DNA from: a virus
DNA length: 37,248 nucleotides
IMG/VR virus record: IMGVR_UViG_3300023174_000366
Span: 1-37,248 of that record
Strand: one strand, 5' to 3'
This document shows positions 1 through 37,248 of this stretch, one piece after another. Every line of letters starts with the position of its first letter. The stretch's first letter is position 1. Made by a program: the position numbers and the translations under genes. A model generated the notes under the pieces. The model did not search any database. It was not told where the DNA came from and saw nothing but the letters and a program-made list of their open reading frames with translations.

Positions 1-243
1 AGACTCTTCAGTTGGGTCTATATCCTGTGGGATAAATGCAGCAATTTTGCTGTTTACCCCGCGACTTGCGAGGGCATCTTTGATTGCTCGTTCTCTTTGC
101 GCTTTGTTAAGACTTTCAAACTGTGCTTTTAGTTCTGACAGTTCCTTGTCTTTTTGCTTAGTAGCCTTGCGCAGTTGTTTTACAAGGTCATTGCCTGATG
201 AGTCCATTTCGAAGTCATCATCCTCGTAGTCATAGTTGGACAT
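1..243 (-). CDS. Putative capsid scaffolding protein, N-terminal 81 residues (cut by window edge)
   Basis: The frame is open from an ATG at 243 to the window edge without a stop, so the gene is truncated at its 3' end. A good ribosome site (AGAAGG) lies just upstream. The N-terminus is very acidic (YEDDDFEMD) and is followed by a charged, coiled-coil-like helix with alternating Lys/Glu at about residues 20-55, then a segment containing ALASRGVNSKIAAFIP. This composition and the position directly before the capsid gene (if the ends join) fit phage scaffolding proteins, which template prohead assembly and then leave. No enzymatic motif is visible. The scaffold role is an inference from shape and synteny. 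Confidence 0.6.
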   Translation of the reverse strand, partial: MSNYDYEDDDFEMDSSGNDLVKQLRKATKQKDKELSELKAQFESLNKAQRERAIKDALASRGVNSKIAAFIPQDIDPTEES

Positions 244-335
244 AGGTCCTTCTCCCATTCTTGTTAGATTGACGCAAGCCTCACATTCACCTTGGGGAAA
301 GTGGTGTGGCTCTTGCTACTGGTTTTGATCTCACT

Positions 336-359
336 CCAACGGACCAGTCGTCCCGTTGG
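336..359 (-). promoter_or_regulatory. Hairpin in the spacer between LysM protein and scaffold genes
   Basis: CCAACGG (336-342) and CCGTTGG (353-359) form a 7-bp stem with a 10-base loop in the 128-base spacer 244-371. This is one of the longer spacers in an otherwise very tight operon. No T tract follows on either strand, so it is not a standard terminator. It could be a processing site or stabiliser setting scaffold/capsid expression apart from upstream genes. The function is not known. Confidence 0.35.
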
Positions 360-371
360 CAGGCTTGTTAT

Positions 372-1874
372 TTAGAAAGCGCCAGCACGATCACGTGCTA
401 TTGCTCCCATACCAGCACTACCGCTAAATGCAGCAGTCTCTAGTTGTGTCAGTTTCTTACGTTGCTTTGCAGCATCTACTGATCCAGCAAGTCCAAAGAC
501 TTCCTGCTCTGCGGTTGTCTGTGTGTATGGACTTTGATTGTAAATCTCTGCTAGTACTCCACCACGTGGTGCAACTTCAGCGATTGTTTGGAATCCTGTC
601 TGTGCTTGTTGCTTAGTAATACCAGCAGCAGCAAGTTCATTAGCACGAGCAGCATATCTAGCAATCTCTTCAGGTGTATTACCAAGGTTTAATCCAGATT
701 GAATTGCAGCGCCACCGATTTCAGCAGCAGTTACCTTACGCTTGATCTGTTCTATAGCGTTGGCTGGATCTAGTACATAAGCCAGGATATCTCCATTAGA
801 GATACCAGGATAAAATTCTTTAAGTGCCTTAGCAACTTCTGGGTTAGAGTTAACCACACGATTCTGTGCTGTTTGGATACGGTCTTCTAGTTCTACTGCA
901 GATACATCTCCTGCTAAGAACTTTTCAAATCCAGTCTGCACTCCAAGGTCACCCTTTGCGTAATAAGATTCAGGCATACCGTAGCGACGCATTACATCCT
1001 GGTACTGATCTTCAGTGCCAATATACTCGGCCTCAGATAGTGCACGTAAACCTTTAGCCACACGCTGTGCGTTAGCAGCAAAGCGCTTCTTGTAGGCATC
1101 TGTTTCACGTAGACGAATTGTAAACTCTGCTGGAGATAAACCTTCTTCAATAAATTTCTTTAGTGGTTCTACTAGAGCGCCTAAGCCATAGCGATCAAAT
1201 TCCGCAAAAAGTAAATTGTAAGCAGATTTACCTTCATTTGTCTTTGCTTCTGCTGCAAGTCTTGCTGCTTGCTCTGCCGCTAAAGTTTCTCCTGCAGCAG
1301 CGGCTGCTGCATCAGCCTCTTTTGTTCCTTTGAATAATAGTTCTCTACTACCATCGCTATATAGAGCATAGGTATCACCAGTTGCTGGATTAATAAAGGT
1401 AGATACAACAGTCCTGCTTCCTGTTGGACCTGTTGGACCTGTAGCACCTGTTGAAAATATAGCGTTTTCACCAATGGCTCCAATAGCCGCTTGTTCTTCA
1501 GGAGTTAAGTCAGCAAAGTTAACATCTGTTGAGGTTTCTTCTAAAGCACTTATGGGAACTGCTGTACCAGTTGAAGTAGCAGTAACAGCACCAGTGCCAG
1601 GTACCATTGGCGTAGCCGTAACAGGTACCGCTGTTTTTCCTTCTGCTATCAGTCTTGCTGCATTTTGCGCATCATTACCGCCAGTAGGTGATGGAACAGG
1701 TGTCTTAGTTGGAACAGGAGTTGGCTTGGCAATAGTAATTACTTGACCAGGATTAATAAGGTTTTTATTTTTAATTTGTGGATTTAAGTCAAGTAGTTGC
1801 TTAAGAGTAATACCAGCATTTTGTGCAATCTCACTAAGGGTATCACCCTTTTGAACGGTTACTTTATTTGCCAT
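372..1874 (-). CDS. Virion protein with LysM domain and short collagen-like tract
   Basis: 500 residues. Residues about 3-50 form a LysM peptidoglycan-binding domain, recognisable by VQKGDTLSEIAQNAGIT and LINPGQVITI. A Pro/Thr-rich linker and a short [10 protein letters not shown] collagen-like tract (about 143-152) follow. The rest is Ala/Glu-rich and helical, with no catalytic motif I recognise. LysM binds N-acetylglucosamine-containing wall polymers, so this particle protein probably touches host peptidoglycan during entry. It is the last of a row of large virion genes downstream of the portal, starting 2 bases after the previous stop. The spacer that follows contains a hairpin. An internal or ejected protein is the likeliest role; a wall-binding tail component is the alternative. 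Confidence 0.65.
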   Translation of the reverse strand: MANKVTVQKGDTLSEIAQNAGITLKQLLDLNPQIKNKNLINPGQVITIAKPTPVPTKTPVPSPTGGNDAQNAARLIAEGKTAVPVTATPMVPGTGAVTATSTGTAVPISALEETSTDVNFADLTPEEQAAIGAIGENAIFSTGATGPTGPTGSRTVVSTFINPATGDTYALYSDGSRELLFKGTKEADAAAAAAGETLAAEQAARLAAEAKTNEGKSAYNLLFAEFDRYGLGALVEPLKKFIEEGLSPAEFTIRLRETDAYKKRFAANAQRVAKGLRALSEAEYIGTEDQYQDVMRRYGMPESYYAKGDLGVQTGFEKFLAGDVSAVELEDRIQTAQNRVVNSNPEVAKALKEFYPGISNGDILAYVLDPANAIEQIKRKVTAAEIGGAAIQSGLNLGNTPEEIARYAARANELAAAGITKQQAQTGFQTIAEVAPRGGVLAEIYNQSPYTQTTAEQEVFGLAGSVDAAKQRKKLTQLETAAFSGSAGMGAIARDRAGAF

Positions 1875-1876
1875 AA

Positions 1877-3490
1877 TTACCCCTGGAATCCGAAGTCACG
1901 AAGAACACCTAAAACCGCAGTAGATGATTCTTGTCTTGCATTATTTGTGTACTGCCAACGTGGATCCTTACGGAGTGCTCGTTGAAAATCATAAATAGAC
2001 ATTTCTTTTTCTGGGCCAATTGCCATACGCAATGTCTTGTCATCAAGGCTAATAGAGTCAGGCGCTATCTCAAGAACTGATGCCATAACATTTCGGTATG
2101 GAGCATAGATATCTTTAATATCTAATCCTTGGTCTAATAGGTTTGCTACCTTATCTGGTAGACCTAACTTAGCGGCACCACGAATTGTGTTCTTGAATGT
2201 TTCAATAGACTCACCTCTAGCAAGACGCTGTAACCAGTCATTGATATTAGAACCAAACTGTGTATCTAAATCAAATCCATTAGCACGCGCTGTCGCACGA
2301 AGAGTTGTTAGATCCCCACCTATTGCACCACCTAATTGTATACCAGGCTTATATGAGATAAGCGCTGATAATTCACGATTGATAATGTTTGGATCTTTGT
2401 CATTGGCTGAGTCGTACATCTTCTTAACAAAAGCATCAAGACGTTCTGGAGACATAGTTCCAATAAGACCTGATGCTACTGATTCAATGTAAGCCTTAGC
2501 AGATGCTAGACCACGAGCATAAGCAGATGTGGTCTTTAACTGACCAATTTTAGAAATAATTGCATCTTTCTTTTCTTGCGTATCAGCAAGTTCTAATTGT
2601 TGATTATACTTGTCAAGAGTCTCTGTGTATTCTCTACGTTCCGCATCACGCTTTGAGTATGTAGTGGCGTTGCGAATAGCCCAGTCAGATGCACCAAGAC
2701 GACGAGCAAATTCGATGGGGTTCATATCATCTTGAGCAGTTGTTGGATCTCCAACAGCATCAATGAGAAGTTGCTTTAGTTCTGGGTCATATAAGAAAAT
2801 AGAATCTACATTGCCATACTTTGATTTAGCAAGAGAATAGATAGCATTAATGTCTTGATTACCAGTAGTGCTAATTGGTCCAGTTGGACCTGTAGCACCT
2901 GTTGGACCGCTAACACCAGTTGGACCGCTAACACCAGTGAGTTTTGTCTTAGGTCCAGTAGGACCTGTTGCGCCAGTTAGTTTTGCTTTAGCACCAGTTG
3001 GACCAGCAAGTACTGTCTTAGGACCAGTTGGTCCAAGACTAGTACCAGTAGTCAATTGTATATTACCAAGTGGACCAGTCTTTGTTGATTTAACAGCCTT
3101 TGCCTTGATGTCAGGAAATGCTTCTTCAACCTTTGGGGCAATAGAATTAAACTTATTTGTTAAGGTAGTCTTCTTCGCCTCAAGAGCAGTTGTTTTTTCT
3201 CCACGAGCCTTTGCCTTATCAATCTGCGCTTGGATATCTTTAATATCACTTTGGAGATTAGTATAATCTTTTACTGTACTTTCTAACTTCTTTAATTTAT
3301 TGTAATCTTCCATAAATTTTAGACGTTTTGCATCAACAGCATTGATTAGACCATTGAGTCTTTTAGCCTCAGCATCTGATACGCCTGCTCCACCGTTGCG
3401 AAGTTTGGCTTGGAGGTCGCGTAATTCTTTTACACTATTGCTGTATTGGTTACTAAGACTAGTTAACTTAGAGGTAATTGCGTCAGCCAT
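1877..3490 (-). CDS. Virion protein with coiled coil and collagen-like tract
   Basis: 537 residues. Residues 1-115 are strongly charged and predicted coiled coil (Lys/Glu/Leu heptad-like). Residues about 140-210 contain interrupted Gly-X-Y triplets such as [14 protein letters not shown] and [13 protein letters not shown]. The C-terminal 320 residues are helical and end in a conserved-looking block around [16 protein letters not shown]. The start codon overlaps the previous stop (TAATG) and has a strong GGAGGGG site. Its place between the giant virion protein and the LysM protein suggests an internal or ejected virion component. No enzyme signature is seen, and trimerisation through the coiled coil and collagen segment is an inference. 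Confidence 0.6.
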
Positions 3491-4245
3491 TATCCCCTCC
3501 CAATGAACTTATTAAACACTTCATAGAATCCCATAACACTACTTGCCTTAGCAGGATCACCCTTAGATACTTCTTCGATAAGGTATGACTCTGGGTTAAA
3601 TGCTGCTTCAGTTGTTATCTGGCGCTGTACTCCACCACCAACATCTTTGTACTCTGTCTGAGCAAAGTTCTTTGGGTTGGCAAGTTGTGTCTGAATGTTC
3701 TTTGTATACTTAGCAATCTGTGCTTTAGTAGCACCAACGCCTGTTAGATCACGAAACACCTTGTCAATACTTGCCTCAATACTATCTGGGCTAAGTTTCT
3801 TCTGTTGTTCGATCTTGGTGATTTTATCAGAACCGCCAGTGCCATCATCTGTTATCTGCTTAGAAAGAAATGATTCAAGGTTATCCACAGGTGTAGTCTG
3901 TTGTGCTGCACCAGGAAGACCAGTAAACTTCTGACGTGTGTAGGCATTAAGATCTGAGTAGGCATTAAAGTATGCTTCTTGTAACTTCATAGTTGGCTTA
4001 CCAGTAACATCACCACGGTAATAGCCAGCAGCCTTTAACTTCTGTGACAAAGCCTTGCGGTAGTCAGCAGTAAATCCTTCAAAGTCTTGTAACAGTTTGT
4101 TTTGATCTGCTACCAGTGGTTCAGAAGTTATGACATCTACAAGGGTAGAACCCTGGTATTGTTTTGTCTTTGATGTTGTGCCACCTGTGATAATTACGGT
4201 TGCTGGTACCTTCTTTGGGTCAAAGGGTATGAACGTCTCTGACAT
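3490..4245 (-). CDS. Virion-associated protein, possible peptidoglycan-binding-like segment
   Basis: 251 residues. It starts inside the stop of the giant gene (TAATG) and ends inside the start of the next, so it is translationally coupled. Residues about 67-100 contain [17 protein letters not shown] followed by a helix, resembling the repeat of peptidoglycan-binding-1 domains, although the match is short. The remainder is helical and polar with no membrane segment. Co-transcription with the giant and collagen-containing proteins suggests a structural or ejected role. The wall-binding assignment is tentative. Confidence 0.55.
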
Positions 4246-7200
4246 TAGTCACCAATCAATCTGCTAAATAGAACGCTGTATGTGGATGTCGCACTAGGAT
4301 CTCCTGCTGCAATCTCCTGCAAGCGTAGTCGTAACGATTCTTTGTATGATTTACGGATTCTAATATCACGGTCTGAACTTGAGTTGTACTGAGTAGTAGT
4401 GATGACCTCATAGTCATCGTACTCACGTACCATCTCACGCAAACGGCTGATAGTAGGACCAGTAAGATTTGGTTCTGTAATCATCTCACGTAAATCAGCA
4501 AATGCTGCGTCACGCTTAATAGTGTTTTCTGCTGCACTGGCAAACTCCATACGAAGTAGTGGACGTGCTGCTAGAAATTCCTTTGACCAGGATTGCCAGT
4601 TGTCATTAACGATAGTACGTTCACGATCTGTGAAGGCACCTGTTAGTGCCTCATCGCGGATAGCCTTTTGTGAGTAATAGAGTTGCTCATCCTTGGCTAC
4701 TGATACTTCCTTTAAGTAATCACCAATCAACTTCTTCTGGCGATAACCTTCATTCATCAATGTCTGGTATGCGTCGTAGGTAAACTCACCAGTATTTGGA
4801 ATCAAGAATGCTGAACCCTGTGGGTACTTCTTAACCAAAGTACGGTTATCTTCTACCCACTTTGACGCTGCATTACTGGATTGAAAGTATGGCAATACCT
4901 GTGAATCTGACTCATTAACAGTAAATGGAACTTGATTAGGGAAGTACTTCACCCAATCTGCCATAGCCTCACCGTATGGATCCTGAGATCCTTGTTCAGC
5001 GTATTTGTTAATCAGTTTATTCCAGGTCTGCTTGAAGTTAACACTTCCATTATCCCGTGCCCACTCAGCCATATCTGATTTTAGAGATACAGATGGGCTT
5101 GCTGGAGCAAAGAAGCCTGCGACAAAACGAACACCAAGAATACTTTGGACTGTTGTCTCTAGTGATTCTTGATATGTTTTCATCTCACCTGGAGATGCGT
5201 CAGCACCTGGTGTTTTGCCTGCTGCTTCTAGGTATGTAACAGCCTTACGAAATGCTGATGCATATTGTGACTCACGTTCATCCTTATTTAGTACAGCAAG
5301 GAATCTATTAACGTGTGCTGGTAGCAATGCGTTCACAAGTGGCTGATCTTGTCCAATAGGACCAAAAGTTGCACGTTCTACAGAACCTAGTTCTTTACCA
5401 AGGCGAGCAACGATTGCGTTCTCTGACTTAGCAAGTGTTGGTACTAGAGAATAGATGGTCTTCATTGGCAATGCTGCTAATGGACCAGAGAATGTTGGTG
5501 CCCAAGACTCAGGATCAAAGGATGGTGTAAGCATCTTTAACTTTGCGCTGAACTCTAATGGCAATGGAGCAACAAATTGATCTCCAAGACCAAATACGTC
5601 TAATGCTTTCTTCATTGCACCGTAGACAGGAGCCAAACCTGGGTAAACGAAGTACGCTTCTCCCTGGTCATCCTTCTGCACAAATCCAGAATGGCTTACA
5701 CCTTCGTAAGTTAGTGCTGCTTTCTGTATAGCCTCTGGATTATACTTAGCAGTACGGTATAAACGACGATAGAAGTCTTCAGTTGCACGATAGAAACGAG
5801 CAAAGTTACGTGCAGACCACGCTAATTGTGTACGTAGTGCAGGGTTATCCACAAAAGCAAGTGTAGATTCCAATGCAAGTTCTTCAGATATACGTACAAC
5901 CTGTGACTTTGCGGCATCTTTTGCTGCTTCACGTGCTACAGGATCTGTAATTCCCTTGGTGTACTGCCTAATTAAGTCTTCTGCGTAGCCACCAGGTACA
6001 TTAAGGTCATCGTAGTAGCGAACTGCTGCGTTAATTACCAATGGTTCACGTGAGAAACGTGCGTTTGACTCACCTAACCAGGTCCATCCACGCTTAGATA
6101 TATCAGTAAGGATATTCTTGCTTTCCATTACTGGCATAAACGCAGGGCCTGCTACAGATGCTGGAAGATCTTCAATGTTTGTTGGTAGATCCTCTAGGTT
6201 AAAGTCTTCCAAATCTACGTAAGCCTTACCATCTGCATCTACTTTACGGATTTTACCTAGTAAATCCATATTAACAGACTTGCCATCTTGACGACTGAAA
6301 AGATTCTTTAGATCATCATAAACTGCTGCTGCGTGTTGCTGTGGTGTGTAACCTGGCTTTGTATATCGCATAAAGGTTGATAGTTGATCGCCAAATGATC
6401 CGATATATGGGGCAAACTTATCTACAAATTCTTGTTGTGTAATCTTATCATCAAAGAGTTGAATAGCACGCTCACCGAGATCATCGGTTCCGCGAATAAT
6501 AATGTTCCAACCCCAGGCAAGTTTACCTTGGTCATCAATAAGAGACTTCTGTGTAAAGCCACTGCCGCCAATTGGACGCATTGACTTATTGTTGAATGTA
6601 AGTGCGACAGTCTTTCCATTACGATCCGCAGTTGCTATCGCACGAGATGATGCGTTAAGTCCACTGATTGCGTTAGATGCACCTTCGCCTGCTCCACGTA
6701 GCAGAGCATCTAGATTTCCAAACTTAACAAAGTCTTTGATGTAACTTGGTACCTTTTCTAAGATATCAGCGTTAGCAACATCGTCAATCTTAGAACCTAT
6801 TAGAGCCTCTGCCATAATAAAGCGACGTTGGCTTAGGCGCTGTTGTGGTGTTAACGATCTATATGAAACACGATCTGCTTCTGTAAGGATACCCTTTTTG
6901 ATAAGTTCATCCACAGCACCTGCTTCACCATTAACTGCCTTTAGGCGAGTCTTGAAATACTCTTGATCCTTGCGTTTAACAATGCGGTTAATCATACCTA
7001 GGTCTTGTCCAGATCCCAAGCGAACTTTAGTTGCTGTACGACGTGAACGAGCAGTCTTGAGAATAGACTGACCATTAAGAATACCCATTGTGTAATCTTC
7101 AATAGCATTACGTACTGGGAAACGAGGACCTGCGATAGTTCCAAATGTCCAAGCATCTACTACGCGTTCAGCGCCTTCTTTGTATTGCATACCTAATACA

Positions 7201-9080
7201 CGGCTTAGGAAAGACTCACGTCCCGCAAAGCGCTGCATATCGCGTAAACCAATAACACGAGAAACATTAGATGTCTGCGCAAAGTACAACGCGCTATCAA
7301 TGCCATCAACCTCTGATGGGATAGAACCATCTGCGCTACGTGCTGAGTATGTAGCACCTGTGAAAACTTCATCTGAGATAGCCCTGAGTAACTTACGTCC
7401 ACCCTCAGTCTTATCTAATCCAATAAGATTTCCAACTGTTGATTGGATACCCTTCATCATCAACTTACGTTGACCTAGATCAGATGATGCGTAGATCTCA
7501 GTAAATGCTTTTGCGTGGTATGAACCTAATGCCATACGTGAGTAATTGAAAAAGTCTCTTGCTGCTGTCTTTGATGTATGGTCAAAGGCTTCATCATCTA
7601 TCAGGGAAGCAATAGGTGTGAACTTAGCCTTAATACGATCAATACGATCAGCAAAGTACTCTGGAGTAAACCGCTTAATGTTTTGACGGCCTTCAATAAT
7701 CTTGCCTGCAAACTCTGCACCTGCTTGTACTGGAGATAGTGTCTCACTACCTACAACAGCCTGAAGCAATGAGGCATCATCTGTTAATTCCATTGTTTGG
7801 ATAAGAGCACGAGAATCTTTATCTAAATCAAATATACGTCGTCCTGTAGTTAGCGCGAGTACTCGTGCTTTGCGTGCAGGGGTCATACGTGGTGCTAACT
7901 TAATACGAGCACCAGCCTGACCATAAAGCATAGGCTCAACCTTTGAGGCATCTGATAAGAAAGCCTTGGCAGTATCTAAGTTCCAAACGCTGCCAAACTC
8001 TTTATCGCCAAAAGATTTGAAAGAAACAATAAAGTCATCTTGTAGTTCTGGAGCAAGATCATTAAGTGCTGTACGTGCTGCGACGATATCCTCAGTCTTA
8101 CCTGATTGCTTTGCTGTAACATATTTAGTAAAACGATCTGTGTAATCTGTCCACAAGTTCTGTACATTCTTTGTACCAAAGATATCTGTAGTATCAAAAT
8201 ACTTAGATACCTTCTGAGCACTACCAAGTTTTGCAGTTGCTGCGTACTTGCCAGTAATTTTAAGAGCCTGTGATCCACCAAGGTAAACTTTGCGTGCCTT
8301 GCCTAGAGCAAGTGTTGGATCCATAAAGATTCGATAGGTTGCATCTGTTGCGCCTGAGATCCAAGAATATAATGGACCCTTACCCTCTAAGTCTTGAGGC
8401 AAGAATAGATTTGCTAACTGACGACCTGGAGAATACTTAGCAGCGTTTACTTCTGCTAGTGCATCACGAAGTAGCGGATCAATAATTTTGCCTGTTTCGC
8501 TTTGTTGTGCTTGGGCGGCAATACGCTTTTCTTCTTCGTTCTGTGCTTCTGCAAAGATAATCTCTGGAGCAACGCCTGCTGAAATACGCTTGGCTACGTT
8601 TACACGTGCTGAGCCATAGCGAGATACTGCGGTGTTGATACGGTCTTGGATGAATACGTTTTCACCATCACGACCTGCTTTGCCCCAGGCATCACCAAAG
8701 TTAATGTTCTCATTAGCAGCGATAGCACCAGTACGATAGACACGAGTCATAGTATCTGATGCGTAATCGAGTGCATCAAACAAAGTCTTTGCTGCTACCT
8801 TAAAAGGAGTGAACGCATAGTGAGCACCTGTTTCCAACCAAGAGCGATTTGGGGCATCTGATTCTGGTTTGTTAGTTCCAGTCAGCGCTACTAGCGACTG
8901 CTTTTTGTTGTTAGGTAATTTATTAAACTCTTCGTAGGCATACTGCTTAGGCAAATCCGATAAGCGCTGGTGTGTAGATAGCGCTGCAGCAAGACCATCA
9001 ATTTGACGAGTCTGTGACGGATTAAGACCTGCACGAAATGCAGCCTGCGATAAGTTAGAATTCTTTGGCGTTTCTGCCAT
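4245..9080 (-). CDS. Giant virion protein, candidate internal/ejected core protein (1,611 residues)
   Basis: This is the largest gene in the window, 1,611 residues and mostly helical. Segments such as the one around IAGPRFPVRNAIEDY (about residues 655-670) look like conserved cores of long phage proteins encoded next to portals. I see no clear lysozyme, protease or polymerase catalytic motif and no long hydrophobic repeat typical of a tape measure. Its location right after the portal and before the capsid genes is not where a tape measure sits (that is normally after the major tail protein, which is absent). In T7-like podoviruses, large internal core proteins are ejected to span the cell envelope, and that is the best analogy. 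It is coupled to both neighbours through TAATG overlaps. Confidence 0.6.
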   Translation of the reverse strand: MAETPKNSNLSQAAFRAGLNPSQTRQIDGLAAALSTHQRLSDLPKQYAYEEFNKLPNNKKQSLVALTGTNKPESDAPNRSWLETGAHYAFTPFKVAAKTLFDALDYASDTMTRVYRTGAIAANENINFGDAWGKAGRDGENVFIQDRINTAVSRYGSARVNVAKRISAGVAPEIIFAEAQNEEEKRIAAQAQQSETGKIIDPLLRDALAEVNAAKYSPGRQLANLFLPQDLEGKGPLYSWISGATDATYRIFMDPTLALGKARKVYLGGSQALKITGKYAATAKLGSAQKVSKYFDTTDIFGTKNVQNLWTDYTDRFTKYVTAKQSGKTEDIVAARTALNDLAPELQDDFIVSFKSFGDKEFGSVWNLDTAKAFLSDASKVEPMLYGQAGARIKLAPRMTPARKARVLALTTGRRIFDLDKDSRALIQTMELTDDASLLQAVVGSETLSPVQAGAEFAGKIIEGRQNIKRFTPEYFADRIDRIKAKFTPIASLIDDEAFDHTSKTAARDFFNYSRMALGSYHAKAFTEIYASSDLGQRKLMMKGIQSTVGNLIGLDKTEGGRKLLRAISDEVFTGATYSARSADGSIPSEVDGIDSALYFAQTSNVSRVIGLRDMQRFAGRESFLSRVLGMQYKEGAERVVDAWTFGTIAGPRFPVRNAIEDYTMGILNGQSILKTARSRRTATKVRLGSGQDLGMINRIVKRKDQEYFKTRLKAVNGEAGAVDELIKKGILTEADRVSYRSLTPQQRLSQRRFIMAEALIGSKIDDVANADILEKVPSYIKDFVKFGNLDALLRGAGEGASNAISGLNASSRAIATADRNGKTVALTFNNKSMRPIGGSGFTQKSLIDDQGKLAWGWNIIIRGTDDLGERAIQLFDDKITQQEFVDKFAPYIGSFGDQLSTFMRYTKPGYTPQQHAAAVYDDLKNLFSRQDGKSVNMDLLGKIRKVDADGKAYVDLEDFNLEDLPTNIEDLPASVAGPAFMPVMESKNILTDISKRGWTWLGESNARFSREPLVINAAVRYYDDLNVPGGYAEDLIRQYTKGITDPVAREAAKDAAKSQVVRISEELALESTLAFVDNPALRTQLAWSARNFARFYRATEDFYRRLYRTAKYNPEAIQKAALTYEGVSHSGFVQKDDQGEAYFVYPGLAPVYGAMKKALDVFGLGDQFVAPLPLEFSAKLKMLTPSFDPESWAPTFSGPLAALPMKTIYSLVPTLAKSENAIVARLGKELGSVERATFGPIGQDQPLVNALLPAHVNRFLAVLNKDERESQYASAFRKAVTYLEAAGKTPGADASPGEMKTYQESLETTVQSILGVRFVAGFFAPASPSVSLKSDMAEWARDNGSVNFKQTWNKLINKYAEQGSQDPYGEAMADWVKYFPNQVPFTVNESDSQVLPYFQSSNAASKWVEDNRTLVKKYPQGSAFLIPNTGEFTYDAYQTLMNEGYRQKKLIGDYLKEVSVAKDEQLYYSQKAIRDEALTGAFTDRERTIVNDNWQSWSKEFLAARPLLRMEFASAAENTIKRDAAFADLREMITEPNLTGPTISRLREMVREYDDYEVITTTQYNSSSDRDIRIRKSYKESLRLRLQEIAAGDPSATSTYSVLFSRLIGD

Positions 9081-9484
9081 TATAGACCTCTAGATACGGC
9101 TTGCTGATAAAGGATTGCTATTTCACCATCGGTATCGTATGGAAGCATTTGAGAAAGAATGTCAGATAGTTTTTCTGACTGACCTGCGTAACCCATTACT
9201 TCTGGTCCTGGGCCTGGTCCTACCGCAACACCTGATGTAACAGGTTCATTAGGACGTTGAGTTGGTGCAAACAATTCTGTGACAGGTGCTTGTGGCGCAG
9301 CCTGTGCTGCGGCCTGAACTTGACCTGTAGGTAATCCGCGAACATCTGGTGTTCTAGCGGTAGGTGCTCCTGCTATTTGTTCTGCCATAGCCTGACGGTC
9401 ACCATAGTTTTGTGATGCTGGTAAATCTGTACGAACAGAGAATTTGCCAGGACCTGATACGCCCCTGATTGGGTTATCTGCCAT
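9080..9484 (-). CDS. Unknown Pro/Ala-rich virion-operon protein
   Basis: 134 residues, rich in Pro, Ala, Gln and Gly in the middle (about 35-90), with a more ordered end containing LSDILSQMLPYDTDGEIAILYQQA. It overlaps the upstream gene by 11 bases and the downstream giant gene by a TAATG, so it belongs to the late operon. The low-complexity middle suggests a flexible linker. I recognise no family. A small portal- or core-associated structural protein is likely by position. Confidence 0.5.
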   Translation of the reverse strand: MADNPIRGVSGPGKFSVRTDLPASQNYGDRQAMAEQIAGAPTARTPDVRGLPTGQVQAAAQAAPQAPVTELFAPTQRPNEPVTSGVAVGPGPGPEVMGYAGQSEKLSDILSQMLPYDTDGEIAILYQQAVSRGL

Positions 9485-9695
9485 CGGTTTCCTCCTGTAT
9501 CGTTTCTAAATCGTTTGCGAATTGCTCCCAAGCCTTGCCGACTTTAGAGTTTCTATTAGCGTTGTAAATTGCTATTTCCATAATCTCTTCTGTAAATGTA
9601 GATACAGATGATGCGATGTTATGAACAAGCCCTGAGATAGTTACTAAGAAATCAGCGAAGTGTACTGGACGCGGAACATCGTTATTATTATCCAC
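9474..9695 (-). CDS. Small unknown protein of the portal region
   Basis: 73 residues from a GTG start at 9695, chosen because GGAGG lies eight bases upstream. The sequence has an amphipathic helix with a mildly hydrophobic stretch (FADFLVTISGLVHNIASSV) and a charged end. It is too short and polar for a confident membrane call. It sits between the portal-proximal basic peptide and the Pro/Ala-rich protein, in the same operon. The function is unknown. Confidence 0.5.
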   Translation of the reverse strand: MDNNNDVPRPVHFADFLVTISGLVHNIASSVSTFTEEIMEIAIYNANRNSKVGKAWEQFANDLETIQEETDGR

Positions 9696-9724
9696 GCCCA
9701 GTACCTCCGTTAGTTAAAATTTAC

Positions 9725-9865
9725 TTAGCCCTTCTTTACTGCATTGCCGCGCTTTCCTGCTGAAGTCATTCCGAAGAATACCTTGCCACCTGCTGGCTTT
9801 GAGGTATCTTTCTTGCCTTCAACTGGCTTTGACATTGATGCTGTTGCACGTGATCCTTTGTTCAT
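9725..9865 (-). CDS. Small basic Ser/Lys-rich protein (46 residues)
   Basis: The ORF runs from an ATG at 9865 to a TAA at 9725-9727, preceded by an AGAGGGGG ribosome site. It encodes a 46-residue polar peptide beginning MNKGSRATASMSKP and ending GKRGNAVKKG. The gene fills the space between the portal and the 73-residue gene. It resembles the other tiny Lys/Gly-rich virion-operon proteins in this window. The function is unknown. Confidence 0.6.
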   Translation of the reverse strand: MNKGSRATASMSKPVEGKKDTSKPAGGKVFFGMTSAGKRGNAVKKG

Positions 9866-9880
9866 ATTTACACCCCCTCT

Positions 9881-11635
9881 TTATGCTGCCCCGCCAATGG
9901 CGGCTAGTAGGTTTGCTATATCTGGACGTTGAGCAGCAGCAGGGGCGACTCCTGGTTGTTCTGGAGTTGGCTGCGAGGCAGAGGCAGGGAGTGCCCCCGC
10001 TGCTGGAACTTGAGGTGCACCCTGCATTAGTTCTGGTGCTACTGGCATCTCTGGCGCAGGTTCTGGCGCAAATGCCTTACCAATAATAGTTTCTAGTTGA
10101 AGTCCCTTTTGACGACCTTGAATAACTTCTGCAATACGGGTGATGATCTGCGAAGGATCTTGACCTTGCGCTGCAAGGGCTGGAATTGCTTGAGCATACT
10201 GAGCAACAGCCACCCGCAGAGAATCGCGCATTTCTTCAATATCAACACGTTGTTCCTCCTGCGTTACGTTTAACTCCATTGGAATCTCACGACGTACATA
10301 GTCACGAGATACGAGTTTGTCTGAACGCATTTGTAATAAAGCGATGATGGCACGGTTAGGATCCATACCAGACATAATGCCGTAGCGAACATCTACGCCG
10401 TAGTTACCAGCAATTTGTTTTGCTGGGATGTACTTCATATTAAATGGAGTACCATCATCTACGCCCTTGATTTCCTTTGACATATTGCCAAAGATCTTCT
10501 CATCTACTTCAAAGCAAAGAGAAGCAAGATCTGTAAACATACGAGCAAACTGTGCCTGTGCTGATTTGATCTGTGTATCGAAACCTGCTTGTAGCGCTTG
10601 TACACCGCGACCTGTAACGATAGAAGCATCAATGTTACCTGAGCGAACCTCTGGGTAGCGAGAACCTAAACGTAGTTCGCGCTCAAGGACCCCAGACTCT
10701 TGGAATACTCCAGGTGGTAATTCCAAAGGAACACGACGGATACCTTGTGGATTAGCAGAACGCATAATTGCATCAGGACCAAGTGCTAACTCTTGCACAT
10801 CTTGTGGAATAGCAATAGGTGCTTGGATAGATTTTTCTGCTGCTTGAATTTGTAATACCGCAAAGCGAGCACGAGCAAGTTGAACTGATAGAACATCATC
10901 AAACTGTCCACGTGCTTCACCGTCAATGGATGAACGCATAGCAACGTATGCCATACACTTACCAATAGGGTTCGGGATATTTGATAGTACTAGGTTTTTA
11001 CGCTCTGGTATAAAGATTAGATCTTGGTCTTTGTCGTGGTAGCGAACTAGTGACACATAAGGTGAGCCAGGAGAATAAACATTCTTTGGCATAATCTGGT
11101 CATAGAACTCTGGGTACTGCATCGCAAGTGTCTCAGCATCAGATGCCATTACTTGCGTAAGAGATACGGTGCGACCAAAGCGATCAATCTCAGGGTAAGT
11201 ACCAAAAGGATTAAGTAAACGAATGCGAGGATTATTAGTTTCATAATCCATCTCCACCATACCTGGCAACATACCGTAAGTATTAAACCAGTCAGCACCA
11301 GTATACATTTGAATTTGTAGTTCAGATGCACTGATGTAATGGTTAACAATACGAGTACGAGTATCTGCTGCTTTGCGTGCTGAGTCTGAAACCATATTGG
11401 TTGCAGCACAGTTAAATGATGGTAGCGGTGCCATTGCTTCTGCAAGGTCACGCGCTGCTACGTCAATGAAGTTAGCAACTAGAGGCTTTGGGTATTCCTC
11501 TGAAAACATTGCAGGATAAACCTTGCTAATGTCTCCCTGACGTACAGAGAGCACATCACGCATTCTCTGGTCACGTGCGGCGTAGCGCGTTTGTAGGCGA
11601 TTAACCTTGGCTACTACCTCTTTAGTTGATAACAA
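9881..11635 (-). CDS. Portal protein
   Basis: 584 residues, in the size range of podovirus-type portals. Position directly after the terminase, length and helical stem/clip-like composition support the call. The N-terminus (helical, MRDVLSVRQGDISKVYPAMF) is followed by mixed alpha/beta segments (RIRLLNPFGTYPEIDRFGR) and a Gln/Pro/Ala-rich tail after about residue 520. As portal, it would form the dodecameric ring through which DNA is packaged and ejected. The chosen start is a TTG at 11635, because AAGGA lies about six bases upstream and the next in-frame ATG is 23 codons further in. No portal signature is certain from sequence alone, but context makes the call strong. Confidence 0.8.
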   Translation of the reverse strand: MLSTKEVVAKVNRLQTRYAARDQRMRDVLSVRQGDISKVYPAMFSEEYPKPLVANFIDVAARDLAEAMAPLPSFNCAATNMVSDSARKAADTRTRIVNHYISASELQIQMYTGADWFNTYGMLPGMVEMDYETNNPRIRLLNPFGTYPEIDRFGRTVSLTQVMASDAETLAMQYPEFYDQIMPKNVYSPGSPYVSLVRYHDKDQDLIFIPERKNLVLSNIPNPIGKCMAYVAMRSSIDGEARGQFDDVLSVQLARARFAVLQIQAAEKSIQAPIAIPQDVQELALGPDAIMRSANPQGIRRVPLELPPGVFQESGVLERELRLGSRYPEVRSGNIDASIVTGRGVQALQAGFDTQIKSAQAQFARMFTDLASLCFEVDEKIFGNMSKEIKGVDDGTPFNMKYIPAKQIAGNYGVDVRYGIMSGMDPNRAIIALLQMRSDKLVSRDYVRREIPMELNVTQEEQRVDIEEMRDSLRVAVAQYAQAIPALAAQGQDPSQIITRIAEVIQGRQKGLQLETIIGKAFAPEPAPEMPVAPELMQGAPQVPAAGALPASASQPTPEQPGVAPAAAQRPDIANLLAAIGGAA

Positions 11636-11644
11636 TTGTTTTCC

Positions 11645-11857
11645 TTACTTCTTGTATAATCCTGGGTACTTCTTATCAAGGCCCTTCTTAGCACCTTCTT
11701 CGGCTTTCTTAACGCCAGACTTTGAAACTTGGCGTTGTAATTCTTTAATAGCAGCAGGACCTTTAAGTGGTGCAGGTTTCTTAGCAGGTGCCTTAGTTGT
11801 TACCTTTGGTGTTGGCTTAGCCATTGGCTTTGCTGTAGCCTTTTTCATCATTGCCAT
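11645..11857 (-). CDS. Small lysine/alanine/proline-rich basic protein
   Basis: 70 residues starting at the ATG at 11857, preceded by AAGGAG at good spacing. An upstream in-frame start would overlap the terminase end and lacks such a site. The first half is a histone-H1-like low-complexity tract of Lys, Ala, Pro and Thr (AMMKKATAKPMAKPTPK). The second half is a basic helix ending DKKYPGLYKK. Such peptides usually bind nucleic acid or the capsid interior. The position between terminase and portal suggests a packaging or internal structural role, which is an inference. Confidence 0.6.
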   Translation of the reverse strand: MAMMKKATAKPMAKPTPKVTTKAPAKKPAPLKGPAAIKELQRQVSKSGVKKAEEGAKKGLDKKYPGLYKK

Positions 11858-11867
11858 TTGTTTCTCC

Positions 11868-13727
11868 TTAGATGAACGTGCGGTCTTGTTCTGCGAGCAG
11901 TTCATCTATGTTGATAACTGTTCGTTTGCCCATCTCATAACGAGACAGAAAAGGATTCTTTAGATGGTGGGTCTGATGCATACCTTGGTTAAGCATCTCG
12001 CGTGCGCGGATCTCACAGAACCAAAGAGCCATAACCATATCGGTCTTGCCTTTAGTAGTAGGCGACCAAGTAATTAGTTGCTCTATGAGCGCCTTAATGT
12101 TTTCAGTTTGGTCAGAAGGTAAGTGCATAAGGTTGTCTCTGTGGTGCTTACCGTCGTGCTGCTTGGTCCCGAACAAAGTTGACATTGACGCAACGCCAAA
12201 GCCTGAGTCCCATTTGTTGGAGCCAGTATGGTGTTCCCGCAGTAGCACTCCTCTAGAGGCCAGGTTCTGTCGGATACCTTCGTCTTGGGTAAGGAATGAT
12301 TGAAATGCATTCTTTTCCACAATCCACTCAGTAGGTTGATAGAGCGCAGTCCAGTCAAAGATTATCTGACGGATTGCAGCAGGCGTAGGGCGAGTAATCT
12401 TAATAGCATCAACGATATAGCGTTTATGGCTAACCCGATCAATAGCGTAGCAAACGACGGCTGTATCACCAACCATAGCGGGATCAAGACCACAAATAAT
12501 TGAAAAGCCACTGAGATCACGCGGATGACCTGGATGACCAGGAACCAAACGACCTGCCTTACGCATACCATCTATAGAACCTCGCACACATACTGGATCA
12601 AAGATCGCATCATCTGATATATCCTGTTGTTGGTAAACCAACGCCCAGGTGGATGCGTCCATTGCTTGACGTTCATTGTAAAGGTTACGACCATTCCATC
12701 TAGGGTATAGGCCGTCTTCATTCAAATCTGATTCTGTCTGTCCATCAAATGGAGCATCACTAGCAGGCCAGAGGGTTTCCCACTTGTCAGGGTCTTCATC
12801 TGTTGTTAGTAACGCTGGCATTGCTAGATATGTCCAGGGTACTAGACCTCCAGGGTAGCGGTCTTCTGATCGCAACTCCTTGTAGAGATCTACTGCGGTA
12901 ACGCGGGTACCTACGATAATTAACTTACCAGTAGGGTTAAGACGAGAACGCACATCCTGGGTTAACCAGCGGATCTGCTTCTCAAACTCGTTGGCGTTCT
13001 TTAGAGTTACCGCATCGTCTACGATAATCATATCCGCACGCTTACCGTAGATCTGACCACCGATACCTACGGCTTCGATGTTTGGATCCTTCTCAGATGA
13101 CTCACGAAGTTCATCACCAAAGGTAACACGGGTAGCCTGCCAAGAGGCAGTCTTAGAGTTAAACCCTACGCCAGCCGCGTATGCCTGTTGCAGTGCTTCA
13201 TAGTTTGGATGAGTCAGGCGTTGCTTGATGGCGTAGAGAAAGTCGGCTGCTAGTTGCTGAGTCTGAGAAACAATCAGCACACGAAAGTTAGGGTTCTGAC
13301 AAACCTGCCAAGTAACGTAGTCAACAGTTACCGTCATAGACTTGGCGTGGTTTGGCGGGATATTCAAAAGGATACGGTTGTTAGCCAGTCCCTTTTCATA
13401 CTTCATACTGGGATGTAGCCAGGCAGGTTCTCTACCCTCAATTACATCTATGAGGTTCTGCTGATGTGGAAAAGTCTTAGAGTGTAGGTACCTCTGGCGG
13501 AACTCGGCAAATGTTATGTCGTGGACATCGGATGAAGCAAAGTTTTTATCTTTCAAACCTAGCCGTGTTCGGTCCATCTTATCCGCAAATACCTTATCGG
13601 TTCTACGGTAGTACTCGTAGGTCTTATAGGATTTACCAGCAGCAGCCGTGGCTGCTTCAATAGTAAGACCTTCTGCTACACCTGAAAGGATCAGACGCTT
13701 GGCGATGTCACTGGACTTCTCAGACAT
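11868..13727 (-). CDS. terL: Terminase large subunit (packaging ATPase/nuclease)
   Basis: 619 residues. This protein pumps DNA into proheads and cuts it. A Walker A-like loop is at about 124-131 (PPNHAKSM), Walker B at 232-238 (DMIIVDDA), and a motif III-like IIVGTRV at about 270-276. The C-terminal RNase-H-fold nuclease begins with GLDPAMVGDTAVVCYAID (D415 first metal ligand), with a second acidic position at EWIVEKN (E471). The first 50 residues form a helix-turn-helix-like segment (LTIEAATAAAGKSYKTYEYY) that could stand in for a small terminase subunit, as no separate small-subunit gene is visible. The ATG at 13727 is preceded by AGAGGAG. It is the first gene of the leftward late operon, next to the non-coding control region. 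Confidence 0.95.
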   Translation of the reverse strand: MSEKSSDIAKRLILSGVAEGLTIEAATAAAGKSYKTYEYYRRTDKVFADKMDRTRLGLKDKNFASSDVHDITFAEFRQRYLHSKTFPHQQNLIDVIEGREPAWLHPSMKYEKGLANNRILLNIPPNHAKSMTVTVDYVTWQVCQNPNFRVLIVSQTQQLAADFLYAIKQRLTHPNYEALQQAYAAGVGFNSKTASWQATRVTFGDELRESSEKDPNIEAVGIGGQIYGKRADMIIVDDAVTLKNANEFEKQIRWLTQDVRSRLNPTGKLIIVGTRVTAVDLYKELRSEDRYPGGLVPWTYLAMPALLTTDEDPDKWETLWPASDAPFDGQTESDLNEDGLYPRWNGRNLYNERQAMDASTWALVYQQQDISDDAIFDPVCVRGSIDGMRKAGRLVPGHPGHPRDLSGFSIICGLDPAMVGDTAVVCYAIDRVSHKRYIVDAIKITRPTPAAIRQIIFDWTALYQPTEWIVEKNAFQSFLTQDEGIRQNLASRGVLLREHHTGSNKWDSGFGVASMSTLFGTKQHDGKHHRDNLMHLPSDQTENIKALIEQLITWSPTTKGKTDMVMALWFCEIRAREMLNQGMHQTHHLKNPFLSRYEMGKRTVINIDELLAEQDRTFI

Positions 13728-13770
13728 CTGGTCTCCTCTAGTAAAGCGCCGAAGGCGCGAAAAAATTTTT

Positions 13771-13801
13771 ATTTATACTGGGCTGAGGAAATTTGTACTG
13801 G
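13771..13801 (-). promoter_or_regulatory. Tandem 11-bp repeats upstream of terL, candidate late promoter/activator sites
   Basis: On the minus strand CCAGTACAAAT (13791-13801) and CCAGTATAAAT (13771-13781) are repeated exactly 20 bases apart with one difference, 44-74 bases upstream of the terL start. The nearer copy contains TATAAA, which could serve as a -10 element, but no TTGACA-like -35 lies at 17 bases. A promoter read by the phage sigma-like factor, or paired activator sites two helical turns apart, would both fit. The assignment is an inference. Confidence 0.4.
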
Positions 13802-13837
13802 AGAATAAATAGACCTATCCCCACTAAAAGCAGTCAC

Positions 13838-13965
13838 CGTTCGGGCTTAACGCCCGAGCAAGCCACAGCGCAGCGAGGGGTAAGTTGGTACTCGTCCTAG
13901 GGGGACTCGCGTAGTGCCAACGCAGCGAGGTTGGGTCGTAAAACTAGTAGCGGTTCGTTTTACTC
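13838..13965. repeat. Cluster of inverted and direct repeats (structured DNA/RNA)
   Basis: This patch contains TCGGGC/GCCCGA (13841-13846 with 13852-13857), GTTGGTAC/GTGCCAAC (13884-13891 with 13914-13921, one wobble) and GTAAAAC/GTTTTAC (13938-13944 with 13957-13963). A direct repeat CGCAGCGAGG occurs at 13869-13878 and 13921-13930. It is more GC-rich than its surroundings. It may be a structured leader or RNA, or protein-binding repeats near the origin. Confidence 0.45.
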
Positions 13966-14181
13966 CCTACTATATATAAGGCAGAAAAAATAGCCCATTT
14001 CCCGTCTACGGTAGATTTTATTTTCTATTTGTGACTAACGTCACTTTAATATGTGTACAAACTAGGACATTCACGGGGTCTCACTTTAGCGTATATTTTT
14101 TGTGAGGGAGTATGTATGTATCTACTGTCAAACTTAACACACGGGGGTCAGGTTTTCCGCCACGCCCGACCGCGTTGCCAA

Positions 14182-14214
14182 CTGTCCACAGCCTGTGGAT
14201 AACCCTGTGGATAA
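14182..14214. promoter_or_regulatory. DnaA-box cluster, candidate replication origin
   Basis: Three DnaA-box-like nonamers occur in 33 bases. They are CTGTCCACA at 14182-14190 and two perfect TGTGGATAA copies (complement TTATCCACA) at 14194-14202 and 14206-14214. TTATCCACA and TTGTCCACA are the established bacterial and actinobacterial DnaA sites. The cluster lies in the divergent intergenic region with an A-tract just to the right (14222-14228). With primase and helicase-type genes present but no polymerase gene, this suggests DnaA-dependent initiation by the host machinery. Confidence 0.65.
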
Positions 14215-14221
14215 CTTTCAT

Positions 14222-14248
14222 AAAAAAACAGAGGGCGAACTCCCCTCT
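14222..14248 (-). terminator. Leftward Rho-independent terminator
   Basis: Read on the minus strand, AGAGGG and CCCTCT (14243-14248 with 14230-14235) form a 6-bp stem with a 7-base loop, followed by G and seven T. On the plus strand no T tract follows, so it acts leftward only. It would stop leftward transcripts arising right of 14,250 before they reach the DnaA boxes and the terL promoter region. Confidence 0.6.
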
Positions 14249-14335
14249 CGGCACCCTTTACATATCATCCTAATTTGTCCAATGGTGAACCTTTGCTTAA
14301 CACTTAGACATCTGAAGACAATATGTCCACCCATT

Positions 14336-14386
14336 AAGTTACCAACCAGTAACAAGGCGACCCGATAAGTTACCGACCAGTAGCAA
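14336..14386 (+). repeat. Two 20-bp iteron-like direct repeats
   Basis: AAGTTACCAACCAGTAACAA (14336-14355) and AAGTTACCGACCAGTAGCAA (14367-14386) are identical at 18 of 20 positions and lie 31 bases apart. Each contains a partial inverted repeat (GTTAC/GTAAC in the first). They sit between the DnaA boxes and the early promoter, so they may be replication iterons or regulator-binding sites. Confidence 0.5.
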
Positions 14387-14492
14387 AAATAGTTGAACTT
14401 TCAACCATTCAACCCCTTAAGTTCTCAGGATTCACTCAGACAATCATCTACAAAACGTTATCAAACCGTTACCAAAAAACCCTTGTTTGGGC

Positions 14493-14521
14493 TTGACATA
14501 GGGTAGACAACCGCATATAGT
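14493..14521 (+). promoter_or_regulatory. Early rightward sigma-70-type promoter
   Basis: TTGACA (14493-14498, consensus -35) is separated by exactly 17 bases from TATAGT (14516-14521, five of six matches to the -10 consensus). Transcription would start near 14,528, about 44 bases before the first early gene. It should be recognised by the host housekeeping sigma factor immediately after infection. Confidence 0.8.
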
Positions 14522-14526
14522 TCTGC

Positions 14527-14547
14527 TTATCAAACCAAACGGTTTGA
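14527..14547 (+). promoter_or_regulatory. Palindromic operator at the early transcription start, with an upstream half copy
   Basis: TCAAACC (14530-14536) and GGTTTGA (14541-14547) are perfect inverted arms with a 4-base spacer, lying on the predicted start site. TTATCAAACC at 14527-14536 is repeated exactly at 14458-14467, upstream of the -35, and is followed there by GTT as in the complement of the second arm. Sites flanking a promoter like this are typical of repression by looping or occlusion. The regulator is unknown. Confidence 0.55.
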
Positions 14548-14571
14548 ATTAACCTAAGAGGAGAATACAGA

Positions 14572-14730
14572 ATGATGACAGACAAAGACTACATCAAGAC
14601 CCGCGAATTATTTCGCCAAATGGGAGAACGCGAATTACAAAGTGGGAATCTTGAGAAGGTAGATTATTACACAGGAATTATCCGCGGTCTAGATTTAGCC
14701 TTCGAAGATGGAACCGCAAAGAAGAATTAA
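14572..14730 (+). CDS. First early gene, small unknown protein
   Basis: 52 residues. Two ATG codons stand in tandem at 14572, with AGAGGAG eight bases upstream. The protein is charged and helical (DYIKTRELFRQMGERELQ, then YYTGIIRGLDLAFEDG). I recognise no family. As the first gene behind the strong early promoter it should be among the earliest and most abundant phage proteins, and such genes often encode host-takeover factors. That role is only inferred. Confidence 0.65.
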   Translation: MMTDKDYIKTRELFRQMGERELQSGNLEKVDYYTGIIRGLDLAFEDGTAKKN

Positions 14731-14741
14731 GCAAGGCCAGC

Positions 14742-14808
14742 CTCGCCCGCCTAGGGCGTGCCGATTCGATTCGGAGCGGGGCACGAGTGGAGGGAACTAC
14801 CCCGCCAC
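14742..14808 (+). ncRNA. Structured RNA element, copy 1
   Basis: This lies in the 95-base spacer after the first early gene. An outer stem pairs CTCGCCCG (14742-14749) with CGGG (14777-14780) and, past a GCA bulge, CGAG (14784-14787). It encloses an inner hairpin CCGA/TCGG (14761-14764 with 14771-14774). A second hairpin follows, with GTGG/CCAC (14787-14790 with 14805-14808) and GGG/CCC around the loop AACTA. The same architecture with different paired bases recurs at 15417-15488. The AAGGAGG ribosome site of the next gene lies immediately downstream, so it may be a regulatory leader or a processed small RNA. Confidence 0.55.
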
Positions 14809-14825
14809 CAAACAAGGAGGATGTA

Positions 14826-14990
14826 ATGACACGCAAGGATTACGTAATGATCGCCGATGTTATCGCAACATCGTGGCACCATAGTGCAGACAGTAAGCGC
14901 ACAATAGCGCAAAATATGGCAGAGGCGTTAGGGGCAGATAACCCTAGATTCGATCGTGAACGCTTTCTAGTCGCTTGTGGGGTGAACTAA
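14826..14990 (+). CDS. Small early protein, common actinophage type
   Basis: 54 residues, starting at the ATG at 14826 because AAGGAGG lies five bases upstream. The frame is open further upstream only through the RNA element. The pattern TRKDYVMIADVIATSW at the N-terminus and NPRFDRERFLVACG at the C-terminus is one I have seen in many small actinophage proteins of unknown function. It is coupled to the next gene by TAATG. The function is unknown. Confidence 0.7.
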   Translation: MTRKDYVMIADVIATSWHHSADSKRTIAQNMAEALGADNPRFDRERFLVACGVN

Positions 14991-15241
14991 TGAGAACACT
15001 ACGCGAACTAGCAAAAGAGGCAGGAATTGACGAGAAATATTTTAACCGCGATTTCCTAATGTTAGACCAAAGATACGCGATTATGCAGGATGATAAGGGG
15101 CTACACCTAACCGACATAATGTCGTGGGCTAGTTTCTCCCCTCGTACTATCGGGCGAAAGTCTAACGCGACGGCTAAGGGCTTACAATTTCAACTAGGGC
15201 AGTACAAGGTATGGATCAAGCAACTAGAAGGGGTGAAGTAA
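14990..15241 (+). CDS. Small early protein, possible DNA-binding
   Basis: 83 residues, with its start overlapping the previous stop (TAATG). An N-terminal segment RTLRELAKEAGIDEKYF looks like the first helices of a helix-turn-helix. The middle is LTDIMSWASFSPRTIGRKSN, and the end is a Gln/Lys helix. It has no recognised catalytic motif. It may be a small regulator, but the evidence is only the helix pattern. It is coupled to the next gene by TAATG. Confidence 0.6.
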   Translation: MRTLRELAKEAGIDEKYFNRDFLMLDQRYAIMQDDKGLHLTDIMSWASFSPRTIGRKSNATAKGLQFQLGQYKVWIKQLEGVK

Positions 15242-15408
15242 TGAGCCACAAGCACGAACCATACGGGCGTGAGATAGTGCTAGTTCGTAGAGAAGATGAA
15301 GATTACACTATGGTAAGCGCCTCCTGTCAGTGTGGCGTGACATTGATTCGAGAGACCACACCAAAGGGCACGCGCCCAAACTGGCAAGATTGGAGGGTTA
15401 CGGCTTAA
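15241..15408 (+). CDS. Small early protein with CxC motif
   Basis: 55 residues, starting in the TAATG overlap at 15241. It begins MSHKHEPYGREIVLV and contains SASCQCGVTLI, a pair of closely spaced cysteines followed by a Trp-containing end (RPNWQDWRV). With two cysteines and N-terminal histidines it could bind one metal, but no standard zinc ribbon is complete. The function is unknown. Confidence 0.6.
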   Translation: MSHKHEPYGREIVLVRREDEDYTMVSASCQCGVTLIRETTPKGTRPNWQDWRVTA

Positions 15409-15416
15409 GCAACATC

Positions 15417-15488
15417 GCCCCCGCGCTACGGGCTACGGATTCATAATCCGACGGGGGCACAAGGTAAGGGGCAACACCGCCCCGCCTT
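15417..15488 (+). ncRNA. Structured RNA element, copy 2
   Basis: This lies in the 100-base spacer after the third small gene of this row. An outer stem GCCCCCG/CGGGGGC (15417-15423 with 15452-15458) encloses an inner hairpin CGGATT/AATCCG (15436-15441 with 15445-15450). A second hairpin pairs AAGG with CCTT and GGGGC with GCCCC (15461-15488), with the loop AACACC. Order, linker (CTACGGGCTA versus CCTAGGGCGTG in copy 1), GGGGCAC junction and CCCCGCC end match copy 1 while paired bases differ. The inner loop TTCATAA resembles a tRNA-Met anticodon loop, but no complete tRNA can be folded. Confidence 0.55.
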
Positions 15489-15508
15489 ATGCCTAGGAAG
15501 GGCAGAAA

Positions 15509-15913
15509 ATGACGACAGCAACAGAAGAAAAAACCCTCCCCGATTTGGTGAGTGAGTTAGGTATAACCCTTACAGCACAGCGCATAGATACCCCCGCGAA
15601 TGCGGGAGAGTGGCAACAAAAGGCGAATGCTTACGGCGTGACCTTGCGTTATGAGGGGCGGAAGATGTCTTTTGTTTACTATCAAGGCACAGGGATCAAG
15701 CGAGACCCTAACTGTGCCGATGTTGTTCACTGTTTAAGCAGTGACCTTAACATCCTCAACAGTTGCGAAACTTATGAGTGTTTTGTGGGTTGTTTTGGAT
15801 TGGATATTTATAGCCACAAGACATACGCACACCTTAAAAAGCAAGGTGCCCGATATGAAAAACTGATCGGTAACAGCGACGTACTCTCTCAACTATTAGA
15901 AATGGAATACTAG
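15509..15913 (+). CDS. Unknown early protein (134 residues)
   Basis: It starts at the ATG at 15509, seven bases after AGGAAGG. The protein has an N-terminal acidic stretch, a central segment VTLRYEGRKMSFVYYQGTGI and then LSSDLNILNSCETYECFVGCFGLD with three cysteines, followed by a charged C-terminus. I do not recognise the family, though a beta-strand-rich core is suggested. A ten-codon frame (15916-15948) lies between it and the next gene and couples by TAATG. It may only carry ribosomes forward. Confidence 0.65.
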   Translation: MTTATEEKTLPDLVSELGITLTAQRIDTPANAGEWQQKANAYGVTLRYEGRKMSFVYYQGTGIKRDPNCADVVHCLSSDLNILNSCETYECFVGCFGLDIYSHKTYAHLKKQGARYEKLIGNSDVLSQLLEMEY

Positions 15914-15947
15914 AAATGATTCATCTATACGTTAAGGAAGGCAACTA

Positions 15948-16280
15948 ATGAACACCACAATAGAAGAAGTTCGTAACCTAGTGGCAACGCTTGAGAAGTT
16001 GGTACAACCCTTGTTTGAAGGGGAAGAGATGACAGATGCACCTTATGAGTCAATGAAACGCCCGCACCTTGTGTTGCAGGAGGGCAGCAAGACCTACGGG
16101 CGCGCCTATCGTGTCTTCTTTACAGGAGGCAGTAAGTACGGCTCAGGGCACTGTGAGCCACGCGGGTTTAGCGATTACCTAGGAGGCACTAAAGCCGAGG
16201 CAGCGCATAGCCTACGCAAAATAATCGCGGGCATTCATACAGGGCTAATGATTGCGGAGAAGAAGGAGGCGAAGGCGTGA
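15948..16280 (+). CDS. Unknown early protein (110 residues)
   Basis: It starts at the ATG at 15948, after AAGGAAGG. It has an N-terminal amphipathic helix (TTIEEVRNLVATLEKLVQPL), a central Gly/Tyr-rich part (SKTYGRAYRVFFTGGSKYGSG) and a C-terminal helix ending in Lys/Glu. No known domain is recognised. The next gene begins with GTG inside its stop (GTGA). Confidence 0.65.
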   Translation: MNTTIEEVRNLVATLEKLVQPLFEGEEMTDAPYESMKRPHLVLQEGSKTYGRAYRVFFTGGSKYGSGHCEPRGFSDYLGGTKAEAAHSLRKIIAGIHTGLMIAEKKEAKA

Positions 16281-16471
16281 GCGAGTATGAGTACGAAGTC
16301 AAATTCTATGGTAGCCAATGGGTCATAAATATCCTGTGTTACCACGAAAACGATAGCGAAATGGGAGACACAGAAATAATTAACTGGGCTGTTGGAGTAG
16401 CAGACCAAAATGGTTTGACGATTCCAGAGTATGACTCAGTTTCAGTAGTTAAGACAGGAGAATTAAACTAA
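16277..16471 (+). CDS. Small acidic early protein
   Basis: 64 residues from a GTG start overlapping the previous stop (GTGA). Ribosome site AGGAGG lies upstream. The sequence alternates aromatic and acidic residues (YEYEVKFYGSQWVINIL, then NDSEMGDTEIINWAVGVAD), consistent with a small alpha/beta fold. The family is not recognised. It is coupled downstream by TAATG. Confidence 0.6.
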   Translation: MSEYEYEVKFYGSQWVINILCYHENDSEMGDTEIINWAVGVADQNGLTIPEYDSVSVVKTGELN

Positions 16472-16602
16472 TGCCTGACTTTTATTTTTGTGAACTGTGC
16501 GATACGTGGACAGAGCCTGAGCGTTGCGAAACGTGCGAGAAATCTAAATGCCCCAACTGTGGGGATTGTGAAGAGGCAAGTCTATGCGAGGAGAAGAAAT
16601 GA
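16471..16602 (+). CDS. Small double zinc-ribbon-like protein
   Basis: 43 residues with eight cysteines in CxxC-type pairs (CELC, CETC, CPNCGDC and a late C), starting in a TAATG overlap. Four CxxC-like knuckles in so short a chain indicate binding of two zinc ions. Such proteins bind nucleic acid or protein partners, but nothing here shows which. The start of the next gene overlaps its stop (ATGA). Confidence 0.65.
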   Translation: MPDFYFCELCDTWTEPERCETCEKSKCPNCGDCEEASLCEEKK

Positions 16603-16718
16603 TTGAAGAGGCGATAGTCCTAGTAGGTTGGCTGCTAGTATATGCGATTCCAGTGGGTATCCTTGCCTATTGGTTAGAGAAGAAGTTACAAGACACAGAA
16701 GGAGGAAAAGATGAGTGA
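16599..16718 (+). CDS. Single-span small membrane protein
   Basis: 39 residues. Residues 4-25 (EAIVLVGWLLVYAIPVGILA) form a membrane helix, followed by a charged tail (EKKLQDTEGGKDE). It starts in an ATGA overlap and itself overlaps the next gene by eight bases. An early membrane peptide could alter host envelope physiology or exclude other phages. The function is unknown. Confidence 0.6.
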   Translation: MIEEAIVLVGWLLVYAIPVGILAYWLEKKLQDTEGGKDE

Positions 16719-16920
16719 GCAGGATAAGATGGCGCAGTTTGTATTTACCGTGGTGATAGCACCAGCAAACAAGCAGTATGAAATAGAACTATGGGATTTT
16801 GCTGGCACAGAGCCAAAGCAACTTGCCACAGGTGGAGGCAGCAACTGGCGCACAGCGTTAGGGCAGGCACTATCTAAGATCGAACTACCAACAGATAAGG
16901 AAGAGGTTGCTGATGTCTAA
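16711..16920 (+). CDS. Small unknown early protein
   Basis: 69 residues from the ATG at 16711, with GAAGGAGG upstream. The N-terminal half looks like a beta hairpin (FVFTVVIAPANKQYEIELWDF). A Gly-rich turn (ATGGGSNWRTALGQALSKI) leads into a helix. The fold resembles small double-stranded-RNA- or dsDNA-mimic-like proteins only superficially, so I assign no function. Confidence 0.6.
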   Translation: MSEQDKMAQFVFTVVIAPANKQYEIELWDFAGTEPKQLATGGGSNWRTALGQALSKIELPTDKEEVADV

Positions 16921-17056
16921 TAAAATGGTTTTAATTCTAGAATTAGCAGACGGTGTTCTATGTGAAGACCTTGCTACAAATATCAACGCAGAAATTCTTT
17001 GCCGTCTTGAAGAAGATGACAAACTAATTAAAGGTTGGGAATGGATATACGGATGA
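16913..17056 (+). CDS. Small unknown early protein (47 residues)
   Basis: It starts at the ATG at 16913 inside the end of the previous gene and runs to TGA at 17054-17056. The sequence is acidic and hydrophobic (MVLILELADGVLCEDLATN, ending KGWEWIYG). The long overlap-based coupling supports translation. The family is not recognised. A 12-codon frame starting at 17053 follows before the next real gene. Confidence 0.55.
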   Translation: MSNKMVLILELADGVLCEDLATNINAEILCRLEEDDKLIKGWEWIYG

Positions 17057-17083
17057 GTAAACAATTAAAACAGGAGGACTCTA

Positions 17084-17260
17084 ATGTCTGAGCCTACGGT
17101 AGATTACCTATTAACTAAAGCAAATATGTGCCGTAACCTAGCACTCACGCAGATCAATGCGGGAGAGGGCGAGAAGGCAGCAAAAAATCTAATGCGTATG
17201 GTTAAGGCGTTAGGTGAAGTCGAAATACTAATCGAGAGAAAGGGAGAAAACAATGAGTAA
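17084..17260 (+). CDS. Small helical early protein (58 residues)
   Basis: The ATG at 17084 follows CAGGAGG. The product is helical, with an acidic start (SEPTVDYLLTKANMC) and a long amphipathic helix with many Lys and Glu. It may be a dimeric helical hairpin. No family is recognised. The next gene overlaps by 8 bases. Confidence 0.55.
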   Translation: MSEPTVDYLLTKANMCRNLALTQINAGEGEKAAKNLMRMVKALGEVEILIERKGENNE

Positions 17261-17375
17261 ATATAAATGTGGGTATTGCGATTGGGAAAACTCGGACGCA
17301 GGATTCTTTTGGTATCACTCTGGCAAAAACTATTGCTCACTACACAAAGAGGGAAAGGATACACCAAATGACTGA
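17253..17375 (+). CDS. Small zinc-ribbon-like protein (40 residues)
   Basis: ATG at 17253 with AAGGGAG upstream. It contains CGYCDW near the N-terminus and YHSGKNYCSLHK near the C-terminus, giving three cysteines plus histidines that could chelate one zinc. It overlaps both neighbours by a few bases. The role is unknown. Confidence 0.6.
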   Translation: MSKYKCGYCDWENSDAGFFWYHSGKNYCSLHKEGKDTPND

Positions 17376-17622
17376 GGATAACTTGGTGGCATTCCACCCA
17401 AAGAATAAATTGGTAAACTTTTATGAGATAGCAGGAGAAGACGGCAACGCAGTATGGGGCGGGGAAGATCCGCATAGCGCAGTCGAGTGGCTTAAACGAT
17501 CACCCTTGAACTCACGCTTACTGGTCTCTTGTTGGGAAGCAGGGGAAGAGGATGCGCGATTGATAATTGAACCCATTGACATCACAAAGATTGTCTTTGC
17601 GGTAATGGCAGGTACACAATGA
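17368..17622 (+). CDS. Unknown early protein (84 residues)
   Basis: I chose the ATG at 17368, which overlaps the previous stop region. The longer frame would run through the zinc-ribbon gene. The protein has a beta-rich core (LVNFYEIAGEDGNAVWGG, RLLVSCWEAGEEDARLI). It is acidic. No family is recognised. The following tiny membrane gene starts four bases before its end. Confidence 0.6.
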   Translation: MTEDNLVAFHPKNKLVNFYEIAGEDGNAVWGGEDPHSAVEWLKRSPLNSRLLVSCWEAGEEDARLIIEPIDITKIVFAVMAGTQ

Positions 17623-17711
17623 ACCTACTAATTGGAATAGTTATTGTGATGTTGATAGCCTATGTTCTAATCGTATGGGAGGACAAGGCAAATGATGGAG
17701 GCAAGCAATAA
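17619..17711 (+). CDS. Tiny membrane peptide (30 residues)
   Basis: ATG at 17619 in an ATGA overlap, TAA at 17709-17711. Residues 2-19 (NLLIGIVIVMLIAYVLIV) form one membrane helix, followed by a short polar tail. The first gene of the overlapping trio begins inside it. The size and the strongly hydrophobic helix support a real membrane peptide; the function is unknown. Confidence 0.5.
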   Translation: MNLLIGIVIVMLIAYVLIVWEDKANDGGKQ

Positions 17712-18000
17712 AAGATTGGTTGGTGCTGCTAATCAAGCAGTGCGCCAACGCAACTACAGAAGGGCAAGAGATCGTGCGCTAGTGCGTCTTGCTCATCTTT
17801 ACCCTGATACCTATAAGCAATTGCTCGAAATGGAGAAGAAGACAGATGAACAAGAAGGCAAAACGTGGCTTGACCTTAGCGGTAATACTGTTCCTGTTGT
17901 TGGTGTTCGTATCCAAACAGCAGAAGGAAGAGGTGCCCCTGCCACCAAAGGAAATAGTAATAGAGACACAAACGAAAGCAACAATGGAGGAGAAGCGTGA
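17692..18000 (+). CDS. Basic helical protein, first of three overlapping frames
   Basis: 102 residues from tandem ATG codons at 17692, with GGAGG upstream. The N-terminal half is Arg-rich and helical (NQAVRQRNYRRARDRALVRLA) and could bind nucleic acid. The C-terminal half (after about residue 52) is hydrophilic, low-complexity and Asn/Gly/Thr-rich. That weak half is exactly where the transglycosylase gene begins in another frame. This suggests the second frame was overprinted on a tolerant tail, or the reverse. Its stop overlaps the next start (GTGA). Confidence 0.6.
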   Translation: MMEASNKRLVGAANQAVRQRNYRRARDRALVRLAHLYPDTYKQLLEMEKKTDEQEGKTWLDLSGNTVPVVGVRIQTAEGRGAPATKGNSNRDTNESNNGGEA

Positions 18001-18271
18001 GAACAAAGCACTTGTCATTAGTTACGCAACAGCACTCGGATACCCTAGTCGAGAAGTCAAATGCCTTGTCGCCTTATGGACCCGTGAGAGCAGGTTTGAC
18101 CACCTCTCAGATAACCCCAGAAGCACGGCTTACGGAATTGCTCAACTCCTTGGAGAGCGCAGTCGAGATCCTGAATTACAAGTCCTTCGTGGCTTACGAT
18201 ACCTTGAACACCGCTATGGAAAATCTGCGTGTCGTGCTCTCAAACATAGTGACAGAAGAGGATGGTACTGA
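17846..18271 (+). CDS. Membrane-anchored lytic transglycosylase (SLT/lysozyme-like)
   Basis: 141 residues from the ATG at 17846 (GGAGAAGAAG upstream). Residues about 8-22 (GLTLAVILFLLLVFV) form a signal anchor and residues 23-50 a Lys/Glu/Pro linker. Residues 56-141 are a compact lysozyme-like domain with catalytic Glu81 in LWTRESRFDH, the motif AYGIAQLLG (95-103) and an end RGLRYLEHRYG through RRGWY typical of short transglycosylase domains in phages. It would cleave glycan strands outside the membrane. It is encoded in the early operon, not the lysis cassette. It overlaps the previous gene by 155 bases, and the next gene lies almost wholly within it in another frame. Confidence 0.75.
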   Translation: MNKKAKRGLTLAVILFLLLVFVSKQQKEEVPLPPKEIVIETQTKATMEEKRENKALVISYATALGYPSREVKCLVALWTRESRFDHLSDNPRSTAYGIAQLLGERSRDPELQVLRGLRYLEHRYGKSACRALKHSDRRGWY

Positions 18272-18281
18272 TACACTTTAA
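17997..18281 (+). CDS. Helical protein overlapping the transglycosylase gene in another frame
   Basis: 94 residues from a GTG start in a GTGA overlap, with the strong ribosome site GGAGGAG. The second half is a convincing amphipathic helix pair (ARLTELLNSLESAVEIL then DTLNTAMENLRVVLSNI) with an acidic end. Bases 17997-18271 also encode the catalytic domain of the transglycosylase, in a different frame. Because that domain is strongly constrained, this would be a true dual-coding region if both are made. The good start signals favour translation. No family is recognised. Confidence 0.5.
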   Translation: MRTKHLSLVTQQHSDTLVEKSNALSPYGPVRAGLTTSQITPEARLTELLNSLESAVEILNYKSFVAYDTLNTAMENLRVVLSNIVTEEDGTDTL

Positions 18282-18304
18282 TTCGCATCCTCCTTTCGGG
18301 CGAC

Positions 18305-18344
18305 AAAGAGCCTCACCGCTACCCTTCCTGCGGTGGGGTTCTTT
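18305..18344. terminator. Bidirectional terminator between early and replication operons
   Basis: The arms 18305-18319 and 18330-18344 pair over 15 bp with two G-T wobbles and a 10-base loop. The core is CACCGC/GCGGTG, and the arm ends AAAGA/TTCTTT give short T runs in both directions. It lies exactly between the end of the rightward early operon (18,281) and the end of the leftward replication operon (18,346), as expected for convergent units. Confidence 0.8.
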
Positions 18345-18345
18345 G

Positions 18346-18519
18346 CTATCCGCCTGTGGAATAGAAGCCTTTACCCTTAAATGTAACAGAAGGAGAAGAC
18401 CACACACGACTCATAGTTGTGTGGCAATCAAAGCACATAGGGTCACTAACCTCAGCGTGAATAGAACGCTCAACTGTTAGTTCACTGTTGCACTTGTCGC
18501 ACTTGTAATCGTAGTTCAT
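18346..18519 (-). CDS. FmdB-like zinc-ribbon protein
   Basis: 57 residues. The ATG at 18517-18519 overlaps the sigma gene's stop (ATGA). The sequence follows the FmdB regulatory-protein pattern: YDYKCDKCNSE with CxxC, then CFDCHTTMSRVWSSP with the second CxxC, and the family's ending VTFKGKGFYSTGG. FmdB-type ribbons bind one zinc and are suspected regulators, often adjacent to translation or transcription genes. Here it is the last gene of the replication operon, immediately before the terminator. Confidence 0.85.
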   Translation of the reverse strand: MNYDYKCDKCNSELTVERSIHAEVSDPMCFDCHTTMSRVWSSPSVTFKGKGFYSTGG

Positions 18520-19163
18520 TGGTAAGGCGACTCCCCTCCCATAAAGTTAAGTATCTTACGCAAAGCATTAGAACATCTGCGATCAGCAGTAGAAATAGCA
18601 CACTCTGTTGCCTCGCTTAACTGTTGTAATGTGTAGTTCTCGTGGTATCTAAGGCGCAAGATATTCTTCTCATCTTCTTCCAGTAGTTCATAAGACTTCT
18701 TGATGTCAATAAGTGTGGCTAATAGGTTGCCACCTTCTGCGGGGGCAGCGGGTTTACGTGGTGTGCCATCATTGACTAGGTTCTGTGCTTGTTCGATAGC
18801 AGTATCATTGACCACGCTTGCGATAACGTATGGTAACAACTGCGCAATAGTAATAACATCATAGAAGGACTCATCATTGGTCTGGTATCCAGACCTAGTA
18901 GCCTTCTCTTTACGGGCATAGCGTTCAACGCCACGCCTCATCTGGTATGCGATACGCTTTTGATTGATAAGACGTTGGGTGTCATCCTCTTCATCAAGTA
19001 ACTCATTGAAGTAGGACACACGTGTCATCAACCAAGCGTATGCTTCTTGCGTTAAGTCAGCACGATCTACATACTTACGATAACGACGATGAACAATAGT
19101 TACCACGCTAGGTACAAGATCATTAAGTATTGGATGTGGGTCAGTCACTAGGCCAATTTCCAT
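18516..19163 (-). CDS. Phage RNA polymerase sigma-like factor
   Basis: 215 residues. Residues about 30-50 (YVDRADLTQEAYAWLMTRV) match the core-binding part of sigma region 2, DLTQEA being characteristic. Residues about 160-207 (LEEDEKNILRLRYHENYTL, then QLSEATECAISTADRRC) form a region 4 helix-turn-helix that would read -35 elements. Between them lies a longer, less conserved linker. The organisation is that of small (ECF-like) sigma factors, so it may redirect host polymerase to phage promoters, plausibly those of the late operon. It overlaps the MazG/DUF1599-like gene by 23 bases. The ribosome site is weak, and a downstream GTG is a possible alternative start. Confidence 0.75.
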   Translation of the reverse strand: MEIGLVTDPHPILNDLVPSVVTIVHRRYRKYVDRADLTQEAYAWLMTRVSYFNELLDEEDDTQRLINQKRIAYQMRRGVERYARKEKATRSGYQTNDESFYDVITIAQLLPYVIASVVNDTAIEQAQNLVNDGTPRKPAAPAEGGNLLATLIDIKKSYELLEEDEKNILRLRYHENYTLQQLSEATECAISTADRRCSNALRKILNFMGGESPYQ

Positions 19164-19446
19164 CTAATACCATCAGCGCAATAGCACTGTAGTTAAGTAG
19201 ATCAATAAAGGAATCACGCAACGACTCGTTCTCAGGTGTAGCACCGCTATCTATCAGGTGATTGATGCGTGCTGTCTTATCCCACATACGTACACGCAGT
19301 CCATTAAGCGGACCGCCTGGTGCGCCAGCGATATTCTTTGGACCGTAGTCCTTGTGCTTTTGGAGCAACAGGTTACCTGCCCCATCTAATACTTCCCACA
19401 TATCAGCAACAAACTTTACGTGCTTGAGGTCTACGTCTTCATCCAT
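19141..19446 (-). CDS. MazG/DUF1599-like nucleotide-associated protein
   Basis: 101 residues. The start at 19446 has GGAGG and a TGATG overlap with the primase stop. The helical pattern LLQKHKDYGPKNI, RVRMWDKTARINHLI and ESLRDSFIDLLNYSAIAL is that of the DUF1599 / all-alpha NTP-pyrophosphatase-like group common in phages. Conserved acidic residues (ESLRDSFIDLL) would hold magnesium. It may act on nucleotides or modified nucleotides during replication, or on alarmone levels. The substrate cannot be read from sequence. Confidence 0.7.
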   Translation of the reverse strand: MDEDVDLKHVKFVADMWEVLDGAGNLLLQKHKDYGPKNIAGAPGGPLNGLRVRMWDKTARINHLIDSGATPENESLRDSFIDLLNYSAIALMVLDGNWPSD

Positions 19447-20087
19447 CACACACCTCCAAATAATTTCAACGCCTCATCCTTACCGTGTGTAAGGTAGAAG
19501 TCATTAATGTCCATTGATGGAGGCAACGATACTATACGTGAGTTCATTACCTCTTGTGACACACGACGGGAGAACTCTGCTCCTGGGTTGGTGCCATCAT
19601 CCTTGATGTCGTTATCACCTACGATATAAACTGTGTCGTAACCAGTAAACAACTTAACAAAGTGCGGCTTCCAAGCCTGTACTCCTGGCACACCAACAGC
19701 AGGTATACCAATCAAACCTGATACAACTACTGCGTCCAACTCACCTTCACATACAACAATCCTATGTGAATCAATAGTTACATCAGCAACATTAAACAGG
19801 TGACCCTTCTGTCCTGTGGGTGCACCATACTTAGGCTTGCCATCATCTAGCCTACGAAACTTAACACCAACACACATACCAAGTGCAGTCAGGTATGGAA
19901 TAGATAACCAACCAGTGTGATTCTCGTGCCCATTGATAGGGTCAGTGACTAGACCTAATGAATACTGTAGTGCAATCTCCTCAGATATCCCACGTCCTTC
20001 GAGATATGCCAGAGCCTTTTCGTCCAGGCTTTTGCTGTAACGTGTGACCGCTTCCAGCAACGATTTCGATTGCTCGTTTGAGTGCAT
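19446..20087 (-). CDS. Primase TOPRIM subunit/half
   Basis: 213 residues. After an N-terminal helix region (KALAYLEGRGISEEIALQYS, typical of DnaG between zinc and catalytic domains) comes a TOPRIM domain with CEGELDA (Glu114) and VGDNDIKDDG (Asp158, Asp160), the metal-binding residues of primases and topoisomerases. It overlaps the zinc-finger ORF by 107 bases in the +1 frame. A GGAG seven bases before its ATG permits separate translation. Together the halves make one bacterial-type primase for lagging-strand or origin priming. The split could be natural, a programmed +1 shift or an assembly indel. Confidence 0.85.
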   Translation of the reverse strand: MHSNEQSKSLLEAVTRYSKSLDEKALAYLEGRGISEEIALQYSLGLVTDPINGHENHTGWLSIPYLTALGMCVGVKFRRLDDGKPKYGAPTGQKGHLFNVADVTIDSHRIVVCEGELDAVVVSGLIGIPAVGVPGVQAWKPHFVKLFTGYDTVYIVGDNDIKDDGTNPGAEFSRRVSQEVMNSRIVSLPPSMDINDFYLTHGKDEALKLFGGV

Positions 20088-20358
20088 CCTTAAACTCCAA
20101 GTTCTCTATGATACTGACAACATTTACTGCGTTGCCACCCTTACCGCAGGTGTGACAAAAGAATAGGTTGTCGTGAGTATTGATGACAGCACTACGTCTT
20201 TTGTCTGGGTGGATGCAGCACCTAACAGATGCGCTTTTACCTTCTCTTACTTCTCCTCCATAATGGAGAACAATTGCTGCTATGGGGATTGTATTTGCAT
20301 CAACGGGACCTTTGAATTTTCCCGCTTTACGTACCCTGGACCAGTCCTGTGCTGACAT
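19981..20358 (-). CDS. Primase zinc-binding (CHC2) subunit/half
   Basis: 125 residues, starting at the ATG at 20358 because AAGGGG lies just upstream. A CHC2 zinc finger spans about 48-71 (CIHPDKRRSAVINTHD, then FFCHTCGKGG), with ligands C48, H50, C68 and C71. It ends in a low-complexity tail (KPGRKGSGISRRTW) that lies in the overlap with the TOPRIM ORF. The CHC2 domain recognises the single-stranded template for the catalytic half. The last ~35 residues look like out-of-frame coding, which hints that the biologically relevant product may continue into the other frame. Confidence 0.8.
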   Translation of the reverse strand: MSAQDWSRVRKAGKFKGPVDANTIPIAAIVLHYGGEVREGKSASVRCCIHPDKRRSAVINTHDNLFFCHTCGKGGNAVNVVSIIENLEFKDALKRAIEIVAGSGHTLQQKPGRKGSGISRRTWDI

Positions 20359-20459
20359 ACACACCCCTTGTCATTGCAATTATCGTGATACTTAGCCGCA
20401 CGTTTGTAATGTCCTGATGCATTTTCCACACCTGCGTTAATACATTTACTACAAATCAT
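20280..20459 (-). CDS. Small cysteine/histidine-rich protein (59 residues)
   Basis: ATG at 20457-20459 in an ATGA overlap with the preceding gene. It begins MICSKCINAGVENASGHY and contains HDNCNDKGCVCQHRTGPG. Six cysteines plus histidines suggest two zinc sites. The motif H-x-C...GCxCQHRTG is one I associate with small actinophage proteins of unknown function. Its last 26 codons overlap the start of the primase zinc-finger gene in another frame. Confidence 0.6.
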   Translation of the reverse strand: MICSKCINAGVENASGHYKRAAKYHDNCNDKGCVCQHRTGPGYVKRENSKVPLMQIQSP

Positions 20460-20941
20460 TTGAACTCCTTCAGTTCAGTAACTGGCACACGCCATCCACC
20501 AATAGTTTCATCTCTGTACTGTGCTATTGCATACTGTTTAGGGTTACACCAGCCATACACTTCAACCTGCGAGTAGTAATCCTCATCAATAATCTTTGTG
20601 CCTACTATTATCTTACCGTTATCTTTACTCCAGAACGGAATCGAATCACGTGTACGTACTGTGCGTACCTCAAAGTTCACACCAACATCAGGCAACTTAG
20701 CCCGACGGGGATGTAAGTCATTGGGATACCAAGGTATATTCCAAGATGAGTCAGTAAGAGATGCTACTGCCCACTCAGAGACGTTGGCTCGGACATTTGC
20801 AAGAAGTTCGTGCTCTAGGTAGCCGTTCTTCTTACCATCTGCATAGTTTGGTCTGTCTACAGAACCATACTTAGCAAGCCAACGCTCCGTGGCGAGCATC
20901 GTACAAACTCTTACCTCATCTTTACTCAGATGTACTATCAT
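20456..20941 (-). CDS. Unknown protein, possible nuclease fold
   Basis: 161 residues. The C-terminal two thirds contain LPDVGVNFEVRTVRTRDSIP and IIDEDYYSQVEVYGWCN. The D...E-V-R arrangement and the following Lys resemble a degenerate PD-(D/E)XK core, but I cannot identify a complete catalytic set. The N-terminal part is helical and Tyr/Asn-rich. It sits among replication/repair genes between an acidic peptide gene and the Cys/His-rich gene, coupled to both. A recombination or protection role is possible. Confidence 0.6.
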   Translation of the reverse strand: MIVHLSKDEVRVCTMLATERWLAKYGSVDRPNYADGKKNGYLEHELLANVRANVSEWAVASLTDSSWNIPWYPNDLHPRRAKLPDVGVNFEVRTVRTRDSIPFWSKDNGKIIVGTKIIDEDYYSQVEVYGWCNPKQYAIAQYRDETIGGWRVPVTELKEFK

Positions 20942-21059
20942 CTGCCTCTTCTAAAGTAGTTGAATCTTCAACCACTTCTTCTACTTGTACGACTTCTTGT
21001 ACAACTTCTGGTACTAGGATCTCTGTCGTTGTTATGCTTCCTTCTGGTACTGGTGTCAT
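20922..21059 (-). CDS. Small acidic Val/Glu-rich protein (45 residues)
   Basis: ATG at 21057-21059 (ATGA overlap, AAAGGAG upstream), TAA at 20922-20924. The peptide is extremely acidic and repetitive (ILVPEVVQEVVQVEEVVED, then Thr/Glu/Asp/Ser). It carries strong negative charge and beta/coil propensity, so it might mimic nucleic acid or inhibit a host nuclease. That is only a suggestion. It overlaps the next gene by 20 bases. Confidence 0.5.
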   Translation of the reverse strand: MTPVPEGSITTTEILVPEVVQEVVQVEEVVEDSTTLEEADDSTSE

Positions 21060-21406
21060 TGTTTCTCCTTTAGCCATTGAGTTAAGTCTTGGATTACCCA
21101 AGCCTGATCTATTGAAGCGTTGCGACGCTTAACTACAACGTAAGACATAGGTACTTCCCCGATACCTCTTGCCTTGGCATAGTTAAGCGCCTCAACTTGC
21201 GCTTCTCTCCAGAACTCAGGCAGGGAAAGGGTCTGCCTGTTCTTGAGTTCAAGGATGTAAGTTTCTCCAGATATGATAACAACCATATCTCCCTCATCCT
21301 TTGCCCCAGCCTTAGTCAGACGTTCTGCTATTACGCTTTTACTACGTAACCATTTCATTACATCTGTCTCAAACTGAGAACCTTTTCTTCCATTCTTATT
21401 AGCCAT
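21056..21406 (-). CDS. PD-(D/E)XK nuclease, Holliday-junction-resolvase-like
   Basis: 116 residues, starting at 21406 in a TAATG overlap. The core is GSQFETDVMKWLRSK (helix with early Glu), then KDEGDMVVI with Asp40, YILELKNRQ with Glu53-x-Lys55, and QVEALNYAKARG followed by SYVVVKRRN. That is the order of archaeal-type Hjc/RecB-like nucleases. It would cut branched or damaged DNA during replication or before packaging. It follows the ATPase gene, so the two may act together. Confidence 0.75.
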   Translation of the reverse strand: MANKNGRKGSQFETDVMKWLRSKSVIAERLTKAGAKDEGDMVVIISGETYILELKNRQTLSLPEFWREAQVEALNYAKARGIGEVPMSYVVVKRRNASIDQAWVIQDLTQWLKEKQ

Positions 21407-22236
21407 TAGGCTCGCAAGTATGCTCTGCCTTGTGCATCTTGATCTCCTATCTGACACGATGCGAAGTTAACAAATAGTGTAGCCCATCTTGAGGCATCTG
21501 CTGTGTGTGGACCGAAGCGATTCTTCACCGCAGCCACACGCAACATTCCTCCACCTTGGCCTGGCTCATAACCAAGCGTTAAGATTAACGCTGGTAACTG
21601 ACTGACCTTGCCGTGTATAGCACGACGTGGTGGTGGCATCATTGGTGAACCGTATTCACTCTGCTCTGATACGTGATGAAGTACTAAGACACAAGCCTCT
21701 GTCTTGCGTGCCATATCGTGCAACTCCATCATAATTGCACGTAGCCCAGCCCATTCATTGTCTGTCTCGGCTGCAACATTCATTAAGTTATCAATGATAA
21801 TTAACTCAGGTGCTATTCCATACAGTTCAACGTAGGCTTTAATTTCTAATTCAATGTCATCTAATGATGGACTTGAATCAAAGACCCATTGTATGTGCGA
21901 CATCTTATTAAGATGTTCAGCGTAGTAGTCAGGTTTGTAATCCATATTGGATTCAACTGTTAACTGTGTGTGCCCTGAGATCTGCGCAGCAGATCGCATT
22001 AGCACCGTAGCAGTATCAGTATCTGCGGAAAAGAAAAGTGTTGGTACCTTTGCCTTGATCGCATAGACGAGAGAGAACATACTCTTACCAGCGTTAGGGG
22101 CAGCAGCAACCATACATACTTGCCCTCGTCTAAATTTGATGGACTCACTAGCCAAGCCAGTCCATACATCAGGCAACGGCACAGCCTTAATAGCACTGGT
22201 ACCCAAAGCCCTCTTTAGATTAAGCAACTTCCTCAT
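21406..22236 (-). CDS. RecA/DnaB-superfamily ATPase (helicase or recombinase)
   Basis: About 276 residues from the ATG at 22236. An upstream TTG is possible. Walker A APNAGKS is at about residues 46-52, Walker B ELIIIDN (Asp149) at about 144-150, and a motif VLVLHHVSEQ with a downstream RAIHGKVSQLP loop follow. This is the single-domain architecture of DnaB-like helicases and RepA/Gp4-type RecA-fold ATPases lacking a primase domain. It probably unwinds DNA or remodels replication intermediates with the separately encoded primase. Its start lies inside the WhiB gene (17 bases). Confidence 0.85.
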   Translation of the reverse strand: MRKLLNLKRALGTSAIKAVPLPDVWTGLASESIKFRRGQVCMVAAAPNAGKSMFSLVYAIKAKVPTLFFSADTDTATVLMRSAAQISGHTQLTVESNMDYKPDYYAEHLNKMSHIQWVFDSSPSLDDIELEIKAYVELYGIAPELIIIDNLMNVAAETDNEWAGLRAIMMELHDMARKTEACVLVLHHVSEQSEYGSPMMPPPRRAIHGKVSQLPALILTLGYEPGQGGGMLRVAAVKNRFGPHTADASRWATLFVNFASCQIGDQDAQGRAYLRA

Positions 22237-22489
22237 CCCCTCCAAGATTTATTCTGCGTTGTCTTCTTAAAGCAAGACGTTCACGTGGTGCAAGCCCACC
22301 CCATATACCGTGCTGCTCTTTGCGGATTCCCCACTCAGCGCATTCAGTTCTATGAATACAAGACTTACAAATTGACTTCGCAAATTGAACATCTGCTGGA
22401 CTTACTAATCCCTTTTCTTTTTCAGGGAACCAGAAGTCTCCACCTACCTGTGCACATAACGGGTTCTCGTACTCACGAGGTTCCCGCAT
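22220..22489 (-). CDS. whiB: WhiB-family iron-sulfur transcriptional regulator
   Basis: 89 residues from the ATG at 22489, four bases after the upstream stop. The diagnostic WhiB pattern is complete: C12, then C41-x2-C44-x5-C50 (ICKSCIHRTEC), and the turn GIWGG (61-65), followed by a basic C-terminal tail (RERLALRRQRRI). Four cysteines hold a 4Fe-4S cluster. WhiB proteins bind the region 4 of the primary sigma factor. Mycobacteriophage WhiB proteins alter host transcription, so this may interfere with or redirect host promoters. It is strong evidence for an actinobacterial host. Confidence 0.95.
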   Translation of the reverse strand: MREPREYENPLCAQVGGDFWFPEKEKGLVSPADVQFAKSICKSCIHRTECAEWGIRKEQHGIWGGLAPRERLALRRQRRINLGGDEEVA

Positions 22490-22493
22490 CCTA

Positions 22494-22889
22494 TTATCGT
22501 AAGAAGATAGGGTCACACTTATCTACAGCACCCTTTGGTGAAGCACACATCCACGCTTTCCAAGGTCCACGTGCTGATACTCCATTACGGAATGCCATAT
22601 TTCCGTGCTTACAGGTTGGTGCCTGTCCTTCTGTTACTACTGGCGCAGGTGCTGCTACTGGTGTTGCGTTAAAAGATTCCGCAACTGATGCAACTGTTGG
22701 TGCTGCTGCTTGTACTGGTGCTGATGTTCCACCTTGTAAGTCATTACCTGTTGCGCGGATAAGTGTTGCCACCATTGAAAGATCTGTTAGACCTGTCTCT
22801 AGTTCCTTAACATTTGCTGCGTAAAGATTGATAAGTGTTCCATCGTTCAACTTGTAGTTGACTTGGAACTTTGTTCCTTCTGTAGCCAT
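22494..22889 (-). CDS. Putative ssDNA-/zinc-binding replication protein
   Basis: 131 residues, ATG right after the upstream nuclease's TAA, with GGAGG. Its N-terminal part (KFQVNYKLNDGTLINLYAAN, then Glu/Leu helix) is a small alpha/beta module. A Pro/Ala-rich linker (about 57-87) follows, then a zinc ribbon with CKHGN, WMCASPKG and DKCDP. This arrangement recurs in actinophage replication operons next to RecB/Cas4-like exonucleases. A single-strand-binding accessory role is likely but not shown. Confidence 0.65.
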   Translation of the reverse strand: MATEGTKFQVNYKLNDGTLINLYAANVKELETGLTDLSMVATLIRATGNDLQGGTSAPVQAAAPTVASVAESFNATPVAAPAPVVTEGQAPTCKHGNMAFRNGVSARGPWKAWMCASPKGAVDKCDPIFLR

Positions 22890-23834
22890 TTACTTTCCTC
22901 CAGTTTGTTTGATTTGTAACCGCTGTGATTCATTACCAAACTTCTTAGGTACAAACCCAAGTAGTTTTTCTACCTCTTCACTGTCAATACTTTCACGACC
23001 CTTGACAGTTGTCCAACTGACTTCTATCCCGCTAGGTGTTGTACCTAATAGTCCCTCGAAAGAAGCCTTCAATGAATCTTGGTGCTTTTCTAACTCTTTT
23101 ATCTGTGCTGCTAACTGTAGATATAACAGTGCGTTCCTGTCAATATCAGCATCATCAATGAGTACATCACTGACTGCCGTATGTTCTTTTTTTATACCAA
23201 CGCATCCCATCTCACCTGATGCGTCGTAGAACTTACAATAGAACTTACAGTAACTAGCATCGCGTTCTGGATCTGGTGCCTCTGTCGCAGTCTTAATTGA
23301 TGCTAACCAGTTCAATGCTTGTAACGCAATGGTCTCATCGTAATCTTCTGTATGTACTTTGACATCTCGTTCATCACCATCACGTGCTATAGCAACTAGA
23401 GATACACGCTTTACATCGTGACCGTTCTTTGCTAACAGGTAACCGTAAGTCTGTACTTGCCAACGCTGTTGTGTTGATGGGAAGTATGAAAGGTTCTTGA
23501 CCTTGCTTGTCTTCCAGTCAATGACATCGCCAGTACCTGGTACATAGCAGTCAATGTGTGCCTTCATACCGTTGTATTCAACAGATGTTTCGACCATCAC
23601 ATCAGGGTTATCTGCTAGTGCTCGTTCAATTTCTGCGTGGATAGCAGTACCCATAATGGCTGCTAACTTCATCTCGTTCTCATTAGTTTCAGGTTGATCG
23701 TTAAGTCTGTACCAGACCTTACGACGACAGCCACCTAATTCTGATGGACCAATCTGTACCTGTGTAGATCGTGAACGTTTCGCATCTCCCGCACGTAGCG
23801 CAGTAAGTAATAGTTCCTTTGGATCAGTGCTCAT
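22890..23834 (-). CDS. RecB/Cas4-like iron-sulfur exonuclease
   Basis: 314 residues, ATGA overlap with the upstream gene. N-terminal GGCRRKVWY supplies the first cysteine (C36). H66 lies in the helix GTAIHAEIE. The nuclease core is GDVIDWKTSK (D106, K108) and QVQTYGYLLA (about 127-135). Three more cysteines (C196, C200, C211) complete a Cas4/AddB-type 4Fe-4S clasp. The C-terminal 100 residues are helical. It would resect DNA ends for recombination or degrade host DNA. It leads the replication/repair genes after three small genes. Confidence 0.9.
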   Translation of the reverse strand: MSTDPKELLLTALRAGDAKRSRSTQVQIGPSELGGCRRKVWYRLNDQPETNENEMKLAAIMGTAIHAEIERALADNPDVMVETSVEYNGMKAHIDCYVPGTGDVIDWKTSKVKNLSYFPSTQQRWQVQTYGYLLAKNGHDVKRVSLVAIARDGDERDVKVHTEDYDETIALQALNWLASIKTATEAPDPERDASYCKFYCKFYDASGEMGCVGIKKEHTAVSDVLIDDADIDRNALLYLQLAAQIKELEKHQDSLKASFEGLLGTTPSGIEVSWTTVKGRESIDSEEVEKLLGFVPKKFGNESQRLQIKQTGGK

Positions 23835-23983
23835 ACCGCTTCCTTCCCTGCTTGATCGCGTAATAAGAAAGCAAGTCTACAGGCTTTCCAACCCTGCTCA
23901 AACCAGTAGTGAGCAGCATATTCACCTGTTGCTATAATCTCCTTGAACTCTGGCTTTACATAATCGTATGTATTGAACTCCAT
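23831..23983 (-). CDS. Small unknown protein (50 residues)
   Basis: ATG at 23981-23983 with TGGAG five bases upstream, TGA at 23831-23833 overlapping the exonuclease start (ATGA). The sequence is helical and aromatic (FNTYDYVKPEFKEIIATGEY, then HYWFEQGWKACRLAFLLRD). Coupling at both ends supports translation. The family is not recognised. Confidence 0.6.
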   Translation of the reverse strand: MEFNTYDYVKPEFKEIIATGEYAAHYWFEQGWKACRLAFLLRDQAGKEAV

Positions 23984-24120
23984 CAGAACTCCAGTACTAC
24001 AAAAAAGAATACTAAGTCAATGCTAATGCGGTACTTATCAATAAAAAGTCCAACACTTATCTGCTTAAAGTTGTAGCCATAAGACAGCCACATCTTTCCT
24101 ACCCTTTTTTCTTTGTACAT
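23983..24120 (-). CDS. Small beta-rich hydrophobic protein (45 residues)
   Basis: ATG at 24118-24120, two bases after the Ntn-hydrolase stop. Its TGA overlaps the next start (TGATG). It has alternating aromatic/hydrophobic strands (KMWLSYGYNFKQISVGLFI, then ISIDLVFFFVVLEF). I have seen similar short 'sidl-fF' peptides in other phages, all without function. It may associate with the membrane or fold as a beta hairpin. Confidence 0.55.
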   Translation of the reverse strand: MYKEKRVGKMWLSYGYNFKQISVGLFIDKYRISIDLVFFFVVLEF

Positions 24121-24122
24121 TC

Positions 24123-24680
24123 CTATACCCTTTCCTGGACTACTAACTGTATGGGCTTACCAGTGTTAGCGTCAAGGACCGACGCAATCTCTACGGCTTT
24201 ACGGGCGTGTCGCTTTGCGTACTCTACGTCCATATCAGGTTTGATAATTGAAGACAGGTAGCCAAGAGCAAACTGCCCCCCACTACCAATGCCGTACGTT
24301 CCGTGATTTGCTTGGAAAAAAGAGAGATCACAAGCAATACGAAAGATATTACTGTTAAAAGCAATGAGATAATCGAAGCCACCATCTTTGTCCACCTTGT
24401 TGTAGTCGTAGTTGTTATCGGTAAATGCCTGGTTGATACTGGGTATAATCTTCCTACCCATAAATTGTGCTGGATCCTCACCGCGATAAAGCGGTGGCTT
24501 CCAGTTGTACGAAAGTATATCTCCTGGTCGTGTATCACCTGAGATACCTATTAGAAACTTGCCAACCTCAACGATCTTAGGTGTACTAGTTGCTAACGTC
24601 ACGAGATTATCTTCTGTGATCTGTGAATCTGCTACTAGAACTGCGTAGTCAATTCCTTCTATCGCTGCGATGGTTGTCAT
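24123..24680 (-). CDS. Ntn-hydrolase, proteasome beta/HslV-like peptidase
   Basis: 185 residues starting MTTIAAIEG. Removal of Met would expose Thr as the catalytic nucleophile. Asp18 (LVADSQIT) and Lys35 (TSTPKIVEVG) fall at the positions of proteasome Asp17 and Lys33. GISGD (45-49) and YGIGSGGQFALGY (129-141) are the strand/turn signatures of the family. The length equals HslV and mature beta subunits. No propeptide and no ATPase partner gene are visible. It probably forms a self-compartmentalised protease that either degrades host proteins or competes with host proteasome subunits. It is the first gene of the leftward replication operon, with a start that may be leaderless. Confidence 0.8.
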   Translation of the reverse strand: MTTIAAIEGIDYAVLVADSQITEDNLVTLATSTPKIVEVGKFLIGISGDTRPGDILSYNWKPPLYRGEDPAQFMGRKIIPSINQAFTDNNYDYNKVDKDGGFDYLIAFNSNIFRIACDLSFFQANHGTYGIGSGGQFALGYLSSIIKPDMDVEYAKRHARKAVEIASVLDANTGKPIQLVVQERV

Positions 24681-24686
24681 ACTGGA

Positions 24687-24692
24687 ATCATA
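24687..24692 (-). promoter_or_regulatory. Candidate -10 element of a leaderless transcript
   Basis: On the minus strand TATGAT (five of six matches to TATAAT) lies six bases before the ATG of the Ntn-hydrolase gene, and no ribosome site precedes that ATG. Leaderless mRNAs with the -10 hexamer about seven bases from the start codon are common in Actinobacteria. No good -35 is present. Confidence 0.45.
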
Positions 24693-24709
24693 CTAGAGAT
24701 CGGCGTGTC

Positions 24710-24723
24710 GTTGCGTTAGCAAC
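24710..24723. promoter_or_regulatory. Short inverted repeat in the divergent promoter region
   Basis: GTTGC and GCAAC (24710-24714 with 24719-24723) flank GTTA. It sits in the 111-base gap between the leftward Ntn-hydrolase operon and the rightward zinc-protein/HNH pair, upstream of both. It could be a regulator-binding site for one or both directions. A weak rightward -10 TACAAT occurs at 24737-24742. Confidence 0.3.
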
Positions 24724-24791
24724 ACCTACTGGTTACTACAATATGAGCCGTGAGGCGAATAAAACAGGGTGCCCCAAGGGGGCACGATGGT

Positions 24792-25046
24792 ATGGTACTG
24801 ACTGTGCGGTTCCGTCTACCAAGGCTGCCAAAATTTAAGTCTAAACTACCAGAGAAATTTGGTACAGATCTAAGAGGTTTGGGTCCAGTACACGTCTGTC
24901 CTTGTGGCTCACAAGTCTTTTCTATAATGGCATCATTTGAAGACCACGAACTGGTCTGGTACTTTCTTGATGGTACCTGTGTTAACTGTGGCAACATCGT
25001 AACTGTCCCTTGTCCAGTAGATAAAGATGAAACACAGACTCTCTGA
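24792..25046 (+). CDS. Zinc-ribbon protein upstream of HNH
   Basis: 84 residues, start chosen at 24792 after AAGGGGG. An upstream in-frame ATG lacks support. The basic N-terminus (VRFRLPRLPKFKSKLPEKF) precedes a ribbon with CPCGS and CVNCGN around an aromatic core (FEDHELVWYFLDGT). It is one of only two rightward genes in the right two thirds of the window and overlaps the HNH gene by 20 bases. It probably binds nucleic acid and may work with the nuclease. Confidence 0.7.
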   Translation: MVLTVRFRLPRLPKFKSKLPEKFGTDLRGLGPVHVCPCGSQVFSIMASFEDHELVWYFLDGTCVNCGNIVTVPCPVDKDETQTL

Positions 25047-25377
25047 GATTAACGAAGAAGAACGCACAGGATTGTGCACAGTTTGTGGCCCCACTAAGTT
25101 AAAGACGCGAGATAAATCAAAGCCAGTAACAGGTAGATACAGATGTAATACCGTATACAAGATTAACCAAATGAAGATTCGTTCTCCTTACCACGCATAC
25201 CGTAAGGACTACTGCGAGGACTGTGGCTTCAAGCCAGTACACATCAGTCAATTAGATGTAGACCACGTAGACGGTGACCGCTTTAACAATAACCCAACCA
25301 ACCTGAGAACCCTCTGTGCCAACTGCCACAGGCTCAAGACCCACCTATCAGGGGATAGCAACTCAGGTATCAATTAG
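25027..25377 (+). CDS. HNH endonuclease
   Basis: 116 residues. Two zinc knuckles (CTVC at 17-20 and CEDC at 63-66, the latter paired with CANC at 97-100) frame the HNH core LDVDHVDGDRFNN (His80) with NPTNLRTLCANCHRLK. The fold is complete. Stand-alone HNH enzymes in phages serve as nicking/homing enzymes or assist terminase cleavage. This one lies away from the terminase in its own two-gene rightward unit, ahead of a strong terminator. It looks like an acquired small cassette. Confidence 0.85.
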   Translation: MKHRLSEINEEERTGLCTVCGPTKLKTRDKSKPVTGRYRCNTVYKINQMKIRSPYHAYRKDYCEDCGFKPVHISQLDVDHVDGDRFNNNPTNLRTLCANCHRLKTHLSGDSNSGIN

Positions 25378-25388
25378 TTTTATGGCAT

Positions 25389-25430
25389 AAAAAAAGAGGC
25401 CCCCATCCCCGAAGGAATGGGGGCCTCTTT
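25389..25430. terminator. Strong terminator at the end of the late operon
   Basis: Arms 25393-25406 and 25417-25430 form a perfect 14-bp stem (core AGAGGCCCCCAT) with a 10-base loop. On the minus strand a run of seven T follows, ideal for ending the leftward late operon. On the plus strand only three T follow, so it should also stop the HNH transcript more weakly. It separates the two convergent units. Confidence 0.9.
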
Positions 25431-25448
25431 CTGCCTCGCGTTGGTGGG

Positions 25449-25640
25449 TTACTTAGACCCACGTCCAAAATCTGCAGCCTTTGGATCCAGTGCCTTAAGC
25501 AGTGGACCTGCAACCGCAGCAAGTGCTGCTGATGCTAAAGCCTTTGGATCTGTCACACCCGCAAGGTATAGGGCAATTACTGAAGCAATTCCAGCGCGTA
25601 AATAAGTTGCTGCCATTGCTTTTAACTTGTTCTTATCCAT
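25449..25640 (-). CDS. Holin-like membrane protein
   Basis: 63 residues, start in a TAATG overlap with the endolysin stop, AAAGGAG upstream. Two hydrophobic helices are visible (YLRAGIASVIALYLAGV and LASAALAAVAGPLLKAL), with Asp/Pro between and a basic end (DFGRGSK). Its place as last gene of the late operon next to the endolysin, and an Ala-rich two-span layout, fit small phage holins. A second holin candidate lies on the other side of the endolysin. Confidence 0.65.
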   Translation of the reverse strand: MDKNKLKAMAATYLRAGIASVIALYLAGVTDPKALASAALAAVAGPLLKALDPKAADFGRGSK

Positions 25641-26122
25641 TAGTTCTCCTTTGGACTTGTTGGTTCTTTCTTCTTAGGTAAAGGCTTAGGTAAATTAGCC
25701 TTTACTTTATTGACAACCTTTGGCTTACCCAACCAAGGGAACCAAGGGGAAGTGTCATCTCCACATCCGTCATTGATTGAGATGTGAAGATGTTTGTTGT
25801 GCTTATTGGACCCTGTATATTCACGGTCTCCTTCTGATGCACGATCCTTAGACCAGATCTTGCCTTGGAAGATTAAGTACTTAACGCGCTTGTCTGCCTT
25901 TAGTTGCTGAAATAAATTAGCGCAATCAATGCCAGACAACCTATCGTGGGTTAGATCTACTGCGTATCCAGTATTGTGATCGCTATTAGGGCTGGCAGAT
26001 ATATGTGCAGCGCTAGGTAGCAGTCCGTCAGATGCTTTCTTCCGCTTCGGACAGTGTGCTGTTGCTTGTCGTAGGACAGCAATAGCGGCAGGTGTGGCTC
26101 GTTTGGCAATCATCGCAGACAT
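25640..26122 (-). CDS. Endolysin, M15-type peptidoglycan peptidase
   Basis: 160 residues. The zinc site of the M15/VanY-like fold is visible: His49 and Asp56 in SDHNTGYAVDLTHD, and His113 in KHLHISIND. A supporting segment VKYLIFQGKIWSKDR lies between. This cuts stem peptides of the wall. The C-terminal 40 residues are Pro/Lys-rich (VNKVKANLPKPLPKKK) and may bind anionic wall polymers. It has no signal peptide, so it needs a holin. Both flanking genes are holin-like. Confidence 0.85.
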   Translation of the reverse strand: MSAMIAKRATPAAIAVLRQATAHCPKRKKASDGLLPSAAHISASPNSDHNTGYAVDLTHDRLSGIDCANLFQQLKADKRVKYLIFQGKIWSKDRASEGDREYTGSNKHNKHLHISINDGCGDDTSPWFPWLGKPKVVNKVKANLPKPLPKKKEPTSPKEN

Positions 26123-26128
26123 CGTTAC

Positions 26129-26326
26129 TCATTTCTTTTGTATCATCATTTGATATAGGATTTCTACTTTTTCTTCAAGTCTAATGACGGTATCTTTTAT
26201 GCTTGATCCACTATTGGGTTTGAGTTCATTTAGATAGTGCTTGACTAACCATTTAACAGCACCAATGAAGCCACCAATAATTGTACATACGGCAACAGCA
26301 ACTGTTGCGTAGTCTTGTCCCTGCAT
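26129..26326 (-). CDS. Membrane protein, second holin/accessory lysis candidate
   Basis: 65 residues, ATG in a TAATG overlap with the preceding virion gene. One membrane helix lies at about 6-30 (YATVAVAVCTIIGGFIGAV), followed by a polar linker and a coiled coil (DTVIRLEEKVEILYQMM). This resembles haemolysin-XhlA-type or class III holin-like proteins that pair with another holin. Order holin-endolysin-holin supports a lysis role. Confidence 0.65.
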   Translation of the reverse strand: MQGQDYATVAVAVCTIIGGFIGAVKWLVKHYLNELKPNSGSSIKDTVIRLEEKVEILYQMMIQKK

Positions 26327-28533
26327 TAGACCGTCCTAATGGTTACTAGTAGCGTTCCGCCGTAGCCAGAAAAACGCTTATCTGATGGGGTTGCATTCCT
26401 AAAATCCAACTCTTCAATCAATCCAATGTAAGATTCACCAGTTCTAAAGTCTTCGACTCTGATGGTGTCACCTACGTTTTCAATAGATTCAAGTTGGGTC
26501 ATACGTTGGTAAGCAGAACCTTCGTAACCAACCTCAACACCGAAGTGATCTGACTCGTGGTCAAAGCAAGACAGTGGGTACTGGATCAATCGTTGACGTG
26601 GGATAGCAGGCAACGCTTTGATCTGGTAGCCAGTGAACAGTGGTCCCTTAGTAACATCACTAGATGAGCGAACCAGGGTAAACTGGAAGCCAAGGTATTC
26701 TTGTGATGCTTGAGGATAGTTGATATTAACTTCTGGAACTTCTGTCTCTTGTGCGAAAGTTCCAATGCGATAGAAGTTATCGGCATAATCAATGGAATCA
26801 ATGTAAAGACCACCATTGGTAGTATCAACACGAGCCTGCATTAACTTAAAGATCTTAAGTTCTAGTGTGTTGTATCGGACATAGCCTGTACGGATAGTTC
26901 CTTGTGCCAGTAAGGTAGAAGCAGACTCAATATAGATGTCACCATCGGTGCCATTGCCCGCGTTGCAGAATGCTAAGCGGTTGGTATCACCCAAGAAAGA
27001 ACAAGCAGTTGTGTAGTGGCCTAGCGTATCTGCTGGGTCATACAAGTCCCAGGCATAAGGGAACAAAAGGTTACCTAATGGTTGGCCCATATCTACACGA
27101 GTCACACCTGCCTGACCATCAACGCCAGAGGCAGCCCAAATGTATCTGTCGCGGAAAGCAAAGTCATAGACTGGTTGAGTTGTTTCAAAGATCAAAGCAC
27201 CATAGGTTATGGAACCATCAAGTGAATTAACATCTGCCATACGCATACCTTCAGAGGTACCGATAGCCATATTACCAAGGTAGTACGAAATCTTAAATAC
27301 TCTTTCGCCTACTGGTAGTTCTGCTGCAGTGATAGCACTGGTCAGTGTTGGCATAGCACCAGCAGTAGACAAAGTAAATTTGTAGATATTGGACTGGATA
27401 CCGCTATATCCTGAGATATAGATAGCAGCACCACTAGATGTGATGCTAGTAAAGATATGATCTGGGTCATTATGTGTATAGACAGGGCTAGGTAATGATG
27501 TTGCACTTGTTGAGAACTCGTAGACTTTATCGTTGACACACATTACGATACGTTCTTTAGTGTACTCCATCACAGCATTGGCTACAGTAACACCATTATC
27601 ACTAATCATTAGAGTAGGTGACACAGAACTGTCATTAGATAGTAACTTCTTGTATACTCTTAGTCGTGGAGTTCCAGCATTAAGTACGTTAGTCACCCAG
27701 TAGGCATAGACACCATCATCGCATAGAGCGTGTACTGGGTAATCACTACCTGAGTTGTAGTCAATAAAGTGGATAACCTCTGCAACACCTGTACCTACTG
27801 GAGATACAGCAGTAGATGCTACGTTAGATGCAGTCTTAGCATAGGTAAAAGTAGTAGTCGTAGGTATGGTTGTGATGCGATAGGTACCATTGAAGGTGGC
27901 ATCCACACCAGTAATAACAATTTCCATACCGATACATAAACCGTGTGCTGTAGTTGTAGTCAGCGTTGCCACGTTAGAGGTCAGAGCCTTGTTGCTAATA
28001 GATACCGTGATCTTTGGGAAGACCTTATCTACATCGTACTCATCAGCAAGGAGCACACCGTCGTACTTAATACTGCCTTTGGTCCATTGGATAGAGCGCA
28101 TTAGTTGCCAAGGACGACCATCAGTTCTAATACCACCAGTGGTTAAATGCTGGGCAACAGCAGACTTGAGCAGTGTTGCTTGTCCCTTAGTCCAGATATC
28201 AATACCTTTGGACTCTGTGTACTGGAAACGAAGTGACTCATCTTGAATAGGCTCAAAGAATTTAATGCCTTGACCAAAGTGGAATGATGATTGAGAACGT
28301 AGCCACCAACCAGTAAGCGTCTGCTCACCTGGCTCACGGCTCTGGTCAATCTGTTGCTTACGATACTGCGCTGTTACGCGACGATATGGTGAGTCGTCAG
28401 AGTTTAACAGAAAGAACGGTAAGCCAGCAATTGCTACATCGTAGGCTTCGCCTGTACCTGAATAGTTTGTTGATCCTGCTGGGTTGGAAAGGGTATAGAC
28501 CAGTCCTTCGGTAATATCATCGCCATAAGCCAT
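26326..28533 (-). CDS. Large tail protein, nozzle/tail-tube B-like
   Basis: 735 residues, start in a TAATG overlap. Residues about 1-170 form a mixed beta region (PYRRVTAQYRKQQIDQS, then SFHFGQGIKFFEPI). Residues about 175-248 are an inserted Thr-rich Ig-like module with the TTTTAHGLCIGMEIVITGV signature. Residues about 250-620 show repeated WD/beta-propeller-like strands. A C-terminal beta domain follows (YQRMTQLESIENVGDTIRV). Large propeller-containing nozzle proteins are typical of podovirus tails (T7 gp12 type). Assignment is by size, fold hints and place among tail genes. A minor tail/host-contact protein is the alternative. Confidence 0.6.
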   Translation of the reverse strand: MAYGDDITEGLVYTLSNPAGSTNYSGTGEAYDVAIAGLPFFLLNSDDSPYRRVTAQYRKQQIDQSREPGEQTLTGWWLRSQSSFHFGQGIKFFEPIQDESLRFQYTESKGIDIWTKGQATLLKSAVAQHLTTGGIRTDGRPWQLMRSIQWTKGSIKYDGVLLADEYDVDKVFPKITVSISNKALTSNVATLTTTTAHGLCIGMEIVITGVDATFNGTYRITTIPTTTTFTYAKTASNVASTAVSPVGTGVAEVIHFIDYNSGSDYPVHALCDDGVYAYWVTNVLNAGTPRLRVYKKLLSNDSSVSPTLMISDNGVTVANAVMEYTKERIVMCVNDKVYEFSTSATSLPSPVYTHNDPDHIFTSITSSGAAIYISGYSGIQSNIYKFTLSTAGAMPTLTSAITAAELPVGERVFKISYYLGNMAIGTSEGMRMADVNSLDGSITYGALIFETTQPVYDFAFRDRYIWAASGVDGQAGVTRVDMGQPLGNLLFPYAWDLYDPADTLGHYTTACSFLGDTNRLAFCNAGNGTDGDIYIESASTLLAQGTIRTGYVRYNTLELKIFKLMQARVDTTNGGLYIDSIDYADNFYRIGTFAQETEVPEVNINYPQASQEYLGFQFTLVRSSSDVTKGPLFTGYQIKALPAIPRQRLIQYPLSCFDHESDHFGVEVGYEGSAYQRMTQLESIENVGDTIRVEDFRTGESYIGLIEELDFRNATPSDKRFSGYGGTLLVTIRTV

Positions 28534-29636
28534 TAAAAGACCACCGATCCTGAACTAGTCCAAGTGTAGATTTTGTACCCACCAGTATTTTGAAAACTTG
28601 GTGATCCAGTAGTTGATACAGCATTAGCAAAAGTATTTGGATAACGAATAATTACAACACCAGAACCGCCAGCGTAACCATTTAAGGAACTTGTTCCGCC
28701 ACCACCACCACCACCACCAGTGTTTGCTGTGCCAGCACTGCCACCTGGATTACCATTGCCGCCACCGCCTGTGCCGCCAGTGCCGCCACTTACTCCAGCA
28801 GTTCCAGCACCACCACCACCTGCATAAGTGACTGATGAACCAGAGATAGATGAAGTTGTGCCGTTTCCACCATTTTGTGCGCTACCAGCAGCAGAAGCAC
28901 CACCACCGCCACCGCCAAGTTGAGATCCGTTATTACCAGATGCGCCACTGTTACCAGTTGTACCTGAACCACCCGAACCAGGGTTGCTTGTGCCGTTAAT
29001 TAGATATGAACCACCACCGCCTGAAGCACCTGATTGACCATTTGCTTGTGCGGTTACGGCATTACCTGAACCACCACCACCGCCACCTATTGATGTAATT
29101 GAAGCAAAAACAGAATTAGCACCATTGCTACCAGCAGCAGATGAACTTGTTGCACCAGCGCCACCGTTGCCAATTGTTACTGTGTAAGAAACTCCAGTAC
29201 TTACTGATAATCCAGAAGCAGTTTTATATTCTCCTGCTCCGCCACCACCAGCAATAAAGTAACCACCACCGCCGCCGCCACCAACAACGAGATATTCAAC
29301 AGTTGATGGAGCCACTAGAGGAGCAGGAGTAATTGAGTTAGAAACAGATGAATAAGCGCCTGTTCCACTTGCGTTAACTGCTGCGATTTGGAATGTGTAG
29401 GCAGTGTTAGAAGCAAAAGTGCCAGTTACAGTTAATGGAGATGTTGTTCCAGAAACGCTTAGGCTAATTGAAGGCGAAGATGTAGCCACATAAGAAGTAA
29501 TAGGCGTAGAACTAGAACCCGCTGTGAAAGGAATTGAAACAGTTGTTGAGTTAGTAACTGTAACTGTTCCAATAGTTGGGGCGCTAGGAACCAAGTTACC
29601 TGACTTGGGAGAAGCAAGGATCCCTAGTATTGGCAT
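28533..29636 (-). CDS. Tail protein with FN3 domain and glycine-rich adhesin-like domain
   Basis: 367 residues. A fibronectin-III-like domain spans about 16-105 (PSAPTIGTVTVTNSTTVSI, ending NSITPAP). It is followed from about 113 to 320 by an extremely Gly-rich region with runs of 5-8 Gly and short inserts, bounded by VEYLVVGGGGG and GGSGVVIIRYPN. Such domains fold as polyglycine-II helix bundles in phage adhesins (known from T-even gp38-type tips) and often make the receptor contact. The gene is coupled to both neighbours. It is probably a tail tip or fibre component and a likely host-range determinant. Confidence 0.7.
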   Translation of the reverse strand: MPILGILASPKSGNLVPSAPTIGTVTVTNSTTVSIPFTAGSSSTPITSYVATSSPSISLSVSGTTSPLTVTGTFASNTAYTFQIAAVNASGTGAYSSVSNSITPAPLVAPSTVEYLVVGGGGGGGYFIAGGGGAGEYKTASGLSVSTGVSYTVTIGNGGAGATSSSAAGSNGANSVFASITSIGGGGGGSGNAVTAQANGQSGASGGGGSYLINGTSNPGSGGSGTTGNSGASGNNGSQLGGGGGGASAAGSAQNGGNGTTSSISGSSVTYAGGGGAGTAGVSGGTGGTGGGGNGNPGGSAGTANTGGGGGGGGTSSLNGYAGGSGVVIIRYPNTFANAVSTTGSPSFQNTGGYKIYTWTSSGSVVF

Positions 29637-30439
29637 TAGGAAATGTCACCAATCACCGTAAAGTTATTGCTTGATGTACAAATAATTGTTGCTGCGCTGT
29701 ACTGGGCGCGTAGATTTGGGGCTGTAGATGTAGCACCAGTAGAAGTTAAAACACTGGTTCCATCACTTCTAATCTGGACTGCTCCAGCGCCAATGCGCTG
29801 TACGTTAATCTGTTGGCCTGTAGTAAAGACTCCATTAGGCACTGTCAGTGTTGTTGTTGAAGCACTACTCATAGTAATTAAGTCGTTAACATCACTTGCT
29901 ATTAGAGTGTAGTTGGCAGTTTTTGCAAGAATTGTTAAATCCGTGGTTGTTGGTGTAGCCCACTTCATACCCAATGTCTGGGTTGAATCTGCTGTAAGCA
30001 CCTGCCCATTAGTTCCAATAGCAAGGTTATCTGGCACCGCATTGGCACTTGCTGCAATGATGTCACCCTTGGCAGTTACGATTGCATTTGGAATAGCAGC
30101 ATCTGCTGTAGCCACACCTGTTGTGTAGAAGTTAAGGTCATCAGAAGTTAATACGTGCTTGACTGTAGCGCCGCCAGTATGTGAGATAGCAGATGTTCCA
30201 GCACGACCACGAACAATAGTAAATGTATCGCTAGATACTGCAGTAATATAAACAACTTCTTCGTTTTGTGTATCTACATCTAGGGCTACTGTAAAGATAT
30301 CTACGTTTCCAGCAGCAAGAGTGACACCTCCCATTAGGGCAGAACCTGTACCAGATGCAACTGTCATAGTAGTTGCGCTATTAGAGATTCCTGAAGCCAG
30401 CGTAGTTTCAACGCTGATGGACGAATACTTACGAGTCAT
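29636..30439 (-). CDS. Tail/virion protein with repeat shared with the fibre
   Basis: 267 residues, GGAAAG upstream of ATG at 30439. It is Ala/Thr/Ser-rich and beta-rich. The segment TAKGDIIAASANAVPDNLAI followed by TNGQVLTADSTQ...MKW (about 122-156) closely parallels [19 protein letters not shown] with [10 protein letters not shown]...LRW in the collagen-like fibre. The N-terminal part (TLASGISNSATTMTVASGTG) resembles a phage attachment/head-contact module and the C-terminal part a beta domain. It is probably a fibre-like or baseplate-attached protein. Confidence 0.65.
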   Translation of the reverse strand: MTRKYSSISVETTLASGISNSATTMTVASGTGSALMGGVTLAAGNVDIFTVALDVDTQNEEVVYITAVSSDTFTIVRGRAGTSAISHTGGATVKHVLTSDDLNFYTTGVATADAAIPNAIVTAKGDIIAASANAVPDNLAIGTNGQVLTADSTQTLGMKWATPTTTDLTILAKTANYTLIASDVNDLITMSSASTTTLTVPNGVFTTGQQINVQRIGAGAVQIRSDGTSVLTSTGATSTAPNLRAQYSAATIICTSSNNFTVIGDIS

Positions 30440-30452
30440 TGGCTTTCCTTAC

Positions 30453-31355
30453 CTATCGGGTGTAGTGAATACGGATTGGATACTTGTCTGCCAACTTCAA
30501 CGCTTCTTCTTGTAATCGTTGTTGATAGAGGGCAAAGATATAACGAGATGCTGCAGCGCCTGCAGATGATGGTAACTTGCTATCATTTAGATCGGCCTCA
30601 GCGCTAGAGAGATTGATTCGTCCAGCGTCAAGATAAGACAGTAGTTTGTATGATGCACCGAGGACAACAACATCCTTACAAGAATCTGGTAGGCCAGTAA
30701 CGTCAGCAAAATCATCTGTGTTTGCGTCAAGAGTATTTGGCGTTGCTGTATACCAAACCTGAATAGTACGACCAGGTTGTACGTTCTCATAGATGTTAAT
30801 AGTATTCTGTGTATTAAAGGTAGCAGCATTTGCCATACCGTCTAAGCGCCAGCGATTAACTGGTAACCATTCTTGGCTAGAACCAGTGGTCTGCCAAGAA
30901 ATATATAGGATATCTTCGCAATCATCAGGCAATGGGTATGTAGTCTGAGATGCGTTAAAAGTAAATGTATAAGAGTTAGGAATCCATAACTTAGGATAGA
31001 AACTATTTATCGTATCGTTGATAGCCTTCTTAATAGAGTTGCGTGGGAAGGTTGGAGATAAAGTTACTGGGGCATACTGCGAGTGAGGAGAAGCGGTAGT
31101 TCCTTGGTATCCACGACCAAAGCCTGGGATAACATTGAGTACGTTATTGGCTTTGTCAAATGAATCAATCCAAATTAGTTCATCATCAATTTCGATAATA
31201 CCTTTGGCTAGGTTAGAAGAAGAGCCAACGGTAATTTGGGTGCTAGTGGTAGTTAAACCAGCAGGGTTAGCAACGTAAGTAATACGGTCTTGGCGAAGTG
31301 CATAACCTTGTAGGTTAGCCTTTACCTCGTCTACCAGTTCGTCGAGTGTTGGCAT
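30453..31355 (-). CDS. Tail tubular/adaptor-like protein
   Basis: 300 residues, start overlapping the glycosyltransferase stop (TAATG). The N-terminal part has a helix (LDELVDEVKANLQGYALRQ) and a beta insert with GIIEIDDELIWIDSF and PGFGRGYQGTTA. The middle carries SIKKAINDTINSFYPKLWI, reminiscent of the helical pairs in head-tail adaptors. The C-terminal part is helical (AAASRYIFALYQQRLQEEALKL). It may link portal to nozzle (T7 gp11-type). No family is certain from sequence alone. Confidence 0.6.
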   Translation of the reverse strand: MPTLDELVDEVKANLQGYALRQDRITYVANPAGLTTTSTQITVGSSSNLAKGIIEIDDELIWIDSFDKANNVLNVIPGFGRGYQGTTASPHSQYAPVTLSPTFPRNSIKKAINDTINSFYPKLWIPNSYTFTFNASQTTYPLPDDCEDILYISWQTTGSSQEWLPVNRWRLDGMANAATFNTQNTINIYENVQPGRTIQVWYTATPNTLDANTDDFADVTGLPDSCKDVVVLGASYKLLSYLDAGRINLSSAEADLNDSKLPSSAGAAASRYIFALYQQRLQEEALKLADKYPIRIHYTR

Positions 31356-32416
31356 TATTTCCTTTCATACCAGCCGTCTCCCCATAGTGTGAGAAGTCGT
31401 GCGAAGTATTGTTCGTATTGTGGTGCGATAGCATCTAAGGAGTACATAGATACTGCTCGCTTGTGTATTGCTACTGGGTCTAAATCTTTAACCCATTCTG
31501 TTGCTGCTGCAAACTCCATTGCATTTCTACAACGGTAACCAGTAACACCATTAGGATTAGTCTCTGTAAAAGCGCCCCAGTCTGTGGTAATCGTTGGAGT
31601 ACCACACATCTGCGCTTCAGGAACTATGTTGCCAAAAGGTTCTATGTAAAGCGTTGGAGCAAATAGGGCAATAGCACCACCCATTAACTTTGCTCGTTCT
31701 TCAGGACCTACTGGTCCTACCCATTCGCCGTATTCAATCTTGGGATCATTACCAGGACCTGCGAGAATAAGTTTCAAACCCATTTCTTTACAGACGTGCT
31801 GAACAATAGAGATACCTTTTCTATCTATCATTCGTCCTACGTATAGGTAGTAATCTTCTTTCTTTTCTTGCAGTGGAAACATCTCTGGTTCTATATATCC
31901 TGGAATAACAGCATCATAGAAGTTGCCGTTAACCATTGTAGGATTATTAAACGCAGCATAGATCGAGTGCATCCAAGCATATGATTCAAAGACCCTGTAC
32001 TTGGCAAAGGTTCCACCATAGCCAATACCAAACTCAACAGTTATATGATCTGGGAAAGCATCAGCAATAGGCTTATGTGATGCTCCACCGATAACACAGA
32101 TAAAATCTTTTTCTTCTATACGTTTGCCAAGTTCTGTTATGACATTGCCATTAAAGATCTTCCAGTGAGGCAATTCATTATTAAATTCTGCTTCGACAAA
32201 GTGCTTACCACCAAGCGCTTCTGCTTGTTGCTCCTTAGTGATACAAGTAATTAACTCATCACACGGTGCTTCGTTTTCTTCGCTGGCATAAAGATAAACT
32301 GTATGCCCAAGGTCTTTCATCATAATACAGAAACGTCGTACCTTTTCAGTAAAGGCACAGATAACGTATTCTTTAGTTGTTTGCGTATGTGGTAGGCTGA
32401 TAACGTGGAATCTCAT
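31355..32416 (-). CDS. GT4-type glycosyltransferase
   Basis: 353 residues with the two-domain GT-B layout. The acceptor-side N-terminal half (MRFHVISLPHTQTTKEY) is followed by the donor-side motifs YLYVGRMIDRKGI, LILAGPGN and EPFGNIVPEAQMCGTP, with the retaining E-x7-E pair Glu259/Glu267. It transfers a sugar from a nucleotide donor. It is embedded in the tail gene block, one small gene away from the collagen-like fibre, so virion protein (or host surface) glycosylation is more likely than DNA modification. No DNA-base-modifying enzyme is seen. The ribosome site is weak. Confidence 0.85.
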   Translation of the reverse strand: MRFHVISLPHTQTTKEYVICAFTEKVRRFCIMMKDLGHTVYLYASEENEAPCDELITCITKEQQAEALGGKHFVEAEFNNELPHWKIFNGNVITELGKRIEEKDFICVIGGASHKPIADAFPDHITVEFGIGYGGTFAKYRVFESYAWMHSIYAAFNNPTMVNGNFYDAVIPGYIEPEMFPLQEKKEDYYLYVGRMIDRKGISIVQHVCKEMGLKLILAGPGNDPKIEYGEWVGPVGPEERAKLMGGAIALFAPTLYIEPFGNIVPEAQMCGTPTITTDWGAFTETNPNGVTGYRCRNAMEFAAATEWVKDLDPVAIHKRAVSMYSLDAIAPQYEQYFARLLTLWGDGWYERK

Positions 32417-32430
32417 AAGCCAAGCCTATA

Positions 32431-32571
32431 CTAAGCCTCTAGGCTTTTAAGGTTGGCTTGCTGTGTGTCATAAGTTGACTTAAGCATTGAAGTAAACTCC
32501 CCGTTGCCTCGGTCAATGATGGCGTATTCTATGTTATCTAATTGATCTATAAAAAAAGTCACTTTATCCAT
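32431..32571 (-). CDS. Small protein between fibre and glycosyltransferase (46 residues)
   Basis: The second ATG (32569-32571) is chosen because GGAG lies six bases upstream. The first ATG directly abuts that site. The sequence is MDKVTFFIDQLDNIEYAI, then a polar helix ending QQANLKSLEA. It is acidic and helical, perhaps a chaperone-like helper of the fibre or an acceptor partner. No family is recognised. Confidence 0.55.
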   Translation of the reverse strand: MDKVTFFIDQLDNIEYAIIDRGNGEFTSMLKSTYDTQQANLKSLEA

Positions 32572-32580
32572 TGTCATCTC

Positions 32581-35083
<2,503 letters not shown>

Positions 35084-35087
<4 letters not shown>

Positions 35088-35368
35088 GATGAGACCGCTC
35101 TGAGAGCCTGCGCTGCAGGTAGTTGAAAAGTACTAGCGAGAGCGTTACATACGCCATTATAGTCAAGACGGTTGTTACCAGTCCTACCCGCAATCGCATT
35201 TAATACTCCTACTGTGTCTGTTAAATTTGTTGTTACTGAACGTTGTGCTGCCCATTGCTTTGCAGCAAGTGCTTCACCAACCATTGCTCCTGGTGTTCTA
35301 TAGGTGCCACCATTAGCCAAACGATTAAGTTCATCTGATAACGTTGTGCCGTATTGTCCTAGTGCCAC
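35084..35368 (-). CDS. Small structural protein (94 residues)
   Basis: GTG start at 35368 after AAGGAG. It is Ala/Leu/Asn-rich and mainly helical (TLSDELNRLANGGTYRTP, AALAAKQW-type segments, ending LPAAQALRAVSS). No family is recognised. Position between the basic peptides and the fibre attachment gene implies a minor structural role. Confidence 0.55.
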
Positions 35369-35378
35369 CTATATCTCC

Positions 35379-35543
35379 TTACTTCTTCTTGGTTCGTTTC
35401 GCTGCTGCGTTGTCTACTAAGTTTGGATAAGGTCTTCCTGCTGCCTTAGCCCGTGCCTTCGCCGCAGTCTTTTGTGCTGGCGTTAATGCTTTTGATGTTT
35501 TATTAGGATTTGGTTTATCCCAGAATGCTGTTTTCTTTTTCAT
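35379..35543 (-). CDS. Lysine-rich small virion-operon protein (54 residues)
   Basis: ATG at 35541-35543 in an ATGA overlap, TAA at 35379-35381. It begins MKKKTAFWDKPNPNKTSK and contains LTPAQKTAAKARAKAAGRP followed by YPNLVDNAA. The pattern 'kaRAKAAGRPYPNLVDNaaa' is familiar from other phage genomes without known function. Strongly basic; it could bind packaged DNA. Confidence 0.65.
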   Translation of the reverse strand: MKKKTAFWDKPNPNKTSKALTPAQKTAAKARAKAAGRPYPNLVDNAAAKRTKKK

Positions 35544-35818
35544 TTGCAACTACAATCCCAAGCACGAAGTGACTTGTTTATTCTAGAGTTTGGATCTTTG
35601 GCTGTTTTACTAGAAGTGTTCTTTGCTTTCATTCCACACATACGACCACAAAAAGACTTACGTCTTGCTGCAGACTTAGGGGACTTAGCAGCCTCAGCCT
35701 TTTTAACTGGAGGCTTTAGATTCATACCCGCAGCCTTGGCAGAGGCACGACCTTTTGCGTTCAGGCCACCCTTTGGGTTCTTACCTTCTGCTCTCTGCCA
35801 CGCTGGAGATTTTGCCAT
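35540..35818 (-). CDS. DUF6321-like basic protein (92 residues)
   Basis: ATG at 35818 immediately after the previous stop. It shows the DUF6321-type arrangement SPAWQRAEGKNPKGGLNAK, central Pro/Lys (LKPPVKK), RRKSFCGRMCGMKAK and DPNSRINKSLRAWDC. It carries five cysteines and is very basic. The family is common in phages and without known function. It lies in a run of basic proteins just downstream of the capsid gene, suggesting an internal or DNA-associated virion role. Confidence 0.75.
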   Translation of the reverse strand: MAKSPAWQRAEGKNPKGGLNAKGRASAKAAGMNLKPPVKKAEAAKSPKSAARRKSFCGRMCGMKAKNTSSKTAKDPNSRINKSLRAWDCSCK

Positions 35819-35980
35819 TTACTTCTTCTTGCCCATTCTCTTCTTAGACATCTTTGCTTCAGATAAAGCAATAGCAATTGCTTGCTTTTTGTTCTTTACT
35901 ACTGGACCCTTCTTAGATCCAGAATGTAATGTGCCAGCCTTAAACTCGTGCATTACTTTTTGAACTTTATCTTTTTTCAT
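35819..35980 (-). CDS. DUF6496-like basic protein (53 residues)
   Basis: ATG at 35978-35980 overlaps the previous stop (TAATG). It contains KVMHEFKAGTLHSGSKKGPV and KQAIAIALSEAKMSKKRMG, the two conserved blocks of DUF6496-type proteins. It is basic and widely found in phages. The function is unknown. It abuts the DUF6321-like gene. Confidence 0.75.
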   Translation of the reverse strand: MKKDKVQKVMHEFKAGTLHSGSKKGPVVKNKKQAIAIALSEAKMSKKRMGKKK

Positions 35981-36165
35981 TAGCCCATCTTTTTCTTCAT
36001 ACCGCTAACCTTCTTCAGGTTAGGATTAGATTTGACTGCTTTTGTTCCAGCCTTGCGAGCACCTGCTGCAAGGATAGCGCCAGCACGTTCCATACCAACG
36101 CCTTGCTTTGCAGCAATCTTCTTTTGAACTGCCTTAAATCCTGGGTGCGCTTTAGTCTTCTTCAT
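35980..36165 (-). CDS. Basic helical small protein (61 residues)
   Basis: ATG at 36163-36165 (TAATG overlap). Contains HPGFKAVQKKIAAKQGVGME and AGAILAAGARKAGTKAVKS, then a Lys-rich end. I recognise this pattern as recurrent in phage structural operons but unassigned. Alternating Ala and Lys helices suggest nucleic-acid binding. Confidence 0.65.
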   Translation of the reverse strand: MKKTKAHPGFKAVQKKIAAKQGVGMERAGAILAAGARKAGTKAVKSNPNLKKVSGMKKKMG

Positions 36166-36233
36166 TAGCACTTACAAGATTTCTTTGACTTACCGCACTT
36201 CTTGCACATACCTGCCATTGGCTTTTTCTTCAT
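36165..36233 (-). CDS. Tiny zinc-knuckle peptide (22 residues)
   Basis: ATG at 36231-36233 overlaps the previous TGA (ATGA) and its TAA overlaps the next start (TAATG). The 22 residues are Lys-rich and contain five cysteines: MCKKCGKSKKSCKC at the end. A CxxC plus CxC could bind a single zinc. Its tight coupling on both sides supports translation despite the size. Confidence 0.5.
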   Translation of the reverse strand: MKKKPMAGMCKKCGKSKKSCKC

Positions 36234-36382
36234 TTTGCTACCTTTCCCATTGCTCCAGTTTGAATTGATTCGTAAGATGAATACTTTGCTGCGTTTGGAT
36301 ATTGCTTGTCTGATGCTGGATAAGGCATTAGATCTTCTTCCATACCCATATCATCCATCATTCCGTTTTCTGAATTTTTCAT
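36230..36382 (-). CDS. Small Met/Asp/Glu-rich protein (50 residues)
   Basis: ATG at 36380-36382, with AAGGAG upstream. The N-terminal half is Met/acidic (NGMMDDMGMEEDLMPYPAS) and the C-terminal half is polar with Tyr (KQYPNAAKYSSYESIQ). It contrasts in charge with its basic neighbours and might pair with them. The function is unknown. Confidence 0.55.
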   Translation of the reverse strand: MKNSENGMMDDMGMEEDLMPYPASDKQYPNAAKYSSYESIQTGAMGKVAK

Positions 36383-36384
36383 TA

Positions 36385-36657
36385 CTACTCCTTGAATGTC
36401 ATTGAGATTCCATCGAAAGCCTTACCAGCCTCATTGGAAAGTTTAACTGCTGCATCTATGTCTTTGCTCTTTGTTGAACGTGGTTCTATACCTTGTCGCG
36501 TTGCATCGTAATAGGATTGTAACTCCCTATCGTGTTGCTTAGCAGTAGGTAATTCTCTGTGATTAGCAGCACCTACACTCAACTCTAGTTCTCCTACTTT
36601 GCAACCAAAGCAACCTTCTACATACTCAAGGTGCGTTGTGCGTCTATGTAAACTCAT
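36385..36657 (-). CDS. Cys-containing head-region protein (90 residues)
   Basis: ATG at 36655-36657 in an ATGA overlap; this start is preferred to an upstream TTG. Contains a single CFGCKVGELELSVGAA motif near the N-terminus and a charged helical end (ELQSYYDATRQGIEP). The CxxC could be half a zinc site. The family is not recognised. It lies two genes after the capsid gene. Confidence 0.6.
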   Translation of the reverse strand: MSLHRRTTHLEYVEGCFGCKVGELELSVGAANHRELPTAKQHDRELQSYYDATRQGIEPRSTKSKDIDAAVKLSNEAGKAFDGISMTFKE

Positions 36658-36977
36658 ACTGGAGTAACCCAATCGCCGTATCCTGCATCAATAAGAACTT
36701 GTGCCTGGTAATCACTAATAGTATATTCGTGACCACCAAGGAAATAGTAACTTGCTGCTGCTAAATCATCTTGACTTGGAGTCAATGTAATAGTCACTTG
36801 AGTTCCATTAACAATCAATGTTTGACCACGTGCCACATCAGTAAGGCTAATTGGAATAGGTCCATCAATGGTTCCACCATTAAAGCGGCGACCAGCAAGG
36901 CGTGAGTATGGAGTAAACTCACTGCCACCTGCGCCCCAAGTTTGCCACTGGTACGGAGTCATCAATGTATATGCCAT
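36654..36977 (-). CDS. Head-region protein after the capsid gene (107 residues)
   Basis: The start is at the ATG at 36977, with GAAAGG upstream. A TTG six bases earlier is less likely. It is beta-rich in the middle (TIDGPIPISLTDVARGQTL, VTITLTPSQDDLAAAS) and ends YTISDYQAQVLIDAGYGDW. Being directly downstream of the capsid gene, it may be a head-completion, decoration or connector protein. No family is recognised. Confidence 0.6.
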   Translation of the reverse strand: MAYTLMTPYQWQTWGAGGSEFTPYSRLAGRRFNGGTIDGPIPISLTDVARGQTLIVNGTQVTITLTPSQDDLAAASYYFLGGHEYTISDYQAQVLIDAGYGDWVTPV

Positions 36978-37040
36978 TTCCAACCTTTCATAAGTGACAG
37001 AGGGAGAGTTTCCCCTCCCCCTGCCGTTGCACTAGCGGAA

Positions 37041-37247
37041 TTATCCGTTTGTTGCGGCTGACTCAATGCGATAGAGCGCTGCTTCACGGAGGCGTGCAAA
37101 GCCACCGAAGTAGTACCAACCGATTGTGCGGAAACGACGTAGCGCGTCAATCTCTGGACCGATAACGGTTGAGATATCTGCGGCTTGTGCTTCAGCCAAT
37201 GCTTCACGACCTGCGATAATCGCACGGTAGTTGTTGGTAAATGTAAC
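37041..37247 (-). CDS. Major capsid protein, C-terminal 68 residues (cut by window edge)
   Basis: The frame is open from the right window edge to TAA at 37041-37043, so the gene's 5' part is outside the window. The visible end contains NYRAIIAGREALAEAQAAD, DALRRFRTIGWYYFGG and FARLREAALYRIESA, similar to the C-terminal arm of phage major capsid proteins. The highly structured GC-rich spacer that follows (37001-37020) has a GGGAG/CTCCC inverted pair. A capsid gene here, next to a scaffold gene at the other window edge, indicates the two ends are adjacent in a circular map. Confidence 0.7.
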   Translation of the reverse strand, partial: VTFTNNYRAIIAGREALAEAQAADISTVIGPEIDALRRFRTIGWYYFGGFARLREAALYRIESAATNG

Positions 37248-37248
37248 A

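Follow-up and report, generated by a model that had tools for sequence, protein, structure and literature searches.

The early operon of the virus record analysed here (37,248 bases; this whole stretch of DNA is called the window) consists of small genes running rightward from a strong promoter, TTGACA-17-TATAGT at 14493–14521 on the plus strand, which agrees with 11 of 12 consensus positions. Two long spacers lie within this operon. The terminase of the virus shares 46% identity with the terminases of E7 and F5, two isolated phages of Planktophila, so that its host is probably a freshwater actinobacterium. A phage sigma factor and a DNA primase are encoded opposite the early operon (18516–19163 and 19446–20087, both on the minus strand); the same arrangement of the sigma factor is found in E7 and F5.

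A composite RNA in both long spacers

The first early gene comprises 52 codons at 14572–14730 on the plus strand as read from the sequence, with its stop codon TAA at 14728–14730. Beyond the first spacer follow three plus-strand genes (14826–14990, 14990–15241 and 15241–15408, from sequence and ORF list), which are linked via TAATG overlaps at junctions free of the element described below. The Shine-Dalgarno sequence AAGGAGG and the in-frame ATG (14826–14828) of the first of them occupy 14814–14828 (+). After the second spacer the ribosome site is predicted by folding to lie in a small hairpin, TGCC-TAGGAA-GGGCA, followed by the ATG at 15509 (15490–15511, +). A GCC/GGC hairpin (GCCTAGGAAGGGC) holding the ribosome site in its loop is seen at 15490–15503 of the window and in many relatives, e.g. 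at 847–860 of locus L002. No promoter-like sites were found on the plus strand inside either spacer, and no intrinsic terminator (hairpin followed by a T run) on the plus strand between 14300 and 16300.

Both spacers contain a common composite RNA, at 14740–14808 and 15417–15488, in which a three-way junction is followed by an invariant AC, a second hairpin and the ribosome site. Within the junction, an outer stem of 7 bp encloses two hairpins, one short and D-like, the other resembling a T-arm. The core of copy 1 (14740–14784, +) was delimited by folding with correct ends and by a match to covariance model R2. Its outer stem GCCUCGC/GCGGGGC pairs 14740–14746 with 14776–14782 including one G-U pair, a register supported by the relative L019 with its perfect stem GCCCCGC/GCGGGGC. 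The D-like hairpin is located at 14748–14751/14755–14758, the T-like hairpin at 14761–14764/14771–14774 with the loop TTCGAT, and the analogues of A73 and C74 at 14783–14784. Folding places the second hairpin, GTGG-A-GGG..CCC-G-CCAC, at 14787–14808 (+), a position at which a hairpin is characteristic of the class. For copy 2 the core lies at 15417–15460 (+), with an outer stem GCCCCCG/CGGGGGC (15417–15423 with 15452–15458), a D-like hairpin at 15425–15433, a T-like hairpin at 15436–15450 whose loop is TTCATAA in tRNA register, and A73 and C74 analogues at 15459–15460. It matches covariance model R1 with 69.3 bits, but is itself one of the four sequences from which R1 was built. Its second hairpin, AAGG..GGGGCAACACCGCCCC..CCTT, is predicted at 15461–15488 (+) by folding and as a class feature.

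An initial annotation of this DNA had noticed the two spacers and their shared two-hairpin layout after TAAGCAA, as reading of the sequence confirms, but placed the stems in a wrong register. What it took for a linker CTAxGGGCxT folds into a small hairpin in its own right, its GGGGCAC junction combines the 3' side of the outer stem with the discriminator-like A and C, and the likeness to tRNA was missed. As a whole spacer, copy 2 has a strong folding energy (z −2.98) and copy 1 an unremarkable one (z −0.67). With correct ends both copies fold into the same kind of three-way junction and hairpin, at z −3.62 for copy 2 and −1.81 for copy 1. Since the whole-spacer energy of copy 1 is unremarkable, this copy is established by comparison and not by energy alone.

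Covariation and tRNA-like geometry in freshwater phages

BLAST of the spacers against loci fetched through terminase similarity yielded 12 relatives and copies in phage E7; DNA similarity to the window spacer was detected in phage records of E7 and F5 only. E7 carries three copies at successive gaps with the outer stems GCCCCCC/GGGGGGC, GCCCCCG/CGGGGGC and GCCCCGC/GCGGGGC, and in one of them a T-arm GTAGG-TTCAAGA-CCTAC is directly stacked on the 7-bp stem. A wider search by two IMG/VR pattern scans and the two covariance models R1 and R2 gave 213 matches in freshwater actinophage contigs, E7 and F5 among them; these comprise 102 distinct cores and, taken with their flanks, 168 distinct copies. 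Homologues in related actinophages thus retain the layout, as the initial annotation had supposed. Per whole contig one to four copies are present, on one strand and within one stretch of roughly 0.3–2.5 kb. They sit between codirectional genes, typically 7–8 nt past the stop codon and about 25–55 nt before the next start. An ORF stop upstream combined with a start and ribosome site downstream was found for 143 of the 168 copies; at random sites a stop upstream and a start downstream, each taken alone, occur in 41% and 27%, respectively.

Among 68 distinct relatives standard pairs occupy 96.3% of the pair cells versus 77.4% after shuffling. Cells changed on both sides numbered 161 compared to 32.5 ± 4.5 in shuffles (0 of 500 reaching the observed value) and at most 22 with a slid partner, all of these being counts inflated by phylogenetic dependence. 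They bear out the earlier claim of a selected structured RNA with compensatory changes that is present twice in the window. In a separate ranking by mutual information each of the top eight column pairs was a predicted base pair. Matches from a single-sequence nhmmer test showed a change in only three cells of the outer stem, too few to inform on pairing, although each of them kept its pair. The first three outer pairs (GCC/GGC) are near-invariant in searches that were biased toward GCC...GGC stems. The invariance of GCC...GGCAC is partly due to the search patterns and seeds; it was mostly kept in BLAST-found copies and in a scan without the AC constraint. The second hairpin starts 0–3 nt after C74 in 169 of 171 copies; its sequences are unrelated to one another, and its mean z is −2.8. 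A distant relative at L003:3450–3535 has a GTCCCCTG/CAGGGGAC stem and a hairpin GCGG-AAAGA-CCGC before the start codon, possibly as a diverged member.

The core shares with tRNA a 7-bp acceptor, a T-like arm, a discriminator A and a distance of 16 nt between C56 and C72, whereas the anticodon arm and CCA are absent. The T-like loop C corresponding to position 56 is invariant in 102 of 102 cores and position 57 is a purine in 98 of 98. In this window-type T-loop position 58 is variable, A not being universal. From the loop C to the last acceptor base we counted 16 nt in 85 of the 102 cores and 15 nt in the other 17. The D-like hairpin is placed where a D-arm would be, and acceptor and T-arm are separated by 10–18 nt that contain no anticodon arm. 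The acceptor stem P1 is 99.1% paired and followed by an unpaired discriminator. As N-1 and N73 form a standard pair in none of the 168 distinct copies, the end of the acceptor is precisely defined. N73 is almost invariably A (or G) and N74 almost invariably C, N75 is C in only one of 168, and position −1 is A or C and never U in the freshwater set. ARAGORN called no tRNA on the elements, and the Rfam tRNA model (RF00005, cmscan) left them unmatched and reported real tRNAs alone. Taken together, each copy is almost certainly a selected intercistronic tRNA-like element without an anticodon arm.

Occurrence in isolated actinophages

Related elements occur in isolated phages of other actinobacterial hosts. 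A canonical version with a TTCGA T-arm is present, unannotated, in Gordonia phage Morgana, in Mycobacterium phages Fowlmouth, Rockstar and Sheen and in Streptomyces phage Dagobah, and an identical copy is shared by Mycobacterium phages Phantastic, Rockstar and Isca. Similar sequences were found in Sheen, Dagobah, SWU2 and cluster H phages, where annotation is mostly absent. A chance model predicts 0.05–0.1 matches per shuffled region of 20–28 kb, against observed counts of 7 and 3. In Fowlmouth, Morgana, Sheen and Rockstar the elements occupy annotated gaps: nine such gaps in Morgana, and in Rockstar the 80-nt gap between gp76 and gp75. Fowlmouth has seven model matches within one 7-kb stretch, and MakoManhole has three elements. 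Most 80–120 nt gaps of Fowlmouth contain a tRNA-like core with a hairpin immediately behind it and then a ribosome site, GGATGG.

The Gordonia/Mycobacterium type combines a 6-bp acceptor with a 6-bp T-stem. A canonical TTCRANN loop in the T-arm is typical of the Gordonia, Mycobacterium and Streptomyces phage type, and the soil-phage elements have a canonical TTCGA T-arm and a D-loop GG. The mode of post-stop spacing in the canonical type is 7–8 nt, equal to that of the freshwater set. In the set collected with model R3 (48 distinct sequences) 98.9% of the cells pair, with 138 double changes versus 41.9 in shuffled sets. The second hairpin is near-universal in the freshwater set and clear in Morgana and Fowlmouth, but absent in many others with short gaps.

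Two elements overlap annotated coding regions, at L406:2866–2915 (Fowlmouth gp47) and L401:17311–17359 (Morgana gp150), and the start codons or ORFs assigned there are probably misannotated. At L395:120–204 on the minus strand two canonical elements follow each other directly head to tail. In the Fowlmouth gap L406:4960–5159 a longer tRNA-like sequence, which has an insert between the D-like part and the T-arm, precedes two hairpins and perhaps represents a stage between tRNA and the minimal form. Several candidates were dismissed as members. L180 is a real tRNA-Ala, and L282:941–1027 of Streptomyces phage Sebastisaurus is a real, unannotated tRNA between gp38 and gp39 (Rfam tRNA, 54 bits). 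Matches from a scan of genome contigs were mostly due to chance in GC-rich genomes, L206 alone looking real. A contig of Streptomyces sp. ISL-36 contains a tRNA-Arg-like sequence (GCCCCCGTAGCTCAGGGGATAGAGC...) without an anticodon arm at L182:794–842.

Possible function and relation to known systems

In precursor tRNAs RNase P reads the acceptor/T stack of about 12 bp, the elbow C, G1-C72 and R73-C74 on the 3' side, and the fold of the element has kept these features. Host RNase P may recognise the 12-bp acceptor/T-arm stack and cut the polycistronic early mRNA just 5' of G1. The upstream message would then terminate a few nt past its stop codon, and the downstream message would begin with a base-paired 5' end, made of the tRNA-like fold and the second hairpin and followed by the ribosome site, which should resist 5'-end-dependent decay by RNase E or J. 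In this way neither terminators nor additional promoters would be needed to divide the early transcript into mRNAs of independent stability. A U at position −1 is preferred in the substrates of bacterial RNase P but is absent in the freshwater set, and since position 75 avoids C the contact of RCCA with RNase P RNA would be incomplete. On account of these two features, cleavage by host tRNA-processing enzymes, preferably RNase P, seems to us an evenly balanced proposition. RNase Z as the sole nuclease was initially favoured by the avoidance of C75, but C74 is the strongest RNase Z antideterminant (PMC3161902), so that the invariant C74 makes RNase Z alone less likely. In M. tuberculosis RNase Z is present and 32 of 45 tRNA genes lack CCA (PMC10673834).

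Other explanations were weighed against such processing. The element could be an uncut stabiliser or insulator whose fold and hairpin block exonucleases or unlink the translation of neighbouring genes. Two stable helices directly before the ribosome site, the absence of the element between TAATG-overlapped genes and the interchangeable sequences of the second hairpin would fit, yet the kept tRNA geometry, i.e. the 12-bp stack and the loop C as well as, in soil phages, the TTCGA T-arm and the GG of the D-loop, is left unexplained, and we regard this reading as rather unlikely. The RNA of about 45 nt could also itself be the product of cuts at both ends by RNase P together with RNase Z or some other nuclease, for instance as a decoy that attracts host proteins which bind or cleave tRNA. 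That the fold lacks the anticodon arm, the target of anticodon nucleases, that genomes carry several copies and that conserved loops are combined with variable stems suited to protein recognition speaks for this idea. It is nonetheless unlikely, as the exact intergenic placement and the obligate second hairpin and ribosome site in freshwater phages indicate a role in cis and C74 disfavours RNase Z (PMC3161902). The processed small RNA of the initial annotation is possible as a by-product. Binding of a phage protein that co-regulates the early genes, with the element as translational or antitermination operator, would agree with the nearby ribosome site and with one to four same-strand copies in one promoter-proximal stretch per freshwater phage; no candidate protein was found, the element is present in very different phage families and its tRNA geometry would again be unaccounted for, so we judge an operator to be quite unlikely.

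A metabolite-sensing cis riboswitch, as proposed initially, would be a structured leader upstream of ribosome sites, which the element is. The genes downstream, however, are small, varied and of unknown kind, and within a single operon the copies turn up at many gaps, so that nothing points to a ligand sensor; with neither an alternative fold nor a terminator seen and no match to an Rfam riboswitch, this proposal is very improbable. Of the further roles suggested there, nothing points to a packaging RNA, and the free variation of stem sequences among copies of the same genome makes an sRNA that targets the host by base pairing unlikely. Remnants of tRNA genes, or pieces of attP that integration left behind, might be suspected from the tRNA-Arg-like fragment without anticodon arm on Streptomyces contig L182 and from the occurrence of tRNA 3' ends in real attP sites. 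We consider them next to negligible, and rejected an attP or tRNA remnant, given that both acceptor strands are present in many copies per genome, the stems are under compensatory selection and the position is always intercistronic. A mobile repeat was ruled out by copies that are alike in structure rather than in sequence. Overall, the best explanation, at about even odds, is a t-element at which host RNase P would cleave so that the message downstream starts with a structured 5' end.

Small intergenic gaps of about 80–100 nt are found in thousands of actinophage genomes, and in several phages many of them hold one recognisable RNA that tRNA finders and Rfam leave unreported. There is about an even chance that these minimal anticodon-less tRNA mimics, often with a 3' hairpin, form an unrecognised and widespread class of phage RNA that acts as punctuation: in phages infecting several actinobacterial hosts, the host tRNA-processing machinery would cut early polycistronic mRNA at them into messages that are stable independently of one another. 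If the processing model is true, phage mRNAs make up a large class of substrates for bacterial RNase P, and phages can define mRNA ends without terminators. Recognition of the element would improve the annotation of start sites and add a new family of structured RNAs.

A description of such elements in phages was not encountered in the open-access literature searched. That no named class fits, as had been stated initially, agrees with Rfam 15, where no family scored at gathering level in the window or at those elements of relatives that were examined, nor at permissive thresholds in the window. Weak similarities were to salivarius-1 (23.7 of 50 bits), mascRNA (26.5 of 42.5 bits) and the plastid ycf2 5'UTR (antisense only). 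Salivarius-1 (RF03030; crystal structure 9G4Q, PMC12776560) shares the 7-bp GCC...GGC outer stem, the small inner hairpin and the two trailing nt, and likewise has a hairpin (6 bp, loop of 5 nt) that stacks on the outer stem, but its loop UUGAG lacks the invariant C of the element. The three-way-junction layout of salivarius-1 is that of L084:3735–3784. A common origin is possible; membership was rejected on the unsupportive score, one E7 copy reaching 23.7 bits where gathering is 50, and no RF03030 match was obtained in six loci at E ≤ 0.5. In cluster K phages, ESAS consist of 17-bp inverted repeats with a 4–13 bp spacer and accompany the 13-bp GGGATAGGAGCCC (SAS; PMC3203893). They too are repeated upstream of non-structural gene starts in actinophages, and some copies of our element likewise put the ribosome site in a GCC/GGC hairpin; the window hairpin GCCTAGGAAGGGC recalls the SAS GGGATAGGAGCCC, yet the sequence differs. 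Neither a three-way junction nor a T-arm is described for ESAS/SAS, and a 17-bp inverted repeat with GGGATAGGAGCCC before the start codon is not what the element shows, its sequence being different (PMC3203893). The repeated intergenic regions of CaiB (PMC9302106) also differ in sequence.

Closer in architecture are mascRNA and menRNA (RF01684), small RNAs that likewise fold like a tRNA and possess an acceptor, a GG in the D-loop and a T-arm. The Phantastic/Rockstar copy scored 26.5 bits (E 0.4) against RF01684, under the family threshold of 42.5, and in contrast to these RNAs the element has no anticodon-like arm, is phage-borne and lies between cistrons. The t-elements, known from plant mitochondria and, in Haloferax, from a position ahead of the 5S rRNA, resemble tRNA in structure and are cleaved by RNase P and tRNase Z (PMC4326828, PMC8003010). 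Those of plant mitochondria and Haloferax volcanii likewise place a tRNA-like fold without tRNA function in a longer transcript between its units, and here such a fold is found between genes of a polycistronic transcript (143 of 168 copies between an ORF stop and a start). By comparison, the present element belongs to bacterial dsDNA phages, occurs in many copies per operon and is combined with a further hairpin and with a ribosome site, its cleavage being putative; it may thus represent a t-element in a new setting, the phage operon.
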